A stretch of 64,000 bases of DNA from an uncultured Prevotellaceae bacterium (lineage in GTDB: Bacteria > Bacteroidota > Bacteroidia > Bacteroidales > Bacteroidaceae): positions 1 through 64,000 of the forward strand of contig CACYJV010000037.1 of the NCBI GenBank assembly GCA_902774815.1. The letters run 5' to 3'. Both the position numbers and the translations under genes were made by a program. The notes under the pieces are model-generated. The model ran no database searches, was not told where the DNA came from, and was given only the letters and a program-made list of their open reading frames with translations. Shown piece after piece: positions 1 through 64,000 of this stretch. The first letter of the stretch is position 1, and the number at the start of each line of letters is the position of its first letter.

Positions 1-1
1 C

Positions 2-32
2 CAAAGGTACAAAAAATCTTGGACATAACAAA
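2..32 (-). promoter_or_regulatory. Leftward promoter running off the window edge
   Basis: On the minus strand a -7 box TACCTTTG (positions 2-9) is preceded by TTTG at 29-32 with a 19-bp spacer, matching the Bacteroidota housekeeping promoter. It would drive a gene beyond the left edge. Its -33 box lies inside the arm of the inverted repeat at 29-60. Confidence 0.6.
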
Positions 33-60
33 GCCCTGGCTTGAGAAAGTCGGGGCTTTG
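29..60. terminator. Inverted repeat next to the leftward promoter
   Basis: CAAAGCCC (29-36) pairs with GGGCTTTG (53-60), with further imperfect pairing inside. No T-run follows directly on either strand, so it may be an operator over the -33 box of the edge promoter rather than a terminator. Confidence 0.35.
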
Positions 61-66
61 CGATAA

Positions 67-104
67 AAAAAGAGGATGTGCCTATTTTGACACACCCTCT
101 TTTT
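67..104. terminator. Terminator downstream of cutC operon
   Basis: AAAAAGAGGaTGTG (67-80) pairs with CACAcCCTCTTTTT (91-104), with A and T tracts on the two sides, so it can work in both directions. It lies about 80 bases beyond the cutC stop and would end the DUF3737-malY-cutC transcript. Confidence 0.7.
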
Positions 105-181
105 ATGGTATTGGCCGATCGTTTGTATCTCTAAACAGCACCTATGGGGCTCATATCTGCCGTTTTTGTTTCCTAAAGGCT

Positions 182-1066
182 TTATTCTTGCTGCGACATT
201 GGCTTCAGTTGTACAATCGTATCGCTGACGCGGCGGGCGGTTGTGCGTAGGATGGTGTCCTCATCGGCATCCTTCGCTCCCATGTAGACACCGGGATTGG
301 AGAAAAGCATCTCGCTCTTCAGCGGTTCGCGGGCAGAAAAATGATACTCACGCACGCCCGTAGCCTCGTAGATGTGCCGGATGTTCTGCTCGTTCACCCC
401 ACATCCAGCCAAAATGATGATGCGTCCGCTAGCCTGCTCATGCAGTTGGCGCAACAAGGGAATGCCTTGCTCAGCAGTGGGCTGCTGGCCAGAGGTAAGC
501 ACGCGGTCGAATCCTTGGCTGATGAGTTCCTCTAATGCCTTCGTCGGATTGGAACAACGGTCAAAGGCACGGTGAAAGGTGACGGAAAGAGTAGATGATG
601 GATGATGGATGATGGACGAAGGCTTGTTGGCTTCGGCATTTAAGCATTCATCTTTCATCCCTAATCTTTCATCTAAGGTGGCAGCCTGCAACAGGCGGGC
701 ATTGGCTTCGCTGTCGAGTGTGCCGTCGGGACGCAGACAACCGAAGACGACACCGTCGGCACCCAGTTCACAGCAGATGCGAATGTCGTCAATCATGCGT
801 TGCAGTTCGAGCTCTGTATAGAGGAAGTCACCGCCCCGTGGACGGATAATCACGTGCAGGCGTGTTTTTTTCAGTCCCTGCCGCGCCCCTTCGTCAAGCA
901 TGCGACGTGCCTGGAAGATTTCTCCATACGAAGGTGTGGTGCCTCCTTCGGGAATACCGGCGCATAGTTCCACACGATCGGCTCCTCCCTGTTGGGCAGC
1001 TATGCAGCTCTCTACGCTGTTGGCGCAGACTTCAAACTGAAACCTATTCATATGATTCTTTCTCAT
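182..1066 (-). CDS. cutC: CutC family protein
   Basis: This 294-residue protein resembles the CutC family (copper homeostasis protein CutC, a TIM-barrel cytosolic protein whose role in copper handling is debated). The start FEVCANSVES, the GGADRVELC motif, HVIIRPRGGDF and the VTFHRAFD motif are typical. It is about 45-50 residues longer than usual; most of the excess is a low-complexity insert at residues about 131-159, coded by heptanucleotide repeats, between RLLQAA and SVTFHRAFD. The start at 1066 overlaps the malY stop as TAATG, which supports translational coupling; an internal ATG at 1051 would also fit the family. It is the last gene of the DUF3737-malY-cutC operon. The family call is firm; the effect of the insert is unknown. 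Confidence 0.9.
   Translation of the reverse strand: MRKNHMNRFQFEVCANSVESCIAAQQGGADRVELCAGIPEGGTTPSYGEIFQARRMLDEGARQGLKKTRLHVIIRPRGGDFLYTELELQRMIDDIRICCELGADGVVFGCLRPDGTLDSEANARLLQAATLDERLGMKDECLNAEANKPSSIIHHPSSTLSVTFHRAFDRCSNPTKALEELISQGFDRVLTSGQQPTAEQGIPLLRQLHEQASGRIIILAGCGVNEQNIRHIYEATGVREYHFSAREPLKSEMLFSNPGVYMGAKDADEDTILRTTARRVSDTIVQLKPMSQQE
590..676 (-). repeat. Heptad repeat inserted in frame in cutC
   Basis: On the minus strand the DNA reads as consecutive 7-mers (TAGATGA, AAGATTA, GGGATGA, AAGATGA, then AATGCCG, AAGCCAA, then TCATCCA repeated). Translated in the cutC frame the start reads LDERLGMKDECLNAEA. About 57 bases closely match the insert in malY at 1808-1894. Confidence 0.85.
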
Positions 1067-2376
1067 TATTTGGTAGGGTTGAGAACCTTTGCCATGCGCT
1101 GCAGTCCCTCCATGAGGCGGGCGCGTTGCGTGGCAATATTGATGCGAATGTAGCCCTCTGTGCCATACATCGTGCCACTATTCACCCAGACACGGGCCTC
1201 GCGCAAGAGTTTTTCCTCCATTTCATCGGCGCTAAGACCGGTTTCTGTGATATCTACCCATACGAGGTAGGTTCCTTCCAGCTTAAAGACCTTCAGCTGA
1301 GGCAGGTGTTCTGTAAAGAAACTAAGCAGCGCCTGATAGTTAGCCCAAAGGTATTGGTTGAGCTCATCTATCCATTCTGCCCCCTCGTTGTATGCAGCCT
1401 CGACCGCCAACGGTGCGAAGGGGTTCACGTCGCATATTTCGTTGATGTTGATGGCACGGTTAATCCGTCGGCGTGTCTCTGCGTCGGCACAAATAATGTT
1501 GGCCATTTGCAGGCCTGCGGTGTTGAAAGACTTTGAGGGAGAGCAGCAGATGACGGGTGCAACCCCATCCTCGGGAGAGACAACTCCCATGGGTACAAAC
1601 TCATGTCCAGGCATGATGAGCTCGCAATGGATTTCATCGCTGATGATGCGCACGTGGTTTCGCTGGCAGATGCCGTTCATACGTTGAAGTTCCTCACGCG
1701 TCCATACACGTCCCGCAGGGTTGTGAGGGTTGCAGAGCAGGAATACCGTTGTCTTCTCGTCGGCACATTTGGCTTCGAAGTCTTCCCAATTTACCACGTA
1801 GGAAGATGAAGGTTGGGCGAAGGAAGATTGTTTGTCGGCTTCGGCATTTAGGCTTTCATCCTTCATCTCTAATCTTTCATCTAAGCCTACTGCTTTCAGT
1901 GGCGACTCAACAACCTCGCATCCGTTGTTGCGAATAGAGGAAAAGAAACAGTTATAGACAGGTGTGAGAATAAGAACGCGTTCGCCTGGCATGGTCAGGG
2001 CCTTGATGACGGCCGAGATGGCAGGCACAACACCTGTGGTGTACTGTATCCACTCACGCTCGATGTGCCATTGGTGACGACGTTCGTACCAGTTGATGAC
2101 GGCATCGTAGTAGCTATCTTGCACGATGGCATAGCCAAACACACCGTGATCGACACGTTTCTTCAGTGCTTCGCGGATGGCGGGCGCAGCCTCGAAGTCC
2201 ATATCGGCCACCCAAAGGGGGATAAGTGGGGCCTCATCCCAGCCCTCCCCAAAGGGGGAAGGGGCATTACACTGAACGCATTTCCCTTCCTTTTTGGGGA
2301 GAAGTGGGGTGGGTTCATCCCATTTCACACAATGAGTGCCTTGGCGTTCAATGGGTTTGTCGAAGTCGTATTTCAT
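1066..2376 (-). CDS. MalY/PatB-type PLP-dependent aminotransferase (cystathionine beta-lyase-like)
   Basis: A 436-residue fold-type I PLP enzyme of the MalY/PatB group, whose known members cleave cystathionine or cysteine-S-conjugates by C-S lysis. Visible marks are WVADMDFE after the N-terminal strand, CNPHNPAGRVW, ISDEIHCELI and the PLP-lysine motif SPSKSFNTAGLQ (K about 282). Usual length is about 390; two inserts account for the excess: a GC-rich palindromic insert at residues about 22-49 and a heptad-repeat insert at about 162-192. The start ATG overlaps the stop of DUF3737 (ATGA). The DUF3737 neighbour is a recurrent partner of this family. Exact substrate cannot be told from sequence. 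Confidence 0.9.
   Translation of the reverse strand: MKYDFDKPIERQGTHCVKWDEPTPLLPKKEGKCVQCNAPSPFGEGWDEAPLIPLWVADMDFEAAPAIREALKKRVDHGVFGYAIVQDSYYDAVINWYERRHQWHIEREWIQYTTGVVPAISAVIKALTMPGERVLILTPVYNCFFSSIRNNGCEVVESPLKAVGLDERLEMKDESLNAEADKQSSFAQPSSSYVVNWEDFEAKCADEKTTVFLLCNPHNPAGRVWTREELQRMNGICQRNHVRIISDEIHCELIMPGHEFVPMGVVSPEDGVAPVICCSPSKSFNTAGLQMANIICADAETRRRINRAININEICDVNPFAPLAVEAAYNEGAEWIDELNQYLWANYQALLSFFTEHLPQLKVFKLEGTYLVWVDITETGLSADEMEEKLLREARVWVNSGTMYGTEGYIRINIATQRARLMEGLQRMAKVLNPTK
1808..1894 (-). repeat. Heptad repeat inserted in frame in malY
   Basis: Minus-strand 7-mers TAGATGA, AAGATTA, GAGATGA, AGGATGA, AAGCCTA, AATGCCG, AAGCCGA. In the malY frame it codes LDERLEMKDESLNAEA, nearly the same peptide as the insert in cutC. 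Same orientation and same frame in both genes. Confidence 0.85.
2232..2313. repeat. Pair of inverted GC-rich repeat units inserted in malY
   Basis: Two units face each other: on the minus strand CCCCTTCCCCCTTTGGGG... (2232-2264) and on the plus strand CCCTTCCTTTTTGGGG... ending GTGGGGTGGG (2284-2313). Both match the unit found at 6084-6128, 6496-6526, 8657-8689 and 43087-43112. Translated in the malY frame the insert reads in part NAPSPFGEGWDEA. Confidence 0.75.
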
Positions 2377-3218
2377 TTCCGTGTCTCTATAATGCAGTTA
2401 TTTGGCTGTCGTACGTTCTCGTCGATGGTGACGGAGCCGATGCTGTCGGCGACGATGTGGCCGCTGGTGGGGTTCTTGATGTTCTCGATGTGTCCACGGA
2501 TGTCGGCTTCGACAGTGCTATACTCGAACACGCGGTCGCAGGCAGCGTCGAAGGTGCAGTTCTCAAGCACCAGTCCGTCGACGTAGCACAGCAACTGTTC
2601 GCCTGCCAAGTGGCAGTTGACGAGTCGCACGTTCTTCGAATGCCATGCCAGATATTCCCCATCGAGGACTGAATCATATACGGTCACGTTCTCGCATTCC
2701 CAGAATGAGTCTTTGGTCAGTATCTTTGCATTGTGTACCTCTACGTTTTTGCAGTACTGGAACACATATTTAGAATCGCTCTCCAGCCCGTCTACATAAA
2801 TATTGTTGGAGAACATGAACGGATAGGTGCCCCCATGCAACTTAACATTCTTGATGCGCAGGTTGTCAACCTTCCAGAATGTCTCATCGGCATCGGTGAT
2901 TTGCACGTTTTCAAGCTCCACGTTCCTCATCTCGCGGAAGAACTTTGGACCGTCGATACGGCAGTTAGTCATTACCAGGTCGTTGGTGTACCAGATGGCA
3001 GAGCGCGAGTCCATGGCAAAGTAGCAGTTGTCTATGCGCGCTCCATCAACATGCCACCAGGGATATTTGCCATAGAAACGGCAGTCGCTGGCCTCCATGT
3101 TCTGGCATTGCTTGATGCCCGATTCGCCATCGGTGATGGTTATGCGCTCCAGGCGCAGGTCATGAGTGGCAAATAACGGACGTTCGCCGCCAAACTCTTT
3201 GTCTTTGATTAGTTCCAT
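2373..3218 (-). CDS. DUF3737 family protein
   Basis: A 281-residue protein made of short repeated strands of the form N-x-x-V/I-x-N-C/V, consistent with a right-handed beta-helix, and recognisable as DUF3737 (start LIKDKEFGGERPLF, WWHVDGARIDNCYF, YPFMFSNNIYVDG, EYLAWHSKNV). No signal peptide is visible, so it is probably cytosolic. Members of DUF3737 are often next to MalY/PatB-type lyases, and here the stop overlaps the malY start by 4 bases. First gene of the operon, with promoter at 3254-3283. Its biochemical function is not known. Confidence 0.88.
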   Translation of the reverse strand: MELIKDKEFGGERPLFATHDLRLERITITDGESGIKQCQNMEASDCRFYGKYPWWHVDGARIDNCYFAMDSRSAIWYTNDLVMTNCRIDGPKFFREMRNVELENVQITDADETFWKVDNLRIKNVKLHGGTYPFMFSNNIYVDGLESDSKYVFQYCKNVEVHNAKILTKDSFWECENVTVYDSVLDGEYLAWHSKNVRLVNCHLAGEQLLCYVDGLVLENCTFDAACDRVFEYSTVEADIRGHIENIKNPTSGHIVADSIGSVTIDENVRQPNNCIIETRK

Positions 3219-3253
3219 GATTACTATTATCCTTTGCTAATTGTTTTCGCCTG

Positions 3254-3301
3254 CAAAGTTACGAAAAAATGAGCGCAGGACAAAAGAAACTTGTTTCTTT
3301 T
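3254..3301 (-). promoter_or_regulatory. Promoter cassette copy A (DUF3737-malY-cutC operon) with palindromic site
   Basis: Minus strand: -7 box TAACTTTG (3254-3261), 19-bp spacer, -33 TTG (3281-3283). A 20-bp palindrome AAAAGAAAC-NN-GTTTCTTTT (3282-3301) overlaps the -33 box. The spacer CTGCGCTCATTTTTTCG recurs in copies at 10361-10408 and 38304-38350. Confidence 0.75.
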
Positions 3302-3349
3302 TTATGGATAATAACTCAATATATGTGCCCCTTGGAGTTGTATGGATGA

Positions 3350-3856
3350 TTACTGCCTCTCTATTTCCACGTGGAGGGTCTGCTCAATCATGTCGAGCAG
3401 GAGGTCGAGGTCGTCGGCCTCGAAGTCGCCCGTGAGGTGGTGGGCGGTGTCGCTGGCCGTGAGCGTCACGCCATAGTAGCCGCCCAGTTCGCTGAGCACC
3501 TGCGGCAGGGGCGTGTCGTCGAAGTGGAACGTCTGTGGCTGAAGGGCGATGCTGGGCTGCGTGACGGTCTGCTCGGTGGCAGCAGGCTGCTGCTGGCTGC
3601 GTGTGGCGGTGAACAGGGCGTAGGCGCTCACCATCACCACAACCAGGGCGATGGCTGCGGCATAGCGCCTCCAGCGGCTGCCGGCCATCATCCACCGGCT
3701 GCCATCGTTCATCTGTGGGCTTGCATCCTTCATCCACTGGCTTTCATCCAGGCGGGCTTTCACATTCCTCATGGCACGTTGCGTGTCGAGGGTTCCGTGC
3801 TTGTAGTGGCGCAGCACGAAGTCTTCAATCAGTCTTTGCTTTTTTGGGGTATCCAT
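3350..3856 (-). CDS. Short DUF4974 anti-sigma-factor-like membrane protein
   Basis: 168 residues. Residues 1-35 resemble the cytosolic N-terminus of FecR-type anti-sigma factors. Residues 36-62 are a heptad-repeat insert. One membrane segment spans about 66-86 (YAAAIALVVVMVSAYALF). The periplasmic part (about 108-168, FHFDDTPLPQVLSELGGYYG ...) looks like the DUF4974 domain that follows FecR in Bacteroidota anti-sigma factors. The FecR domain itself is missing; usual length is about 300-340. It is the last gene of the leftward ECF-sigma locus, 15 bases after the lipoprotein gene. I infer that it receives the TonB-receptor STN signal and controls the sigma factor at 9841-10338. The family call is fairly firm, the role is inferred. 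Confidence 0.75.
   Translation of the reverse strand: MDTPKKQRLIEDFVLRHYKHGTLDTQRAMRNVKARLDESQWMKDASPQMNDGSRWMMAGSRWRRYAAAIALVVVMVSAYALFTATRSQQQPAATEQTVTQPSIALQPQTFHFDDTPLPQVLSELGGYYGVTLTASDTAHHLTGDFEADDLDLLLDMIEQTLHVEIERQ
3672..3751 (-). repeat. Heptad repeat run inside the DUF4974 gene
   Basis: The minus strand splits exactly into 7-mers: GATGAAA, GCCAGTG, GATGAAG, GATGCAA, GCCCACA, GATGAAC, GATGGCA, GCCGGTG, GATGATG, GCCGGCA, GCCGCTG. In the gene frame it starts LDESQWMKDAS, the same frame as the inserts in cutC and malY. Confidence 0.85.
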
Positions 3857-3870
3857 GTTGTAGGCAGTTT

Positions 3871-4992
3871 TTATTTCCAGTTCAGGTTGATGCGGTAGGG
3901 GCTGCTGATGTATTGCGAGGGCGTGTCAGAATTATTGCCGTCGAAGTATACGTTCCAGAGGTTCATCTGCTTCTGTCCGACGTCGGCAGCTGTCTGGTTG
4001 AGCACCATGTACACGCTGTGCACGGCGTTGTCGCCGAAGAGCTGTGGACTCTGCATGAAAAGCCAGATGGGGAAGTAGGTAAACGATGTGTCCCCCTCCA
4101 GACTGTAGATGCGGGGAAGCGACATGCAGAAGTCGATGGCCCGGTAAGTGCTGTCGACGACCTGTCCCTCGGGGGTGACCACCTTCTCGGCGTGGCGGCT
4201 CGTAGAGAGCGTCTCGTGCGGCTTGGCGATAATACGTCCGTCCAGCTGCACGCGGCACTGCAGGTCGCCACCCGTCCATTGCTTGGCGTCCTCGTCCCAC
4301 TGGAGCGTCGGCAGCGCATCGTCGGCTTCGGGAAAGCGCAGCTGCACGTGCAGCGTGTCGGCTTCCGTGCGCAGGTAGGGATGCCCATCCTCGGCTATGA
4401 TGTGCAGCGTGTCGTGCTGCAGCTCGTGGTCACCATAGCTGGTGCTCACCGGCGAATACTTCACCACGGCGATGCGATTGCCGTTGCCGTCGTGCTCATA
4501 GTGAAGGTCGTAGTCGTAGCGCGTTTTCACCACGATGGGCTGTTCGAGTGCGTCGATGGCGATGACGAGTGTCGGGTCGAGCGTGTAGACGTACTCCTTG
4601 TCGGTCTGACTGTGGTAAGGCGTTGGAAGCGTGACCGTCAGCAGGCGGGTTGTAGCCTTCTGTCTGCGCTGCCACGACAGCATCTCTGTGTCCTCAATAC
4701 TGTAGGGAAGCGGTTCGCCCGTCTCCCAGCAGCGCACGCTCAGCCCGTCGGCATTGGCCAGCAGGTCGCGGCCGTCCGCGTCTTCCACGACGAAGCTCAG
4801 CACAGGAGCATCGACAGAGGCCTCCACGCCACTGATGCGCGGCTCGTCGCTGTCGTCGGTACACGACGTGAGGCCCACGCCAACACCTGTCCAAGTGAGG
4901 AACGTCAGGAAGACTCCCAGGAGTGTTGTTCTTCTTCTCTTGATCATTTGGTTTGCTTTCATATTTTTCATTCTTCTTTCACCGAGTGACAC
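3871..4992 (-). CDS. Lipoprotein of unknown function in the ECF-sigma/TonB locus
   Basis: A 373-residue predicted lipoprotein: basic N-region (IKRRR), hydrophobic stretch, then lipobox LTSC with acidic residues TDDSDEP after the Cys, a common pattern for surface-exposed Bacteroidota lipoproteins. In-frame ATGs at 4992, 4971 and 4962 are possible; the last two give a more usual signal peptide length. I recognise no catalytic motif. It follows the DUF4249 gene by 35 bases and precedes the short DUF4974 gene by 14, so it is part of the same operon. Likely a partner of the outer-membrane receptor; ligand unknown. Confidence 0.75.
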   Translation of the reverse strand: MSLGERRMKNMKANQMIKRRRTTLLGVFLTFLTWTGVGVGLTSCTDDSDEPRISGVEASVDAPVLSFVVEDADGRDLLANADGLSVRCWETGEPLPYSIEDTEMLSWQRRQKATTRLLTVTLPTPYHSQTDKEYVYTLDPTLVIAIDALEQPIVVKTRYDYDLHYEHDGNGNRIAVVKYSPVSTSYGDHELQHDTLHIIAEDGHPYLRTEADTLHVQLRFPEADDALPTLQWDEDAKQWTGGDLQCRVQLDGRIIAKPHETLSTSRHAEKVVTPEGQVVDSTYRAIDFCMSLPRIYSLEGDTSFTYFPIWLFMQSPQLFGDNAVHSVYMVLNQTAADVGQKQMNLWNVYFDGNNSDTPSQYISSPYRINLNWK

Positions 4993-5027
4993 TTATGATT
5001 CGATAGCCAATACTTTCGAAACATGAA

Positions 5028-6176
5028 TCATTCTGTTTGTTTCCAATTGCTCCAACCCGTGGCATAAGTGCCGAGGAGACCGAAGCCACCGTTGACATTC
5101 GAGAGGGTGGGGGGCACCAGCGCGAAACCGCCTTGTGCCAGTTCGTTGTTGGCCATGTCGTTGTAGGACTTCAGGAACCGGTAGAACTCAGGCGAGATGC
5201 GGTAGAGCAGCACGCTGTAGGCCTCGCCCCAGGAGTTTTCCTTTCCGCGGTGGTTGTAAGTGGGGATGTTCAGGTGCAGGGTGTAGGTCTGTCCGCTGAT
5301 CAGTTCGTCGCTGAAGATGCAGAAGCCGCCGTAGAAGTCGGACGAGAATCCGAAGTCGGTGTCGATTTCGCTGAGCGGATTGAGCAGCGGCTCGTCGTTG
5401 AAGACTATCTCGGGCCAGCTGATGGTGGAGTCGCTCACCTCCACCTCCCACTCGATGGTGGGATATTGCTCACACAGGCGCCGGTAGTCGTCGATGTTGC
5501 TGATGTACCACGTGCTGATTTCCTGTCCGCCTTCGTAGACGTGTCCCGTGGCCGAACCGGCGTATTGCTTCTGAACGACGCGCACGGCATAGTAGTCTGC
5601 GGTCGTGGCAGGGTCGGTGAAGGTGGCCAGCAGCTTGTGGAAGGTGCGGCTGTCGTACCAGTCAGGGTCGAACTCTGTGGTGGTCACGACGCGGTCGAGG
5701 CTCACGGGCACGGCATCGGGCACGGTAGCCTCAGCCGTGGCCTCGCCGTAGTCGGGGTGGCTGACAAGGATTTCCACGCGGTCGCCGGGCTGATGGCCTC
5801 CGAGCACGTAGAACACGCCGTCGGCATCGTCCTCACCTGGCAGCAGGGCCGAGAGCTGATGCACGTGCCGCTCCTGTCCGTTCACGCGATAGACAACCTG
5901 CGCGTCGTCGAGCCCGTGGATGCCTCGGGTGTCGGTGAACTTCTTCACGCCCATGCTGGCCGTCACGTTGATGTAGGTGGTGTCGTCGGCAGCCGGAAAG
6001 CAGTAGAACACCAGCTTCGACGTGTTCTGCAACTTGTCCAGGTCGTAGTGGTCGGTGCAGGAAGTGAGTCCCACCCCAAGCCACAAGGCAACAGCCCACC
6101 CCAAGCCCCTCCCAAAAGGAAGGGTTGTAAATATGCTGAGGCTGTTGGCAAGAAAACTACTTAATTTATTCATCAT
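5028..6176 (-). CDS. DUF4249 domain lipoprotein
   Basis: A 382-residue lipoprotein with lipobox LTSC at residues about 37-40 and a DUF4249-like body (YTLHLNIPTY, the motif YSVLLYRISPEFYRFLKSYN, and a C-terminal NVNGGFGLLGTYA). DUF4249 proteins are commonly encoded next to TonB receptors with STN domains and are thought to be their surface lipoprotein partners. The signal peptide is odd: residues about 17-36 (TTLPFGRGLGW...LWLGVG) are coded by a GC-rich repeat unit found elsewhere in the window. It begins 12 bases after the TonB receptor stop. Confidence 0.85.
   Translation of the reverse strand: MMNKLSSFLANSLSIFTTLPFGRGLGWAVALWLGVGLTSCTDHYDLDKLQNTSKLVFYCFPAADDTTYINVTASMGVKKFTDTRGIHGLDDAQVVYRVNGQERHVHQLSALLPGEDDADGVFYVLGGHQPGDRVEILVSHPDYGEATAEATVPDAVPVSLDRVVTTTEFDPDWYDSRTFHKLLATFTDPATTADYYAVRVVQKQYAGSATGHVYEGGQEISTWYISNIDDYRRLCEQYPTIEWEVEVSDSTISWPEIVFNDEPLLNPLSEIDTDFGFSSDFYGGFCIFSDELISGQTYTLHLNIPTYNHRGKENSWGEAYSVLLYRISPEFYRFLKSYNDMANNELAQGGFALVPPTLSNVNGGFGLLGTYATGWSNWKQTE
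6084..6128 (-). repeat. GC-rich repeat unit in DUF4249 signal peptide
   Basis: Minus strand CCCTTCCTTTTGGGAGGGGC then TTGGGGTGGG, followed after 12 bases by a second GGCTTGGGGTGGG (the second copy ends near 6072). It matches the plus-strand unit at 2284-2313 in malY, and here it codes part of the hydrophobic core of the lipoprotein signal peptide. Confidence 0.75.
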
Positions 6177-6188
6177 GATTTTTCTGTT

Positions 6189-8954
6189 TTAGAACTTAAT
6201 CGTATAACTCACCGACGGGATGACGGGGATGTAGCCGCGCGTCTTCACGCTGAAGTTCTGGTGGCCGCTCAGGTCCACCTTGTTAGAGCTCAGTTCCTTG
6301 TATTCAAGTTCCACCCACAGCGGGTTCAGGTGGCAGTAGGCATTGTAGACAGAGAGGTTCCAGATGCGCTCATGGCCGTGCTTCGTGGCGTGGCGGAAGT
6401 TGAAGCCCACGTCGAGCCGATGATAGGCGGGCAGCGTGATGTTGTTGGGTCGCTCGTAGATAAATTCCCCGTGAGTTGAAAAGCTTGTGAAGGCGCCCTT
6501 CCCTTCAAGGAGGGGCTGGGTGTAGGCTTCCCCTGGCAGCGCGGGCATCTGCACATACTGTGTGGGCAGCGTCATGTGGTTGCCCGTGTGGTAGGTCCAG
6601 GCGGCATACATCTGCGTCTTCTTGCTGAAACTGTAGCGCAGGGAGAGGTTCAGCTTGTGGCGGTTGTCGAACTTGTCGTAGTACCAGTCATGATAGAAGT
6701 CGTCGAAGCGGCGCTCGTTCCACGACAGCGTGTAGGCCAGGTCGGCCTGCAGGCGCTTCGTGCGATACTGCGCGTCGAGTTCCAGCCCGTAGAAGCGACC
6801 GCGCCCCACGCTCACCAGTTGGTCCCAGCTCTGCGCCGGCGGTACCAGTCCGCCCCACGAGTTATACTGCAGCAGGTTGCGCGTCAGCTTGTAGTAACCC
6901 TCCAGCGACAGCGTCAGGCTGGCGTGGTTCCTCAGATGCGGACTCCAGTAGATGCCTGCCGCCCACTGCTGCGAGTGCATGGGCCGCAGCCTTTCCGTCG
7001 TGGGCACCCAGTAGTCGGTGGGCAGTTCCAGCACCGAGTTGGATATCTTGTGCACGTACTGCGTCATCATCGTGTAGGAAGCCTTCGCCGCGAGGTTTTC
7101 GCGCAGCTGGTATTTCACCGCCAGACGCGGGTCGATGCCCACAAACGCCTTGCTGCTGATGCCGAAGAGCGACAGGTTCAGACCGGCGTTCAGGCTCCAG
7201 CGGTCGCTGAGCGTCAGCTGGTCCTCGCCGTAGAGCGTCAGTTCGTGGGCGGCATGGTGGTTACGGCTGCTGCGCGTGAGGCTGTCGGCTTCCTCCTGCA
7301 CGCCCCAGAGATGCACCTGCGAGCGCGTCTGCGGACGGAACTGATGGTAGGTGTAGTCGTGGCCGAAGCGTATGTGGTGGCGCGGTGACGGCCGGAAGTC
7401 GAACTCCGAGCGGTAGCCCAGGTCGCTGATGGTGGAGCGATAGCGGTGCTCCAGGTAGATGCGGTCGATCACGTCGCCCTGCTTGTCGAAGGATTGCTCG
7501 TTGTCGGTGGTGAGCAGCGAGGCGCGGTTGTGGGTGTAGACGGCGGTGAAGTTCGCCAGCAGCTTCGGCGAGAACTGGTAGCGCCAGTTCAGCGCGGCGT
7601 TCAGGTTGCCCCAGCGGAAGCGGTTCTTGTAGACATCGTGGTAGCTCAGCTTGCTGTAGTCGTCGCCCTGCCAAGCCTCGCGCCAGTCGTCCTTCGTCGT
7701 CAGCGCGTCCTGCCCGTTGTAGATGCTCAGGTTCATCTGCGAGCGACGGTTGAAGATGTGTGTCAGCTTTGCGTTCAGGTCGTAGAAATCGTAGGCCAGC
7801 GTGATGTTCTCCTCGTCGTTGAAGTGGTTGGCAATGGCGAAAGCAGGCCGCGACAGCAGGTCGAGCCACGAGCGGCGTAGCCCGATGTTGAACGACGTGC
7901 CGAAGTCTACGCCGCGCTTCTCACCTTTCTGCTCTCTTAGCTTTTCGCTTTTCAGCTTGATGGGGCCGTCCAGCTGAAAGCCGCCGTCGAGCAGTCCGAT
8001 GCGATACGAGCCATGCAGGCGTTCCCAGTTGCCGTCGTTGGTGCGCACGTCGACGACTGAAGACAGCCTGCCGCCGTAGCGTGCGGGGAAACCGCTCTTG
8101 TAGAAGTCCACGTTCTTCACCACGTCGGCGTTGAACGAAGAGAAGAGACCCATCGAGTGGTTAATCTGATAGAGCGGTGTGCCGTCGATGAGGAAGAGGT
8201 TCTCGTCGTTGTTGCCGCCATGCACGTAGAGTCCCGAGGCCACCTCGATGCCCTCCTGCACGCCCGACAGGCGCTGCAACGCCTTCACCACATCGGGCGA
8301 CGACAGCAGCGAGAACTCCGTCTTGATGTCCTGCTGCGACAGTGACCGCTTACCCATCTGTGTGCCCGTCACGGGCGAGTTCAGGTCGGCCGTCACCACC
8401 ACCTCGCCGACGTGGGCGTTCTCTTTCAGTACGAACTGCTGCTCGCGGTTGCCATGCAGGCGGAGCGCTTCCACATGGTCCTCGAAGCCAATGTAGCTCA
8501 CGCGCAGCCGGTGCTCGCCTTCAGGCAACGTCAGCGAGAAGAAGCCGTGCTCGTTGGTCATCGTGCCCTGGCCGGTGGTCAGGTCGTAGACAGTCGCATT
8601 CAGCAGCGTCTCGCCCTGCTCATCGCGCACGTAGCCGCTCACGGTCCACCGCTTCGCCTCTCCTTTTCTTTTGGGCAGGGGCAGGGCAGTGGCTTTCAGC
8701 ATCACGTACTTCCCCTTCACGGTGTAGTCGATGCCCGAACCTCGGAACAGCCTTTGCAGCGCCTCCTTCAGCGGCAGCGCCTTCACGTCGGGGCCCTTGT
8801 ACGCCTGCCCCACGTTGAGCGACGAGTCGTACACAAAGTTCACGCCACGTGTGCGGTGCATCTCGTCCATCACCTGTCGGATGGTGACCGGACCCTGTGC
8901 CCAGCCCACCGCCGGCAGCATCCATAATATTAGAAAGATTATTTTGTTCTTCAT
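6189..8954 (-). CDS. TonB-dependent receptor with N-terminal STN signalling domain
   Basis: 921 residues, outer membrane. Order: signal peptide (1-19, ending GWAQ), STN domain (about 20-91), carboxypeptidase-like regulatory beta-sandwich (about 104-185, VSGYVRDEQGETLLNATVYD), plug (about 190-300, with YVHGGNNDENLFLIDGTPLY), then a 22-strand-type barrel ending in phenylalanine (SYTIKF). The STN domain is the part known to signal to anti-sigma factors. Three repeat-derived inserts are visible: GC-rich units at 8657-8689 and 6496-6526 and a heptad run at 7921-7962. Paired with DUF4249 downstream and an ECF sigma factor upstream, so it probably takes up and senses one substrate, whose identity the sequence does not show. 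Confidence 0.93.
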   Translation of the reverse strand: MKNKIIFLILWMLPAVGWAQGPVTIRQVMDEMHRTRGVNFVYDSSLNVGQAYKGPDVKALPLKEALQRLFRGSGIDYTVKGKYVMLKATALPLPKRKGEAKRWTVSGYVRDEQGETLLNATVYDLTTGQGTMTNEHGFFSLTLPEGEHRLRVSYIGFEDHVEALRLHGNREQQFVLKENAHVGEVVVTADLNSPVTGTQMGKRSLSQQDIKTEFSLLSSPDVVKALQRLSGVQEGIEVASGLYVHGGNNDENLFLIDGTPLYQINHSMGLFSSFNADVVKNVDFYKSGFPARYGGRLSSVVDVRTNDGNWERLHGSYRIGLLDGGFQLDGPIKLKSEKLREQKGEKRGVDFGTSFNIGLRRSWLDLLSRPAFAIANHFNDEENITLAYDFYDLNAKLTHIFNRRSQMNLSIYNGQDALTTKDDWREAWQGDDYSKLSYHDVYKNRFRWGNLNAALNWRYQFSPKLLANFTAVYTHNRASLLTTDNEQSFDKQGDVIDRIYLEHRYRSTISDLGYRSEFDFRPSPRHHIRFGHDYTYHQFRPQTRSQVHLWGVQEEADSLTRSSRNHHAAHELTLYGEDQLTLSDRWSLNAGLNLSLFGISSKAFVGIDPRLAVKYQLRENLAAKASYTMMTQYVHKISNSVLELPTDYWVPTTERLRPMHSQQWAAGIYWSPHLRNHASLTLSLEGYYKLTRNLLQYNSWGGLVPPAQSWDQLVSVGRGRFYGLELDAQYRTKRLQADLAYTLSWNERRFDDFYHDWYYDKFDNRHKLNLSLRYSFSKKTQMYAAWTYHTGNHMTLPTQYVQMPALPGEAYTQPLLEGKGAFTSFSTHGEFIYERPNNITLPAYHRLDVGFNFRHATKHGHERIWNLSVYNAYCHLNPLWVELEYKELSSNKVDLSGHQNFSVKTRGYIPVIPSVSYTIKF
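6496..6526 (+). repeat. GC-rich repeat unit in the TonB receptor barrel
   Basis: Plus strand CCCTTCCCTTCAAGGAGGGG followed by CTGGGTGTAGG, the same unit as in malY. It is antisense to the receptor, where it codes the loop TQPLLEGKGA, probably an extracellular or periplasmic loop of the barrel. Confidence 0.65.
7921..7962 (-). repeat. Heptad run in the TonB receptor
   Basis: Minus strand 7-mers AAGCTGA, AAAGCGA, AAAGCTA, AGAGAGC, AGAAAGG. It codes KLKSEKLREQKGEKRG, a charged loop within a beta-barrel region. Confidence 0.65.
8657..8689 (+). repeat. GC-rich repeat unit between STN and regulatory domains of the TonB receptor
   Basis: Plus strand CCTCTCCTTTTCTTTTGGGC followed by AGGGGCAGGGCAG. 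It is antisense to the gene and codes the linker ALPLPKRKGEAKR between the STN domain and the beta-sandwich. Confidence 0.6.
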
Positions 8955-8998
8955 ACCTTTTGCCTTTATTACCTATTACCTGTTACCTATTACCTTAA
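8955..8998 (-). repeat. Heptad leader repeat before the TonB receptor start
   Basis: Minus strand reads AATAGGT, AACAGGT, AATAGGT, AATAAAG, GCAAAAG, GT and then ATG. It fills the short gap between the barrel gene and the receptor start. Confidence 0.75.
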
Positions 8999-9786
8999 AA
9001 CATCACTCCCACGCCCAGCTGCAGCGAGTGAATGAGCATCTTCGAGTAGAAAATGTCGTCGATGTGCCAGTTGTAATATTCACTCTGCGTGCCATCGGCA
9101 TTGTCCCAGATGGTGGGCTGGTCGTCTTCCGCATAGTGGACCCCCACTTGCCGACGGAACTGCTGCAAGTGCATGCCCAGCTTCACACTCACGCCGAAGT
9201 GGCGCTTGAACATGTGCTGATAGCCAATGCCCAACGCGCCGAACGGCCCGTAGCAGAACGAACTGCTGTCGTAGCTCTTGTCGAGACCCTCCACCTTTCC
9301 TTCGCCACGCGAGGGATTGTCGTAGATGTGCTCCTTTCCCAGCACCGACAGTCCCAGGTCGGCATAGGCAAACACACTGGGCACCTGCCTGAGGAACGGT
9401 CGGTAGCGCATGGTCAGGTAGACGGGCAGCGAGTTGTTGCTCGATACTCGGTGCAGGCCGGCGCCCACGCCCACTGTCCACTGGCCTACGCCCGTCTCTC
9501 GTGCCGAGCGTGTGGGCAGGTTGAAGAGGATGTTGGCCTGCAGCGCATGGCTTCCCGCGAAGTCGTTGTCGCTGCGCGTCTGGGTGGTACTCGTGTATTT
9601 GTCGGTGTAGTGCTCGCTGAGCGTCAGACCCTCGCGCCACTCCAGCTCCAGGTGGAAGAGCCCCGTGTTCTGTTTCTGTTTCTGTTTGTTCTTTGAAATT
9701 TGTGGCTCAGCATTATCCTGTGCCGCCACGTTTGTCGCCAGGGCCATTATCAGAACCAACAGCGGCAAATGTAATCTTTTCTTCAT
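8995..9786 (-). CDS. Small outer-membrane beta-barrel protein
   Basis: 263 residues with a cleavable signal peptide (about 1-22, ending VAAQ), a Gln/Lys-rich low-complexity stretch (KNKQKQKQN) and alternating-hydrophobic strands ending in a C-terminal phenylalanine (LQLGVGVMF), the mark of an outer-membrane barrel. It sits between the sigma factor and the TonB receptor, 54 bases after the sigma stop. I do not recognise the precise family; a porin-like or structural role is possible. Confidence 0.7.
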   Translation of the reverse strand: MKKRLHLPLLVLIMALATNVAAQDNAEPQISKNKQKQKQNTGLFHLELEWREGLTLSEHYTDKYTSTTQTRSDNDFAGSHALQANILFNLPTRSARETGVGQWTVGVGAGLHRVSSNNSLPVYLTMRYRPFLRQVPSVFAYADLGLSVLGKEHIYDNPSRGEGKVEGLDKSYDSSSFCYGPFGALGIGYQHMFKRHFGVSVKLGMHLQQFRRQVGVHYAEDDQPTIWDNADGTQSEYYNWHIDDIFYSKMLIHSLQLGVGVMF

Positions 9787-9840
9787 GCGTCTTCTTTTTA
9801 TTCGTTTTTGCCCTCTTAACGAATAAAGGCGGAAAATCCC

Positions 9841-10338
9841 CTATGCCGAGAGTGTTAATAAAACTAAACGGAAGAAATCCTGCGACTTGCCGCGAAGGAT
9901 GCGGAGGGCCTTCGACACCTGATGCTCGACGGTGCGCTCGGAGATGCCGAGCTCCTCGGCAATCTCGCGATAGGTCATGCCGTCGCGCTTGGCCATGAGG
10001 AACACCTCGCGGCAACGGTCGGGCAGGGTGTCGATGGCTGTCCACAGTCGGGCAGCCACGAACGACGACTCCACGTCGTCCTCAGCCATGTCGGTCGGGA
10101 TGGGGACCTGCGGCTGGTAGCGCCGCAGCTCGTCGATGCACCGGTTGTGGACGATGCGGAAGAGCAGTGGCGCAGCCATCTCATGACTGTCGTGGAGGCA
10201 GTCGGAGGGATGCCCCTCGAGCATTTTCACAAAACAGTCCTGCACGATGTCTTCAGCCCTGTCGATGTCGTCGACGTATCGCAGAGCATAGAGGCACAGC
10301 GGCCGGTAGTAAAGCAGGAAAAGCTGTTCGATGTCCAT
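9841..10338 (-). CDS. ECF RNA polymerase sigma factor (Bacteroidota sigma-70 family)
   Basis: 165 residues with sigma region 2 (about 1-70: LFLLYYRPLCLYALRYVDD, AEDIVQDCFVKML) and region 4 with helix-turn-helix (about 105-160: LPDRCREVFLMAKRDGMTYR, EIAEELGISERTVEHQVSKA). Size is normal for the Bacteroidota ECF family that works with FecR/DUF4974 anti-sigma factors. First gene of a six-gene leftward locus; its partner anti-sigma-like gene is unusually placed at the far end (3350-3856). Transcribed from the promoter cassette at 10361-10408. Confidence 0.93.
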   Translation of the reverse strand: MDIEQLFLLYYRPLCLYALRYVDDIDRAEDIVQDCFVKMLEGHPSDCLHDSHEMAAPLLFRIVHNRCIDELRRYQPQVPIPTDMAEDDVESSFVAARLWTAIDTLPDRCREVFLMAKRDGMTYREIAEELGISERTVEHQVSKALRILRGKSQDFFRLVLLTLSA

Positions 10339-10360
10339 AGTATGATCCTCTTTTCGCCTG

Positions 10361-10408
10361 CAAAGTTACGAAAAATCGAGCGCAGAACAAAAGAAACGCG
10401 TTTCTTTT
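10361..10408 (-). promoter_or_regulatory. Promoter cassette copy B (ECF sigma operon) with perfect 20-bp palindrome
   Basis: Minus strand: -7 TAACTTTG (10361-10368), 19-bp spacer, -33 TTG (10388-10390). The palindrome AAAAGAAACGCGTTTCTTTT (10389-10408) overlaps the -33 box. Sequence from the palindrome to past the -7 box is nearly the same as in copy A. Confidence 0.78.
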
Positions 10409-10483
10409 TATGCCGAGATGGAGTAAGTTCGCGACTTTTGCCATAAAGTCCAAATAATCGGCCAAAAAACATCAATGTTGTTG

Positions 10484-10513
10484 ATTGTTTCTACAGATTA
10501 TTTTGTATTTTTG
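10484..10513 (+). promoter_or_regulatory. Promoter of the fucosidase-type operon
   Basis: A -7 box TATTTTTG (10506-10513) lies 57 bases before the aldo/keto reductase start. Candidate TTG elements occur at 18-22 bp upstream. Confidence 0.6.
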
Positions 10514-10569
10514 CAGCATCGTTCAAACTGTTGCAAAAAGAAGAAACACCTTGAAGACTATTTAAACAT

Positions 10570-11520
10570 ATGGTTTACAACGAAATTGGAAATACCGGCA
10601 TGCGGGTGTCAGCATTGTCGTTCGGAGCATCGTCGCTGGGCGGCGTGTTCCATGGCATCCGTGAAGAAGAAGGCATCCGTGCCGTGCACGAGGCCGTCGA
10701 GGGTGGCATCAACTTCATCGACGTATCACCCTACTATGGTCATTTGAAGGCAGAGATGGTGTTGGGAAAGGCACTTCGCGATATTCCACGCGACAAGTAC
10801 TACCTGTCGACAAAGGTGGGTCGCTACGGAAAGGACGGTCGGAACACGTGGGACTACTCAGCCGAGCGTGCCCGCAGCAGCGTCTTTGAGAGCATGGAAC
10901 GATTAGGCATTGACTACATCGACCTGATCAATGTGCACGACATAGAGTTCCAAGCATCGATGGAGGGCGGCCTGCAGAAGATTGTTGACGAGACGTTGCC
11001 TGCCCTTTTGAAGCTGAAGGAAGAGGGCGTAGTTGGTCATGTCGGCCTGACAGACCTGCAACCTGAGAACCTCAAGTGGGTCATCGATCGCGTGGATAAA
11101 GGTGCGGTGGAAAGCGTATTGTGCTTTTGTCACTACTGTCTGAACGACGATTTGCTGACAGAATATCTGGACTATCTGGAAGAAAAAGGTGTTGGCGTGA
11201 TAAGTGCCTCGCCGTTGTCGATGGGATTGCTGAGCAGTCGTGGCGCACCTGACTGGCATCCTGCTTCTGAAGACCTGCGTGAGGCTTGCCGTCGGGCTGC
11301 CAAGTACTGTGCAGAGCAGGGCTATCCTATTGAAAAACTAGCCATGCAGTTTGCAACGAGTTTGTCGCCAAGAATAGCCACGACACTTTTCAGCAGTGCC
11401 TCGCCCGAAAACGTGCTGAAAAACATCAGGTACGTTGAAGAACCCATTGACTGGCAATTGGTAGAGAAAGTGAAAGAAATTATTGGTGACCAACAACGCG
11501 TACGTTGGAGAAACTCCTGA
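10570..11520 (+). CDS. Aldo/keto reductase, L-fucose/L-galactose dehydrogenase-like
   Basis: 316 residues, cytosolic NAD(P)-dependent oxidoreductase of the aldo/keto reductase superfamily. The catalytic tetrad is visible: D51 and Y56 in FIDVSPYYG, K82 in STKVGRY and H123 in NVHDIEF. The sequence resembles the branch that includes plant L-galactose dehydrogenase and bacterial L-fucose dehydrogenase (D-threo-aldose 1-dehydrogenase), which oxidise sugars at C1 to lactones. The lactonase-like amidohydrolase next door and the fucosidase two genes on support that role. The sugar specificity is an inference. Confidence 0.85.
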   Translation: MVYNEIGNTGMRVSALSFGASSLGGVFHGIREEEGIRAVHEAVEGGINFIDVSPYYGHLKAEMVLGKALRDIPRDKYYLSTKVGRYGKDGRNTWDYSAERARSSVFESMERLGIDYIDLINVHDIEFQASMEGGLQKIVDETLPALLKLKEEGVVGHVGLTDLQPENLKWVIDRVDKGAVESVLCFCHYCLNDDLLTEYLDYLEEKGVGVISASPLSMGLLSSRGAPDWHPASEDLREACRRAAKYCAEQGYPIEKLAMQFATSLSPRIATTLFSSASPENVLKNIRYVEEPIDWQLVEKVKEIIGDQQRVRWRNS

Positions 11521-11521
11521 T

Positions 11522-11562
11522 AACCATCAACCATCGACTATCAACTATGAACTATCAACTAA
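11522..11562 (+). repeat. Heptad leader repeat crossing the amidohydrolase start
   Basis: AACCATC, AACCATC, GACTATC, AACTATG, AACTATC, AACTAAT. The ATG of the gene is the end of the fourth unit, so the repeat also codes residues 2-5. Confidence 0.8.
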
Positions 11563-12485
11563 TAGATGCGCACAGCCATTTATGGCTTCGGCAAGACACA
11601 TCGTGGAATGGCTTACCCATTCGTACATTGAAGAATGGGCGCTCGCTCTTCCTCGGTGAAGAGGTGCAGATGCTGCCTCCATTCATGATTGACGGACAAA
11701 ATTCGGCAGAGGTGTTCCTTTCAAACATGGACTATGCACAGGTGGCGGCAGCTGTCGTCGTACAGGAGTTTATTGATGGTTTGCAGAACGACTATCTTGC
11801 CGAGGTCAGTCGCCGCTATCCCGATCGCTTCCTGACCTGCGGCATGGTCGAATATCTGAAAGATGGTTTCTATGAACAGGCTCGACAACTCATTGAAGAA
11901 AAAGGTTTTCGCGGCATTGCCATCCCCGGTCATCGCCTCTTAGGCAAGCCATTGACGTCGCCCGAGATGATGAAGATGTTCCAACTGATGGAGACGAGGG
12001 ACGTATTCCTGAGCATCACGTTGGAAGACGGTGACCGTCAGGTGGCTGAACTGCGTGAAGTAATAAAAGAATATCCCCGTTTGCGCATCGCTATTGGTCA
12101 TCTTGGCATGGCCAATCCGCCAATGTCGCCGCCGTGGGAGAATGTTTCGTGGTGCGAGCAGATCAAGTTGGCACGTTATCAAAATGTGATGGTGGAGTCG
12201 GGCGGTATCACTTGGCTCTACAACTCAGAGTTCTACCCCTTCCCAACGGCCGTGCGGGCCATCAAGGAGGCTGCCAATCTGGTGGGATGGGAGAAGTTGA
12301 TGTGGGGTTCGGACTATCCGCGTACCATAACGGCCATCACCTATCGCATGTCGTACGACTTCTTGCTGAAGAGCAAGGAATTGGAGAGTGATGAATTGAC
12401 CCTGTTCCTTGGCGAGAACGCACGTCGTTTCTATCGCTTTGGCACCTTGCCCGAACTTCCGTACGTCAAGAATATGAGTGAGTAA
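11547..12485 (+). CDS. Amidohydrolase family 2 protein, L-fuconolactonase-like
   Basis: 312 residues from ATG 11547, which gives the usual start MNYQLIDAHSHLW. Metal-site features of the amidohydrolase superfamily are present: H9 and H11 in DAHSH, a later histidine in AIGHLGM and the aspartate in MWGSDYPR. This branch holds lactonases such as L-fuconolactonase. The preceding gene is a C1 sugar dehydrogenase, so hydrolysis of the lactone to the sugar acid is the likely step. An upstream ATG at 11505 lies within the end of the preceding gene and is less likely. Confidence 0.82.
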   Translation: MNYQLIDAHSHLWLRQDTSWNGLPIRTLKNGRSLFLGEEVQMLPPFMIDGQNSAEVFLSNMDYAQVAAAVVVQEFIDGLQNDYLAEVSRRYPDRFLTCGMVEYLKDGFYEQARQLIEEKGFRGIAIPGHRLLGKPLTSPEMMKMFQLMETRDVFLSITLEDGDRQVAELREVIKEYPRLRIAIGHLGMANPPMSPPWENVSWCEQIKLARYQNVMVESGGITWLYNSEFYPFPTAVRAIKEAANLVGWEKLMWGSDYPRTITAITYRMSYDFLLKSKELESDELTLFLGENARRFYRFGTLPELPYVKNMSE

Positions 12486-12544
12486 TGGGCTTGAGCCCTT
12501 TGCAAACCTGGTCTTCAGATAATGAACAAGATAGTGTTTTTGCT

Positions 12545-14506
12545 ATGACAGATAACAATCGTGCAAGGTATCTTCGCCTTGTCTCACTTCTGGTAAGCAT
12601 CTTTGTCGCCTTGCCCCTGTTCGCGGGAGTAACGGCGAAGTCGCCCAACGGTCGCATCGCACTGAAGCAGCAAGGCTCACAGCTTGTCGTGTACTATCAA
12701 CAGCATCCCGTGCTGACCATTTCCGATGTCGGAGTCGTCATGACTGAGGCCAATGCCTCTCTCCCGACGGCAGAAAGACAGGCTGGTGCACCAATAGGTA
12801 TGGGGCAGGGCGGTGTGACTTCTCTTGAAGGCCCGTCAAAAGCACGTCGAATAGACATCGACTACACCATGCTTGCAGGCAAGCGTCTTCACTGTACCAA
12901 CCAATGCAACGAATATCGTTACACTCTACGATTGCCATCTGGGCAAGAGCAGGTGCTGGTGATGAGGCTCGCCAACGACGGCATAGCTTTTCGTTATGAA
13001 TTGGAGAACCTTTCCGAATGTCGTTTAGGAGCTGAGCATACCACCTTCCGCATTCCTGATGGTACACCGCGTTGGATGCAGACGTGGACAGATAGCTATG
13101 AGGGGTTCTTCCCACTAGCTACCGACGGTCGCCCTGCCAGTGTTGGCCGAGGACGGCAGCTTTCCAATCGCTGGGGCTATCCTGCGTTGCTCGATCTTTC
13201 TGATTATCAGCATGGAACAGCCACGTATGCGCTCATTACCGAGTCGAATATCGAAGACAGACAGAGTGCATCGTGCCTTTACAACGATGGCGAATTCTAT
13301 CGTGTGGTGCCCGATGGAAACGATGTCGTTATCAGTGGGTCGTGGCATACGCCTTGGCGGGTGGTCATCATGGGCTCACTGGCCGATATAGTAGAATCGA
13401 CTTTGGTCACCGATATGGCAGAGCCAAGTAAGGTGAACGATACCAGTTGGATCAAGCCAGGTGTGGTTTCGTGGGTCTATTGGGCATATAATCACGGTTC
13501 AAACGATTACGATATCATTAAGAAATATGTCGATTTGGCCGTGGCAATGCATCTCCCCTATGTGCTCATCGATGCCGAATGGGACGAGATGAAGGCCGGA
13601 AAGACTATTGAAGACGCAGTTGCCTATGCCCGCCAACAAGGTGTGAAGCCGATGATTTGGTACAACTCGTCGGTGGGATGGATCGATGGTGCACCGGGAC
13701 CTAAGTTCAGGTTGAACAAACCCGAAGACCGTGAGCGCGAGTTTGCATGGTGTGAGCGCATTGGCGTGGCAGGTGTGAAGATAGACTTCTTCTCTGGCGA
13801 TAACCAAATGAACATGCAGTACTGCCAAGACTTGCTGGAGTGTGGCGCCCGCCATCATTTGTTGGTCAATTTCCATGGTGCCACCATCCCCAGGGGCTGG
13901 CAACGTACGTGGCCCAACCTCATGTCGACCGAGGGTGTCTATGGTGCCGAATGGTATAACAACGTTCCGACGTTCACAAGCAAGGCTGCTGCACACAATT
14001 GCATGCTTCCTTTCACTCGCAACGTTATTGGACCGATGGACTACACGCCTTGTGCCTTTAGCGATTCGCAGCATCCGCACATCACAACCCATGCTCATGA
14101 GTTGGCACTGACGGTGGTCTTCGAGTCGGCATTGCAGCATTTGGGCGACCGTCCCGAAAGTTTCCTTGCGCAACCCATGGACGTGCAACAATTCCTTGGT
14201 CAGTTGCCGACCGCATGGGATGAGACGCGTCTGCTAGGTGGCTATCCTGGGCAATACGTCGTTATGGCGCGCCGTTGTGGTGACGTGTGGTATGTAGGCA
14301 TTCTCAATGGTCGCGATGAACAACAGACCATTCGAACCGATGCGTTGAAGTCGCTGAAGACGGGTAAATCCTGTGATGTCACCTGTTTTGCTGACTCAGG
14401 AGACTCTGCCAACCCTTGGTACATCAGTCATCCCGACAAATTGCCGCTCTCAGTCACCCTGCCGGCTCGCGGAGGCGCTGTGTTCGTAATTGATAATAGT
14501 AATTGA
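12545..14506 (+). CDS. GH97 glycoside hydrolase, retaining alpha-galactosidase-like
   Basis: About 653 residues from ATG 12545, which places a signal peptide at the N-terminus (RYLRLVSLLVSIFVALPLFA). An upstream ATG at 12485 overlaps the previous stop as TAATG and would add 20 residues. N-terminal beta-sandwich (SPNGRIALKQQG), then TIM barrel (WVYWAYNHGSNDYDIIKKYV, VLIDAEWDEM). VKIDFF (D about 414) and MSTEGVYGAEW (E about 463) fit the nucleophile and acid/base of the retaining GH97 branch. Secreted to the periplasm. It probably removes alpha-linked galactose, working with the fucosidase that follows. Confidence 0.88.
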   Translation: MTDNNRARYLRLVSLLVSIFVALPLFAGVTAKSPNGRIALKQQGSQLVVYYQQHPVLTISDVGVVMTEANASLPTAERQAGAPIGMGQGGVTSLEGPSKARRIDIDYTMLAGKRLHCTNQCNEYRYTLRLPSGQEQVLVMRLANDGIAFRYELENLSECRLGAEHTTFRIPDGTPRWMQTWTDSYEGFFPLATDGRPASVGRGRQLSNRWGYPALLDLSDYQHGTATYALITESNIEDRQSASCLYNDGEFYRVVPDGNDVVISGSWHTPWRVVIMGSLADIVESTLVTDMAEPSKVNDTSWIKPGVVSWVYWAYNHGSNDYDIIKKYVDLAVAMHLPYVLIDAEWDEMKAGKTIEDAVAYARQQGVKPMIWYNSSVGWIDGAPGPKFRLNKPEDREREFAWCERIGVAGVKIDFFSGDNQMNMQYCQDLLECGARHHLLVNFHGATIPRGWQRTWPNLMSTEGVYGAEWYNNVPTFTSKAAAHNCMLPFTRNVIGPMDYTPCAFSDSQHPHITTHAHELALTVVFESALQHLGDRPESFLAQPMDVQQFLGQLPTAWDETRLLGGYPGQYVVMARRCGDVWYVGILNGRDEQQTIRTDALKSLKTGKSCDVTCFADSGDSANPWYISHPDKLPLSVTLPARGGAVFVIDNSN

Positions 14507-14518
14507 TAATCTCTTAAC
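14486..14518 (+). repeat. Heptad run between GH97 and GH29
   Basis: GTAATTG, ATAATAG, TAATTGA, TAATCTC covers the last codons of GH97 and the leader of GH29. More degenerate than the other leader repeats. Confidence 0.5.
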
Positions 14519-14527
14519 TCCTACCTT

Positions 14528-16159
14528 ATGAAAGCAACAATCATGACCCTGCTCCTCGCCCTGAGCCTTACGGCCTCGGCACAGCAGTATGAAGTACCCG
14601 TATCGGAGGTTCATGAGCCGATGATGAAGGGTAAGTATGAACCAACCTGGCAATCGCTCTCACAGCACAAGGTGCCAGAGTGGTTTCGCAATGCGAAGTT
14701 CGGTATATGGGCTCACTGGGGACCACAATGTGTAGAGGGTACAGGCGACTGGATGGCACGTTCGCTCTATATGGAAGGTGGTCGCGAGTACAAATACCAC
14801 TGCGAGCACTATGGCCATCCATCGGAATTTGGTTTCAAGGATGTGCTTCCATTGTTCAAGGCAGAGAAGTGGGATCCTGAAGCTCTCGTAGAGCGTTACA
14901 AGCGTTGCGGTGCGCAATATTTCTTCGTGCTTGGCAATCACCACGACAACTACGACCTTTGGGATTCAAAGTACCAGCCGTGGAATTCGAAGAACATAGG
15001 TCCGAAACGCGATATTCTGGAGGGTTGGGCGCGTGCTGCCAAGAAGGCAGGTCTGCCCCTTGGCATCTCATTCCATGCCGATCATGCGTGGCTTTGGTAC
15101 GAACCGGCACAGCGCTACGACCTGAACGGCCCGAAAGCAGGTGTCTACTACGACGGGCACCTGACCAAGGAGGATGGAAAAGGCAAGTGGTGGGAAGGCT
15201 ATGACCCGCAGATGCTCTACCAGCAGCAACACCCCATGAGCGAACGCTCGTGGTGGAACAATGCAGTGCACGGTCAGTGGGACTGGACTCATGGTGCCAC
15301 ATTGCCATCGCAGGAGTTTGTCACCAATTTTTATGACCGAACGCTCGATGCCATCAATCGTTACCAGCCCGATCTGGTGTATTTCGATGCCACAGTGCTG
15401 CCGTTTAACGACATCAGCGATTGTGGTCTGAAAATCGTTAGTCACTTCTACAACAAGAATCCGCGTGCAGTGGTCTTCGGAAAGATTCTTCCCGAAAACC
15501 TGCGCAAGGCTTTGACGTGGGACGTGGAGCGCGGAGCACCTAACTTTATTGTCGATGAGCCTTGGCAGACGTGCAACTGCATTGGCGGATGGCATTATAA
15601 TACGTCTATCTACGAACGTGGTCACTACAAGAGTGCAGCCACGGTGGTGAAACAACTGGTCGATATTGTGTCGAAGAATGGTAACCTGCTGCTTTCCATA
15701 CCTCTTCGTGCCGATGGCACGTATGATGAAAAGGAGGCTCAGGTCCTTGATGATCTTGAAGCATGGATGTCGGTCAATGGCGAGAGCATCTTTGGTACAC
15801 GTCCTTGGAAGGTGTTTGGCGAAGGCCCTGTGGCCGAAAAGACCATCGAACTGAACGCCCAGGGCTTCAACGATGGTCAGTATAGCAACATGGACTGGCG
15901 TGACATCCGCTTCAACCAAAAGGGAAATGTGCTCTATGTCACAGCTATGGGCTGGCCAGATGCCGCCTCTGCTGTAAAAGGTCAGGGTGGACAACTCATC
16001 ATCAAGTCGCTTCGCAAGGGCAATCCCTATGGTCGTAAGGTCGGCAAGGTCACACTTTTGGGCTATGGACGCGTGAAAGCCCGCCAGACTTCTGAAGGTT
16101 TAGTCGTCACGTTGCCTGCCCCCTGTAACAAGATTGCACCGGTATTGAAAATCAAGTAA
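14528..16159 (+). CDS. GH29 alpha-L-fucosidase
   Basis: 543 residues, signal peptide 1-19 (LLLALSLTASAQQ). GH29 features in order: VPEWFRNAKFGIWAHWGPQC, YFFVLGNHHDNYDLWDSKY, the barrel strand DLVYFDATV holding the probable nucleophile D287, and a C-terminal beta-sandwich after about residue 420. Usual length. Hydrolyses terminal alpha-L-fucose from glycans in the periplasm. It is the last gene of the operon and precedes a strong terminator. Together with the aldo/keto reductase and amidohydrolase this suggests use of L-fucose by oxidation. Confidence 0.92.
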   Translation: MKATIMTLLLALSLTASAQQYEVPVSEVHEPMMKGKYEPTWQSLSQHKVPEWFRNAKFGIWAHWGPQCVEGTGDWMARSLYMEGGREYKYHCEHYGHPSEFGFKDVLPLFKAEKWDPEALVERYKRCGAQYFFVLGNHHDNYDLWDSKYQPWNSKNIGPKRDILEGWARAAKKAGLPLGISFHADHAWLWYEPAQRYDLNGPKAGVYYDGHLTKEDGKGKWWEGYDPQMLYQQQHPMSERSWWNNAVHGQWDWTHGATLPSQEFVTNFYDRTLDAINRYQPDLVYFDATVLPFNDISDCGLKIVSHFYNKNPRAVVFGKILPENLRKALTWDVERGAPNFIVDEPWQTCNCIGGWHYNTSIYERGHYKSAATVVKQLVDIVSKNGNLLLSIPLRADGTYDEKEAQVLDDLEAWMSVNGESIFGTRPWKVFGEGPVAEKTIELNAQGFNDGQYSNMDWRDIRFNQKGNVLYVTAMGWPDAASAVKGQGGQLIIKSLRKGNPYGRKVGKVTLLGYGRVKARQTSEGLVVTLPAPCNKIAPVLKIK

Positions 16160-16181
16160 CCCCATTCGGTCATTGATAGAG

Positions 16182-16215
16182 TAAGAGGTTGTGTCAAAAC
16201 GGACACAACCTCTTA
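16182..16215. terminator. Terminator after GH29
   Basis: TAAGAGGTTGTGTC (16182-16195) pairs perfectly with GACACAACCTCTTA (16202-16215) over a 6-base loop. T-rich sequence follows further down. It ends the fucosidase operon. Confidence 0.85.
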
Positions 16216-16374
16216 TCCGTTAGTCTGTTCTTGTTTTTTCTTTGAACATTTCGGTTGCTAATAATATACCCAAAAGGGCTATGGTACATTATACATTCAT
16301 TTGAAAAGCGGAAATGTAAACGCTTGAAGAAAGACGGACGGGACAGACAGATGATATCATTTTTTTGTAATTAC
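16216..16374. other. Gap between GH29 terminator and BspA-like promoter
   Basis: AT-rich, no ORF of note, no RNA gene or clear repeat seen. Confidence 0.5.
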
Positions 16375-16405
16375 TTTGTCTAACAAAAAATAAAGTTTAT
16401 CTTTG
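16375..16405 (+). promoter_or_regulatory. Promoter of BspA-like gene 1
   Basis: -33 TTTG (16375-16378), 19-bp spacer, -7 TATCTTTG (16398-16405). The leader to the start codon is about 80 nt. Confidence 0.8.
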
Positions 16406-16495
16406 CAGTCGTAAGTAAATGTCATGGCAATCTTGCTGGTGACTTAATGAAAGCAAATCATCTGAATTTGAACAAAATCGTATATAAATAGTATT

Positions 16496-17671
16496 ATGAA
16501 ACAGTTGCCTTATTCTATTCTGCTCACCGTTCTTTTGAGCACGGTCGGTATTCCAGTCCTCGCTTATGATATTGCTATGAAGAATGAAGATGGCATTATT
16601 TTGTACTACAATTATCTCAATGATGGTCAAGAGTTGGAAATTACACATGGAGAAGGTTACTATAATGGCAGTATTGTTATCCCTGACAAAGTAACCTATG
16701 ACAAAAAGGAACTGAAAGTGACGAAAATAGGTCTTTATGCTTTCAATGGTTGCGTGGCTCTCACTTCTGTTTCTATTCCTTACGGTGTGACGAAAATTGA
16801 GGGATTCGCTTTCATCGAGTGTATTAACCTTACCTCTGTAACCATCCCAGGCAGCGTAACCGACATCGGCTCATATGCTTTCAAGAACTGTTCTAAACTT
16901 TCTTCGGTAACCATCTCCAGCAGTGTGTCGCTTTTTGGGTATGAGGTTTTCACAGGCTGTTCTAGTCTCACCTCCGTCTATATCACAGACCTTGCTGCTT
17001 GGTGCAACATTACTTTTAGAGAAGTTCATTCCAACCCTATGTATTATGCAAGTCACCTGTATTTGAATGGTGAAGAAATCATAGAACTACATATCCCCGA
17101 CAATGTGACAAGCATTAAGGACTATACATTTTATGGCTGCTCCAATCTTATCTCTGTTACTATCCATGATGGTGTAACGAGTATTGGTGGCTTTGCATTC
17201 TCTAAATGCTCCAACTTTACCTCAGTTACTATCCCTAACAGTGTGAAGACCATGGGCTATGGGGTGTTCCGAGGGTGCGAGGGGCTCGTGAAAGTATCCA
17301 TTGGAAGTGGCATTGAGGAGATTGGCTTATATGCCTTTTCTGAATGTCCCCAAATAAAAGATATATATTGCTATGCTGTGAAATGTCCGATGACTATCGG
17401 AAATCCTTTTGCTCACTTACAGATAGACTCTATTACACTGCACGTTCCAAAAGAATCAGTTACACTTTACAAGAATGAGTCTCCATGGAAAGATTTCTAC
17501 GATATCGTTCCTTTGGAAGATGATGAAACTGGTATTCCAGAAGTAAGGCAAATTGCTGAGAAAAAGGGAAAAGGAGGAATTGTCTACGACCTCTCGGGTT
17601 GTCGTGTGAAGAACGGTGAAGTGCCCAAGGGCGTATTTATACAGAACGGGAAAAAGTTCGTTGTAAAGTGA
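16496..17671 (+). CDS. BspA-like leucine-rich repeat surface protein
   Basis: 391 residues with signal peptide (about 1-21, VLLSTVGIPVLAY) and at least seven LRR_5/BspA-type repeats of about 23 residues, pattern I-G-x-x-A-F-x-x-C-x-x-L-x-S-V-x-I-P (residues about 75-300). The C-terminal VYDLSGCRVKNGEVPKGVF and NGKKFVVK match the short tail common on secreted Prevotella proteins. Base composition is more AT-rich than neighbouring metabolic genes. Such proteins are linked to adhesion or host interaction; the target is unknown. Confidence 0.88.
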   Translation: MKQLPYSILLTVLLSTVGIPVLAYDIAMKNEDGIILYYNYLNDGQELEITHGEGYYNGSIVIPDKVTYDKKELKVTKIGLYAFNGCVALTSVSIPYGVTKIEGFAFIECINLTSVTIPGSVTDIGSYAFKNCSKLSSVTISSSVSLFGYEVFTGCSSLTSVYITDLAAWCNITFREVHSNPMYYASHLYLNGEEIIELHIPDNVTSIKDYTFYGCSNLISVTIHDGVTSIGGFAFSKCSNFTSVTIPNSVKTMGYGVFRGCEGLVKVSIGSGIEEIGLYAFSECPQIKDIYCYAVKCPMTIGNPFAHLQIDSITLHVPKESVTLYKNESPWKDFYDIVPLEDDETGIPEVRQIAEKKGKGGIVYDLSGCRVKNGEVPKGVFIQNGKKFVVK

Positions 17672-17740
17672 AACACCGCCCCTACCATCTTCAAAGAAGA
17701 AGGGTGAAAGACTGTTTAAGGTCTTTTGAACCGACGAAGT

Positions 17741-17894
17741 CAATGCTCCTGCATCACTGGGTCATTGCTTTCTATGCACTAAAGCTATGCTTTCCAAGCT
17801 ATAAAGTAATGCTTTGCAAGGCATAAACCAATGCTTTCCAAGTATTAGGTCATTGCTTCTTATGCATCAAACCATTGCTTTTCATGGAGTAGAG
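17741..17894. repeat. 22-bp tandem array (7 units)
   Basis: Seven degenerate units with the TGCT core spaced exactly 22 bp (17744, 17766, 17788, 17810, 17832, 17854, 17876). Rough consensus nnAATGCTTTCCAAGcaTTA plus AA. It fills most of the 315-base gap between the BspA-like gene and mdh and looks related to the larger array at 38887-39330. Confidence 0.85.
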
Positions 17895-17924
17895 GAGCAG
17901 GATGTATCAATGATGAGTGAAAAC

Positions 17925-17967
17925 AAGAAATGCCGTACGACTCGTTGGGGAGCGTACGGCATTTCTT
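17925..17967. terminator. Bidirectional terminator between BspA-like gene and mdh
   Basis: AAGAAATGCCGTACG (17925-17939) pairs perfectly with CGTACGGCATTTCTT (17953-17967). The convergent genes on both sides can share it. Confidence 0.85.
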
Positions 17968-17986
17968 AATAGTCAATTATGATTGA

Positions 17987-18976
17987 TTAGAGGTTCGGAT
18001 TGATCTTCGTCCACTCAGCAATAGGAGGCACGATGTTGAGCGTCACGAGCTCGTCGCGCATCTTGCAGAGGTGCTCGTAAGAAGCATCGAGCTTGGCGTT
18101 CTCCTCGGGCAGACCCTGAGGCACTTCGAAGTGGGCACCCGTAGCGTCGAGAGTGGTCTTCATGGCCATCATGATGTGGTCGTACTTATCAGTCTTCACA
18201 TAAGTTCCGACGGGGAAACGGAAAGGTTCGCCGCCCATAGCCGAACGAATCATCTCAACGCTGAGGTAGGCAGGGCTCTGGAATGAAGAGCGGCCACGCA
18301 GCTTGATGATGGCGGCACCACCCTGAGTGACGTCCTTCTTCATCTGCTCCCACTCCTCGACGGGGAACTCCTCGGTACCAATGATGTCGATAAGCTTGCG
18401 GCCGGCAATCTCAACGTGTGAGCCAAACACTGCCATCTGCTCACCATGGCCGCCATAGGTAGCGCAACCCTTGATTTCGCTCTGCTTCACACCGAACTTC
18501 TTGGCCAGTGCCGACTGCAGACGGGTTGTGTCGAGACCTGCAAGGGTAGTAACCTGTGAGGGTTTCAGTCCACTGTAGAGCAGCGTAACGAGACCTGTGA
18601 GGTCGGCAGGGTTGAAGATGATGACGACGTGCTTCACGTCGGGGCAGTACTTCTGGATGTTCTTACCCAGTTCCTCGGCAATCTTGCAGTTGCCAGCAAG
18701 CAGATCCTCGCGCGTCATGCCCTCTTTACGGGGAGCACCACCAGAGGAGATAATGTACTTGGCGCCACGGAAAGCCTCTTCGGCATCGGTGGTGGCAGTG
18801 ATAGTGGCTTCGTCGAAGCCGCTCTGGCGCATTTCCTCGGCCACGCCTTCGGGTGAGAATACGTCGTAGAGACAGAGGTTGCTGGTAAGGCCCATCATGA
18901 GAGCCGACTGAGCCATGTTAGATCCAATCATGCCGGCTGCGCCGACGATGACAAGTTTTTCGTTAGTTAAAAACAT
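17987..18976 (-). CDS. mdh: Malate dehydrogenase
   Basis: 329 residues, cytosolic NAD-dependent lactate/malate dehydrogenase family; interconverts malate and oxaloacetate, used by Bacteroidota in the reductive branch to succinate and propionate. Seen: nucleotide-binding VGAAGMIGS (11-19), substrate-binding region with R83 and R89 (APRKEGMTR), N122, R152 (LDTTRLQ) and catalytic H177 (GGHGEQM). Arginine at the APRK loop favours malate over lactate. Its own promoter lies at 19094-19101 and a heptad repeat fills the leader just before the ATG. Confidence 0.93.
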   Translation of the reverse strand: MFLTNEKLVIVGAAGMIGSNMAQSALMMGLTSNLCLYDVFSPEGVAEEMRQSGFDEATITATTDAEEAFRGAKYIISSGGAPRKEGMTREDLLAGNCKIAEELGKNIQKYCPDVKHVVIIFNPADLTGLVTLLYSGLKPSQVTTLAGLDTTRLQSALAKKFGVKQSEIKGCATYGGHGEQMAVFGSHVEIAGRKLIDIIGTEEFPVEEWEQMKKDVTQGGAAIIKLRGRSSFQSPAYLSVEMIRSAMGGEPFRFPVGTYVKTDKYDHIMMAMKTTLDATGAHFEVPQGLPEENAKLDASYEHLCKMRDELVTLNIVPPIAEWTKINPNL

Positions 18977-19013
18977 ACTGATTTACGATTTAGATATTTA
19001 TTGATTACTGATT
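18977..19013 (-). repeat. Heptad leader repeat before mdh
   Basis: Minus strand AATCAGT, AATCAAT, AAATATC, TAAATCG, TAAATCA, GT then ATG. Same TAAATCG-type unit as before the RDD, DUF58, Xaa-Pro peptidase and rpsJ genes. Confidence 0.75.
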
Positions 19014-19093
19014 CTTTTAATCTGGGAGCGTAGGAGTTTAGGCATTTCTTTTTGTACTTGCAGTTCCATCAGCCTCCCTCTTTATTTCGACTG

Positions 19094-19101
19094 CAAAGAT
19101 A
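19094..19101 (-). promoter_or_regulatory. Promoter of mdh
   Basis: Minus-strand -7 box TATCTTTG within GTATCTTTGCAGTCG. The sequence upstream is a heptad run rather than a clear -33 box. Confidence 0.7.
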
Positions 19102-19106
19102 CAAAA

Positions 19107-19139
19107 AAGATGAAAGACGAAAGATGAATGATGAAAGTT
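19107..19139. repeat. Heptad run upstream of mdh promoter
   Basis: Plus strand GATGAAA, GACGAAA, GATGAAT, GATGAAA. Same GATGAAA unit as the in-frame inserts in cutC, malY and the DUF4974 gene, but here between genes and directly upstream of the -7 box. Confidence 0.8.
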
Positions 19140-19170
19140 TTTTTGTACAGAAATGTTATTTATTCTAAAA

Positions 19171-19878
19171 TCAGATTTCTTCGAGGGCGTAGTATTGATA
19201 GTCGCGAACAAGTTGCCATAGGAAGGACATGTCGCTACGCTCATGAACAGTCTGAATACCAAGCGTGGAGCGAACTTTCGCGGCAAGTGCTGAGATGCGT
19301 GGGTCATCCATTTCGAGTTCGAGTGTCTTGCTGATGAGGTTTACCTGTTCGAGTGACAGGTCGGCAGCCTGTGGATAAGTGGGGCGATAATTGCTGCTGA
19401 GGAAGTCGAACTCATCGAGCGACACTTGCAGTTGCGAGTAACTGTTGAGGCGTATGACCATCGTGCCTGCGGCGATATCACCGATTCGCTGGCTGTGTTT
19501 GTTGATAAGGATGACGAGTACGCCAAGAAAAGATAGGGTGGGGCCGTCGACAATCCAGAGTAACCAGCGAAGCAGGTAGCTGCCGAGGGAGGGAGTGGTG
19601 CCATCTTTCATCACGACGCGCGTCTTCATGAACCACTTGCCAATGGTCTGTCCGTTGTTGAAGATTTCGCAGAGCAGCGAGTAGAACAGAATGGGCAGGA
19701 TCAAGAACAGCAGGACGGCAGTGAAGCTTACCCAACTGAGCATGTCGAAGATATAGTAGAAAAGGAAGTAGTAAGCCACCATCACTACCCAGTCTATGAG
19801 TTGGGCTGCCATGCGCTCGCCAATGCTTGCGGGTGTCTGCATAATCTTGACGTATTGCCCGGTGATGATGTCAGCCAT
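19171..19878 (-). CDS. RDD family membrane protein
   Basis: 235 residues with three to four membrane segments in the first 150 (ERMAAQLIDWVVMVAYYFLF; SFTAVLLFLILPILFYSLL; SYLLRWLLWIVDGPTLSFLG). The RDD pattern appears with R at the first helix, NNGQTIGKWFMKTRVV and HSQRIGDIAAGTMVIR. The C-terminal 80 residues are soluble. Divergent from the SpoIIM-to-DUF58 operon, with which it shares an overlapping promoter, a common arrangement in Bacteroidota. Transport of ions has been suggested for some RDD proteins; no specific role can be given here. Confidence 0.9.
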   Translation of the reverse strand: MADIITGQYVKIMQTPASIGERMAAQLIDWVVMVAYYFLFYYIFDMLSWVSFTAVLLFLILPILFYSLLCEIFNNGQTIGKWFMKTRVVMKDGTTPSLGSYLLRWLLWIVDGPTLSFLGVLVILINKHSQRIGDIAAGTMVIRLNSYSQLQVSLDEFDFLSSNYRPTYPQAADLSLEQVNLISKTLELEMDDPRISALAAKVRSTLGIQTVHERSDMSFLWQLVRDYQYYALEEI

Positions 19879-19906
19879 AAGGATTTACTATTGATTTACG
19901 ATTTTT
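19879..19906 (-). repeat. Heptad leader repeat before RDD gene
   Basis: Minus strand AAATCGT, AAATCAA, TAGTAAA, TCCTT then ATG. Confidence 0.65.
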
Positions 19907-19916
19907 TCTGTTTCGC

Positions 19917-19950
19917 TTGCAAAGTTAAAGGAATTTTCCTACTTTTGCAA
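19917..19950. promoter_or_regulatory. Interlocked divergent promoters (RDD and SpoIIM)
   Basis: Rightward: -33 TTG (19917-19919), 20 bp, -7 TACTTTTG (19940-19947). Leftward: -33 TTG as CAA at 19948-19950, 20 bp, -7 TAACTTTG (19920-19927). Each -33 box abuts the -7 box of the other, so only one polymerase can occupy the site. Confidence 0.72.
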
Positions 19951-19968
19951 TGAAATAGGTAAAAAAAC

Positions 19969-20919
19969 ATGAAGGAAGTCGTTTTCATCAGGCAAAACAT
20001 AGAGAAATGGCGTGCAACCGAGGCCATCATCGACGATATAGACAACATGTCGCCCGACGTGTTGGCCGATGCTTACGTGGAGACAACTTCCGACCTGGCG
20101 TTTGCACAGAGTCACTATCCCCAGTCGCGCATCACGATGTACCTGAACAACCTTGCTTCGGCCTTGCACAACGAACTCTATCGTGCTAAGCGTGAGCAAT
20201 GGACGCGGCTTATCACCTTCTGGACTCGGGAAGTGCCTGCAACGATGCGTCGCGAACGGCGGGCTTTGCTGGTATCGCTGCTCATCTTTGTCGTGAGTGC
20301 CTTCATCGGCGTAGTATCGCAGTTAGGCGATACGGAGTTTTGTCGGGTGATTCTTGGTAACGGATATGTCGATATGACGCTCGAAAACATCGAGAAAGGA
20401 AACCCGATGGGCGTCTATGGTAATGACGATGAACTCCCTATGTTCCTCGGCATCACACTTAACAACATCTTTGTGTCGTTCGTGGAATTTGCAATGGGCA
20501 TGCTCACAACATTTGGCACAGGTTTCAAACTCTTCCAAAATGGTGTGATGCTGGGTTCGTTTCAGACATTCTTCTTTCAACAAGGTGTCGGTTTTGAGTC
20601 AATGCTGGCTGTTTGGTTGCATGGCACGCTCGAGATTTCGGCCATCATTGTGGCAGGAGCTGCTGGCATTGTGTTGGGTAACGGTTGGTTATTCCCAGGT
20701 ACGATGACGCGATTGGAGTCATTCCGCCAAGGTGCTCGCCGCTCATTGAAGATAGTAGTGGGCACGGTACCGCTTTTTATCGTGGCAGCTTTCATCGAGG
20801 GATTCTTCACTCGGCACACGGAATGGCCCGATGCGGTGCGGCTAACCATAATCCTTGCTTCCCTCGCATTCGTATTATATTATTATGTCTACCTCCCTAA
20901 CTGCAAGAAGTTTAATTAA
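19969..20919 (+). CDS. SpoIIM/DUF95 family integral membrane protein
   Basis: 316 residues. A soluble N-terminal part of about 95 residues (VVFIRQNIEKWRATEAIIDD) is followed by about five to six membrane segments (LLVSLLIFVVSAFIGVVSQL; LNNIFVSFVEFAMGMLTTFG; LHGTLEISAIIVAGAAGIVL; VVGTVPLFIVAAFIEGFF). The motif HGTLEISAI is typical of the SpoIIM family. The name comes from Bacillus sporulation; in Bacteroidota it is part of an envelope locus with RDD, MoxR and DUF58 genes and has no sporulation role. Leader of about 20 nt. Confidence 0.88.
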   Translation: MKEVVFIRQNIEKWRATEAIIDDIDNMSPDVLADAYVETTSDLAFAQSHYPQSRITMYLNNLASALHNELYRAKREQWTRLITFWTREVPATMRRERRALLVSLLIFVVSAFIGVVSQLGDTEFCRVILGNGYVDMTLENIEKGNPMGVYGNDDELPMFLGITLNNIFVSFVEFAMGMLTTFGTGFKLFQNGVMLGSFQTFFFQQGVGFESMLAVWLHGTLEISAIIVAGAAGIVLGNGWLFPGTMTRLESFRQGARRSLKIVVGTVPLFIVAAFIEGFFTRHTEWPDAVRLTIILASLAFVLYYYVYLPNCKKFN

Positions 20920-20934
20920 AAAAATATAGATTAT

Positions 20935-21894
20935 ATGGAAAGACAAAGAATCCCATTGTACAAAGTCCGCCAATTTGGCGAGAAGATTAACGACACGTTC
21001 TCCTTTGTCAGCGAGAACTTTAAGCCTCTGTTTAAGTATGTCACCTACTTCATGCTCCCATTAGCCTTGCTCATGGCTCTTGCCATGAATGGCTATATGG
21101 ATGGAGTCTTGCAGACAGCTCGGAATCCTGATGCGATGTCGGCCGATGCCATAGCAAACTTCGCAGTCGGCTATGGTGGCATCATTTTACTGAGCTTGTT
21201 GATGGGCATCATTCTGCCTGCCCTCATCTACGCGATGATGCGTATCTATAGCGAGCGAGAGAATGGACTGAAGAATCTCACATGGCAGGAACTGAAACCT
21301 ACAATGATGCACCTGTTAAAGCGAAATACGAAACTCATGCTGGCATTCCTCTTTTTCGGGTTGTTGTTGTTTGCTGTTTTCGGTGTGCTGGTTGCACTAT
21401 CTGTGGCCATCTCTACCAAAGTGGTAACCTTAGGTATACTATTCATAATAGTGCTGATTGTAGGCATGGTGGTTATAACAGTGCCCTTCTCGCTGGCGTC
21501 GCCGATCTATCTTTTCGAAGAAGATATGACCTTCATTGGGGCTTTGAAGAAGGCATTCCGCCTGGGCATGCGCACATGGTGGGGCATCTTTGGCGTGACG
21601 TTGGTGCTTTACATTATTATTGGTATCGTATCAGGTGTCATTTCCATGCCTTGGTATATCGCAACCATGGCGAAGACTTTCTTTGGGCTTGAAGGCGAAG
21701 GTGCAGAGGACAGCTTCGTGAATGGCACGATGTTCAGTTTCATCACTTACTTGCTCGGCGTCGTCCAGGCTTGGGTGGGTTATCTGTGCTATTCTGTGCC
21801 CGTCATCGGTATGGCATATCAATATGGACATGCTTCTGAGAAGGTTGACCATGTCACTGTGGCCACTGACATCGAGCAATTTGAAACTTTATAA
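20935..21894 (+). CDS. Multi-pass membrane protein of the RDD-SpoIIM-MoxR locus
   Basis: 319 residues with about six hydrophobic segments, including YFMLPLALLMALAM, GGIILLSLLMGIILPALI, LAFLFFGLLLFAVFGVLVAL, FIIVLIVGMVVITVPFSLAS and FGVTLVLYIIIGIVSGVISM. N-terminal cytosolic stretch (RQRIPLYKVRQFGEKIND). I recognise no named domain; the pattern resembles uncharacterised membrane proteins placed between SpoIIM and DUF4129 genes in Bacteroidota. Sixteen bases after the SpoIIM stop. Confidence 0.75.
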   Translation: MERQRIPLYKVRQFGEKINDTFSFVSENFKPLFKYVTYFMLPLALLMALAMNGYMDGVLQTARNPDAMSADAIANFAVGYGGIILLSLLMGIILPALIYAMMRIYSERENGLKNLTWQELKPTMMHLLKRNTKLMLAFLFFGLLLFAVFGVLVALSVAISTKVVTLGILFIIVLIVGMVVITVPFSLASPIYLFEEDMTFIGALKKAFRLGMRTWWGIFGVTLVLYIIIGIVSGVISMPWYIATMAKTFFGLEGEGAEDSFVNGTMFSFITYLLGVVQAWVGYLCYSVPVIGMAYQYGHASEKVDHVTVATDIEQFETL

Positions 21895-21917
21895 GAAAAG
21901 AAAGCGCAAATCCTTAG

Positions 21918-22520
21918 ATGATTCGGCCAGATACCCTTGTCTGCGACACGTTGCAGATTCATGCGTTGCAGCAGAATCCTGCCTACAACTATAACCGCGA
22001 GCTGATGGCGCGGCAAGAAACGTTGTGGGACTGGCTGAAGATGAAATTTGCCGAATGGCTGAATGACTTCTTAGGCAACAGCGTATCAGTGGGCGTACGG
22101 AACGCCTTGTTGGCATTCATTGGAGTTCTGGTTGTAGGACTCATCGTTTGGTTCCTCTATAAATATCGCCCTGAATTGTTCATGCGTAACAGTCGTGATG
22201 CTAAGGAGGAAGACAATGATGAGAATGAAACTATCTATGGCATTGATTTCGATACGGAAATTGCTAAGGCACTTGCCGCAAGCAACTACCGACAGGCCGT
22301 GCGCTATCTCTATCTGAAGACATTGCGGCGGCTGAGCGATGCAGGACGTATCAATTGGCAACCATCGAAAACTCCTTCGCAGTATGTCTATGAGGTTCAA
22401 CGCGACGAATTCCGGCAACTGACACAGCATTTCCTGCGGGTACGCTATGGTAACTTCGAGGCAACACGTGAGCTCTACGACGAGATGCTCCGCCTCAGCA
22501 AGGAAGGAGGTGGCGAATGA
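21918..22520 (+). CDS. DUF4129 domain membrane protein
   Basis: 200 residues. One membrane segment at about 65-84 (LLAFIGVLVVGLIVWFLY), then a linker rich in acidic residues (KEEDNDENE) and a DUF4129-like C-terminal domain (about 105-195: ASNYRQAVRYLYLKTLRRLS, TPSQYVYEV, ELYDEMLR). Overlaps the next start by 4 bases (ATGA). Part of the MoxR/DUF58 envelope operon; function unknown. Confidence 0.82.
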   Translation: MIRPDTLVCDTLQIHALQQNPAYNYNRELMARQETLWDWLKMKFAEWLNDFLGNSVSVGVRNALLAFIGVLVVGLIVWFLYKYRPELFMRNSRDAKEEDNDENETIYGIDFDTEIAKALAASNYRQAVRYLYLKTLRRLSDAGRINWQPSKTPSQYVYEVQRDEFRQLTQHFLRVRYGNFEATRELYDEMLRLSKEGGGE

Positions 22521-23761
22521 ATTTTTCGCGCCTTTACATCCTTGGCATTGTAGGGTTCCTCCTGCTAGTGTTTATCGTGGAGTACCGCATGCCGCGACGC
22601 TACAATTGGAATCCTACGTTTAGTGCCCGTAGCGAGCAACCCTTCGGTTGTCAGCTTTTTGACAGCGTGCTTTCCGCAAACATGCCTAAAGGTTATCAGG
22701 TGACACGACAGACATTGTATCAACTACAGCAAGCCGACTCCGTTCATCCGCGGGCAATAATGATATTGGGTGAATCTCTTTATGACATGGAGGATATCGA
22801 TATCAAGACTATGTTTCGGATGGCTGAACGTGGAAACAGATTCCTATTGGCAGGCGAATCCTTCAGCCCACAGTTGAAGGACACATTGGTCATCTATACG
22901 ACAATTGATTGGGATACGCAAACCCAAAAGATGGGATTGCCCCAAAACTACACACGCGACTCGCTCATCGCATGGGTGGGGGGCAATTCTGCTTACCCTC
23001 CTCGCACATTCATGCTCTATCCGCAGATGGGAGAACACCATATCTTGATTGATACCGAATCGGATGCTATTCAACGTGTTTACCGTGCGTTGGCCATCAG
23101 TCCGAAGAGCGACACATGGATGACGGCTATGGAATTCCCGATAGGCAAGGGTAGCATCATCATGGTGTCAACTCCACTGCTGTTTACCAACTATGGAATA
23201 CTCGACAATGAAGGTCGCGATTACGTGATGCGTATACTCAACGGGTTGAAGGACTTGCCTTTGGTACGTACTACGGCCTATTTGCCTACTTACGACCGTG
23301 GGGTGGATGATTCACCGCTACGCTACTTCCTTGCACACCCACCTTTGCGCTGGGCTATCTACCTCGCGATGCTCACAATAATAGCATTCATGTTCTTTAC
23401 AGCGCGGCGCCGTCAGCGTGCCATCCCTATCGTAAAGGAACCTGAGAACCGGTCGATGGAGTTCGTTGATTTGATAGCTAAGCTCTACGAGCAGCGCCGT
23501 GACTATCGTGACATCACATTGAAGAAGTTTGTCTACTTCGCCGATGACTTGCGACGGCAGTTGCACATAGATATTACCGATACTGCAGAGGATGTCCAGA
23601 ACATCGGTCTTCTGGCACATGCAACAGGGTTGGAGGGTAGTGATATTGCCCTATTGCTGAGTGAACTGCGTCGTTTACATCTTGACGAGTCGCCGATTAC
23701 AAAGAAACAGGCGGCCCTATATATAGGCAGAATGAATGAAATCGTAAAACAAATAACATAA
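22517..23761 (+). CDS. DUF4350 domain protein
   Basis: 414 residues: N-terminal membrane anchor (about 4-22, LYILGIVGFLLLVFIVEY), a large periplasmic domain of DUF4350 type (RSEQPFGCQLFDSVLSANMP, FLLAGESFSP, LLFTNYGILD), a second membrane segment (about 275-292, WAIYLAMLTIIAFMFFTA) and a cytosolic C-terminal tail. Its stop is followed immediately by the MoxR start. Members are always found near MoxR and DUF58 genes; role unknown. Confidence 0.8.
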   Translation: MNFSRLYILGIVGFLLLVFIVEYRMPRRYNWNPTFSARSEQPFGCQLFDSVLSANMPKGYQVTRQTLYQLQQADSVHPRAIMILGESLYDMEDIDIKTMFRMAERGNRFLLAGESFSPQLKDTLVIYTTIDWDTQTQKMGLPQNYTRDSLIAWVGGNSAYPPRTFMLYPQMGEHHILIDTESDAIQRVYRALAISPKSDTWMTAMEFPIGKGSIIMVSTPLLFTNYGILDNEGRDYVMRILNGLKDLPLVRTTAYLPTYDRGVDDSPLRYFLAHPPLRWAIYLAMLTIIAFMFFTARRRQRAIPIVKEPENRSMEFVDLIAKLYEQRRDYRDITLKKFVYFADDLRRQLHIDITDTAEDVQNIGLLAHATGLEGSDIALLLSELRRLHLDESPITKKQAALYIGRMNEIVKQIT

Positions 23762-24730
23762 ATGGAACAGCAAGAAAGAATCAACCTCGAGCAGTTTGCC
23801 GAGAAGATGAATGCCTTACGGCAGAACATCGGACGCGTCATTGTGGGACAGGAGGAGACAGTCGACCTTGTCCTCACGGCTATTCTGGCCGATGGCCATG
23901 TGCTCATTGAAGGTGTGCCAGGTGTGGCAAAGACATTGTTGGCACGACTCATTGCCCGACTCGTCGATACACGCTTCAGTCGCATACAGTTCACGCCCGA
24001 TCTCATGCCGAGCGATGTGCTTGGCACGACGGTGTTCAACATGAAGACGCAGTCTTTCGATTTCCATCCGGGACCCGTGTTTGCCGATGTCGTGCTGGTC
24101 GATGAGATAAACCGTGCTCCTGCCAAGACACAGGCAGCTTTGTTTGAGGTAATGGAGGAACGGCAGGTGACCATCGATGGTGAGACGCATCGCATGGGCG
24201 ATGTATACACCATCATTGCCACGCAAAACCCAGTGGAACAGGAGGGTACTTACAAATTGCCAGAGGCGCAAACCGACCGCTTTCTCATGAAGATTACGAT
24301 GGGTTATCCGTCGATTGATGAAGAAGTCGCCATCCTGGAGCGCCATCATGCCAATGCAACCTTTGTGAAATTGGACGACGTGAAGCCCGTGATTACTCAC
24401 GATGAACTGCTTCAGTTGCGCCAGATGATGCAAAAAGTATTTGTTGAGCCATCGTTGTTGCGCTACATCGCTTCCATTGTTCAACTGTCACGACAGTCGA
24501 AGGCTATTTTTCTCGGTGCCTCGCCCCGCGCCTCTGTAGCCATGTTGCAAGCCTCAAAAGCCTATGCACTACTGCAAGGACGCGACTTTGTAACGCCCGA
24601 CGACATCAAACAGGTGACGCCCAGTATTCTTCAGCATCGTCTTATCCTTAATGCAGAGGCTGAGATGGAGGGGCATACCCCCTTGAAGGTTGCCCAGCGA
24701 CTCATTGAAAAGGTGGAAGTGCCAAAATAA
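23762..24730 (+). CDS. MoxR-family AAA+ ATPase
   Basis: 322 residues, cytosolic. Walker A GVPGVAKT (51-58), Walker B VVLVDEINRAP (about 110-120), sensor 1 in IIATQNPVEQEGTY and a C-terminal lid with sensor 2 (GASPRASVAML). MoxR ATPases act as chaperones that help mature or regulate partner complexes, often with DUF58/VWA proteins, which matches the following gene. The start directly abuts the previous stop. Confidence 0.95.
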   Translation: MEQQERINLEQFAEKMNALRQNIGRVIVGQEETVDLVLTAILADGHVLIEGVPGVAKTLLARLIARLVDTRFSRIQFTPDLMPSDVLGTTVFNMKTQSFDFHPGPVFADVVLVDEINRAPAKTQAALFEVMEERQVTIDGETHRMGDVYTIIATQNPVEQEGTYKLPEAQTDRFLMKITMGYPSIDEEVAILERHHANATFVKLDDVKPVITHDELLQLRQMMQKVFVEPSLLRYIASIVQLSRQSKAIFLGASPRASVAMLQASKAYALLQGRDFVTPDDIKQVTPSILQHRLILNAEAEMEGHTPLKVAQRLIEKVEVPK

Positions 24731-24731
24731 A

Positions 24732-24775
24732 TCGTAAATCTGTAAATTGTAGATCTATAAATAGTAAATAGCAAC
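24732..24775 (+). repeat. Heptad leader repeat before DUF58 gene
   Basis: AATCGTA, AATCTGT, AAATTGT, AGATCTA, TAAATAG, TAAATAG then CAAC and the ATG. Confidence 0.78.
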
Positions 24776-26104
24776 ATGTTTCTGGCGCGAAGATTCTATA
24801 TGGCTATGACAGTCGTCATCCTCACGATTGGAGGCGGCTACCTCTGGCTCCCGTTGTTCTCCATCGGGCGTTGGATGCTCTTCGCGCTGTTGTTTTTACT
24901 CGTGGTTGATCTTGTGCTGCTCTATTGGCCATGGACAAAACAATCCCCAACACTCTCAGCTACGCGCCACTGCGCTGACCGCTTCTCGAATGGTGACGAC
25001 AATGCAGTCAGCATTACTGTTGAAGACCGCTATCCCTTCCCTGTCGCAGTCGATATTATTGACGAGGTGCCTGCTGGGTTAACGCCTAACTGGTCCGTGT
25101 CCAAGGAAAGTGGGCTTTATTCACTCCATCCCACGCGGCGAGGTATCTACTCCTTTGGTCATATCCGTCTCTTTGCCCACACCAGAGTTGGCTTGGTGCA
25201 ACGACGTTTCACCACGGGCAATCCTCAAGAGGTAAAGGTTTACCCCTCTTTTGCACGACTCAGTCAGTATGAGTTCCTGGCTATTCACAATAACCTTACG
25301 GAACAAGGCATCAAGCGTATCCGTCGAGTGGGACATCATACCGAGTTTGAACAAATCAAGGACTATGTTACAGGCGACGACTACCGCACTATTAACTGGA
25401 GAGCTACTGCGCGCCGTCATCAACTCATGGTGAATGTCTATCAGGACGAACGCTCCCAGCAAATCTATAGTTTGATTGACAAAGGTCGTGTCATGCAACA
25501 GGCCTTCTGTGGCATGACACTGTTGGACTATGCCATCAATGCCTCGTTGGCACTTTCCTATGTGGCCATGCGCAAAGATGATCGCCCTGGACTTATTACC
25601 TTCGCCGATCATGTAGACACCATACTTCCTCCTCCTACGGCTAGAATGGGTATGGGGCCGCTGATGGAAAGACTCTATGCACAACAGACAGAGTTTGGCG
25701 AAACAGACTATAGCGCTTTGTGCGTGAGTGTGAACAAACACATCACGAAACGATCGCTACTCATACTATACACCAACTTTACTACGCTTGTGGCGCTTCG
25801 CCGGCAGTTGCCTTACCTGCAGCAACTCAATAGCCGTCATAGGTTGTTGGTGGTGTTTTTTGAGGAGTCCAAGCCCGCTGTCCATATCACATCTCAAGCA
25901 AAGCTCGCCCCCACATATTCCTCTCCTCTTATGGAAAGGCAGACCTCTAGCCTCTTTCACTCTGTCATTGCTGAGAAGTTCGTTTACGAAAAGCGGCTTA
26001 TTGTATCGTTGTTGAAACAACATGGCATCGCCGCCCTGCTAACCCCACCCGAGAACTTGTCAGTTAATGTCATCAATAAATATCTTGAGATCAAAAATAC
26101 TTAA
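24776..26104 (+). CDS. DUF58 domain protein
   Basis: 442 residues. Two membrane segments near the N-terminus (YMAMTVVILTIGGGYLWLPL and WMLFALLFLLVVDLVLLYW), a beta-rich periplasmic-type domain, and the DUF58 signature around residues 200-215 (YVTGDDYRTINWRATARRHQ) followed by a VWA-like fold (QIYSLIDKGRVM, RPGLITFADHVD). A usual MoxR partner. Last gene of the operon that begins with SpoIIM. Confidence 0.9.
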   Translation: MFLARRFYMAMTVVILTIGGGYLWLPLFSIGRWMLFALLFLLVVDLVLLYWPWTKQSPTLSATRHCADRFSNGDDNAVSITVEDRYPFPVAVDIIDEVPAGLTPNWSVSKESGLYSLHPTRRGIYSFGHIRLFAHTRVGLVQRRFTTGNPQEVKVYPSFARLSQYEFLAIHNNLTEQGIKRIRRVGHHTEFEQIKDYVTGDDYRTINWRATARRHQLMVNVYQDERSQQIYSLIDKGRVMQQAFCGMTLLDYAINASLALSYVAMRKDDRPGLITFADHVDTILPPPTARMGMGPLMERLYAQQTEFGETDYSALCVSVNKHITKRSLLILYTNFTTLVALRRQLPYLQQLNSRHRLLVVFFEESKPAVHITSQAKLAPTYSSPLMERQTSSLFHSVIAEKFVYEKRLIVSLLKQHGIAALLTPPENLSVNVINKYLEIKNT

Positions 26105-26106
26105 TC

Positions 26107-26140
26107 AACAATCGTAAATCTGTAAATTGTAAATAAACAA
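26107..26140 (+). repeat. Heptad leader repeat before Xaa-Pro peptidase
   Basis: ATCGTAA, ATCTGTA, AATTGTA, AATAAAC then AA and ATG. Shares the first 20 bases almost exactly with the leader of the DUF58 gene. Confidence 0.75.
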
Positions 26141-27925
26141 ATGCCTATGACTATCAACGAACGAATCCAAGCGTTGCGCACAGAGATGCAGCGCGAGAAT
26201 TTGGCAGCCTACATTTTCACAAGTACCGATCCTCACAATGGTGAGTACGTGCCCGATCATTGGAAGGGCCGCGAATGGATCAGCGGTTTCAATGGTTCGG
26301 CTGGCACGGCTGTTGTTACGATGAATGCCGCCGCACTATGGACGGATTCTCGCTACTTCCTCGCTGCAGAGGAACAACTCAGCGGTACAGAGTTTCAACT
26401 CATGAAGCTGAAAATCCCTGGCACGCCTACTATCCCTGAATGGCTCGGCCAACAGTTGCGCGACAGTCGTTCTAAGGAGGTTGCCGCAGATGGAATGACC
26501 AACTCTGCCGCCTTCATAGAAGACCTAATCCATGACCTGCGGAAGGAGGGAGGACTCACACTGCGCACCAATTACGATCCTTTGCGCTTCATCTGGCCCG
26601 ATCGTCCGAAGATTCCCATGAATCCCGTGGAGATACATCCGCTGAAATATGCTGGTGAGGACACGGTTTCGAAGCTCCGTCGCATTCGTGAGGCCCTGCG
26701 ACGCCAACATGCTGATGGTATGCTCGTTTCTGCCCTCGATGATATCGCTTGGACTCTCAACCTACGCGGTACAGATGTTCATTGCAATCCTGTCTTTGTC
26801 AGCTATCTACTTATCTCTCAGACAAAGACAACCTTATTTATAAATAAGGAGAAACTGCCTGTTGATGTGCAAGCCTATTTGCATGACTGTGGCGTGGATG
26901 TCGATGACTACCAAAACGTATCGCGCGGCTTGCACGACTATTTTGAGTACAACATACTTCTCGATCCCAATGAGACCAGTTACTCGTTACTTAAGGCTGT
27001 GCAACGTGAGATTGTGCGCGACTCATCGCCCATTGCCTCAATGAAGACCATTAAAAACCCTACTGAGATAGAAGGCTTTCGTCGTGCGATGATCAAGGAT
27101 GGCGTGGCAATGGTGAAGTTCATGCGCTGGTTGCAGCCTGCCGTGGAAGCAGGTGGGCAGAGTGAAATCTCCCTTGACCAGAAACTCACTACCCTCCGTG
27201 CCGAACAGGAGGGATTTCGCGACATTTCCTTCGACACCATCTGCGGTTATGAGCATCATGGAGCCATCATTCATTATGAGGCAACGCCCGAGACGGACAT
27301 CCCAGTAGAGCCTCATGGTTTGCTTCTGCTCGATAGTGGAGCGCAATACCTCGATGGTACCACCGACATTACGCGCACCATCGCCCTTGGCCCCATCACT
27401 GAAGAACAACGTCACATCTATACTCTTGTTCTGCGTGGCCACATACAACTGTCGCGTTGCATTTTCCCACGTGGGGCCGCAGGCACACAGATGGATGTCT
27501 TGGCACGACAGTACATGTGGCGCGAAGGTATCAACTATCTACACGGCACAGGCCATGGCGTGGGACAGTATCTCAGCGTTCACGAAGGTCCTCACCAGTT
27601 CCGCATGGAATGGAAACCAGCCCCCTTTGTCGAAGGAATGACTGTCACCGACGAGCCTGGCATCTACCTGCCAGGTCGCTTTGGCGTTCGCATTGAGAAC
27701 ACCCTGCTTGTCGTACCCTATATGGAGGGAGAGTTCGGGCCGTTCCTACAGTTCGATCCTCTCACGCTTTGTCCTATAGACCTGACACCTATCGTGCGTG
27801 AAGAGATGCTGCCTGAGGAAATCAGTTGGCTCAATGCCTATCATCAGCGCGTTTATGACACGCTTTCTCCTTACCTCGATGACGACCATCGGGCTTGGCT
27901 GCGCAACGCATGCAGGCCTTTGTAA
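26141..27925 (+). CDS. Xaa-Pro aminopeptidase (M24B)
   Basis: 594 residues, cytosolic aminopeptidase P family, removing an N-terminal residue preceding proline. Two creatinase-like N-terminal domains (IQALRTEMQRENLAAYIFTS; ALDDIAWTLNLRG) precede the pita-bread catalytic domain. Metal ligands are D398 and D409 (LLLDSG, DGTTDITRT), H472 (HGTGHGVGQ), E505 (TDEPGIYLPG) and E519 (IENTLL). A C-terminal M24-C domain follows. ATG at 26147 is an alternative start. Probably recycles proline-containing peptides. Normal length. Confidence 0.94.
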   Translation: MPMTINERIQALRTEMQRENLAAYIFTSTDPHNGEYVPDHWKGREWISGFNGSAGTAVVTMNAAALWTDSRYFLAAEEQLSGTEFQLMKLKIPGTPTIPEWLGQQLRDSRSKEVAADGMTNSAAFIEDLIHDLRKEGGLTLRTNYDPLRFIWPDRPKIPMNPVEIHPLKYAGEDTVSKLRRIREALRRQHADGMLVSALDDIAWTLNLRGTDVHCNPVFVSYLLISQTKTTLFINKEKLPVDVQAYLHDCGVDVDDYQNVSRGLHDYFEYNILLDPNETSYSLLKAVQREIVRDSSPIASMKTIKNPTEIEGFRRAMIKDGVAMVKFMRWLQPAVEAGGQSEISLDQKLTTLRAEQEGFRDISFDTICGYEHHGAIIHYEATPETDIPVEPHGLLLLDSGAQYLDGTTDITRTIALGPITEEQRHIYTLVLRGHIQLSRCIFPRGAAGTQMDVLARQYMWREGINYLHGTGHGVGQYLSVHEGPHQFRMEWKPAPFVEGMTVTDEPGIYLPGRFGVRIENTLLVVPYMEGEFGPFLQFDPLTLCPIDLTPIVREEMLPEEISWLNAYHQRVYDTLSPYLDDDHRAWLRNACRPL

Positions 27926-27979
27926 ATCAATAGCGTCAATTAATTCTTAGAGTTTTTAACCCCTTAAAACAAAAGTAAC

Positions 27980-28225
27980 ATGACTAATTTTATTGTTGCA
28001 ATCGTAGTAGGAATCCTTGCTGGTTTTATCGCCAGCAAGATCACAGGCGGCGAAGGTAAAGGCTGCTGGATTGATTTGTTCCTCGGACTCGTCGGCGGTG
28101 TCGTTGGCAAGTGGTTATTTGATCTTCTTGGCATCCACTGGGAACCAGGATGGTTGAGCAGCATCGGAACGGCTACCATTGGTGCCGTCATCGTGCTGTG
28201 GATTTGGAATAAGCTTAAGAAATAA
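27980..28225 (+). CDS. GlsB/YeaQ/YmgE family membrane protein
   Basis: 81 residues, three membrane segments (IVAIVVGILAGFIASKI; LFLGLVGGVVGKWLFDLL; IGTATIGAVIVLWIW) with the family's glycine pattern, formerly called transglycosylase-associated protein. Inner membrane; often linked to stress response, no known mechanism. No clear promoter was seen in the 54 bases before the start. Confidence 0.88.
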   Translation: MTNFIVAIVVGILAGFIASKITGGEGKGCWIDLFLGLVGGVVGKWLFDLLGIHWEPGWLSSIGTATIGAVIVLWIWNKLKK

Positions 28226-28258
28226 ACGTCACAATCCTAACGACGAGTTTTTTCCGAA

Positions 28259-29668
28259 GTGATACGTAGAAAGAAATTCGGGAAAGCCCTGGTGGCATGG
28301 CTGTTGTCAGTCTTAATGACAATGGCCATGCAGCTGTCCTTTTCTGCTTGTAACAGTCGTGGCGATGCTGAAACTCATTATGCCGAGGCTCGACAGTTGG
28401 AACAACAAGGACGTAAGGCTGAGGCCATGAAGGCCTATAAGTTGGCACAGAACGAGGGTGGTACATCTAAATGGGCTGTAGAGTCCTCTCTAGCCATGGG
28501 TAATTTGCAACTCATGGCAGGTAATCGCGACGAAGCCCTGACCGAGTTTCGGCGTGCATTCGACTTGTCGCAGGCAGGTCATGACACATTACGCATGGTC
28601 TATTCGCTGCGCGACATGTCACGTTGCTTGCGTTCACCTGAATGGATTGCTTCTGCAGCCAATTGCTTTGCTAAAGCAGATGCGTTGGCGCAAGCAGGCC
28701 GATTTAACGATGCGCGTGCCGACCTTTGGCCCGAGTGGGTAGACGTTGCATTGCAGCAGGGTGACACGACACAAGTGCGCAAACTGCTTGAGAATATTGA
28801 AAAGTTGGAGAGCGTTGGCACACAAGTGGCATCAGGGAAGCAGGCCGAAGAGAGTCTTGGGGCTATGTGGTTGGCTCGGGGACGTGCATTGATGGCGCTT
28901 AACCGATACGATGAAGCTGAAGAGGCTCTGTTACGAGCTAGCGAAAGCCAAAACGTGAAGACACATGCCGCTGCTACGATGTTGCTTTCACAGATGGAGA
29001 GCGGCAATGGCCGATACGAGTCTGCATGGCTAAGTGCCATGGAGTGTGTGGCAATGATGGATAGTGTGAACCGCCAGACCGTGCGTGAGAATGGCGATTT
29101 GGTTTCGTCGCTTGAAAGTCAGATTGAGATTGAACGCGAGAACGGACGATTACGGCTTCGCCTATGGGGCATTGCCTTGCTTGCCCTGCTGTCAGTGGTA
29201 GCATTGGTGATCTTTTTCCGTTGGCGGATGCAGCGGTTGCAGGCGCAAATGGTAACCCAAAGCCGTCAGCAGGAGGAACAACGATTGGCTGCTTCTGAGC
29301 AAAACCGCTCACAACAGGACCATTTGTTGGCGACATTCCGCCAATCCGCTGTCTTCGTAGAATGTGATCGAATCGGCCAGGGTGGCAATGGTGACTTGAA
29401 TGATGATTCTTGGGCACAGTTGCAGACTCTTCTAAACGAGCATGCTGATGGTTTCGTGAATCGATTGGTGGTATTCTATCCTTCTATAAAACCTGCAGAA
29501 CTACGCATGTGCTGCCTTATTCGGTTGGGAATGGGTAATCTTCAGATTTCAAACATCTTTCATCGGACACAACAGGCAACGACCAATGCTCGTAAGCGTC
29601 TTTTCCAGCGCATCTTTGGAAGGGATGGATCGGCTGAGGAACTCAATCGGTGGCTGATCTCATTTTGA
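28259..29668 (+). CDS. TPR-containing membrane regulator with C-terminal helix-turn-helix-like domain
   Basis: 469 residues from a GTG start, the only start that keeps the full signal-type N-terminus (IRRKKFGKALVAWLLSVLMT, then lipobox-like SFSAC). Residues about 37-290 form TPR-like helices (HYAEARQLEQQGRKAEAMKA). A membrane segment lies at about 300-320 (LWGIALLALLSVVALVIFF), then a coiled coil and a C-terminal domain (PAELRMCCLIRLGMGNLQIS, ATTNARKRLFQRIFG) resembling the LuxR-like DNA-binding part of Bacteroidota TPR sensors. I infer that it senses an envelope signal and regulates nearby genes. Confidence 0.78.
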   Translation: MIRRKKFGKALVAWLLSVLMTMAMQLSFSACNSRGDAETHYAEARQLEQQGRKAEAMKAYKLAQNEGGTSKWAVESSLAMGNLQLMAGNRDEALTEFRRAFDLSQAGHDTLRMVYSLRDMSRCLRSPEWIASAANCFAKADALAQAGRFNDARADLWPEWVDVALQQGDTTQVRKLLENIEKLESVGTQVASGKQAEESLGAMWLARGRALMALNRYDEAEEALLRASESQNVKTHAAATMLLSQMESGNGRYESAWLSAMECVAMMDSVNRQTVRENGDLVSSLESQIEIERENGRLRLRLWGIALLALLSVVALVIFFRWRMQRLQAQMVTQSRQQEEQRLAASEQNRSQQDHLLATFRQSAVFVECDRIGQGGNGDLNDDSWAQLQTLLNEHADGFVNRLVVFYPSIKPAELRMCCLIRLGMGNLQISNIFHRTQQATTNARKRLFQRIFGRDGSAEELNRWLISF

Positions 29669-29670
29669 TA

Positions 29671-29721
29671 TGTGAACTTTAAGTGAAGGAGCTTTTTGTA
29701 ATGTGAAGTAAATGTGAAGTC
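29671..29721 (+). promoter_or_regulatory. TGTGAA-type direct repeats upstream of the large surface gene
   Basis: ATGTGAACTTT-AAGTGAAGGAG and ATGTGAAGTAA-ATGTGAAGTCG give four copies of (T/A)GTGAA in two pairs, each pair 11 bp apart, that is about one helical turn. They lie just upstream of the promoter at 29728-29758 and may bind a regulator. Confidence 0.5.
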
Positions 29722-29727
29722 GAAAAG

Positions 29728-29758
29728 TTGACCATTCATTGAAATTCCATTATCTTTG
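29728..29758 (+). promoter_or_regulatory. Promoter of the large surface protein gene
   Basis: -33 TTG (29728-29730), 20-bp spacer, -7 TATCTTTG (29751-29758), leader about 20 nt. Confidence 0.8.
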
Positions 29759-29785
29759 CAGCATCAATCAAATAAATAGAGTCGT

Positions 29786-32700
29786 ATGAGAAGGAGTTTT
29801 TTTGCTTTCGTGATATGGATATCGTGCAGTCTGCTGGCTGCGGGAGCTTCTGCAGCGTGCCTTCCCTCTTGTCCTTTGGGGGACGAAAGGAGTGAGCATT
29901 CCGACTCGTTGCTGATGCTTCATCAAGAGAATTTCGATCGGTTTAGCCAGCAATTTCCGCAGGAACGTGTCTACCTGCATTTCGACAACACCTCCTATTA
30001 TAAGGGCGAGCATATCTGGTTCAAGGCCTATGTTGTCGATGGCGCTTCACTAAAGCCGTCGAACTTGAGCCGAATCCTATATGTTGAACTGGTCAATCCC
30101 ATAGGTTTCCCCGTTGAAACGCAGAAACTTATGGTCAGAAACGGGCAGACTAGTGGGTCTTTTCTGCTGAAGGATACGCTCAACGCAGGTTTTTACGAGG
30201 TCCGTGCCTATACGGCATGGATGCTGAACTTTACCCCTGGCGTGCCAGCGTCGACCAAGAAAAGTGGTGACAACTATGGTCATGGCTGGGATCGGTTGTC
30301 GGGAGTTCTTGCTAAAGATTTCTATGGCGAGCGATTCCAGGAGTATCTGCGTGGCAATGCTGGTATTTTTAGCCGTGTGTTCCCTATTTACGAGAGTGTG
30401 GAGAAGGGACAATATGGCCAGAAACGTATACCTCGTCTACCTAAAGCGACGGCCTCTCTCATCGAAAAGGAGAAAGATAAACTGAAAATTGACTTTTATC
30501 CTGAAGGTGGAAACATGGTGCGCGGTGTTCCTACGCGTGTGGCTTTCCAAGCCCGTAGCACAGAAGGGCGTACGCTAAACATTGAAGGACGGCTTGTGCG
30601 TAATGGCAAGGACATCGGTACATTCCATACTGACTATGCTGGACGGGGCCTGTTTAGTATGATCAGCGACGAGAGCGACGAAGCAGAGGACGAACTGATG
30701 CGTGGATTGAAGTTATGTGTCAGCTACGAAGGGCATGAATACACCTTCCGCCTGCCCCGTGCCCATCGGCGTGGCTATGTGTTGAATGTTTTCTCCACAA
30801 CTGGCGATGCCCTGCGTGCCAGTGTGGCTCGCAATAGTCAGACTGACGGTTTGCGTTTGGGGTTGAGTGTCACTTCGCGTGGAACGACTCTCTATTACGA
30901 TGTGCTTGACATGACCGAGACAGAGCGCACCAGTGTCGTCGTTGACAAGGCTTCCTTGCAGACGGGTGTGAATATCTTCACGCTATTTACCGAAGAGGGC
31001 AAGGTGCTGGCACAGCGCGAGGTGTTCGTCAACAACCACGATATGGACGGACTACGGCTGCAAGTATCAATGGCAGAGGATGCGGCATCGTTGAAACCCT
31101 ATGAGAAAGTGACCCTCGATTGCCAACTTGTTGATGCAGATGGGCAACCTGTAAAGGAGCGTAATAAGTTGTCGATGGCCATTACTGACGGACTCTATCA
31201 CGACGGAACCTATGCCGATGGCAATGTGTTGTCGTACTTGTTGCTCGGCAGTGAAGTGAAGGGTTTCATTCCACATCCCGAATACTATTTTGAGGCAGAT
31301 GACCACGAACATCGAGCAGCCCTCGACCTGCTGATGATGGTGCAGGGGTGGACGCGCTACGACTTTGAACGAATGATGAGTGGTGAACGCTGGGATCCGT
31401 TGATGGCTGTGGAGCGTGGACTGAACTTCCGAGGACGTGTCGTCGACGACCATGGAGAATACGAATATGTTCTATGGAAGAACCTAAAGAAGCCGATGTG
31501 GGTATACAACGAACTGATCACTCCCTATGATGGTATCGTTTCGGCAGAGATTAAGACCGACTCTTTGGGTTTTTTCATGTTCAACTTGAATCCCTTCTTT
31601 GGTACATCCCGCATGGCACTCACGCTGAACGAAAACAGTGCTGAGGTCATTGGAAAGATTGCTGCAGGTGTGGGCGGTCATAACTTCTCCGTCTACAAAC
31701 ACAAGCGACCAGGTTATTTGTTGGGTAAGCACATTATTCCAATGAATGTCTATTCGCCCGTTGCTCGCAACTACGACTACTACGAGACCAGTGCCTTGAA
31801 TGAGCCTGTCGACAATAACATTTTCCGTAATGGATATATGGCGACGAACAACACGGTGGCTCCGTTCACCTACTACGACCGCCGCAGTCAGGCTTACGTT
31901 TTACCCGAGGTGAAGAAGACCAAGCGCCGTGGTTGGGCCGATTTCCGTGAGGTAAAGCCTGTCGCTGTCATCGATGTGCGTCAGATGATGTCGTACTTGT
32001 CAAATATCTTTGGCACCATTAACGACTTCCATTTTAATACACATCTTACGCATCTGTTTAATTACCATGACGACGATTTCCGTCTTATAGGACAGGACAT
32101 GGCAATTGGCGGTTGGTGGCAACCCAATGATGCAAGGGAAGACCTCTATCAGAACAACTTTGCCGACGATCGCTTCTTTGCAGACATGGAGCAGGCCCAT
32201 CGGGAGGAGAACGAACTCAAGCTGAAAGGACTGAATGCAGACAAGAAAGCTGCAGCCACCACGGCTGGTAATGCTGCCAATTCGATGAGAGACTACAATA
32301 AATGGCACTCTTACAAGGACTATAAGTTCGACCAGGCTTTCCATTCTTACCACAATTTCTACAAGTTGTTGATGCTAATGGGCCTCGATGGTATGAACCT
32401 GACGTTCATCGATGCTCCGGAGTATGGTCGGCAGACTATTTTCCGTGAGCCCGGCTTCTACGGACGCAAAGAGAATCTTGCTCCAGGCATGCAGTTCTTC
32501 CCTGCCGACGTGAACTTCAGCAAGCTTTATCTCTATGCTGATGCCGACGATCGCCGCTTGATTCATCAGGAGGGACGTTATCGCGAGGTGTTGGAACCTT
32601 ATATTGCAGAACGAGCAACGAGTTACACGTCGCCACTGACATCGATCATCAATTTTAAGACCGATCCGCTCTATCCTGCCGGTCTGCCGCAGCCCGATTT

Positions 32701-32950
32701 CTATGGCTATCGTATTGATTTCCAGGGACTGAGCGACCCCGACGAGTTCTATCGCGTGGACTATAGTGAGGATCCGCTGCCCGAACAGGGTGATTACCGG
32801 CGCACACTCTATTGGAATCCTAGTCTGGTGACTGACAGCGAGGGACATGTCCGAGTGACATTCTGGAACAATGGCTTTACGGAGTCTATTGCAGTGTCGG
32901 CAGAAGGTCTCACACCGAATGGCTTCATTACGAAGGAGGTGGCACGATGA
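29786..32950 (+). CDS. Large secreted protein with MG2-like N-terminal domain
   Basis: 1054 residues with signal peptide (about 1-24). The start of the mature part, QERVYLHFDNTSYYKGEHIW, is typical of Bacteroidota proteins with macroglobulin MG2-like beta-sandwich domains, followed by more beta-sandwich regions (FYPEGGNMVRGVPTRVAFQA; LDCQLVDADGQPVKERNKLS) and a C-terminal sandwich (DSEGHVRVTFWNNGFTESIA). No thioester motif seen. Probably periplasmic or outer-membrane linked. The next gene starts inside its last codons. Function unknown; it may pair with an outer-membrane transport or signalling system. Confidence 0.8.
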   Translation: MRRSFFAFVIWISCSLLAAGASAACLPSCPLGDERSEHSDSLLMLHQENFDRFSQQFPQERVYLHFDNTSYYKGEHIWFKAYVVDGASLKPSNLSRILYVELVNPIGFPVETQKLMVRNGQTSGSFLLKDTLNAGFYEVRAYTAWMLNFTPGVPASTKKSGDNYGHGWDRLSGVLAKDFYGERFQEYLRGNAGIFSRVFPIYESVEKGQYGQKRIPRLPKATASLIEKEKDKLKIDFYPEGGNMVRGVPTRVAFQARSTEGRTLNIEGRLVRNGKDIGTFHTDYAGRGLFSMISDESDEAEDELMRGLKLCVSYEGHEYTFRLPRAHRRGYVLNVFSTTGDALRASVARNSQTDGLRLGLSVTSRGTTLYYDVLDMTETERTSVVVDKASLQTGVNIFTLFTEEGKVLAQREVFVNNHDMDGLRLQVSMAEDAASLKPYEKVTLDCQLVDADGQPVKERNKLSMAITDGLYHDGTYADGNVLSYLLLGSEVKGFIPHPEYYFEADDHEHRAALDLLMMVQGWTRYDFERMMSGERWDPLMAVERGLNFRGRVVDDHGEYEYVLWKNLKKPMWVYNELITPYDGIVSAEIKTDSLGFFMFNLNPFFGTSRMALTLNENSAEVIGKIAAGVGGHNFSVYKHKRPGYLLGKHIIPMNVYSPVARNYDYYETSALNEPVDNNIFRNGYMATNNTVAPFTYYDRRSQAYVLPEVKKTKRRGWADFREVKPVAVIDVRQMMSYLSNIFGTINDFHFNTHLTHLFNYHDDDFRLIGQDMAIGGWWQPNDAREDLYQNNFADDRFFADMEQAHREENELKLKGLNADKKAAATTAGNAANSMRDYNKWHSYKDYKFDQAFHSYHNFYKLLMLMGLDGMNLTFIDAPEYGRQTIFREPGFYGRKENLAPGMQFFPADVNFSKLYLYADADDRRLIHQEGRYREVLEPYIAERATSYTSPLTSIINFKTDPLYPAGLPQPDFYGYRIDFQGLSDPDEFYRVDYSEDPLPEQGDYRRTLYWNPSLVTDSEGHVRVTFWNNGFTESIAVSAEGLTPNGFITKEVAR

Positions 32951-33384
32951 AGTTGAAAACCATAGGTTTGCTGATCCTAAACCTATCCTTTGCGATGCTC
33001 GCACGGTCCCAATCAGTCGTGCAAGTGTACTGGCAGGCACGCATGAACGACTCGTTGACGGTAAGTCTGCGGATGACATGCGACATGCGAATGAAGGCTG
33101 GCGAACGGACGAGGCTGGCCGATGCCACGGTGATGAAGCGCGGACAGGTGAAACGTGAGCGTGTGACGTTGCGCAATGTAGAGTGCCGTGAAGAGGGTGG
33201 GGCAGTGCTTGGTCTCTCTTTTTCGTGCGACTTTGAGCATCGTGGTGTGCGCTATCGGCTTCGCGGACGCTATACTGACGATCCTGAAAACACAGGAGCA
33301 GGCCGCCAAAGTATACAATGCATACCCCTCACGCTCGGTCGCGACATCATAGAGCAAGGCGGTTATCAACCCACAAGGCGGTAG
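32947..33384 (+). CDS. Small secreted protein of unknown function
   Basis: 145 residues with signal peptide (about 1-21, LLILNLSFAMLARSQS). The rest is beta-rich and basic, with two cysteines in the middle (C in MTCDMRM and VECREEG) and one or two later. Start overlaps the preceding stop by 4 bases (ATGA), so it is translated with the large surface protein. I recognise no family. Confidence 0.7.
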   Translation: MKLKTIGLLILNLSFAMLARSQSVVQVYWQARMNDSLTVSLRMTCDMRMKAGERTRLADATVMKRGQVKRERVTLRNVECREEGGAVLGLSFSCDFEHRGVRYRLRGRYTDDPENTGAGRQSIQCIPLTLGRDIIEQGGYQPTRR

Positions 33385-33465
33385 ATAGCCATCTCATAGC
33401 CTTTCAGAACGTAACGGGGAAACAGGAAACGGTTGATTGTGGATGCGTTTTATTTGAATAACCTT

Positions 33466-34580
33466 ATGGCAAAATGGAAACTTGTCCTATGGCTGATGGC
33501 AATGACCTTGTCGGTTCACGCCCAGCACTTGCACGTTGATGCCCGCATCATCGATGCAAAGACTGGTGAGCGGTTGCCGTTCGCTTCGGTCTACATCAGT
33601 GGCGCGAACAGCACCATCTCGAATGCCGAGGGCGAGTTTGCCATTGATGCCGACTCAACCGATGTGTTGCGCATCTCGTATGTGGGCTACAAAACCGTTC
33701 ACCTGCGGGCTGTTGACATCGGGCAGGAGGTTCTGCTCAGCTCACAGACTATGTCATCCAGGAAACCCTTAAACGGCAGAAAGAAGAATACAAAAGGTTC
33801 AAGAAAACGAGGTCAAACTACTTCTATCGTCAAGTAGGCTACACCGACAGACGATGCCAATCATTCCTTGAATCTTTTTTTACAGCCCGTTCGGCCTGCC
33901 AACTGAGCGAGTTGTCGCTTGCTACGGGTCGCTATGTCGTAGTGGCAAGTATGCGTACGATCAGCCCTGCCAATTTCTTTACCTTCGCGCAAGTGCCCGT
34001 CCTCTCTCGGCAAAAGCATATTCCTGCCACTGAGCAACTCGTTCCCTTGCATCAAGGCTACGCTCACGGTTACCAGACCGATATGAATCTGTTCAGCGAT
34101 GGGGAACGTCGTGTCTATGTAATCAGCTTTGTGCCGCGCGACTCCAACTCATGGGCCGTTGTAGGACGCCTCTATGTGGATGCTGAAACTTTTCAGTTGC
34201 TGAAGTATGAAGGGCATAGCACGAAGGAATGGGTGTCCCACATGAAAGGCAGTCAGGCCGTTGTGCTACCTATAACCCATTCGTTTGTAGTCAACTATCA
34301 ACACGACAATGGTTTCGCGGAAGTGAGTAGTGTGCATTTTCGTACGAGTTACGAGGCCGATGGTCATACTTTTGAAACCACGGGTATGATGTTTAACGTG
34401 GCCAATCGCTATGCCACGAGTCGGGGGACGCTGCGTTTTGATGACAGCCTGATGGACATCATAGGCCGGCAAGGTCTGGACAGCGACTTCTGGCAAAAGA
34501 ACGAGATAGTGAAACGCACGCCAGTGGAAGAGGAGGCGGTCGAAATTTTCGAGCGCGACAACCTCTTTGGCGTTTACTAA
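33466..34580 (+). pseudogene. Frameshifted copy of the carboxypeptidase-like regulatory domain gene
   Basis: Reading from ATG 33466 gives a signal peptide and a carboxypeptidase-like beta-sandwich, then after VLLSS (33744) the frame is lost. From 33747 the other frame continues DYVIQETLKRQKEEYKRFKK ... to 34580 and matches the intact paralogue at 34599-35765 throughout. Compared with that paralogue, seven bases are missing at the junction. The 5' part (about 33514-33744) differs from the paralogue at about 11 positions, the last 100 bases at none; beyond it the two copies are strongly diverged. Two ORFs (33433-33837 and 33912-34580) mark the pieces. Probably non-functional; a sequencing error of 7 bases is unlikely but not excluded. 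Confidence 0.82.
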
Positions 34581-34598
34581 TTTGATATTATCACTTAT

Positions 34599-35765
34599 AT
34601 GTCTGGAAAACAGAATCTTCTCATACTACTGCTATGGATGCTGACGGCCTCGGTTCACGCTCAGCACTTGCACGTTGATGCCCGCATCATCGATGCAAAG
34701 ACTGGCGAGCGGCTGCCGTTTGCATCGGTCTACATCAGCGGACAGAACAGCACCATCTCGAATGCCGAGGGCGAATTTGCCATCGATGCCGACTCAACCG
34801 ATGTGTTGCGCATCTCGTATGTGGGCTACAAAACCGTTCACCTGCGGGCTGTTGACATCGGGCAGGAGGTTCTGCTCAGCTCATTGGGCACCGACTATAT
34901 TATAAATAAGGTGTTGGAACGCCACAAGAAAGAACAGAAGAAGTATGGAAAGAAAAAGTCAAACTTCTTCTACCGCCAGGTAAGCAAGAGCAATAGGCAG
35001 TGTACGGCTTTCTTGGAGTCGTTCTTTTCTGCGAAGTCGGCTTACGAACTCTCTGATTTGCAACTCGTAACAGGGCGCTATGTTTCCGTTGCGAGCCATC
35101 GCACGATGAATCCTACGAACTATTTCACCTTTGCCCAGATACCTCTTTACTCCAAACCTGTTCGTTTGTTGGTTGGGGAACAGCTTGTTCCGCTGCGTAA
35201 GGATTATAACCGATTCTTTGAAACCGATGTGGAAGTCATCAGCGATGGTGAGCGACGCATCTATGTGCTATACTTCATTCCACTCAATCCTAACTTCTGG
35301 TCTGTGACAGCAAGGCTCTTTGTCGATGCCAAGACATTCGAAGTGCTGCGCTATCAGGGTTATGGCAACAACGACCGCGTGTGGCATAGGGAGCATAGCG
35401 GTGAGGAAGAACCATTTGCGAAGCGTGACATAGAACCTGCCAACTATTCGTTTGTCGTCAATTACCAGCACGTCAATGGCTTCGCCGAGGTGCAGAGCGT
35501 TCACTTCCTCGTGACTTACGAGCATGATGGCAACCGATACGAGACCACAGGCATGATGTTCAACGTTGCCGACCGTTTCGTGAAGGGAAAAACGACTATG
35601 ACGTTCTCTGACAACCTCATGAATGAAATCAGTAAAGGAAAGAAAAACAACGACAAACACTATGACCGTAAGTTCTGGGAACGGCTTGAAATCGTGAAAC
35701 GTACGCCTGTGGAAGACGAGGTTGTGGAGCTATTCGAGCGCGACAACCTTTTCGGTGTGTTTTGA
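34599..35765 (+). CDS. Carboxypeptidase-like regulatory domain protein (intact paralogue)
   Basis: 388 residues: signal peptide (1-21, LLILLLWMLTASVHAQ), carboxypeptidase D regulatory-like beta-sandwich (about 25-95, VDARIIDAKTGERLPFASVY, ISNAEGEFAIDAD, VLRISYVGYKTVHL), then a 290-residue C-terminal domain with no named family (NFFYRQV; YVLYFIPLNPNFWSVTARLF; ETTGMMFNVADRF). Similar two-domain proteins are common periplasmic or surface proteins in Bacteroidota. It lies 18 bases after its broken copy and before a strong terminator. Confidence 0.82.
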   Translation: MSGKQNLLILLLWMLTASVHAQHLHVDARIIDAKTGERLPFASVYISGQNSTISNAEGEFAIDADSTDVLRISYVGYKTVHLRAVDIGQEVLLSSLGTDYIINKVLERHKKEQKKYGKKKSNFFYRQVSKSNRQCTAFLESFFSAKSAYELSDLQLVTGRYVSVASHRTMNPTNYFTFAQIPLYSKPVRLLVGEQLVPLRKDYNRFFETDVEVISDGERRIYVLYFIPLNPNFWSVTARLFVDAKTFEVLRYQGYGNNDRVWHREHSGEEEPFAKRDIEPANYSFVVNYQHVNGFAEVQSVHFLVTYEHDGNRYETTGMMFNVADRFVKGKTTMTFSDNLMNEISKGKKNNDKHYDRKFWERLEIVKRTPVEDEVVELFERDNLFGVF

Positions 35766-35780
35766 TACTGGTTACTAATA

Positions 35781-35811
35781 AGAAAGGGACTGTCCTGAAC
35801 AGTCCCTTTCT
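35781..35811. terminator. Bidirectional terminator between paralogue gene and GH35
   Basis: AGAAAGGGACTGT (35781-35793) pairs perfectly with ACAGTCCCTTTCT (35799-35811). It serves the convergent genes on both sides. Confidence 0.88.
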
Positions 35812-35816
35812 TGCTT

Positions 35817-38189
35817 TTAGTAGATGTAAACCTTATAGTTCTTGGCGGAACCAGGTGCTCCCTGTTCGGCACGTGGCAGGTAATCCAGCGCTGTGACGGT
35901 CTGTTCCGAGCCGAGATCAACGACCATTAGGTGGGGAAGCGATGCTCCGCGCACGGTCTGCCAGTAGGTCGACTCTTGCAAGTCGTAGACTTTGTCGAGC
36001 GTATGGTTACCGTTCTCTTCCTCAGAATCGGCATATTTAGCCACCCACGGCTCGCGACTCAGGCGCTTTCCGTCGGCTCCCTGCAGGTAAAGCTCAGCGA
36101 TAGCGGTGACGTCCTTGCCGTCTTGGTTCGAGGAAACTTCGATGGCGAGGTAGCGGCCCTTCGCTGCCGACGGGAATTTGACGGTTTGCCAGCCGTTGCC
36201 GCCGTTGAAGGCTCCTGCAACCACGGGCGTTGCGCTGTTCAGATCAGGCTTGTCGCCGATGTTGTTGTGCTTGTTCGACTTCTCCAGCTGCAGTTTGTTG
36301 AGTTCAGGCTCTGCCTGTCCCCAGACAACAGCCTCCTTCGGGCCAACCACATCGAGGACAATGATCTCGTTCTTGCCCTTCTTCAGCCAGCAACCAGGCA
36401 CATAGAGCGTCTGTTGGGGGCCAATCGACCAGATGCGGCCCATGGCATGGCCGTTCACCCAGACTTGTCCCTTGCCCCATGTCTCGAAGTTCAGGAACGT
36501 GTCGCCCACCTTATTTATATTAAAGTAGCCACGATAGTAGCCGATGCCAGGCTCTTTGTCGATGAGTTGCACGAAGTCTTCGGTCTTGTTGCGCATGGCC
36601 AATGCCTTCTGTGCCGTTGCATAGTCGTCGGGAATGGTCTCCATTACCCAGTTGGCCAGCGTCACTTTCACTTGGCCTTCGTCGATTTCGGATTCGAGCG
36701 TCACGTCTTTCGTGATGCCCTTGAAGTCTTTTATGGCACGTCCGAAGTTGATTCGGCCCATGGCTTCGAGCAGAATGGTCAGGCGTTGACCTTTCTTTAC
36801 GGGTGGCAGGCTGATGCTCTTCTCATTCTTCACGCGGTCTATCTTGCCGATACGTTTCCCATCTATGAACACTTGGGCAAAGTCATGGCAGTCGTTCAGG
36901 GTGAGTAGGCTGGCTGATTTCATCTCCGGCAGCAAAGCCGTGTAGACCATTGAACCCCAGCCTAAGTCCATTTCCTCGAATGATTTCACATCTTTCGATT
37001 CCTCAGCCTTGTCCCTTCCCATCTCGATGGGGGCGAATTCGGTGAGCTCAAACTTTGGGATGGTGATGATTTCTGCCGCAGGTTTGGGAACGGCAGGCAG
37101 CTTCTTCTTGCTGTACTTCTGCATCATCGTGCGCAGTTCATAGTACTTCGGTGTGGCTTGGCCATACTCGTTGATGGGCGCATCGTAGTCGTAAGAGGTC
37201 ACATCGGGTGCGAAGCCGGGAGAGTTGGCACCAGCCCAATGGCCGAACGATGTGCCTCCGTGAGTCATATAGAGCGAGAAACTGATGCCTTTCGACAGCA
37301 TTTCGTCCATGCCGTCAACCATATCCTTGGCTGGACGCGTCTCGTGGCGGGCTCCCCACTTGTCGAACCAGCCGCTCCAGAACTCTGAGCACATCTTCGG
37401 AGCATCAGGGCGCAACTGCCCAAGACGGCGGAACTGCTGGTCAATGTTGGCACCTGTACCGAAATTCATGGTCCACGTCAGGTCGTCGAGGCCGTTTTTC
37501 TCGAAGTTTGACGACCAGTCGCACTGGAATAGTGCCAACTCCTGGCCATAGATGCCACGCAGGCAGTCGCGAATCTCGCTGACGTAAGGTTTGTCTTCGC
37601 CGTAGCTTCCATATTCATTCTCTACCTGTACCATGATGATAGGTCCGCCATTCTGGATGGTAAGCGGTGCGAGCTGCTCGCCAACCTTCTGTTCGAAGAT
37701 CTTCACGCGCTCCATGAAGTAAGGATCGCGCTCGCGCAGGCGAATATCCTTCTTCTTCAGCAACCACCAAGGCAGGCCACCCATCTCCCATTCGGCACAG
37801 ACGTAAGGGCCGGGGCGCACGATGACGTACATGCCGTTCCTCTGAGCCAGTCGGCAGAACTCAGCTACGTCGTTGTTGTCGGTGAAGTTGAACTGGCCTT
37901 CCTTTTGCTCATGGATGTTCCAAAAGATGTAGATGCAAACAGCATTCATGCCCAATGCCTTGCACATCTTGATGCGATGTTCCCAGTAAGGGCGCGGAAT
38001 GCGGGGGTAGTGGACTTCGGCTGCCTTCACGATGAACGGCTCGCCGTTGAGCAGGAACGTTCCCTTGCCTACGGTAAACGTGCCGGGCTTGCCTTTCGGA
38101 CTTGCTGTTGTGGCAGCGTTAGCCATAGCAGGAACAGCCAGCAACAGGGCTGCCAGCGATAGGGTGGAAATGACTTTTTTCAGTTTCAT
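35817..38189 (-). CDS. GH35 beta-galactosidase with C-terminal F5/8-type domain
   Basis: 790 residues, signal peptide about 1-25. GH35 catalytic barrel at about 40-360: acid/base E192 in QVENEYGSYG and nucleophile E269 in CSEFWSGWFDKWG, with RPGPYVCAEWEMGGLPWWL typical of the family. Two beta-sandwich domains follow (about 430-610), and residues about 640-790 look like a discoidin/F5-8C (CBM32-type) sugar-binding domain (GRYLAIEVSS; ESTYWQTVRGASLPHLMVVD). Exported; releases terminal beta-galactose from glycans. Two tandem promoters lie upstream at 38217 and 38304. Confidence 0.93.
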   Translation of the reverse strand: MKLKKVISTLSLAALLLAVPAMANAATTASPKGKPGTFTVGKGTFLLNGEPFIVKAAEVHYPRIPRPYWEHRIKMCKALGMNAVCIYIFWNIHEQKEGQFNFTDNNDVAEFCRLAQRNGMYVIVRPGPYVCAEWEMGGLPWWLLKKKDIRLRERDPYFMERVKIFEQKVGEQLAPLTIQNGGPIIMVQVENEYGSYGEDKPYVSEIRDCLRGIYGQELALFQCDWSSNFEKNGLDDLTWTMNFGTGANIDQQFRRLGQLRPDAPKMCSEFWSGWFDKWGARHETRPAKDMVDGMDEMLSKGISFSLYMTHGGTSFGHWAGANSPGFAPDVTSYDYDAPINEYGQATPKYYELRTMMQKYSKKKLPAVPKPAAEIITIPKFELTEFAPIEMGRDKAEESKDVKSFEEMDLGWGSMVYTALLPEMKSASLLTLNDCHDFAQVFIDGKRIGKIDRVKNEKSISLPPVKKGQRLTILLEAMGRINFGRAIKDFKGITKDVTLESEIDEGQVKVTLANWVMETIPDDYATAQKALAMRNKTEDFVQLIDKEPGIGYYRGYFNINKVGDTFLNFETWGKGQVWVNGHAMGRIWSIGPQQTLYVPGCWLKKGKNEIIVLDVVGPKEAVVWGQAEPELNKLQLEKSNKHNNIGDKPDLNSATPVVAGAFNGGNGWQTVKFPSAAKGRYLAIEVSSNQDGKDVTAIAELYLQGADGKRLSREPWVAKYADSEEENGNHTLDKVYDLQESTYWQTVRGASLPHLMVVDLGSEQTVTALDYLPRAEQGAPGSAKNYKVYIY

Positions 38190-38216
38190 TTTATTGTTAG
38201 GTTTAGAATCTGCCTA

Positions 38217-38246
38217 CAAAAATACGAATAAGTGAGCGAAATGCAA
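38217..38246 (-). promoter_or_regulatory. Proximal GH35 promoter
   Basis: Minus strand -7 TATTTTTG (38217-38224), 19 bp, -33 TTG (38244-38246). The spacer keeps the CGCTCA core of the promoter cassette seen at 3254 and 10361. Confidence 0.65.
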
Positions 38247-38303
38247 AGCAAAAAAGTGTTTTTTTTGATTTCATTTCCAAACGAAAGTAATTTCGACTAA
38301 CGT

Positions 38304-38350
38304 CAAAATTACGAAAAAATGAACGCAGAACAAAAGAAAAGACAAAATTT
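38304..38350 (-). promoter_or_regulatory. Distal GH35 promoter (cassette copy C, palindrome degraded)
   Basis: Minus strand -7 TAATTTTG (38304-38311), 19 bp, -33 TTG (38331-38333). The stretch ACGAAAAAATGAACGCAGAA then CAAAAGAAAA matches copies A and B, but the palindrome arms are altered. Confidence 0.6.
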
Positions 38351-38474
38351 TTTCTTTGCTTTTCCAGGCAAGTGGAATTTCGATGAATGTCGGTATTGCA
38401 CAATAAAAGAGCGAAAACTCAGACAAACACCTTTTCTTTTTATGCTTGGCCGACTGTTAATTTCCCGTAATTCC

Positions 38475-38505
38475 TTGACGATTTGGAATTAAATGAGTAC
38501 CTTTG
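38475..38505 (+). promoter_or_regulatory. Promoter of the DUF3467 gene
   Basis: -33 TTG (38475-38477), 20 bp, -7 TACCTTTG (38498-38505), leader about 15 nt to the ATG at 38527. Confidence 0.78.
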
Positions 38506-38526
38506 CAAAAAATAAATACGACAACA

Positions 38527-38844
38527 ATGGAAGATAACAACAACCAAAACAAACAGCTACAGCTGAACATCAAGCCTGAGGTGGCCTCAGGTCAGTACTC
38601 CAACCTCGTGTTGATTACTCACTCACATACTGATTTTATTCTCGACTTTGCACGTCACCTGCCAGGAATGCCCCAACCCGACGTGTGCAGCCGCATCATC
38701 ATGGCACCAGAACATGCCAAGCGCCTGCTCGGTGCACTGCAAGAGAACATCTACAAGTACGAGCAGCAGTTCGGAAAGATAGAGATTCCCGGGCAGCCTC
38801 AGCGCACGATAGCTCCCTTTGGGAAGAGTCGCGGCGAGGCTTGA
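38527..38844 (+). CDS. DUF3467 family protein
   Basis: 105 residues from ATG 38527; an upstream ATG at 38503 falls inside the promoter and is excluded. Soluble protein with the DUF3467 pattern (GQYSNLVLITHSHTDFILDF, PDVCSRIIMAPEHAKRLLGA, LQENIYKYEQQFG). Members are small cytosolic proteins across Bacteroidota and other phyla with unknown function. Its own promoter gives a short leader. Confidence 0.88.
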   Translation: MEDNNNQNKQLQLNIKPEVASGQYSNLVLITHSHTDFILDFARHLPGMPQPDVCSRIIMAPEHAKRLLGALQENIYKYEQQFGKIEIPGQPQRTIAPFGKSRGEA

Positions 38845-38886
38845 TGGCGTTTATTGTTTTTTTTACCGAAGTCTTAAGATCCTTTC

Positions 38887-39330
38887 ACTATAGTCAAGTC
38901 GTCTTATTGCTGTAGTGAAAGGATTTTATTATTGTAGTTAAATAATCTTTTTGCTGTAGTTAAATAATCTTTTTGCTGTAGTTAAATGAACATTTGACTG
39001 AGGTTAAAAGCTTCAAAGGCGTTGCTGTCGCACCCGTAAGGAATTGCTCTCAGCCCTCTAAAGCATTGCTCTCTACCCTCAGAAGCATAGCTTTCAATAC
39101 TCTAAAGCATAGTTCTCTCCCCCATAAAAGCATAGCTTTCTACACCCTGAAGCATAGCTTTCTACCCCCTGAAGCATAGCTTTCTACCCTCTAAAACATT
39201 GCTCTCTCCCCTCTAAAGCATAGCTCTCTTACCCTATAAGCATCGCTATAGCCCATCAAATGCATAGCTTTCGGTCTCCCAATGCTCTGCTTTCTCACCC
39301 TAAAAGCATCGCTACGGCCTTCAAAGGTTT
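38887..39330. repeat. Long 22-bp periodic array (about 20 units, two sequence blocks in one phase)
   Basis: Block 1 (38887-39019): six units like CTGTAGTTAAATAATCTTTT, with the first base at 38888, 38910, 38932, 38954, 38976 and 38998. Block 2 (39020-39330): about 14 units like AAGCATAGCTTTCTACCCTC, with the GCT core at 39024, 39046, 39068, 39090, 39112, 39135, 39157, 39179, 39201, 39223, 39245, 39267, 39289 and 39311; only one spacing is 23. The phase carries over from block 1 to block 2. Short ORFs in this stretch are by-products of the repeat. Confidence 0.85.
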
Positions 39331-39582
39331 GGTTAACTGTCCTTGAAAACAATAGCAGCTCGATTGTATTCAGAATCAAATGGCATTCAGTGGCATTGTT
39401 TTCATCCTTCGAAGGCAATGCATTTGCAATCCCATTCTGGTGGTCCGTCCATCCGCTCATGGTGACCTGATGAAACCATGTTAATGGGTTAAAATGACCA
39501 TACCGCACTCTTAAAATGTTCTTTCAAATGTTATTTATTCTTAATTTGTAGCGATACAAAGAAAAATGTTACTCATTTATTT
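39331..39582. other. Gap between 22-bp array and str operon promoter
   Basis: No gene, RNA gene or clear repeat recognised; the sequence becomes AT-rich towards the promoter. Confidence 0.45.
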
Positions 39583-39612
39583 AGGTATTTAGAGGAAAAG
39601 TTCGTACCTTTG
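39583..39612 (+). promoter_or_regulatory. Promoter of the str operon (rpsL-rpsG-fusA)
   Basis: -7 TACCTTTG (39605-39612) followed by CAGC. The region upstream is TTTAGAGGAAAAGTTCG, like the other two ribosomal promoters at 47165 and 58931, in place of a good TTG box. Confidence 0.72.
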
Positions 39613-39637
39613 CAGCCCGAAACGCCTTATTGTGTCC

Positions 39638-39691
39638 TCGTTTAATGCGTAGGGGCATTATGGCCTATCGCAAATTGCTGATAATAAACGA
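39638..39691 (+). promoter_or_regulatory. Structured leader of rpsL
   Basis: TCGTTTA (39638-39644) pairs with TAAACGA (39685-39691); inside, GCG and AGG (39647-39653) pair with CCT and CGC (39664-39671). A fold between promoter and rpsL of the type used for ribosomal-protein feedback; not matched to a named family. Confidence 0.5.
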
Positions 39692-39724
39692 AATAAATAT
39701 ATATAAATCAAAAAAAGTAAAACT

Positions 39725-40105
39725 ATGCCTACAATTTCACAATTGGTAAGAAAAGGCAGAAAGGAGCTCGTAGATAAGAGCAAGTCGCCTGCTCTGGACT
39801 CATGTCCTCAGCGTCGTGGCGTCTGTGTACGCGTCTACACTACGACCCCGAAGAAGCCTAATTCGGCAATGCGTAAGGTTGCCCGTGTTCGTTTGACAAA
39901 CCAGAAGGAAGTGAACTCCTACATTCCCGGTGAGGGTCACAACCTGCAAGAGCACTCCATCGTGCTGGTGCGTGGTGGTCGTGTAAAGGATCTTCCTGGT
40001 GTGCGCTATCACATCGTCCGTGGTACACTTGATACCGCCGGTGTTGCTAACCGCACTCAGCGCCGTTCGAAGTACGGTGCCAAGCGTCCGAAGCAGAAGA
40101 AGTAA
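39725..40105 (+). CDS. rpsL: 30S ribosomal protein S12
   Basis: 126 residues, full length. [20 protein letters not shown] start, [20 protein letters not shown] and [20 protein letters not shown] are the S12 signatures at the decoding centre; K in PKKPNSA is the site of streptomycin-resistance mutations in other species and is unchanged here. First gene of the str operon. Confidence 0.98.
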
Positions 40106-40415
40106 GGCGCGCTGCCGGATGGCGTCCGGCTGTCTATAAGAAGATGTAAGTTGAGGAGTTGGTAAGCATGCGTTGGACGCATAACTTCGGAACTCGGACC
40201 AGTTGGGAGGAAAACTGGAAAGACTTAAGCAGAAAACTTTGAAGCTTGAAAGCTCATAGGCTGCCGGATGCCAAACCTTATTTATTAAGGAACAACAAAC
40301 ATTCAATAATCGTTTTGCTGGAGAAATGTTAAAGACAGGTTGAGTAAATGTCCGAGTGCGGACGTTGAAGAACAAAGAATGACAGCCCCAAGCAGAATCA
40401 ATTTTCAAAAACAAA
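40106..40415 (+). promoter_or_regulatory. Structured intergenic region between rpsL and rpsG
   Basis: A 310-base gap, long for this operon, with six compact hairpins in a row: GCCGGA/TCCGGC (40114-40130), ATGCGT/ACGCAT (40168-40182), CCAGTT/AACTGG (40199-40218), AGCTT/AAGCT (near 40242-40253), CCTTA/TAAGG (40277-40291) and GTCCG/CGGAC (about 40350-40363). In E. coli the S12-S7 gap is the binding site for S7 autoregulation; a similar role is possible here, with a different fold. Confidence 0.5.
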
Positions 40416-40892
40416 ATGAGAAAAGCAAAACCCAAGAAGCGTCTGGTATTGCCAGACCCAGTGTTCAACGACACCAAAGTGTCGAAGTTTGTGAACCACC
40501 TTATGTATGACGGAAAGAAGAACACGTCGTACGAGATTTTTTACAAAGCCCTTGATATCGTTAAGGCTAAGATGGCCAAGGAAGAGAAGTCGCCCCTGGA
40601 GATTTGGAAGCAGGGTCTCGACAACATTACTCCGCAGGTGGAGGTGAAGAGCCGCCGTATTGGTGGTGCTACATTCCAGGTGCCTACCGAAATTCGCCCC
40701 GACCGTAAGGAGAGCGTTTCGATGAAGAATATGATCAACTACGCACGTAAGCGTGGCGGTAAAGGCATGGCTGAAAAGCTGGCTGCCGAGATCATGGATG
40801 CTTATAACAACCAGGGTGGTGCCTTCAAGCGTAAGGAAGATATGCACCGCATGGCCGAAGCTAACCGCGCATTTGCTCATTTCAGATTCTAA
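40416..40892 (+). CDS. rpsG: 30S ribosomal protein S7
   Basis: 158 residues, full length ([59 protein letters not shown]). Binds the 3' major domain of 16S rRNA and starts its assembly. Second gene of the str operon, preceded by a structured gap and followed by a heptad-repeat leader of fusA. Confidence 0.97.
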
Positions 40893-40893
40893 T

Positions 40894-40959
40894 TTAGGAT
40901 TAGGTAATAGCAGGTAAAAAGGTTCAGGTAATAATACAAATCAAATAACAAATCAATAA
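40894..40959 (+). repeat. Heptad leader repeat before fusA
   Basis: GATTAGG, TAATAGC, AGGTAAA, AAGGTTC, AGGTAAT, AATACAA, ATCAAAT, AACAAAT, CAATAA then ATG. The GGTAAT type resembles the TonB receptor leader, the last part the AAATCAA type. Confidence 0.65.
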
Positions 40960-43077
40960 ATGGCAAATCGCGACTTACATTTGACTCGCAACATCGGCAT
41001 CATGGCCCATATCGATGCCGGAAAGACAACGACCTCTGAGCGTATCCTCTTCTATACGGGTAAGACCCATAAGATTGGTGAGGTGCACGATGGTGCTGCT
41101 ACCATGGACTGGATGGCTCAAGAACAGGAGCGTGGTATTACCATTACTTCCGCTGCTACAACATGTAACTGGAATTACGACAATAAGACCTTTAAGATCA
41201 ATCTGATCGACACTCCGGGACACGTCGACTTCACCGCTGAGGTGGAGCGTTCGCTTCGTGTGCTCGATGGTGCCGTTGCAACTTACTCGGCAGCCGATGG
41301 CGTGCAGCCTCAGTCGGAGACTGTATGGCGTCAGGCCGATAAGTACAACGTTCCTCGTATCGGCTATGTCAACAAGATGGACCGTTCGGGTGCTGACTTC
41401 TTTGAGACAGTCCAGCAGATGCGCGACATCCTGGGTGCCAACCCCTGCCCCGTGCAGATTCCTATCGGTGCCGAGGAGAACTTCAAGGGCGTTGTCGACC
41501 TCATCAAGATGAAGGCTATCCTGTGGCACGATGAGACCATGGGCGCTGAATACGACATTGAGGAGATTCCTGCCGACCTCGTCGACGAGGCCAACGAGTG
41601 GCGCGAGAAGATGATCGAACAGGCTGCCAACTTCGATGACAACCTGATGGAGATGTATCTTGATGGTCAGGAGATTCCTGCAGAGATGATTATCGCAGCC
41701 CTGCGTAAGGGATGCTGCTCGATGGAAGTCACTCCAATGGTGCTCGGTTCTTCCTATAAGAATAAAGGTGTGCAGCCCCTGCTTGACTATGTCTGCGCAT
41801 TCCTTCCTTCACCTCTCGATACTGAGGCTGTGATGGGTGTGAACCCCAACACTGAGGAGGAAGAGGGCCGCAAGCCCAGCGAGGACGAGCCTACTGCAGC
41901 TCTGGCATTCAAGATCGCTACCGATCCTTACATGGGTCGTCTGGTGTTCTTCCGTGTCTATTCGGGTAAGGTACAGGCTGGTTCGTACGTCTTCAACCCC
42001 CGTTCTGGCAAGAAGGAGCGCATCAGCCGCCTCTTCCAGATGAACTCGAACAAGGAGATTCCCATGGAGTCAATCGACGCTGGCGACATCGGCGCAGGCG
42101 TAGGCTTCAAGGACATCCGTACTGGTGACACCCTCTGCGACGAAGAGCATCCTATCGTGCTTGAGTCGATGACATTCCCCGACACGGTGATCTCCATCGC
42201 CGTGGAGCCGAAGAGCCAGGCCGACATTGCCAAGCTCGACAACGGACTTGCCAAGCTGGCCGAGGAAGACCCGACCTTCACCGTTCGTACCGACGAGCAG
42301 AGTGGCCAGACCATCATCTCGGGTATGGGTGAGTTGCACCTCGACATCATCATCGATCGTCTGAAGCGTGAGTTCAAGGTGGAGTGCAACCAGGGTAAGC
42401 CCCAGGTGAACTATAAGGAAGCCATCACGAAGACCATTGAGAACCATCGTGAGACTTACAAGAAGCAGACTGGTGGTCGCGGTAAGTTTGCCGATATCAT
42501 CGTCAACGTAGGTCCGAAGGATCCTGACTACACTGAGGGCGATCTGCAGTTCATCAACGAGGTGAAGGGTGGTAACATTCCTAAGGAGTACATCCCCTCT
42601 ATCCAGAAGGGCTTCGAGACAGCCATGAAGAATGGTGTGCTTGGAGGCTATCCCATGACAGGTCTGAAGGTGACAGTCGTCGATGGTTCGTTCCACCCCG
42701 TGGACTCCGACCAGCTGTCGTTCGAGCTCGCTGCTATCAACGCCTACCGCAATATCTGCCCGAAGGCCGGTCCCGCACTGATGGAACCGATCATGAAGGT
42801 CGAAGTTGTTACTCCCGAGGAGAACATGGGCGACGTGATTGGCGACCTGAACAAGCGTCGCGGTCAGGTGGAAGGCATGGAAGAGGCTCGTTCCGGTGCA
42901 CGTGTCATCAAGGCAAAGGTTCCCCTTGCTGAGATGTTTGGCTACGTTACCGCACTGCGTACCATTACTTCTGGTCGCGCTACCAGTTCGATGGAGTACG
43001 ATCACCATGCACCGCTTTCAAGCTCAATCGCAAAGGCTGTGCTTGAAGAGGTGAAAGGTCGTGCTGACCTCGTCTAA
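40960..43077 (+). CDS. fusA: Elongation factor G
   Basis: 705 residues, full length. GTPase motifs: G1 AHIDAGKTT (16-24), G3 DTPGHVDF (about 86-93), G4 NKMDRSGAD; domain IV and V features near the C-terminus ([20 protein letters not shown]). Catalyses translocation. Bacteroidota may carry more than one EF-G; its place in the str operon points to the housekeeping copy. Confidence 0.97.
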
Positions 43078-43086
43078 AGGAGTAAT

Positions 43087-43112
43087 CCCCAGCACCTCCC
43101 TAGGAGGGGAGC
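43087..43112 (-). repeat. GC-rich repeat unit between fusA and rpsJ
   Basis: Minus strand GCTCCCCTCCTAGGGAGGTG then CTGGGG. A perfect inner palindrome CTCCCTAGGAG lies within. Related to the units in malY, DUF4249 and the TonB receptor, here non-coding. Confidence 0.6.
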
Positions 43113-43169
43113 AAGAAAAAAAGCAGGAGGGTCGCTGAGCAAATGACTCTTTAGCGACCACTCCACTTT

Positions 43170-43206
43170 ATATAAATCGTAAATCAATAAATCGTAAATT
43201 TAAATT
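43170..43206 (+). repeat. Heptad leader repeat before rpsJ
   Basis: AAATCGT, AAATCAA, TAAATCG, TAAATTT, AAATT then ATG. Same unit as before mdh, RDD, DUF58 and Xaa-Pro peptidase genes. Confidence 0.78.
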
Positions 43207-43512
43207 ATGAGTCAGAAAATTCGTATCAAGCTGAAGAGCTATGACCACAAATTGGTCGACAAGTCAGCAGAGAAGATTGTGAAGGCAGTGAAGGCTACGG
43301 GTGCTGTTGTCAGCGGTCCGATTCCCCTCCCCACCCACAAGCGCATCTTCACCGTGAACCGTAGTACATTCGTCAACAAAAAAGCTCGTGAGCAGTTCCA
43401 GCTCTCGAACTACAAGCGTCTCATCGACATCTATTCGTCGACCGCAAAGACAGTTGACGCCCTGATGAAGCTCGAACTCCCTAGCGGTGTAGAGGTCGAA
43501 ATCAAGGTCTAG
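43207..43512 (+). CDS. rpsJ: 30S ribosomal protein S10
   Basis: 101 residues, full length ([53 protein letters not shown]). S10 is normally the first gene of the S10 operon, with rplC next. Here a strong terminator follows it, and rplC is 3.8 kb away beyond an unrelated gene. In transcription it therefore belongs to the str operon. Confidence 0.97.
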
Positions 43513-43534
43513 TACAACAGCGGCGCAATTATAA

Positions 43535-43572
43535 ACGGCACATCAGAAGGACTTTCTGGTGTGCCGCTTTTT
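43535..43572 (+). terminator. Terminator after rpsJ
   Basis: ACGGCAC-a-TCAGAA (43535-43548) pairs with TTtCTG-g-TGTGCCG (43554-43566), followed by CTTTTTG. A standard intrinsic terminator in the place where the S10 operon normally continues. Confidence 0.85.
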
Positions 43573-43601
43573 GTGTTGTACAGAAAAAGTTAACGATTTA
43601 T

Positions 43602-43632
43602 TTGGTTATCACTTTTAATTTCGTTATCTTTG
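43602..43632 (+). promoter_or_regulatory. Promoter of the large BspA-like gene
   Basis: -33 TTG (43602-43604), 20 bp, -7 TATCTTTG (43625-43632). Confidence 0.78.
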
Positions 43633-43783
43633 CATCCGAGACCTTATGCCCAAAAAGTATGGGCAAAACTAACCACGTGTACAAGAATCATAAGATTTCT
43701 TATTCGGTGTCATCGGATAGAAATAGTTGAAAGTAGAGTAGATCATTCTAACAATTAAATAAACCCCTAAAAAAGAATCGCTT
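43633..43783 (+). promoter_or_regulatory. Long structured leader of the large BspA-like gene
   Basis: About 145 nt. ATCCGA pairs with TCGGAT some 80 bases later, enclosing a hairpin TGCCCA-aaaagta-TGGGCA and another AAGAATC-ataa-GATTtCTT. Could be a regulatory leader; not matched to a known riboswitch. Confidence 0.45.
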
Positions 43784-46700
43784 ATGAAAACAAAGATTGC
43801 CCAGGCAAGTCAACGCTTCATGAAGCGCAACTTGTTGCTCCTTATGCTTCTGGCATGTGGGATGAGTGCCTATGCCGATGGTTATGAACGGGATGGCGAG
43901 ATTACAGAAAATGGAGTGAAATATCTTTTAGTTAAATACGTCCCCTATTTGGGAGACCCAAGTTATTATGCATCTGTTTCTGCATTTGTTAATCCAGAAC
44001 CTAATTTGGTTATTCCCAAATACGTGTTTTATAATAACAACCAATACAAGGTTACTTCTTTTTGCCCATATTATCTACCGAATAGTTCCTATTCAAGACG
44101 AACGCTTTCATCTGATGTCGTAACATCGATTACATTAAAAGGAAGTATTGATTTTAATGGTAGTGCTGATAAACCTACTTTTAATTGCCCAAACCTGACC
44201 GACATCTATTGCGAAGGGGAAACGCCAGTTATAAATGGTGCTTACGAAAATTTGTTTGTTAGTCCAGCGGCAAATACCATCACCATTCATCTGACAGACA
44301 AGACGGAAGATGAAATTATTGCTTTAAAGAGTAAAAGTCCATGGAATAGTTTCAAAGACGTTGTGGAAAGAACTACTACCCACGTTGTATTGACAGCAGG
44401 AGTGGGCAACAAAAGTATTGAAGTGTGGAATGCTGATACGCTGGTGACCACCCTTTCTCCTGAAGGAGGCACCGTTTGGAACGACATAAATAATGTGGAG
44501 AGCTTCCAACTTCGGGTTCCTAATCAGTATCTTGAGAAAATTCTCATCAATGGCGAGGACGTAACGACAACGTTGCCCAGCACCACGCCTGATGATCCTG
44601 CCTACGAGGGATATACATTCTATACCGTGTCTCACTTGAGGGATTTTACTATTGTAGAAGTAAAATACAATGACAAAGTACCTCAGAACTTCAAGACCGA
44701 TGCGTTCCGTGTTCAAATGTCTGGTGAAGGTTCGGTGCATGGTGTGATCAAGTTTGTTGATTACTCGACTTATGATGGTGACTCATATTCATTCGACCTT
44801 TCTGATGGAAACACAACCGTTTGGAATTTTGTGTTCAGTAATCCTGGAGAATACGGAGCACGCCGATTGAGAGAAGTGGAGAAGCTGGATGTCAGAGTTA
44901 CGCCGAAGGTCAACAATCCCAGCGCCATTGTTTTTGAAGCAGGCAGGTCGCCTTCCACCATGCAGGACAATGGTGACGGTAGCTACACCTATACCATCTC
45001 TGGCAATGATTTGACATCCAACTGGGTGAACATCAGCATGCCGTCAACCAACTTTGGCGATGTGAAGACGATGATTACCTCGAAAAACGATATTAAGCTG
45101 GGCTACTACTTTGCCATCTACGATTATATGGATGCATGGTATATGCCTGCGACCGAACAACAGGGATCTTCAATCGTGAACAGGTCCGTAACAGTCAACC
45201 ATTCCGATATACAGTTTTCTGATGTGGAGAGTTATAGTGATCAGATAGGAATCATATACGTGGAATTGCCCTTAAGCACATTCCCCCAATTCCGTCTTAG
45301 CGAGGATGGCGTCGACTGCACCGCTGATTGCGAGTGGCATACTGCCGGACAGTACCTCAATTACGTGGATGATCAATATAATACAACTCAGTTCGAGTGT
45401 CCTGTCGATGGCTACTACTACAAGTTGAAGAGCATCAAGGCCGACTCTTATGTAACTGTCGACAACGGCGAGGGTGAGATAGAGTCGCCCTATGTGGTTC
45501 CCATCACCGCAAAGAGCTACGGCAATGGCATCTTGAACCTGCTCAACAGCGAGGGTGAAGTAGTTGCAACAGCTGCCGATGGTGAGGAGAATACTGCTAA
45601 CTGGACGAAGTACGGAGCCGTGACGCTGGCCGTGACGGCTCCTGCAGGAGTGGACTTTGCCAACTATGAAGCCTATCTGCTCGTGGACGGTACAGAAAAC
45701 CACCTGGAGAAGACCGTTGGCACAGACGGCAAGACCTCCTTCAACACCCTCACCATGGAGAATGTTATCACTGCCCACACTATTATCCTCGTGATGAAGC
45801 AGACGGGTGAGACAGTACTTCCTGATCTTATTGACTTCGCCGATGCCGAGGTGAAGCGCATCTGCGTGGAGAACTGGGATACTGATGGCGACGGTGAACT
45901 CTCGAAGGCAGAGGCTGCAGCGGTGACGACGCTGAAGAAAGATAATGGAAACGGCACCTATGGTAATTTCGTATTCCGTGATGCAGATATTACCTCGTTT
46001 GATGAGTTACAATACTTCACAGGACTGACGAGTATTGAGGATAATGCCTTTTTAATGAGTAGTGTGACATCTGTGGTGATTCCTAAGCAAATTGAGAAGA
46101 TTGGCAAAGATGCTTTTCGTTATTGCTTCAAACTCAAGTCTGTACAGTTGCCTGAAGGACTCAAGACAATGGATGAATACAGTTTCTTCAATTGTACTAG
46201 TCTGTCAGAGATTCGTTTACCACAAACGTTGGAAACCATAGCTAATGGAGTCTTGGGTTCTTGTGCGCTGAAATATGTATACATTCCAAATAGTGTTACA
46301 AGCATTGGTGATGGTGCGTTAACCGGATGCCCAGAACTTAGGTCAATAGCAGTGGATGTTCGGAATACTTTTTACGATTCTCGGAAAGGTTGTGATGCAA
46401 TCATCGAAAAATCAGGAGCCAAGCTCGTTGCTGCATGCTATAATACTGTGATTCCTGATGATGTAAAGACTATTGGTTATTCTGCATTTTCTAGCCAAAG
46501 GTATACGACCTTAGAGATACCTAGTTGGATAGAGTCCATAGAAAGTTATGCTTACGCTAGTTTACATTATGTAAAAAGTGTCGTATCAAAGATAAAAACA
46601 CCATTCGCTTTTGGCGAAAAAGCCTTTAATGGTCTGTATGAGAGCTGTGTGCTGACGGTTCCCAAAGGTACGAAGCAAGCCTATATTGATGCTGGTTGGA

Positions 46701-46831
46701 CAGAGGACATCTTCAAGGGCGGCATTGTAGAGGCTGAAGATGAGTCTTCTGCCTTGGGTGACTTGAACGGCGACGGTTCTGTAACGATTGCCGACGTGAC
46801 GAGACTGGTGAATATTATCCTTGGCAGATAA
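43784..46831 (+). CDS. Large BspA-like leucine-rich repeat surface protein with EF-hand-type ends
   Basis: 1015 residues. Signal peptide (about 15-31, RNLLLLMLLACGMSAYA). N-terminal part has short LRR-like and unknown beta-rich regions; residues about 660-670 on carry an EF-hand-like loop (DTDGDGELSKAE, about 704-715), then LRR_5/BspA repeats (about 735-960: VTSVVIPKQIEKIGKDAF; LKTMDEYSFFNCTSLSEIRL; PNSVTSIGDGALTGC). The end, GDLNGDGSVTIADVTRLVNI, is a dockerin-like tail common on secreted Prevotella proteins. The first and last parts are AT-rich and the middle GC-richer, as in a mosaic gene. Sits between rpsJ and rplC, interrupting the S10 operon; a surface adhesion role is likely. Confidence 0.88.
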   Translation: MKTKIAQASQRFMKRNLLLLMLLACGMSAYADGYERDGEITENGVKYLLVKYVPYLGDPSYYASVSAFVNPEPNLVIPKYVFYNNNQYKVTSFCPYYLPNSSYSRRTLSSDVVTSITLKGSIDFNGSADKPTFNCPNLTDIYCEGETPVINGAYENLFVSPAANTITIHLTDKTEDEIIALKSKSPWNSFKDVVERTTTHVVLTAGVGNKSIEVWNADTLVTTLSPEGGTVWNDINNVESFQLRVPNQYLEKILINGEDVTTTLPSTTPDDPAYEGYTFYTVSHLRDFTIVEVKYNDKVPQNFKTDAFRVQMSGEGSVHGVIKFVDYSTYDGDSYSFDLSDGNTTVWNFVFSNPGEYGARRLREVEKLDVRVTPKVNNPSAIVFEAGRSPSTMQDNGDGSYTYTISGNDLTSNWVNISMPSTNFGDVKTMITSKNDIKLGYYFAIYDYMDAWYMPATEQQGSSIVNRSVTVNHSDIQFSDVESYSDQIGIIYVELPLSTFPQFRLSEDGVDCTADCEWHTAGQYLNYVDDQYNTTQFECPVDGYYYKLKSIKADSYVTVDNGEGEIESPYVVPITAKSYGNGILNLLNSEGEVVATAADGEENTANWTKYGAVTLAVTAPAGVDFANYEAYLLVDGTENHLEKTVGTDGKTSFNTLTMENVITAHTIILVMKQTGETVLPDLIDFADAEVKRICVENWDTDGDGELSKAEAAAVTTLKKDNGNGTYGNFVFRDADITSFDELQYFTGLTSIEDNAFLMSSVTSVVIPKQIEKIGKDAFRYCFKLKSVQLPEGLKTMDEYSFFNCTSLSEIRLPQTLETIANGVLGSCALKYVYIPNSVTSIGDGALTGCPELRSIAVDVRNTFYDSRKGCDAIIEKSGAKLVAACYNTVIPDDVKTIGYSAFSSQRYTTLEIPSWIESIESYAYASLHYVKSVVSKIKTPFAFGEKAFNGLYESCVLTVPKGTKQAYIDAGWTEDIFKGGIVEAEDESSALGDLNGDGSVTIADVTRLVNIILGR

Positions 46832-46849
46832 ACATTATTCCTATCTCCG

Positions 46850-46970
46850 GAGGATTGCCCTGCCAGAGGCGTTTTCATGCTGCCACATCCGCCACTTAGC
46901 TATTCCTGCTGATATCAGCAGGGTACGAGTGACAGATGTGGCAGCAAGTTGTGATCCTCCTTGCTGCATG
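46850..46970. other. Nested inverted repeats downstream of the BspA-like gene
   Basis: GGAGGAT pairs with ATCCTCC, inside it GCTGCCACATC pairs with GATGTGGCAGC, and at the centre the perfect 18-base palindrome CCTGCTGATATCAGCAGG (about 46906-46923). No T-run follows, so it is not a normal terminator. It may be a folded RNA, a protein-binding site or the remnant of the inserted element. Confidence 0.6.
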
Positions 46971-47142
46971 CCAATTTGCAGTGAGCTTATTGCCAACACG
47001 TGGTAACGGCATTTCTGGATGCTGATTACGATTTTGGTAATGCGTTTTCTCTTGCTTTCCGTCTGATATGTTTATAGGGTAGTTGCCCCATGTGGTAGAA
47101 GTTTTTTGTGTTAAATAATCATAAATGTTGATGTATGAGTGA
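46971..47142. other. Gap before the rplC promoter
   Basis: No gene, RNA gene or repeat recognised. AT content rises towards the promoter. Confidence 0.4.
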
Positions 47143-47172
47143 TTGTTTTCTAGAAAAATAGTTGTACCTTTG
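47143..47172 (+). promoter_or_regulatory. Promoter of the rplC-led ribosomal operon
   Basis: -33 TTG (47143-47145), 19 bp, -7 TACCTTTG (47165-47172). The spacer TCTAGAAAAATAGTT is much like that of the rpsM promoter at 58931. It restarts transcription after the insert. Confidence 0.8.
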
Positions 47173-47260
47173 CACCCGCTAATGAGCGTATTGCGCTGGC
47201 TCGCAGGCCATCAATACCCTGAAAGAGAACAACTTAACCTTCAAATGAGAAGAAGTGAGT

Positions 47261-47314
47261 GTTTCTTTTTAAGTGGAAATTGTGTGCGAAAAAGTGCGAC
47301 GCTTAAAAAGAAAC
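47261..47314 (+). promoter_or_regulatory. Hairpin in the rplC leader
   Basis: GTTTCTTTTTAAG (47261-47273) pairs perfectly over 13 bp with CTTAAAAAGAAAC (47302-47314). The whole leader is about 175 nt. In other bacteria the S10 operon leader is bound by L4, coded by the second gene here; this hairpin is a candidate for such control. Confidence 0.6.
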
Positions 47315-47354
47315 AAGAATATATTCACATTATTATTTAATTTTTTAAACTGAA

Positions 47355-47969
47355 ATGCCAGGATTAATTGGAAAGAAAATCGGAATGACATCCGTTTTCA
47401 GTGCCGACGGTAAGAATGTACCGTGCACTGTTATCGAAGCTGGTCCTTGTGTTGTTACACAAGTCAAGACCGTTGAGAAGGACGGCTACAAGGCCGTGCA
47501 GCTTGGTTTTGGCGAGGCAAAGGAGAAGCGTACCACTAAACCTATGATGGGCGTCTTCAAGAAGGCCGGTACAACACCGAAAAAGCACTTGGCCGAGTTC
47601 AAGTTTGACGAGGAGTACAACCTCGGCGACACTATCACGGTCGAACTCTTCGGCGATGCCGAGTTCGTTGACGTGATTGGTACGTCGAAGGGTAAGGGCT
47701 TCCAGGGTGTAATGAAGCGCCATGGTTTTGGTGGTGTCGGCCAGGCTACTCACGGCCAGGACGACCGCGCTCGTAAGCCGGGTTCTATCGGTGCCTGCTC
47801 GTACCCCGCAAAGGTGTTCAAGGGCATGCGCATGGGTGGCCAGATGGGTGGTGACCGCGTCACGACTCAGAATCTCAGAGTGTTAAAGGTGATTCCGGAG
47901 CACAACCTGCTTCTCGTTAAGGGTAGCTGTGCCGGATGTAATGGTTCAACTGTTTTAATTCAGAAGTAA
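47355..47969 (+). CDS. rplC: 50S ribosomal protein L3
   Basis: 204 residues, full length ([59 protein letters not shown]). Early-assembly protein near the peptidyl-transferase centre. First gene of the remaining S10-spc-alpha block, with its own promoter and leader. rplD begins one base after its stop. Confidence 0.97.
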
Positions 47970-47970
47970 C

Positions 47971-48600
47971 ATGGAAGTTAGCGTATTGAATATCAATGGT
48001 CAGGAGACCGGAAGAAAGGTAACCCTCAATGAGGCTATCTTTGGAATTGAGCCTAATGACCACGTTCTGTATCTGGACGTTAAGCAGTATCTTGCTAATC
48101 AGCGTCAGGGAACCGCCAAGTCGAAGGAAAGAAGCGAAATCACCGGATCCACTCGTAAGCTCATCCGCCAGAAGGGTGGTGGCGGCGCTCGTCGTGGCGA
48201 CATCAAGTCTCCCGTCCTCAAGGGTGGTGGTCGCGTATTCGGTCCGAAACCCCGCGATTACAGCTTCAAACTCAATAAGAAGGTGAAGCAGCTTGCTCGC
48301 CGTTCTGCTCTCTCGTACAAGGCTCAGGAGAATGCAATCATCGTCGTTGAAGACTTCACGATGGATGCCCCCAAGACCAAGGAGTTCATCAACATTACTA
48401 AGAACCTTAAGGTCGAGGACAAGAAGCTGTTGCTCCTTTTGCCGGAAGTGGATAAAAATGTAAATTTGTCGGCTCGTAACTTGAAGCGCGCTGAAGTGAT
48501 GACAGCATCTGCACTTAACACCTATAAGGTTTTGAACGCTGATGTACTTGTTGTTACCGAGAAGTCGCTCGAGTCTATCGACGGAGTCTTAAATAAGTAA
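47971..48600 (+). CDS. rplD: 50S ribosomal protein L4
   Basis: 209 residues, full length. The internal basic loop that reaches into the exit tunnel is visible ([40 protein letters not shown]). In E. coli L4 represses its own operon by binding the leader; the leader hairpin at 47261-47314 might serve this here. Confidence 0.97.
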
Positions 48601-48616
48601 ATAGGAGAAACAAGAT

Positions 48617-48910
48617 ATGGCATTTATCATTAAGCCCCTGGTCACTGAGAAGATGACCAAAATCACTGAGAAGCAGGAAAACCGTTTCGGTTTCATTGTG
48701 CGTCCCGAGGCTAATAAGCTCCAGATTAAGAAAGAAGTCGAGGACACATACAACGTTACAGTGATTAGTGTGAACACGGTTCGCTATGCCGGCAAGCGCT
48801 CGTCGCGCTACACGAAGGCAGGTCTTGTGAAAGGTCAGAAGCCCGCGTTCAAGAAAGCAATCGTCACTCTGAAAGAGGGCGAGTCAATTGATTTTTACAG
48901 CAATATTTAA
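48617..48910 (+). CDS. rplW: 50S ribosomal protein L23
   Basis: 97 residues. FIIKPLVTEKMTKITEKQEN at the N-terminus and NTVRYAGKRSSRYTKAG are typical. Lies at the tunnel exit, where trigger factor and SRP dock. Usual length and place between rplD and rplB. Confidence 0.96.
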   Translation: MAFIIKPLVTEKMTKITEKQENRFGFIVRPEANKLQIKKEVEDTYNVTVISVNTVRYAGKRSSRYTKAGLVKGQKPAFKKAIVTLKEGESIDFYSNI

Positions 48911-48916
48911 TAAGAA

Positions 48917-49744
48917 ATGGCAGTACGTAAATTAAAACCGGTTACTCCGGGACAAAGACACAAGGTTATTGGCACGTTCGAGGATATTACTGCATCCGTG
49001 CCAGAGAAGTCTCTCGTTTTCGGTAAACGCTCTACCGGTGGTCGAAACAACACCGGAAAAATGACTGTCCGCTACATGGGCGGTGGTCACAAGAGAAAGT
49101 ATCGTCTGATCGACTTTAAACGTGAGAAAGATGGTGTTCCAGCTGTAGTGAAGACAATCGAGTACGATCCGAACCGTTCGGCTCGCATCGCTCTGTTGTT
49201 CTACGCTGATGGTGAAAAACGTTACATTATTGCTCCTAACGGACTGCAGGTGGGTGCTACACTGATGTCAGGTGCAGAAGCTGCCCCTGAGGTTGGTAAT
49301 GCCCTTCCGCTGGCTAACATCCCCGTTGGTACCGTGATCCACAACATTGAGTTGCGTCCGGGACAGGGTGCTCTGCTCGTTCGTTCGGCTGGTAATTTTG
49401 CTCAGTTGACTTCTCGTGAAGGCAGTTACTGTGTGATTAAGCTCCCTTCGGGTGAAACCCGCAAGATTCTCTCTGCTTGTAAAGCTACTGTAGGTAGTGT
49501 AGGCAACTCCGACCACGCTCTTGAGCAGTCGGGTAAGGCTGGTCGCTCACGTTGGCTCGGCCGTCGTCCTCACAACCGTGGTGTTGTCATGAACCCGCAC
49601 GATCACCCGATGGGTGGTGGTGAAGGCCGTCAGTCTGGTGGACATCCGCGTTCACGTAAGGGTCTCTACGCTAAGGGTCTGAAGACACGTGCACCGAAGA
49701 AGCTTTCGAACAAGTACATCATCGAAAGAGCTAACAAGAAGTAA
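48917..49744 (+). CDS. rplB: 50S ribosomal protein L2
   Basis: 275 residues, full length. The conserved C-terminal region with the key histidine is present ([20 protein letters not shown]), also [20 protein letters not shown]. Needed for subunit joining and the peptidyl-transferase centre. Confidence 0.97.
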
Positions 49745-49766
49745 ACAAGTTAACTAAGAGTAAATT

Positions 49767-50033
49767 ATGAGTCGTTCACTTAAAAAGGGCCCGTATATCA
49801 ACGTATCGCTCGAGAAGAAAATTCTCGCTATGAACGAGAGCGGTAAGAAGACTGTCGTCAAGACATGGGCCAGAGCATCAATGATCTCACCCGATTTCGT
49901 GGGACACACTGTTGCAGTTCATAACGGAAACAAATTTATCCCTGTTTACATTACTGAGAATATGGTTGGCCACAAGCTGGGAGAGTTCTCACCGACACGT
50001 AAGTTCGGCGGCCATGCTGGTAACAAGAAATAA
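49767..50033 (+). CDS. rpsS: 30S ribosomal protein S19
   Basis: 88 residues. [18 protein letters not shown] start and [38 protein letters not shown] end are typical. Contacts S13 in the head of the small subunit; note that S13 is broken in this window. Confidence 0.97.
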
Positions 50034-50069
50034 TCGGCAGGGTAAAACCATTTAAAACAAGAAGCAATA

Positions 50070-50474
50070 ATGGGAAAAAGAAAAAGACTCGCTGCTGAAG
50101 CAAGAAAAGCAGCACTTAGAACACAATATTTCGCCAAGCTGAATGGTGTTCCCTCTTCTCCTCGCAAAATGCGCTATGTCGTTGACATGGTACGCGGTAT
50201 GGAGGTGAACCGTGCTCTTGGTGTACTCCGCTTCTCGAAGAAGGCTGCTTCGGCAGACGTTGAGAAGTTGCTGCGTTCGGCTATTGCCAACTGGGAAGCC
50301 AAGAACGAACGCAAGGCAGAGGCCGGCGAACTCTACGTGAGCCGCGTCTTCGTCGACGAAGGTGTTACGATGAAGCGCATGCGCCCCGCTCCTCAGGGTC
50401 GCGGCTATCGCATCCGCAAGCGCTCTAACCACGTTACACTGTTTGTAGATACCAAAACTAATGACGAAAATTAA
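50070..50474 (+). CDS. rplV: 50S ribosomal protein L22
   Basis: 134 residues. [20 protein letters not shown] and the tunnel beta-hairpin ([20 protein letters not shown]) are clear. Slightly longer than the usual 110 because of a basic N-terminal stretch ([18 protein letters not shown]), common in Bacteroidota. Confidence 0.96.
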
Positions 50475-50482
50475 TAAGTAGA

Positions 50483-51217
50483 ATGGGACAGAAAGTTAAT
50501 CCGATTAGCAACCGACTGGGTATTATCCGTGGTTGGGATTCAAATTGGTACGGTGGCAAGAACTTCGGTGACAACCTCGTTGAGGACATGAAGATCCGTA
50601 AGTATCTGAACGAACGCCTGGCTAAGGCAAGCGTTTCGAAGATTGTCATTGAGCGTACTCTGAAACTCGTCACCATCACTATTTGCACTGCCCGTCCGGG
50701 TATTGTCATTGGTAAAGGTGGTCAGGATGTTGACAAACTGAAGGAAGAGCTGAAGAAGCTTTATAAGAAAGACATTCAGATCAACATCTTCGAAGTGAAG
50801 AAACCTGAACTCGACGCAACAATTGTGGCTAATAACATCGCTCGCCAGGTGGAGGGTAAGATAGCTTACCGTCGTGCCATCAAGATGGCTATTCAGAACA
50901 CAATGCGCGCTGGAGCTGAAGGTATCAAAGTGCAGATTAGCGGTCGTCTGAATGGTGCAGAAATCGCACGCAGCGAAATGTTCAAGGAAGGACGTACTCC
51001 TCTCCACACATTCCGTGCTGATATCGACTACTGCCCGACAGAAGCCCTCACTAAGGTGGGTCTCCTTGGCATCAAGGTGTGGATTTGCCGCGGTGAAGTC
51101 TACGGAGAACGCGACCTCACACCTAACTTCTCGCAGGAGAAGCAGAACGGTGGCCGTCCTGGAGGCAATGGTGGTCGTAGACCCCGTAACGATCGTAAGA
51201 GAAACAATAACCGTTAA
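50483..51217 (+). CDS. rpsC: 30S ribosomal protein S3
   Basis: 244 residues. KH domain (about 40-110, [18 protein letters not shown]) and C-terminal domain ([31 protein letters not shown]). The tail is rich in G, R and N ([20 protein letters not shown]), as in other Bacteroidota. Part of the mRNA entry site. Confidence 0.97.
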
Positions 51218-51231
51218 AAGAAGAAGCTATC

Positions 51232-51660
51232 ATGTTACAGCCAAAAAGAGTAAAATATAGAAGACCTCAAGACGGACGTGGCAACAAAGGCAACGCCCAC
51301 AGAGGTACACAGCTGGCTTTCGGATCGTTCGGTATTAAGACGCTTGATGCCAAATGGATTGATAGCCGCCAGATTGAGGCCGCTCGTGTCGCTATCAACC
51401 GTTATATGAACCGTGAGGGTCAGGTATGGATCCGCATCTTCCCCGACAAACCTATCACCCGCAAGCCTGCCGACGTGCGTATGGGTAAGGGTAAAGGTGA
51501 TCCCGCAGGATGGGTGGCTCCCGTGACTCCCGGACGTATCCTCTTCGAAGTAGAAGGCGTTCCTTTCGACGTCGCTAAAGAGGCTCTCCGCCTCGGCGCC
51601 CAGAAACTGCCTGTAAAGACAAAGTTTGTTGTTAGACGTGATTACGATAAAAACGCTTAA
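51232..51660 (+). CDS. rplP: 50S ribosomal protein L16
   Basis: 142 residues. [20 protein letters not shown] start, [20 protein letters not shown] and [11 protein letters not shown] end. Full length; binds near the A site. Four bases separate its stop from rpmC. Confidence 0.97.
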
Positions 51661-51663
51661 GCT

Positions 51664-51858
51664 ATGAAGATTAAAGAAGTAAGAGAACTCGAGACAAAAG
51701 ATCTGCTCGAGAAAGTGGAGAACGCAGAGGCAAAGCTCCAGCAGTTGAAGCTTAACCATTCAATCGCTCCTCTCGAGAATCCATCACAGATTAAGGACGT
51801 TCGTCGTGACATCGCCCGTATGAAGACAGAACTTCGCCAGAGAGAACTTAATAAATAA
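51664..51858 (+). CDS. rpmC: 50S ribosomal protein L29
   Basis: 64 residues, two helices ([40 protein letters not shown]), as usual. Sits beside L23 at the tunnel exit. Two bases to rpsQ. Confidence 0.95.
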
Positions 51859-51860
51859 CA

Positions 51861-52127
51861 ATGGTCCAGATGGAAACAAGAAATTTAAGAAAAACAAGAC
51901 AGGGTGTCGTGATCAGCAACAAAATGGATAAAACCATTGTTATTGCCGCCAAGTTCAAGGAGAAGCACCCTATTTATGGTAAGTTTGTCCAGAAGACAAA
52001 AAAATACCATGCTCACGACGAGAAGAATGAGTGCAACATCGGCGATACCGTGCTCATCATGGAGACACGCCCCCTCTCGAAGACTAAGAGATGGCGTTTA
52101 GTACAAATCGTAGAAAAAGCTAAGTAA
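51861..52127 (+). CDS. rpsQ: 30S ribosomal protein S17
   Basis: 88 residues; ATG at 51870 would give the more usual start [20 protein letters not shown]. The OB-fold motif [20 protein letters not shown] and [19 protein letters not shown] are clear. Primary 16S rRNA binder. Confidence 0.96.
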
Positions 52128-52130
52128 AGT

Positions 52131-52496
52131 ATGATACAAGCAGAATCAAGACTCACTGTATGTGATAACAGCGGCGCTCGCGAGGCTCTGTGCATCCGTG
52201 TCCTCGGTGGTACACGTCGTCGTTATGCAAGTGTTGGCGACGTCATCGTTGTTGCCATCAAGAATGCCATTCCCACGTCTGACGTGAAGAAGGGCACCGT
52301 ATCGAAGGCTTTGATCGTTCGTACAAAGAAGGAGATCCGCCGTGCCGACGGTTCTTATATCCGCTTCGACGACAATGCTTGTGTGCTTCTGAATAATGCA
52401 GGCGAATTGCGCGGCAGCCGTATCTTCGGCCCCGTGGCTCGTGAACTGCGTGCCGTCAACATGAAGGTTGTTTCACTGGCACCCGAGGTTCTTTAA
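52131..52496 (+). CDS. rplN: 50S ribosomal protein L14
   Basis: 121 residues, full length ([55 protein letters not shown]). At the subunit interface. First gene of the classic spc operon, here continuous with the S10 block. Confidence 0.97.
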
Positions 52497-52518
52497 TCAC
52501 TTAAAACGAAGTATAACA

Positions 52519-52836
52519 ATGAGTAAGTTACATATCAAGAAAAACGATACCGTCATTGTTCTTGCCGGCGTAGACAAGGGCAAAAAGGGAAAAGTGCTCA
52601 AGGTTTTGGTTGAAGAGAACCGTGCCATCGTTGAAGGCGTTAACATGGTTTCAAAGAGCACCAAGCCTTCTGCTCAGCACCCTCAGGGTGGCATCATCAA
52701 GCAGGAAGCGCCTATTCATATCTCGAATTTGAGCCTCGTCGACCCCAAGAGTGGCAAGCCTACTCGTATTGCTATCAAGCGCGAGGGTAAGAATGTGGTT
52801 CGTATCGCTAAAAAGTCAGGGGAGGAGATTAAGTAA
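52519..52836 (+). CDS. rplX: 50S ribosomal protein L24
   Basis: 105 residues from ATG 52519 ([20 protein letters not shown]); a longer frame to 52468 overlaps rplN and is not used. KOW motif at about 11-40 ([20 protein letters not shown]) and [20 protein letters not shown]. Starts 50S assembly. The stop overlaps the rplE start (TAATG). Confidence 0.96.
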
Positions 52837-53390
52837 TGAATACAGCACAGTTAAAGAAAGTTTATAAGGAGCAGATTGCTCCTGAGCTTCAGAAGCAGTT
52901 CAACTACTCTTCTGCAATGCAGGTTCCTGTACTGAAGAAAATCGTCATCAACCAAGGTCTTGGCGATGCAACACAAGATAAGAAGATTATCGACGTGGCT
53001 ATCAATGAGATTACGGCTATTGCCGGTCAGAAGGCTGTGACGACCTATTCGAAGAAGGACATCGCTAACTTCAAGCTGCGTAAGAAGATGCCTATCGGCG
53101 TCATGGTCACACTGCGCCGCGAGCGTATGTATGAGTTCCTCGAGAAGCTCGTGCGTATCGCCCTGCCTCGTATCCGCGACTTTAAGGGTATTGAGAGCAA
53201 GTTTGATGGACGTGGCAACTACACACTCGGTGTGCAGGAGCAGATTATCTTCCCTGAGATCAACATCGACCAGATCGACCGCATCCAGGGTATGAACATC
53301 ACCTTCGTGACAACAGCCAAGACCGATGAGGAGGGCTATGCTCTGCTCAAGGCATTCGGACTTCCATTCAAGAACGCTAAAAACGATTAA
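52836..53390 (+). CDS. rplE: 50S ribosomal protein L5
   Basis: 184 residues, full length ([60 protein letters not shown]). Binds 5S rRNA and contacts S13 across the interface. Confidence 0.97.
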
Positions 53391-53395
53391 GAGAT

Positions 53396-53698
53396 ATGGC
53401 AAAAGAATCAATGAAAGCTCGCGAGGTGAAGCGTGCAAAGCTCGTTGCCCGTTACGCTGAAAAGCGCGCAGCCCTGAAGAAGATTATCGCAACATCTGAG
53501 GATCCCGCTGAAGCATACGAGGCAGCTCGCAAGCTCCAGGCTATTCCGAAGAATGCCAACCCCATCCGCCTGCACAACCGCTGCAAGATCACTGGTCGTC
53601 CGAAAGGATACATCCGCCAGTTCGGTCTGTCGCGTATTCAGTTCCGCGAGATGGCATCGGCAGGTCTCATTCCTGGTGTGAAGAAGGCTAGCTGGTAA
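53396..53698 (+). CDS. rpsN: 30S ribosomal protein S14 (zinc-free type)
   Basis: 100 residues, the long form without zinc ligands: only one cysteine in [20 protein letters not shown] where the short form has two CxxC pairs. C-terminus [17 protein letters not shown] is typical. A 76-base gap to rpsH follows, with a small hairpin TCGGG/CCCGA. Confidence 0.96.
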
Positions 53699-53774
53699 AC
53701 GATCGTAGCAGAAGACATTCTTTTATTTTTTAATATTGTCGGGGTAGGCCCGATTAATTAAACATTATTTATTT

Positions 53775-54170
53775 ATGACAGATCCAATAGCAGATTATCT
53801 GACAAGACTCAGAAACGCCATTATGGCACATCATCGTGTCGTAGAGGTGCCTGCGTCGAACTTGAAGAAGGAAATCACCAAGATCCTCTTCGAGAAGGGT
53901 TACATTCTGAACTACAAGTTTGTTGAGGATGGCCCTCAGGGAACTATCAAGGTTGCCTTGAAGTATGACCCTGCAACCCGCAACAGCGCTATCAAGTGCC
54001 TGAAGCGAGTTTCCACACCAGGTCTTCGCAAGTACACTGGTTACAAAGACATGCCGAGAGTTATTAACGGACTGGGTATCGCTATCATATCCACGTCTAA
54101 GGGTGTAATGACTAACAAAGAGGCTGCCGAGCAGAAGATCGGTGGCGAGGTTCTTTGCTACGTTTATTAA
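53775..54170 (+). CDS. rpsH: 30S ribosomal protein S8
   Basis: 131 residues, full length (TDPIADYLTRLRNAIMAHHR; C-terminal GLGIAIISTSKGVMTNKEA). In E. coli S8 represses the spc operon by binding near the rplE start; no such site was looked for here beyond a small hairpin in the leader. Confidence 0.97.
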   Translation: MTDPIADYLTRLRNAIMAHHRVVEVPASNLKKEITKILFEKGYILNYKFVEDGPQGTIKVALKYDPATRNSAIKCLKRVSTPGLRKYTGYKDMPRVINGLGIAIISTSKGVMTNKEAAEQKIGGEVLCYVY

Positions 54171-54184
54171 TTGGAGGATTGAAT

Positions 54185-54754
54185 ATGTCAAGAATAGGAA
54201 AATTGCCAATTAGCATCCCCGCAGGTGTCACTGTCAGCCAGGACAACAATGGCGTTGTGACAGTAAAAGGTCCCAAAGGCGAACTCCAGCAGAAGGTAGA
54301 TCCCTCTATCGATATGAAGATTGAAGATGGTCACATCACTTTCGCAATCAAGGAAGATAGTCCCGTGAACCTCAAACAGAAGCAGGCTTTCCATGGTCTG
54401 TACCGTGCTCTTATCAACAATATGGTTGTAGGCGTGAGCGAGGGTTACAAGAAGGAAATGGAGCTTGTCGGTGTCGGTTATCGCGTATCTAATCAGGGCA
54501 ACATCATCGAGTTCTCGCTTGGATACACTCACCCCATTTTCATTCAGCTTCCCCAGGAGGTGAAGGTTGAAACCAAGATGGAGCGTAACCAGAACCCCCA
54601 GATCATCCTCGAGAGCTGCGACAAGCAGTTGCTCGGTCTCATTTGTGCTAAGATTCGTTCTTTCCGTATGCCTGAGCCTTATAAGGGAAAGGGTATCTTG
54701 TTCAAGGGCGAGGTTATCCGTCGTAAGTCGGGTAAGTCGGCCGCTGCTAAATAA
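54185..54754 (+). CDS. rplF: 50S ribosomal protein L6
   Basis: 189 residues from ATG 54185 (SRIGKLPISIPAGVTVSQDN); the longer frame to 54155 overlaps rpsH and is not used. The end, MPEPYKGKGILFKGEVIRRK, is the L6 signature near the sarcin-ricin loop. Confidence 0.97.
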   Translation: MSRIGKLPISIPAGVTVSQDNNGVVTVKGPKGELQQKVDPSIDMKIEDGHITFAIKEDSPVNLKQKQAFHGLYRALINNMVVGVSEGYKKEMELVGVGYRVSNQGNIIEFSLGYTHPIFIQLPQEVKVETKMERNQNPQIILESCDKQLLGLICAKIRSFRMPEPYKGKGILFKGEVIRRKSGKSAAAK

Positions 54755-54791
54755 TAATTAGAAGGAGTAATAACTATTAACGATTATTATT

Positions 54792-55136
54792 ATGACAACA
54801 AAGAAAGTTGAAAGACGAATCAAGATAAAGTACAGAATTCGTAAGAGCGTTAACGGAACCGCCGAGCGTCCCCGCCTGAGTGTCTTCCGTAGCAATAAGC
54901 AGATTTATGCTCAAGTTATTAACGATTTGACAGGCAAGACCCTCGCTTCTGCATCGTCACTCGGTCTCGAGAAGATGCCTAAGAAGGAACAGGCTGCCAA
55001 GGTTGGTGAGCTCGTTGCTGAGAAGGCACAGGCTGCAGGCGTGTCTGCAGTGGTGTTCGACCGCAATGGCTATCTCTATCATGGCCGTGTAAAGGAACTT
55101 GCTGATGGTGCTCGTAAGGGTGGTCTTAAATTTTAA
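54792..55136 (+). CDS. rplR: 50S ribosomal protein L18
   Basis: 114 residues ([60 protein letters not shown]). Binds 5S rRNA with L5. Full length. Confidence 0.96.
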
Positions 55137-55142
55137 ACGATT

Positions 55143-55655
55143 ATGGCAATGAATAAAGTAAAAATTAATAGTGACGTTGAGTTAAAAGACCGTCTGGTAG
55201 CCATCAACCGTGTTACGAAAGTAACTAAGGGTGGACGTACCTTCACATTCGCTGCTATCGTCGTTGTTGGTGACGGCAAGGGCGTTATCGGCTGGGGTCT
55301 TGGAAAGGCCGGTGAAGTGACTGCTGCCATCGCTAAAGGCGTGGAGTCAGCTAAGAAGAACCTCGTCAAGGTTCCCGTTCTCAAGGGCACCATTCCTCAT
55401 GAGATTGAGTATTCCTTCGGTGGCGCTCAGGTTCTCCTCAAGCCCGCAGCCCATGGTACTGGTCTGAAGGCCGGTGGTGCTATGCGTGCCGTATTGGAGA
55501 GCGTAGGTATCACCGACGTGATTGCAAAGTCAAAGGGCTCTTCTAACCCTCACAACCTTGTGAAGGCCACGATTGGCGCCCTTGACCAAGTTCGCGACGC
55601 TTACACCGTTGCTTCGCAGCGTGGTATCACTTTGAATAAGGTATTTAACGGATAA
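55143..55655 (+). CDS. rpsE: 30S ribosomal protein S5
   Basis: 170 residues ([59 protein letters not shown]). ATG at 55149 is an alternative start. Sets decoding accuracy and mRNA entry. Full length. Confidence 0.97.
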
Positions 55656-55669
55656 AGGAGATAAACACT

Positions 55670-55846
55670 ATGGCAACTATCAAAATCAAGCAGATTAAGA
55701 GTAAAATCGGTTATCCCGTAGATCAGAAGCGCACACTCCAGGCCCTCGGTCTTCGCAAGATTTCCCAGGTTGTAGAGGTGGAGGACACTCCTAGCGTCCG
55801 TGGTATGATCCGCAAAGTTCATCATCTGGTAACCGTTGTTGAGTAA
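55670..55846 (+). CDS. rpmD: 50S ribosomal protein L30
   Basis: A 58-residue gene between rpsE and rplO, in the normal place. Starts [20 protein letters not shown], with [20 protein letters not shown] and the end [14 protein letters not shown], all typical of L30. Preceded by a purine-rich AAAGGAG-like stretch 9 bases before the ATG, one of the few good Shine-Dalgarno matches here. Confidence 0.95.
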
Positions 55847-55888
55847 TTTACGAATTAACAGAATACGTAATCTTAAAAAGGAACAATC

Positions 55889-56335
55889 ATGAAATTAAAT
55901 AGTTTGAAACCTGCAGCAGGCTCTACCCATTCACGTCGTCGTATCGGTCGTGGACCAGGTTCTGGTCTTGGTGGTACTTCTACCCGTGGTCACAAGGGTG
56001 CAAAGGCTCGCTCTGGTTATAAGAAGAAGATTGGATTCGAAGGTGGCCAGATGCCGCTGCAGCGCCGTGTTCCGAAGTCTGGTTTCAAGAACATCAACCA
56101 CAAGGAGTACTTCGCTGTAAACCTTTCTACTCTGCAGGCTCTTGCAGAGGAGAAGAACCTCACTAAGATTGGCATTGCCGAGCTGAAGGCTGCCGGCCTG
56201 ACCAATGGCAAGGAACTTGTGAAGATTCTTGGCAACGGCGAACTCAAGGCTAAACTGGAAGTCGAGGCTAATGCTTTCTCTAAGACTGCTGAAGAAGCTA
56301 TCAAGGCAGTAGGTGGTAACACAACTATTATCTAA
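55889..56335 (+). CDS. rplO: 50S ribosomal protein L15
   Basis: 148 residues (LNSLKPAAGSTHSRRRIGRG; GSGLGGTSTRGHKGAKARSG; PKSGFKNINHKEYFAVNLST). Full length, followed five bases later by secY. Confidence 0.97.
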   Translation: MKLNSLKPAAGSTHSRRRIGRGPGSGLGGTSTRGHKGAKARSGYKKKIGFEGGQMPLQRRVPKSGFKNINHKEYFAVNLSTLQALAEEKNLTKIGIAELKAAGLTNGKELVKILGNGELKAKLEVEANAFSKTAEEAIKAVGGNTTII

Positions 56336-56340
56336 GAAAA

Positions 56341-57678
56341 ATGAAGAAGTTAATAGAGTACCTGAAGAACTGTTGGAAGGTTGAGGATTTGCGTCAGCGA
56401 CTCCTCATCACCCTTCTGTTTACGGCTATCTACCGTTTCGGATCCTTCGTTGTGCTGCCTGGCATCAACCCCGGTAGCTTGAGCAACCTGCATTCGCAGA
56501 CAGAGGGTGGACTGATGTCGCTCCTTGACATGTTCTCCGGAGGTGCATTCTCCAATGCGTCAATCTTCGCGCTTGGTATTATGCCGTACATCTCAGCTTC
56601 TATCGTCATGCAGCTCCTTGCCGTAGCTGTGCCTTATTTCCAGAAGATGCAGCGTGAAGGTGAGAGCGGCCGTAAGAAGATCAATATGTATACACGTTAT
56701 CTGACCGTGGCTATTTTGATTTTCCAGGCTCCTTCTTACCTGCTCAATCTGAAGATGCAGGCCAGCCAGGCTCTTGCAACAGGTATTTCTTGGCAGGTGT
56801 TCATCATTCCTGCCACCATCATCCTTGCTGCAGGTAGCATGTTCATCCTTTGGTTGGGTGAGCGCATTACCGATAGAGGTGTTGGAAATGGTATCTCGCT
56901 GATCATTATGATTGGTATCATCGCACGTCTTCCGCAGGCGTTCATTCAGGAACTTTCGTCTCGTTTGCAGGCAATTTCCGGTGGTGGTATCATCATGTTC
57001 ATTGCTGAGCTGCTGATTCTCTACGCTGTGATTTGTGCTGCAATTCTTCTCACTCAAGGTGTGCGCAAGGTGCCTGTGCAGTATGCAAAGCGTCTTGTTG
57101 GCAACAAGCAGTATGGCGGTGCACGTCAGTACATCCCCTTGAAGCTTTTCGCTGCTAACGTGATGCCTATCATCTTCGCCCAGGCTCTGATGTTCATCCC
57201 TCTGGCATTCGTCCGCTATCAGTCGGAGAATGCAAGTTGGGTTGTTCGCTCGCTTCTTGATAACCGTAGCCTGCTGTATAACATCATCTATGTGATCCTC
57301 ATCATCTTGTTCACATATTTCTATACAGCTATCACGCTGAATCCTACTCAGATGGCTGAAGACATGAAGCGCAACAACGGCTTCATCCCTGGCATTAAGC
57401 CGGGTAAGGATACGGCCGACTATATCGATACGATTATGTCACGTATCACCCTTCCGGGTTCGCTGTTTATCGCCTTCATTGCTATCATGCCAGCTCTGGC
57501 CGGACTTCTCAACGTGCAACAGGCATTTGCTCAGTTCTTTGGTGGAACGTCGCTGCTGATTCTTGTCGGTGTTGTCATCGATACCCTGCAGCAGATTGAG
57601 AGCCACCTGATGATGCGCCACTACGATGGTCTGCTCAACTCGGGCCATACTCGCAACAGCGGAGTGTCAGCATACTAG
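56341..57678 (+). CDS. secY: Protein translocase subunit SecY
   Basis: 445 residues, ten membrane segments, central channel of the Sec system in the inner membrane. Seen: start WKVEDLRQRLLITLLFTAIY, plug region ISLLDMFSGGAFSNASIFAL, TM5-TM6 ERITDRGVGNGISLIIMIG, and RNNGFIPGIKPGKDTADYI. Full length and in the normal spc place. Confidence 0.98.
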   Translation: MKKLIEYLKNCWKVEDLRQRLLITLLFTAIYRFGSFVVLPGINPGSLSNLHSQTEGGLMSLLDMFSGGAFSNASIFALGIMPYISASIVMQLLAVAVPYFQKMQREGESGRKKINMYTRYLTVAILIFQAPSYLLNLKMQASQALATGISWQVFIIPATIILAAGSMFILWLGERITDRGVGNGISLIIMIGIIARLPQAFIQELSSRLQAISGGGIIMFIAELLILYAVICAAILLTQGVRKVPVQYAKRLVGNKQYGGARQYIPLKLFAANVMPIIFAQALMFIPLAFVRYQSENASWVVRSLLDNRSLLYNIIYVILIILFTYFYTAITLNPTQMAEDMKRNNGFIPGIKPGKDTADYIDTIMSRITLPGSLFIAFIAIMPALAGLLNVQQAFAQFFGGTSLLILVGVVIDTLQQIESHLMMRHYDGLLNSGHTRNSGVSAY

Positions 57679-57693
57679 AGCTGATCATACGGG

Positions 57694-58497
57694 ATGAAGA
57701 TTTTCCTGAAGACCGAAGACGAAATCGAGCTGATGAGGCGTGCGAACCAACTTGTTGGTGAGACGCTCGCTGAGTTGGCAAAGAATATCAAACCAGGTGT
57801 AACGACCCTCCAATTGGATCGAATAGCCGAGGAGTTCATTTGCGACCACGGAGCCATTCCGACGTTTAAGAACTTCCCCAATCCATTTGGAGGGCCATTC
57901 CCCGCCAGCATCTGTACATCAGTTAATGATGTCGTCGTGCATGGAATACCAAGTGCGAAAACCGTTCTTCGCGACGGTGACATCATTTCAGTTGATTGTG
58001 GTACGCTACTCGATGGCTATAACGGCGATTCGTGTTATACGTTTGCTGTTGGCGAGGTAAGTGCCGATGTTCAGCAGTTGCTCAAAACGACGAAAGAGTC
58101 GCTCTACAAGGGCATTGAGCAAGCTGTTGCCGGCCATCACCTGGGTGATATTGGTTCAGCAGTACAAGACCATTGCGAAGCTCAGGGTTACGGTGTGGTT
58201 CGAGAGGTCACTGGTCATGGCATTGGCAGAGAAATGCACGAAGATCCTCCTGTGCCCAACTATGGTCGCCGTGGCAACGGTGTCTTGTTGGAAGCAGGTA
58301 TGTGCATTGCCATTGAACCTATGATTACGCTTGGCAACAGACGTATCTATCTCTCGCCCGACCGTTGGACTATTCGGACGGTCGACGGAAAGCCGGCAGC
58401 TCATTATGAGCACACGATTGCAATCCGCCATGGTGCTGCTGAGATTTTGTCGTCGTTCGATGGAATAGAGGAAGTTCTTTCCCAAGGAATACATTAG
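57694..58497 (+). CDS. map: Methionine aminopeptidase type I
   Basis: 267 residues. Metal ligands D101 and D112 (SVDCGTLLDGYNGD), H175 (VTGHGIGREMHEDP), E208 (IAIEPM) and E239 (HYEHTI). Removes the initiator methionine. Standard position after secY in this phylum. Confidence 0.97.
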   Translation: MKIFLKTEDEIELMRRANQLVGETLAELAKNIKPGVTTLQLDRIAEEFICDHGAIPTFKNFPNPFGGPFPASICTSVNDVVVHGIPSAKTVLRDGDIISVDCGTLLDGYNGDSCYTFAVGEVSADVQQLLKTTKESLYKGIEQAVAGHHLGDIGSAVQDHCEAQGYGVVREVTGHGIGREMHEDPPVPNYGRRGNGVLLEAGMCIAIEPMITLGNRRIYLSPDRWTIRTVDGKPAAHYEHTIAIRHGAAEILSSFDGIEEVLSQGIH

Positions 58498-58539
58498 TCT
58501 ACATCCCACAATTTTATCAAGGAGAATAAATAAACAGTT

Positions 58540-58758
58540 ATGGCAAAACAATCCGCTATCGAGCAAGACGGCACCATCTTAGAGTCGTTGTCGAATGCAA
58601 TGTTCCGTGTTGAGTTGGAGAATGGCGTTCAGATTATCGCTCACATCTCTGGCAAGATGCGTATGCACTACATTAAGATACTGCCTGGCGACAAGGTGAA
58701 GGTCGAGATGAGTCCTTACGATTTGACCAAAGGCAGAATAGTGTTTCGATACAAATAA
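58540..58758 (+). CDS. infA: Translation initiation factor IF-1
   Basis: 72 residues, an OB-fold ([53 protein letters not shown]). Blocks the A site during initiation. Full length. Confidence 0.97.
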
Positions 58759-58770
58759 TTTTTTAGAGAT

Positions 58771-58887
58771 ATGAAGACAAGAGCATCATTAAAGAAGCGC
58801 ACACCCGACTGCAAGATCGTACGTCGCAAGGGTCGCCTGTTTGTTATCAACAAGAAGAACCCGAAGTACAAGCAGCGTCAGGGTTAA
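58771..58887 (+). CDS. rpmJ: 50S ribosomal protein L36 (zinc-free type)
   Basis: A 38-residue gene. [20 protein letters not shown] and the end NPKYKQRQG are typical of L36. Only one cysteine remains; the other zinc ligands of the C+ form are replaced, as in S14 here. Confidence 0.95.
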
Positions 58888-58913
58888 TGTTAAATAAGCA
58901 TAAAAAGGTCGGT

Positions 58914-58938
58914 TTTAGAAAAATAATGTGTACCTTTG
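58914..58938 (+). promoter_or_regulatory. Internal promoter before rpsM
   Basis: -7 TACCTTTG (58931-58938), preceded by TTTTAGAAAAATAATGTG, which is close to the sequence before the rplC promoter. No good TTG box. The alpha operon can thus be transcribed on its own. Confidence 0.72.
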
Positions 58939-58996
58939 CATGCTTTTTAGCAAAACTAGTTTTTTAGTATTATTATTTTATCAATTTTCATTACAA

Positions 58997-59259
58997 ATGG
59001 CAATAAGAATTGTTGGAGTAGATTTGCCCCAGAATAAGCGTGGCGAAATCGCATTGACCTATATCTATGGTATCGGTCGAAGTAGTTCAGCCGCAGTGAG
59101 ATCCAGATGAATATCAAGCGACTGATGGATATTGGTTGCTATCGTGGTGTGCGTCATCGCCACGGTCTTCCCGTTCGCGGTCAGAGCACTAAGAACAATG
59201 CCCGTACTCGTAAGGGTAAGAAGAAGACTGTTGCTAACAAGAAGAAGGCCACGAAGTAA
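58997..59259 (+). pseudogene. rpsM: 30S ribosomal protein S13 with internal deletion and frameshift
   Basis: The 5' part (58997-59110) codes [20 protein letters not shown] and [11 protein letters not shown], normal for S13, then AAVRSR and a stop. The 3' part, from 59107 to 59259, codes [20 protein letters not shown] and the basic tail in another frame; its ATG overlaps the TGA stop (ATGA). The DNA at the joint, CGCAGTGAGATCCAG, would read RSEIQ in the frame of the 3' part. Compared with S13 of about 126 residues, roughly 39 codons (helix-two-turn-helix part) are missing and the frame is shifted. Either a real deletion in a strain with another source of S13, an assembly or sequencing fault, or two small coupled peptides (37 and 50 residues). 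Confidence 0.85.
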
Positions 59260-59299
59260 TTTTAAGGTTTAACGTCAAGTAAGATTAAAGTTTAAAGTC

Positions 59300-59689
59300 A
59301 TGGCAAAAAAACAAGCAACATCTAAGAAAAGAAATGTCAGAGTTGACGCCATTGGTCAGCTTCATGTTCACAGTTCTTTCAATAATATCATTGTATCTTT
59401 GGCCAACAGCGAGGGTCAGGTGATTTCCTGGTCGTCAGCTGGTAAGATGGGTTTCCGTGGTTCGAAGAAGAACACTCCTTATGCTGCCCAGATGGCCGCT
59501 GAGGATTGCGCCAAGGTAGCCTACGATCTTGGCCTGCGCAAGGTGAAGGCATATGTTAAGGGTCCCGGTAATGGACGTGAGTCCGCTATCCGTGGCGTGC
59601 ATGGTGTCGGTATCGAGGTCATTGAGATTGTTGACGTCACTCCGCTGCCTCATAATGGCTGCCGTCCCCCGAAGCGTCGTAAGGTATAA
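59300..59689 (+). CDS. rpsK: 30S ribosomal protein S11
   Basis: 129 residues ([60 protein letters not shown] is close to the end). Full length, platform of the small subunit. Confidence 0.97.
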
Positions 59690-59722
59690 TCATTATTTTT
59701 CAGAAGACAATTATTTAGTATT

Positions 59723-60328
59723 ATGGCAAAGTATATAGGTCCGAAATCAAAAATTGCACGTCGATTTGGTGAGCCCATTTTCGGCGCCGACAAAGTTTTG
59801 TCCAAGAGAAACTTCCCTCCTGGACAGCATGGCAACAACCGCCGTCGCAAGATGTCTGAGTATGGTGTCATGTTGGCAGAGAAGCAGAAAGCCAAATACA
59901 CTTATGGTGTACTTGAGCGTCAGTTCCGTAATATGTTTGAGAAAGCAGCTAAGGCTGAAGGTATCACGGGTGAGGTTCTTCTTCAGAATCTTGAAAGTCG
60001 TCTCGACAACGTCGTGTTCCGTCTTGGCATCGCTCCTACTCGTGCAGCTGCCCGTCAGCTCGTGGGTCACAAGCATATCGTAGTTGATGGCAAGGTTGTA
60101 AATATTCCTTCGTTTGCTGTTAAGCCCGGCATGGTTGTTGGTGTTCGCGAGAAGTCTAAGTCTCTCGAGGTCATTGAGGCTGCCCTTGCTGGTTTCAACC
60201 ACAGCAAGTATCCATGGATCGAATGGGATGAGCAGACCAAGAGCGGCAAGTTCCTTCACAAGCCCGAGCGTGCTGACATTCCCGAGAATATTAAGGAGCA
60301 GTTAATCGTTGAGTTGTACTCTAAATAA
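59723..60328 (+). CDS. rpsD: 30S ribosomal protein S4
   Basis: 201 residues ([21 protein letters not shown]4 domain [40 protein letters not shown]). No zinc-finger cysteines at the N-terminus. Early-assembly protein; in E. coli it represses the alpha operon. Confidence 0.97.
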
Positions 60329-60340
60329 ATCATTAAATTA

Positions 60341-61333
60341 ATGGCGATATTAGCATTTCAAAAACCCGATAAAGTTGTAATGTTGGAAGCCAACGACACG
60401 TTCGGCAAGTTCGAATTCCGTCCGTTGGAGCCCGGCTTCGGTGTTACCATTGGTAATGCCCTTCGCCGCATTCTTCTTTCGTCGCTTGAGGGCTATGCCA
60501 TCAATACCATTAAGATCGGTGGTGTTGAGCATGAGTTTTCCTCAGTACCCGGCGTGAAAGAGGATGTCACCAACATTATTTTGAATCTCAAACAAGTTCG
60601 ATTCAAGCAAGTAGTAGAAGAATTCGAGAATGAGAAAGTTAGTATCACCGTTGAGAATTCCACCGAATTCAAAGCTGGTGATATCAGTAAGTATCTGACT
60701 GGATTTGAAGTGTTAAACCCCGATTTGGTGATTTGTCATTTAGATGCAAAAGCTTCGATGCAGCTTGACCTCACGATCAACAAAGGACGTGGCTACGTGC
60801 CTGCCGACGAGAACCGTGAGTATTGCACCGACGTCAACGTGCTCCCAATCGATTCCATCTACACCCCTATCCGCAACGTGAAATATTCTGTCGAGCCCTA
60901 TCGTGTTGAGCAGAAGACCGACTACGACAAGCTCGTCATTGAAGTCACAACGGATGGTTCCATCCACCCGAAAGACGCACTGAAAGAGGCCGCCAAGATC
61001 CTCATTTATCACTTCATGTTGTTCTCCGACGAGAAGATCACTCTTGAGAATCCCGATCTGGAGACCAACCAGGAGTTCGACGAGGAAGTGCTGCACATGC
61101 GCCAGTTGCTGAAGACGAAACTCATCGACATGAACCTTTCTGTTCGTGCCCTCAACTGCTTGAAGGCTGCCGATGTAGAGACGCTTGGCGATCTGGTACA
61201 GTTCAACAAGACCGACCTTTTGAAGTTCCGCAACTTTGGTAAGAAATCGCTCTCGGAGCTTGATGATTTGCTCGAGGGTCTGAATCTGTCGTTTGGAACC
61301 GATATTTCAAAGTACAAATTAAATCAAGACTAA
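60341..61333 (+). CDS. rpoA: RNA polymerase alpha subunit
   Basis: 330 residues. N-terminal dimerisation domain ([40 protein letters not shown]) and C-terminal DNA-binding domain (about 250-325, [40 protein letters not shown]). Full length. Confidence 0.98.
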
Positions 61334-61341
61334 AGTAAACA

Positions 61342-61833
61342 ATGAGACATAATAAGAAATTCAACCATCTGGGCCGTACTGCAGACCATCGCCGTGCCAT
61401 GCTTGCCAACATGGCCATCTCGCTGATCATGCACAAAAGAATCACTACGACCCTCGCCAAGGCAAAGGCACTCAAGAAATATGTAGAGCCCCTCATCACG
61501 CGCTCTAAGGACGATAGCACCAACTCCCGTCGTGTTGTGTTCAGCTATCTGCAGAACAAGGAAGCACTGAAGGAACTGTTTGGTGTCATCGCTCCGAAGG
61601 TGGCCGATCGTCCCGGTGGCTACACCCGTGTTATCAAGCTTGGTTTCCGTCAGGGCGACGCTGCTCCCACGGCTTTCATTGAGCTTGTTGACTTCGACGA
61701 GAACATGGCTAAGGAAGCTAAGGCTGCCAAGCGTACACGTCGTAGCCGCAAGTCGGCTCCGAAGGCAGAGGCTGCTGTTGAGGCACCCGTTGCTGAAGAG
61801 GCTCAGGCTGAGGCACCTGCTGAGGAAGCGTAA
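61342..61833 (+). CDS. rplQ: 50S ribosomal protein L17
   Basis: 163 residues. Core 1-120 typical ([60 protein letters not shown]). The tail of about 40 residues is rich in A, E and P ([20 protein letters not shown]), an extension common in Bacteroidota. Last gene of the ribosomal block. Confidence 0.96.
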
Positions 61834-61876
61834 GGCTGAATATGTCCCTATTAGCATAAGCTAAAAAGCATCATTG

Positions 61877-61914
61877 ATTCCCCATCTTACGTGAGTAGGG
61901 TGGGGAGTTTTTTG
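61877..61914 (+). terminator. Terminator of the ribosomal block
   Basis: TCCCCATC (about 61879-61886) pairs with GGGTGGGGA (about 61898-61906) with a GTGA loop region, followed by GTTTTTTG. Confidence 0.8.
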
Positions 61915-61943
61915 TCCGACCATTCATTATCTTTTCTATCACT

Positions 61944-62843
61944 ATGAACAAGTCCTTAAGGATGTCCGTCCTGTTTCTCGTCGCAGCCTTTTCGCTGGGC
62001 CATGCCTGTGCTCAGGATGCTAATCCCGACAGCACCGTGAACGTCATTGCATGGTATTGCCTCCACGATACAGTTATCTACCGCCAGCGCGAGCAGGAAC
62101 TGCGAGTTGAAAATGGTGACACAACCATCGTAACCGATGCGTACCGCCGCTATCAGTTCATTGTTGTCGACAGCACCAGCAATGGTTTTCTCCTTGAGTA
62201 CATGCCACTCGCTTTCGAATTCCCCGACGACGACCCCGTTGCTAAAATGAAGTATGCCATTGCCGAACGGTTTATAGGTATCCGCATCCTCATCTCTACC
62301 GATGAACTTGGGCAAGTCAAGCAGGTCGAGAACTTCAAGGAAGTTCATCAGGCTGTCTACAGCCGTTGCGACTCTCTGATTGACGAAATCTATCGCGAAG
62401 CGCCCACTCTCTATGCGCAGATGTCCAAGCCCGACATGCTCAAGAAGTTGCACAAGCAACTCGACGACACCTATGGTTCCCGCCAGCGTTTGCTTGAGAG
62501 CATGGATGTGCTCGAAGTGCTGTTCAATTATCATGGAAAGTCATTCCCCGTTGGTAAGGTAGAGGACGTCAGCGGCAATACAACCTCGCGTCTGCGAGTT
62601 ACTACGGGCAAAGCCGACGACAATGATGAGACCGCCACCGACGATGATTATCAGATTAGCCAGTACATCACTATTGACGAGTCGAAAGACGGGCAAAGCC
62701 CTATCCATGAGGTAGTAGTCCACAAGGAGTACTTCAACGATGGCTGGCCACGCTACGTCTACATCAGCGATGAGGAAGGCGACGACCAGCACCTCGAAAT
62801 TTCCCGTATGGAAATTGATTGGGAATATCGCGGTTGGGAATAA
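61944..62843 (+). CDS. Secreted protein of unknown function
   Basis: 299 residues, signal peptide about 1-24 (LFLVAAFSLGHACAQ). The mature part is acidic with mixed helices and strands (WYCLHDTVIYRQREQELRVE; AERFIGIRILISTDELGQVK), an Asp/Glu-rich stretch near 230 (DDNDETATDDDYQ) and no motif I know. Between two terminators, so transcribed alone, though no clear promoter box was found in its 30-base upstream gap. Confidence 0.72.
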   Translation: MNKSLRMSVLFLVAAFSLGHACAQDANPDSTVNVIAWYCLHDTVIYRQREQELRVENGDTTIVTDAYRRYQFIVVDSTSNGFLLEYMPLAFEFPDDDPVAKMKYAIAERFIGIRILISTDELGQVKQVENFKEVHQAVYSRCDSLIDEIYREAPTLYAQMSKPDMLKKLHKQLDDTYGSRQRLLESMDVLEVLFNYHGKSFPVGKVEDVSGNTTSRLRVTTGKADDNDETATDDDYQISQYITIDESKDGQSPIHEVVVHKEYFNDGWPRYVYISDEEGDDQHLEISRMEIDWEYRGWE

Positions 62844-62871
62844 AACGCTCACCCCAGAAAGCCACAAATTA

Positions 62872-62910
62872 GGTGTTTCCCTATGTTAAATTAGGGAAAC
62901 ACCCTTTTTT
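62872..62910 (+). terminator. Terminator after the secreted protein gene
   Basis: GGTGTTTCCCTA (62872-62883) pairs perfectly with TAGGGAAACACC (62892-62903), followed by CTTTTTT. Confidence 0.9.
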
Positions 62911-62927
62911 ATGTAAAAAAATATGTG

Positions 62928-62935
62928 TATTTTTG
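62928..62935 (+). promoter_or_regulatory. Promoter of the glycine-zipper lipoprotein gene
   Basis: -7 box TATTTTTG followed by CATCG; the -33 region overlaps the T-run of the terminator before it. Confidence 0.6.
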
Positions 62936-63013
62936 CATCGTGAGATTCCGCCCTTTGGGCCGATAGAGATCCTTAGACAACAGGAAATAACAACAAAACA
63001 TCGTAATAGGAAT

Positions 63014-63856
63014 ATGAAGAAGAACATCGTTATCATCGCAGCCTGCGCACTGCTCGTCAGCAGTTGCGGCACCTACACTGGATCTGGAGCCTATACCGGC
63101 TCAACTCTCGGTTCTATTCTCGGCTCTGCCATTGGTGGCATCAGCGGTGGCGCACGTGGCTACGACATTGGTACCATTGCCGGCATGGTGGGTGGTGCGG
63201 TGATTGGTGGTGCCATCGGTGCTGCCAAGGACCGTCAGGATGCGCAGGACGTGCACGACCACTACCAGCAGGTGCAGCAGCGCAAGGCTCAGAATGCAAA
63301 CGCTGGCTACGACAACCGCTATGGTTCTGTCGGCGGCATGAACTACGACAGCAATGCCGATAGTGGCTTCGATGCCACCAACTCTGGCGATGATCGTCTC
63401 TACGACTTCAACGGCTCCGACTACACGGGCGACTACACTGCTCAGCCTGGCACGACCGTGATGCCCAGCTCCTCCAGCGTCGAGCCTCTGGCCGTAGGCA
63501 TGGAGTATCTGCCTGCCCTCGAAGTGCGCAATGCCCGTATCGTCGACGACAATCAGGACAATGCCATTAACCGCGACGAGGTCTGCAAAGTCATCTTCGA
63601 AGTCTACAACCACAGCCAGCAGCCTGTCGTCGATGTAGTGCCTACTGTGGTCGAGACCACAGGCAACAGGCACATCTATATCTCGCCCAGCATGCACGTC
63701 GAGCGCATCGAGCCCGGTCAGGGCATCCGCTACACCGCCATGCTCAAGGCCGACAGTCGCCTGAAGAATGGCACTGCCCGCATCTGCGTCTCTGTGTTGC
63801 AGGGCAACAAGGCCATCTCCAAAGTCTGCGAGTTCAACGTGCCCACACGCCGTTAG
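63014..63856 (+). CDS. Glycine-zipper lipoprotein
   Basis: 280 residues from ATG 63014 (start KKNIVIIAACALLVSSCGTY); longer frames to 62873 run through the promoter and are excluded. Lipobox LVSSC (15-19), a glycine-zipper membrane segment at about 30-70 (GSILGSAIGGISGGARGYDI, GTIAGMVGGAVIGGAIGAAK), a Gln/Asn/Asp-rich linker and a C-terminal beta-sandwich (about 170-280: LPALEVRNARIVDDNQDNAI; RIEPGQGIRYTAMLKADSRL). Likely anchored in the envelope; exact role unknown. Confidence 0.82.
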   Translation: MKKNIVIIAACALLVSSCGTYTGSGAYTGSTLGSILGSAIGGISGGARGYDIGTIAGMVGGAVIGGAIGAAKDRQDAQDVHDHYQQVQQRKAQNANAGYDNRYGSVGGMNYDSNADSGFDATNSGDDRLYDFNGSDYTGDYTAQPGTTVMPSSSSVEPLAVGMEYLPALEVRNARIVDDNQDNAINRDEVCKVIFEVYNHSQQPVVDVVPTVVETTGNRHIYISPSMHVERIEPGQGIRYTAMLKADSRLKNGTARICVSVLQGNKAISKVCEFNVPTRR

Positions 63857-63882
63857 CTCCGGTAGTGCCAATCGCTTGTAAT

Positions 63883-63922
63883 GGGTGTGCCGAACGAATG
63901 CTTAGCATCGTTCGGCACACCC
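63883..63922. terminator. Terminator after the glycine-zipper lipoprotein
   Basis: GGGTGTGCCGAACGA (63883-63897) pairs perfectly with TCGTTCGGCACACCC (63908-63922), followed by TTTCTTTT. Confidence 0.9.
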
Positions 63923-64000
63923 TTTCTTTTATTCTTTCTCCACGCTGTTACGAAAGCGGCAAAGCCGAGCGCATGAATCAATTATATAAGTTCCTCACGC

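Follow-up and report, generated by a model that had tools for sequence, protein, structure and literature searches.

A tandem array of dyad-symmetric 22-bp units between a DUF3467 gene and rpsL, and related arrays in the Prevotella group

The window analyzed here, a 64,000-nucleotide stretch of a contig from an uncultured Prevotellaceae bacterium (genome G000), contains an intergenic array of 20 units at a nearly constant 22-bp pitch. With a little more confidence than doubt, we read it as a tandem operator array for a putative homodimeric DNA-binding protein that fixes the pitch. As we infer the protein and its packing, each 22-bp unit would be a symmetric site for one dimer, and adjacent dimers would pack side by side in a cooperative assembly whose dimer geometry sets the pitch. 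The arrays would probably serve as boundaries or as elements of local chromatin, and the recognized half-site may have been exchanged between species with the pitch retained. An earlier note on this DNA did not describe three of the features reported here: the arrays are dispersed genome-wide, their units are often dyad-symmetric, and the motif varies from species to species.

Anatomy, number, and context of the arrays

The earlier note had described about 20 units at 22-bp steps with a single step of 23, and proposed autocorrelation as a check. Over positions 38887–39330 the autocorrelation is 0.635 at lag 22, 0.565 at lag 44, and 0.508 at lag 66, against a top value of 0.380 over lags 15–59 in 1000 dinucleotide shuffles. 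Mapped singly, the units form two blocks (Table 1). B-type centers lie at 38890.5, 38912.5, 38934.5, 38956.5, 38978.5, and 39000.5; A-type centers, of the main array type of this genome, lie at 39022, 39044, 39066, 39088, and 39110 and, after the 23-bp step, at 39133, 39155, 39177, 39199, 39221, 39243, 39265, 39287, and 39309. An extra loose B-type match at 38931.5 overlaps the third unit and is left out of the six, and a weak additional A-type match at 39329 lies beyond the fourteen. The step at the B/A joint is 21.5 bp, with the half base arising because an even-centered motif meets an odd-centered one. The A-type consensus is AAAGCAATGCTTT. The mapped centers thus confirm the described steps and the change of type mid-array with the register intact. 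Period is indeed better kept than sequence in this array, and the exclusion of a CRISPR stands, as the repeats differ among themselves and the spacers are alike within one array.

Table 1. Features of the window (the names rpsG, fusA, and rpsJ come from inspection of translations)
Feature	Positions	Strand	Description
Block 1, B type, 6 units	38880..39011	.	Dyad core ACTATAGT / GCTGTAGT, 22-bp steps
Block 2, A type, 14 units	39016..39336	.	Dyad core AAAGC-NNN-GCTTT, 22-bp steps, one of 23
Second A-type 22-bp array, 7 units	17737..17881	.	Centers 17743 to 17875, between convergent ORFs
DUF3467 gene (Pfam PF11950), neighbor only	38527..38844	+	Window array follows its 3' end
rpsL (ribosomal protein S12), neighbor only	39725..40105	+	First gene of downstream rpsL-rpsG-fusA-rpsJ cluster

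A second class of short tandem repeats, with 7- or 15-bp units, is present in the window at 11522–11561, 24727–24769, and 43173–43199, and runs of 7-bp repeats are also frequent in samples of another genome, G009 (L209, L210).

The DNA of the window array matches at least 41 places in G000, itself included (E ≤ 0.001; 40 of 89 first-look candidates scored). Twenty stretches of 20 kb, picked without regard to these matches, contain 18 peaks at lag 22, compared with one at lag 20 and two at lag 23; lag 21 has 11 peaks, and by inspection the peaks at lags 21, 14, and 28 are mostly 7-bp repeats. After a best-period filter 18 arrays are left in 464 kb, window included, which extrapolates to about 140 intergenic arrays per 3.67 Mb of G000. 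In a pool of 3.31 Mb of Prevotella-group DNA there are 128 lag-22 peaks, against 1, 0, and 1 in block-shuffled copies, and 6, 43, 23, and 23 peaks at lags 20, 21, 23, and 24, respectively. Of the core-to-core steps between A-type units (n = 273), 218 are of 22 bp, 29 of 23, none of 21, one of 20, four of 17, one of 15, and the remainder of at least 30, in a set of 41 G000 arrays of which about half were fetched by resemblance to the window array. A genome may contain several unlike motifs: G000 has A, B, and C types, and G026 also has several. The pitch is not always 22, as a palindromic array of period 21 with GATAATTAATTATC-like units is found in G003 (L204:3172–3303).

Outside ORFs of at least 150 aa lie 122 of 124 period-22 arrays. 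A coding repeat is rejected, given that 22 is not divisible by 3 and that the arrays, with few exceptions, lie outside ORFs. Gene context was counted for 52 arrays in the G000, G016, and G024 samples, after removal of ORFs shorter than 600 bp whose overlap with an array exceeds 80 bp. None of the 52 falls inside a called gene; 19 lie between convergent, 25 between tandem, and five between divergent genes, with three undetermined, where intergenic length predicts 11, 26, and 12 (chi-square p 0.008). Within the 25 tandem pairs there is no significant pull toward the upstream 3' end versus the downstream start (Wilcoxon p 0.15). A chromosome-domain (Ter-like) distribution was considered for G016, where a first set of 20 samples hinted at a depleted sector. 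It was rejected on 20 independent samples, which contain 10 arrays in six samples within the suspected sector and 14 in 14 elsewhere; with 48 arrays per 800 kb, this genome displays no sector depletion in the independent samples.

The window array occupies the intergenic DNA between the DUF3467 gene and rpsL. The suggestion that it forms part of the ribosomal promoter locus is not sustained, since the arrays are dispersed and only seven of 49 syntenic relatives have one at this site (threshold 0.53), mostly of other sequences, leaving 42 without one at the threshold used. In L146 the array lies 2.1 kb downstream in an interval that is long. Among near relatives, L105 carries an A-type array at the DUF3467–rpsL site and L104 and L106 carry none; absence from these close relatives indicates that no single locus is indispensable.

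Dyad symmetry, register, and conservation of the core

Symmetry was assessed by a column-shuffle test for circular dyad symmetry (nominal p ≤ 0.05). The test is passed by 64 of 124 period-22 arrays, the other 60 failing singly, and by 51 of 100 in a smaller set. Pass rates at other periods are 12 of 20 (period 23), 4 of 20 (period 21), and 9 of 95 (periods 14, 15, 16, 18, 20, 24, 27, and 30 together); in G024 only four of 10 arrays pass. About half of the arrays, when tested one at a time, have dyad-symmetric sites with matching half-sites, as expected of an operator array.

In 55 of 100 arrays the best and second-best dyads are exactly 11 bp apart, a distance at which two of the six scored pairs are shared by construction. 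Modulo 11 bp, strong dyads coincide within 0.5 bp in four of four cases in the window array, six of nine in L014, and five of six in L017 (15 of 19 in these three A/B composites together), while the period-11 Fourier phases of the composite halves differ by 0.8, 1.6, and 1.2 bp with low amplitudes. The register is firmly kept across types in the window array, and the data for the other composites, L014 and L017, are suggestive of the same. Among 43 arrays scanned, two or more B-type matches occur only in L012, L014, L017, and the window array at 38880, all of which by inspection also have A-type units. The proposal that the array presents its motif on one face of the DNA holds only approximately. 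At a helical repeat of 10.5 bp per turn, 22 bp is 2.1 turns of B-DNA rather than a whole number, and successive sites advance by about 34 degrees each.

The dyads might alternatively reflect nucleic-acid structure, as hairpins or cruciforms acting in RNA (as terminators or in mRNA stability) or as supercoil sinks. The units are inverted repeats, the arrays favor convergent positions, and long stem-loops are predicted for the BrickBuilt element in the available parts of its description (PMC4596501), all consistent with such a role. The cores show no base-pair covariation, however: in 311 A-type cores from 41 G000 arrays, Watson–Crick arm pairs number 1043 of 1555, compared with 1051 ± 10 when partners are shuffled, and neither 129 cores of G016 nor 68 of G024 have an excess of compensatory changes. 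The RNA of 39040–39320 (A block) folds no better than its shuffles (z −0.63; 52 of 200 shuffles at least equal), and a search of 17000–42000 against Rfam at the gathering threshold returns no match. Left and right half-sites have base frequencies within about 6 percentage points of each other in G000 and G016, minor letters included (the half-site counts are not symmetric; the scoring matrix is), while those of G024 agree less well and differ at the outer positions. Given the lack of covariation, the likeness of the half-sites, and an RNA fold equal to that of shuffles, a protein with two-fold symmetry accounts for the dyads better than base pairing does, and a structural role is very unlikely.

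Conservation is concentrated in the core. Across the 41 G000 arrays core identity is 0.73 within and 0.66 between arrays, with corresponding spacer values of 0.44 and 0.30. As the matrix had served to pick these cores, and similarity to fetch about half of the arrays, the comparison was rerun on 20 blind-sampled arrays, giving between-array identities of 0.63 for the 13-bp core and 0.27 for the 9-bp spacer. Controls with shuffled array letters gave 0.40–0.42 for cores and 0.25 for spacers; of eight permuted seeds, two arrived at the true motif and six yielded core identities of 0.41–0.48. A core that is kept beside a nearly random spacer argues against copying followed by neutral decay, which would erode both alike. 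In G016 the spacer is partly conserved too (0.43 between arrays).

These figures also bear on the view that the arrays are ordinary neutral minisatellites grown by replication slippage. Slippage would account for spacers common to the units of one array (0.39 within versus 0.27 between the blind-sampled arrays), and the 7-bp and 15-bp tandem repeats show that other such repeats exist in the same genomes. It does not explain one pitch over unrelated motifs and species, a core kept without its spacer, or dyads largely confined to periods near 22, and we regard it as highly improbable.

At a score of 12, the A-type core occurs 87 times in arrays and nine times in other intergenic DNA, the latter a count that permuted motifs also reach (mean 3.4, maximum 12), and four of these nine have a neighboring unit 22–23 bp away. 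In coding DNA it occurs 22 times, against 12.9 for permuted motifs (maximum 27). Thus, the core is found mainly in arrays, with no clear use as a single site of the kind expected for an ordinary regulator.

Pitch and motif across genomes, and candidate factors

The same sampling applied to two complete genomes of the genus yields 24 (G016) and 10 (G024) lag-22 peaks, with 0, 1, and 0 peaks at lags 20, 21, and 23 in each. The motifs are different ones: G016 cores are ATTTGA-N-TCAAAT-like and G024 units are AAACGTTT-like. By inspection, the unit of Hoylesella loescheii is GGAAC-AGT-GTTCC and that of a red-deer Prevotella is GGACA-ACT-TGTCC, while the A-type core is common to the close relatives L104 and L105. 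Of 133 loci retrieved through DUF3467, the best 80, from named genomes or MAGs, were scanned (1.33 Mb, array threshold 0.58): 23 have at least one lag-22 array, with 32 arrays altogether; the same loci have 4, 9, 12, and 7 arrays at lags 20, 21, 23, and 24. Ten further genomes of the genus (310 kb) contain ten lag-22 arrays. The earlier note proposed a search for the consensus in Prevotellaceae genomes; by DNA similarity the motif of the window array is found in just five of 60 genomes, its own included. The organism of the window is assigned to Prevotella on the basis of the named relatives closest to it.

A sample of 20 genomes from the order's other families (273 kb; a single contig per genome, in some cases very short) contains one lag-22 and two lag-23 arrays. 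Given this scarcity, compared with the frequency of lag-22 arrays in the genus, the 22-bp class is a Prevotella-group feature as far as sampled. Both lag-23 arrays belong to G053 (L196, 8208–8323 and 9608–9787), and are tandem arrays with ACAAGTTTGT-like cores. Like BrickBuilt, they may be members of this class at a different pitch.

A difficulty for the operator-array reading is that several unrelated motifs in one genome would require several proteins or one flexible protein. Candidates were sought among HU-HIG, DUF6078, and Y1 transposase, none of which tracks the arrays. HU-HIG (PF18291), a family expanded in Bacteroidetes, was rejected since array-rich G000 has only four matches (best E 5.7e-12), and G003 has 30 yet a single filtered lag-22 array in a 40-kb sample. 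DUF6078 (PF19555) was rejected since none was found in array-bearing G016, nor in G012, which has A-type matches. Two of three DUF6078 copies examined lie within 400 bp of arrays, compared with 259 of 2775 ORFs. DUF6078 genes directly adjoin 22-bp arrays of two types in two genomes (L058:18556–18990, L215:7883–8308), and the family is multicopy in some Prevotella genomes. Y1 transposase (RAYT) has three matches each in G000 and G016; G016 is the one genome with matches among six others searched, and on this basis the family was rejected as the factor, although two of its three G000 loci hold an array.

The arrays may instead be selfish or mobile repeats without host function, multiplied and spread by a recombinase or transposase that recognizes the symmetric unit; the core would then be conserved since only recognizable units multiply. 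We consider this doubtful, though a serious alternative. Genome G108 (two contigs, 2.7 Mb) contains a dispersed intergenic element of about 190 bp (L286 and L287–L316) with conserved ends and a 22-bp palindromic center, in at least 40 copies that are 85–100% identical to the query (40 scored of 296 candidates). Such copies indicate that arrays are duplicated as a whole in the G108 lineage. In G000, L049 and L053 have in common 74 bp abutting the array, and L010 and L027 have 272 bp upstream in common. Further points in favor are that an array may be present or absent at one site between related species, and that a 22-bp array is present within the roughly 3.3 kb of two of the three G000 loci for Y1 transposase. 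Against this, the flanks of 43 G000 arrays have no leader, tail, or terminal repeat in common; 14 flank pairs match, several of them through short repeats of 19–33 bp. Spacers are nearly random between arrays and cores are not, unlike recent copies. Finally, Y1 transposase was not found in array-bearing G024, G108, G026, and G003, nor in G012, which is known solely by A-type matches.

Two details of these loci may be added. The region of about 270 bp upstream of L010 and L027 is 90% identical and contains hairpin-like inverted repeats, and the arrays that follow it differ. Of the arrays at two Y1 loci (L232:3182–3291, L233:2399–2542), one is A-type and one consists of three near-identical copies of another unit.

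Returning to the operator-array reading, it is tempting to extend it to a pitch-coded chromatin element. One family of array-forming proteins might pack at 22 bp genus-wide, with its half-site and its many arrays per genome re-specified in each lineage, such that spacing is inherited and sequence is disposable. We offer this tentatively, as a possibility well short of probable, and liken it to the co-evolution of centromere or recombination-hotspot DNA. Were it so, a genus common in gut, rumen, and mouth would have a genome-wide element defined by spacing rather than sequence, largely missed by sequence-similarity searches. PINSR, and perhaps BrickBuilt, would be placed in one class with it, an undiscovered array-binding protein would be predicted, and the genus would offer a natural series of protein–DNA co-evolution in bacteria. 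The pitch scan itself is simple and applicable to any genome. In the literature searched, no description of a Prevotella-wide class of 22-bp arrays was found.

Comparison with known systems

Lambda OR, sopC, and matS/MatP combine symmetric sites, a dimeric protein, and cooperative spacing, and matS is a 13-bp 5-3-5 palindrome, a layout like that of the A-type core. These systems comprise one or few loci, or single sites, of fixed sequence, whereas here there are many arrays per genome (about 140) with motifs that differ between species, and the likeness is one of resemblance only.

REPs, in the available parts of one description, are stem-loops of 20–40 bp with a GTAG or CGTC tag, associated with RAYT transposases (PMC3733652). 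REPs and BIMEs resemble the arrays in being small, dispersed, extragenic palindromes that sometimes form tandem clusters, and differ in that the arrays have a fixed pitch and no base-pair covariation. The letters GTAG happen to occur in B- and C-type units; the A-type core and consensus lack both GTAG and CGTC.

PINSR of P. intermedia, in the parts of its description covered, is a 188-bp intergenic repeat of 177–184 copies without terminal inverted repeats and of unknown function, located downstream of tnaA in one strain; those parts give no 22-bp period or dyads (PMC4755523). On that account PINSR is intergenic and dispersed like the arrays, but is one 188-bp unit with a fixed consensus, whereas G000 arrays are without common ends and vary in unit number. 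A fixed unit of about 188 bp with conserved ends is absent from G000 arrays and present in the G108 element. In 30 aligned copies of the latter the ends are conserved, the 22-bp period reaches 0.73 over 44 columns and 0.42 over the whole element, and dyads recur every 11 bp, at columns 128, 139, 150, 161, and 172. G108 has no array downstream of tnaA and one upstream, which counts against identity with PINSR. Judged by the description of PINSR rather than its sequence, the G108 element is probably PINSR or a near relative, and PINSR is probably one member of the 22-bp class, with fixed ends.

The BrickBuilt MITE of Porphyromonas gingivalis has a 23-nt unit, a leader and tail with IS5-like terminal inverted repeats, and 19 copies, and is interpreted as a MITE and stem-loop in the parts of the report available (PMC4596501, Klein 2015). 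The same parts mention tandem repeats of 41, 23, and 22 nt noted earlier in P. gingivalis W83, locations not given. BrickBuilt differs from the arrays in its 23-nt unit, set against the preponderance of 22-bp over 23-bp steps here, and in its leader, tail, and terminal inverted repeats, which have no counterpart common to the 43 G000 arrays; MITE-like ends common to the arrays are likewise rejected. As described, it is like them an intergenic minisatellite in which short, imperfect units adjoin without spacers, dispersed over a genome of the same order, and it is their nearest relative outside Prevotella.
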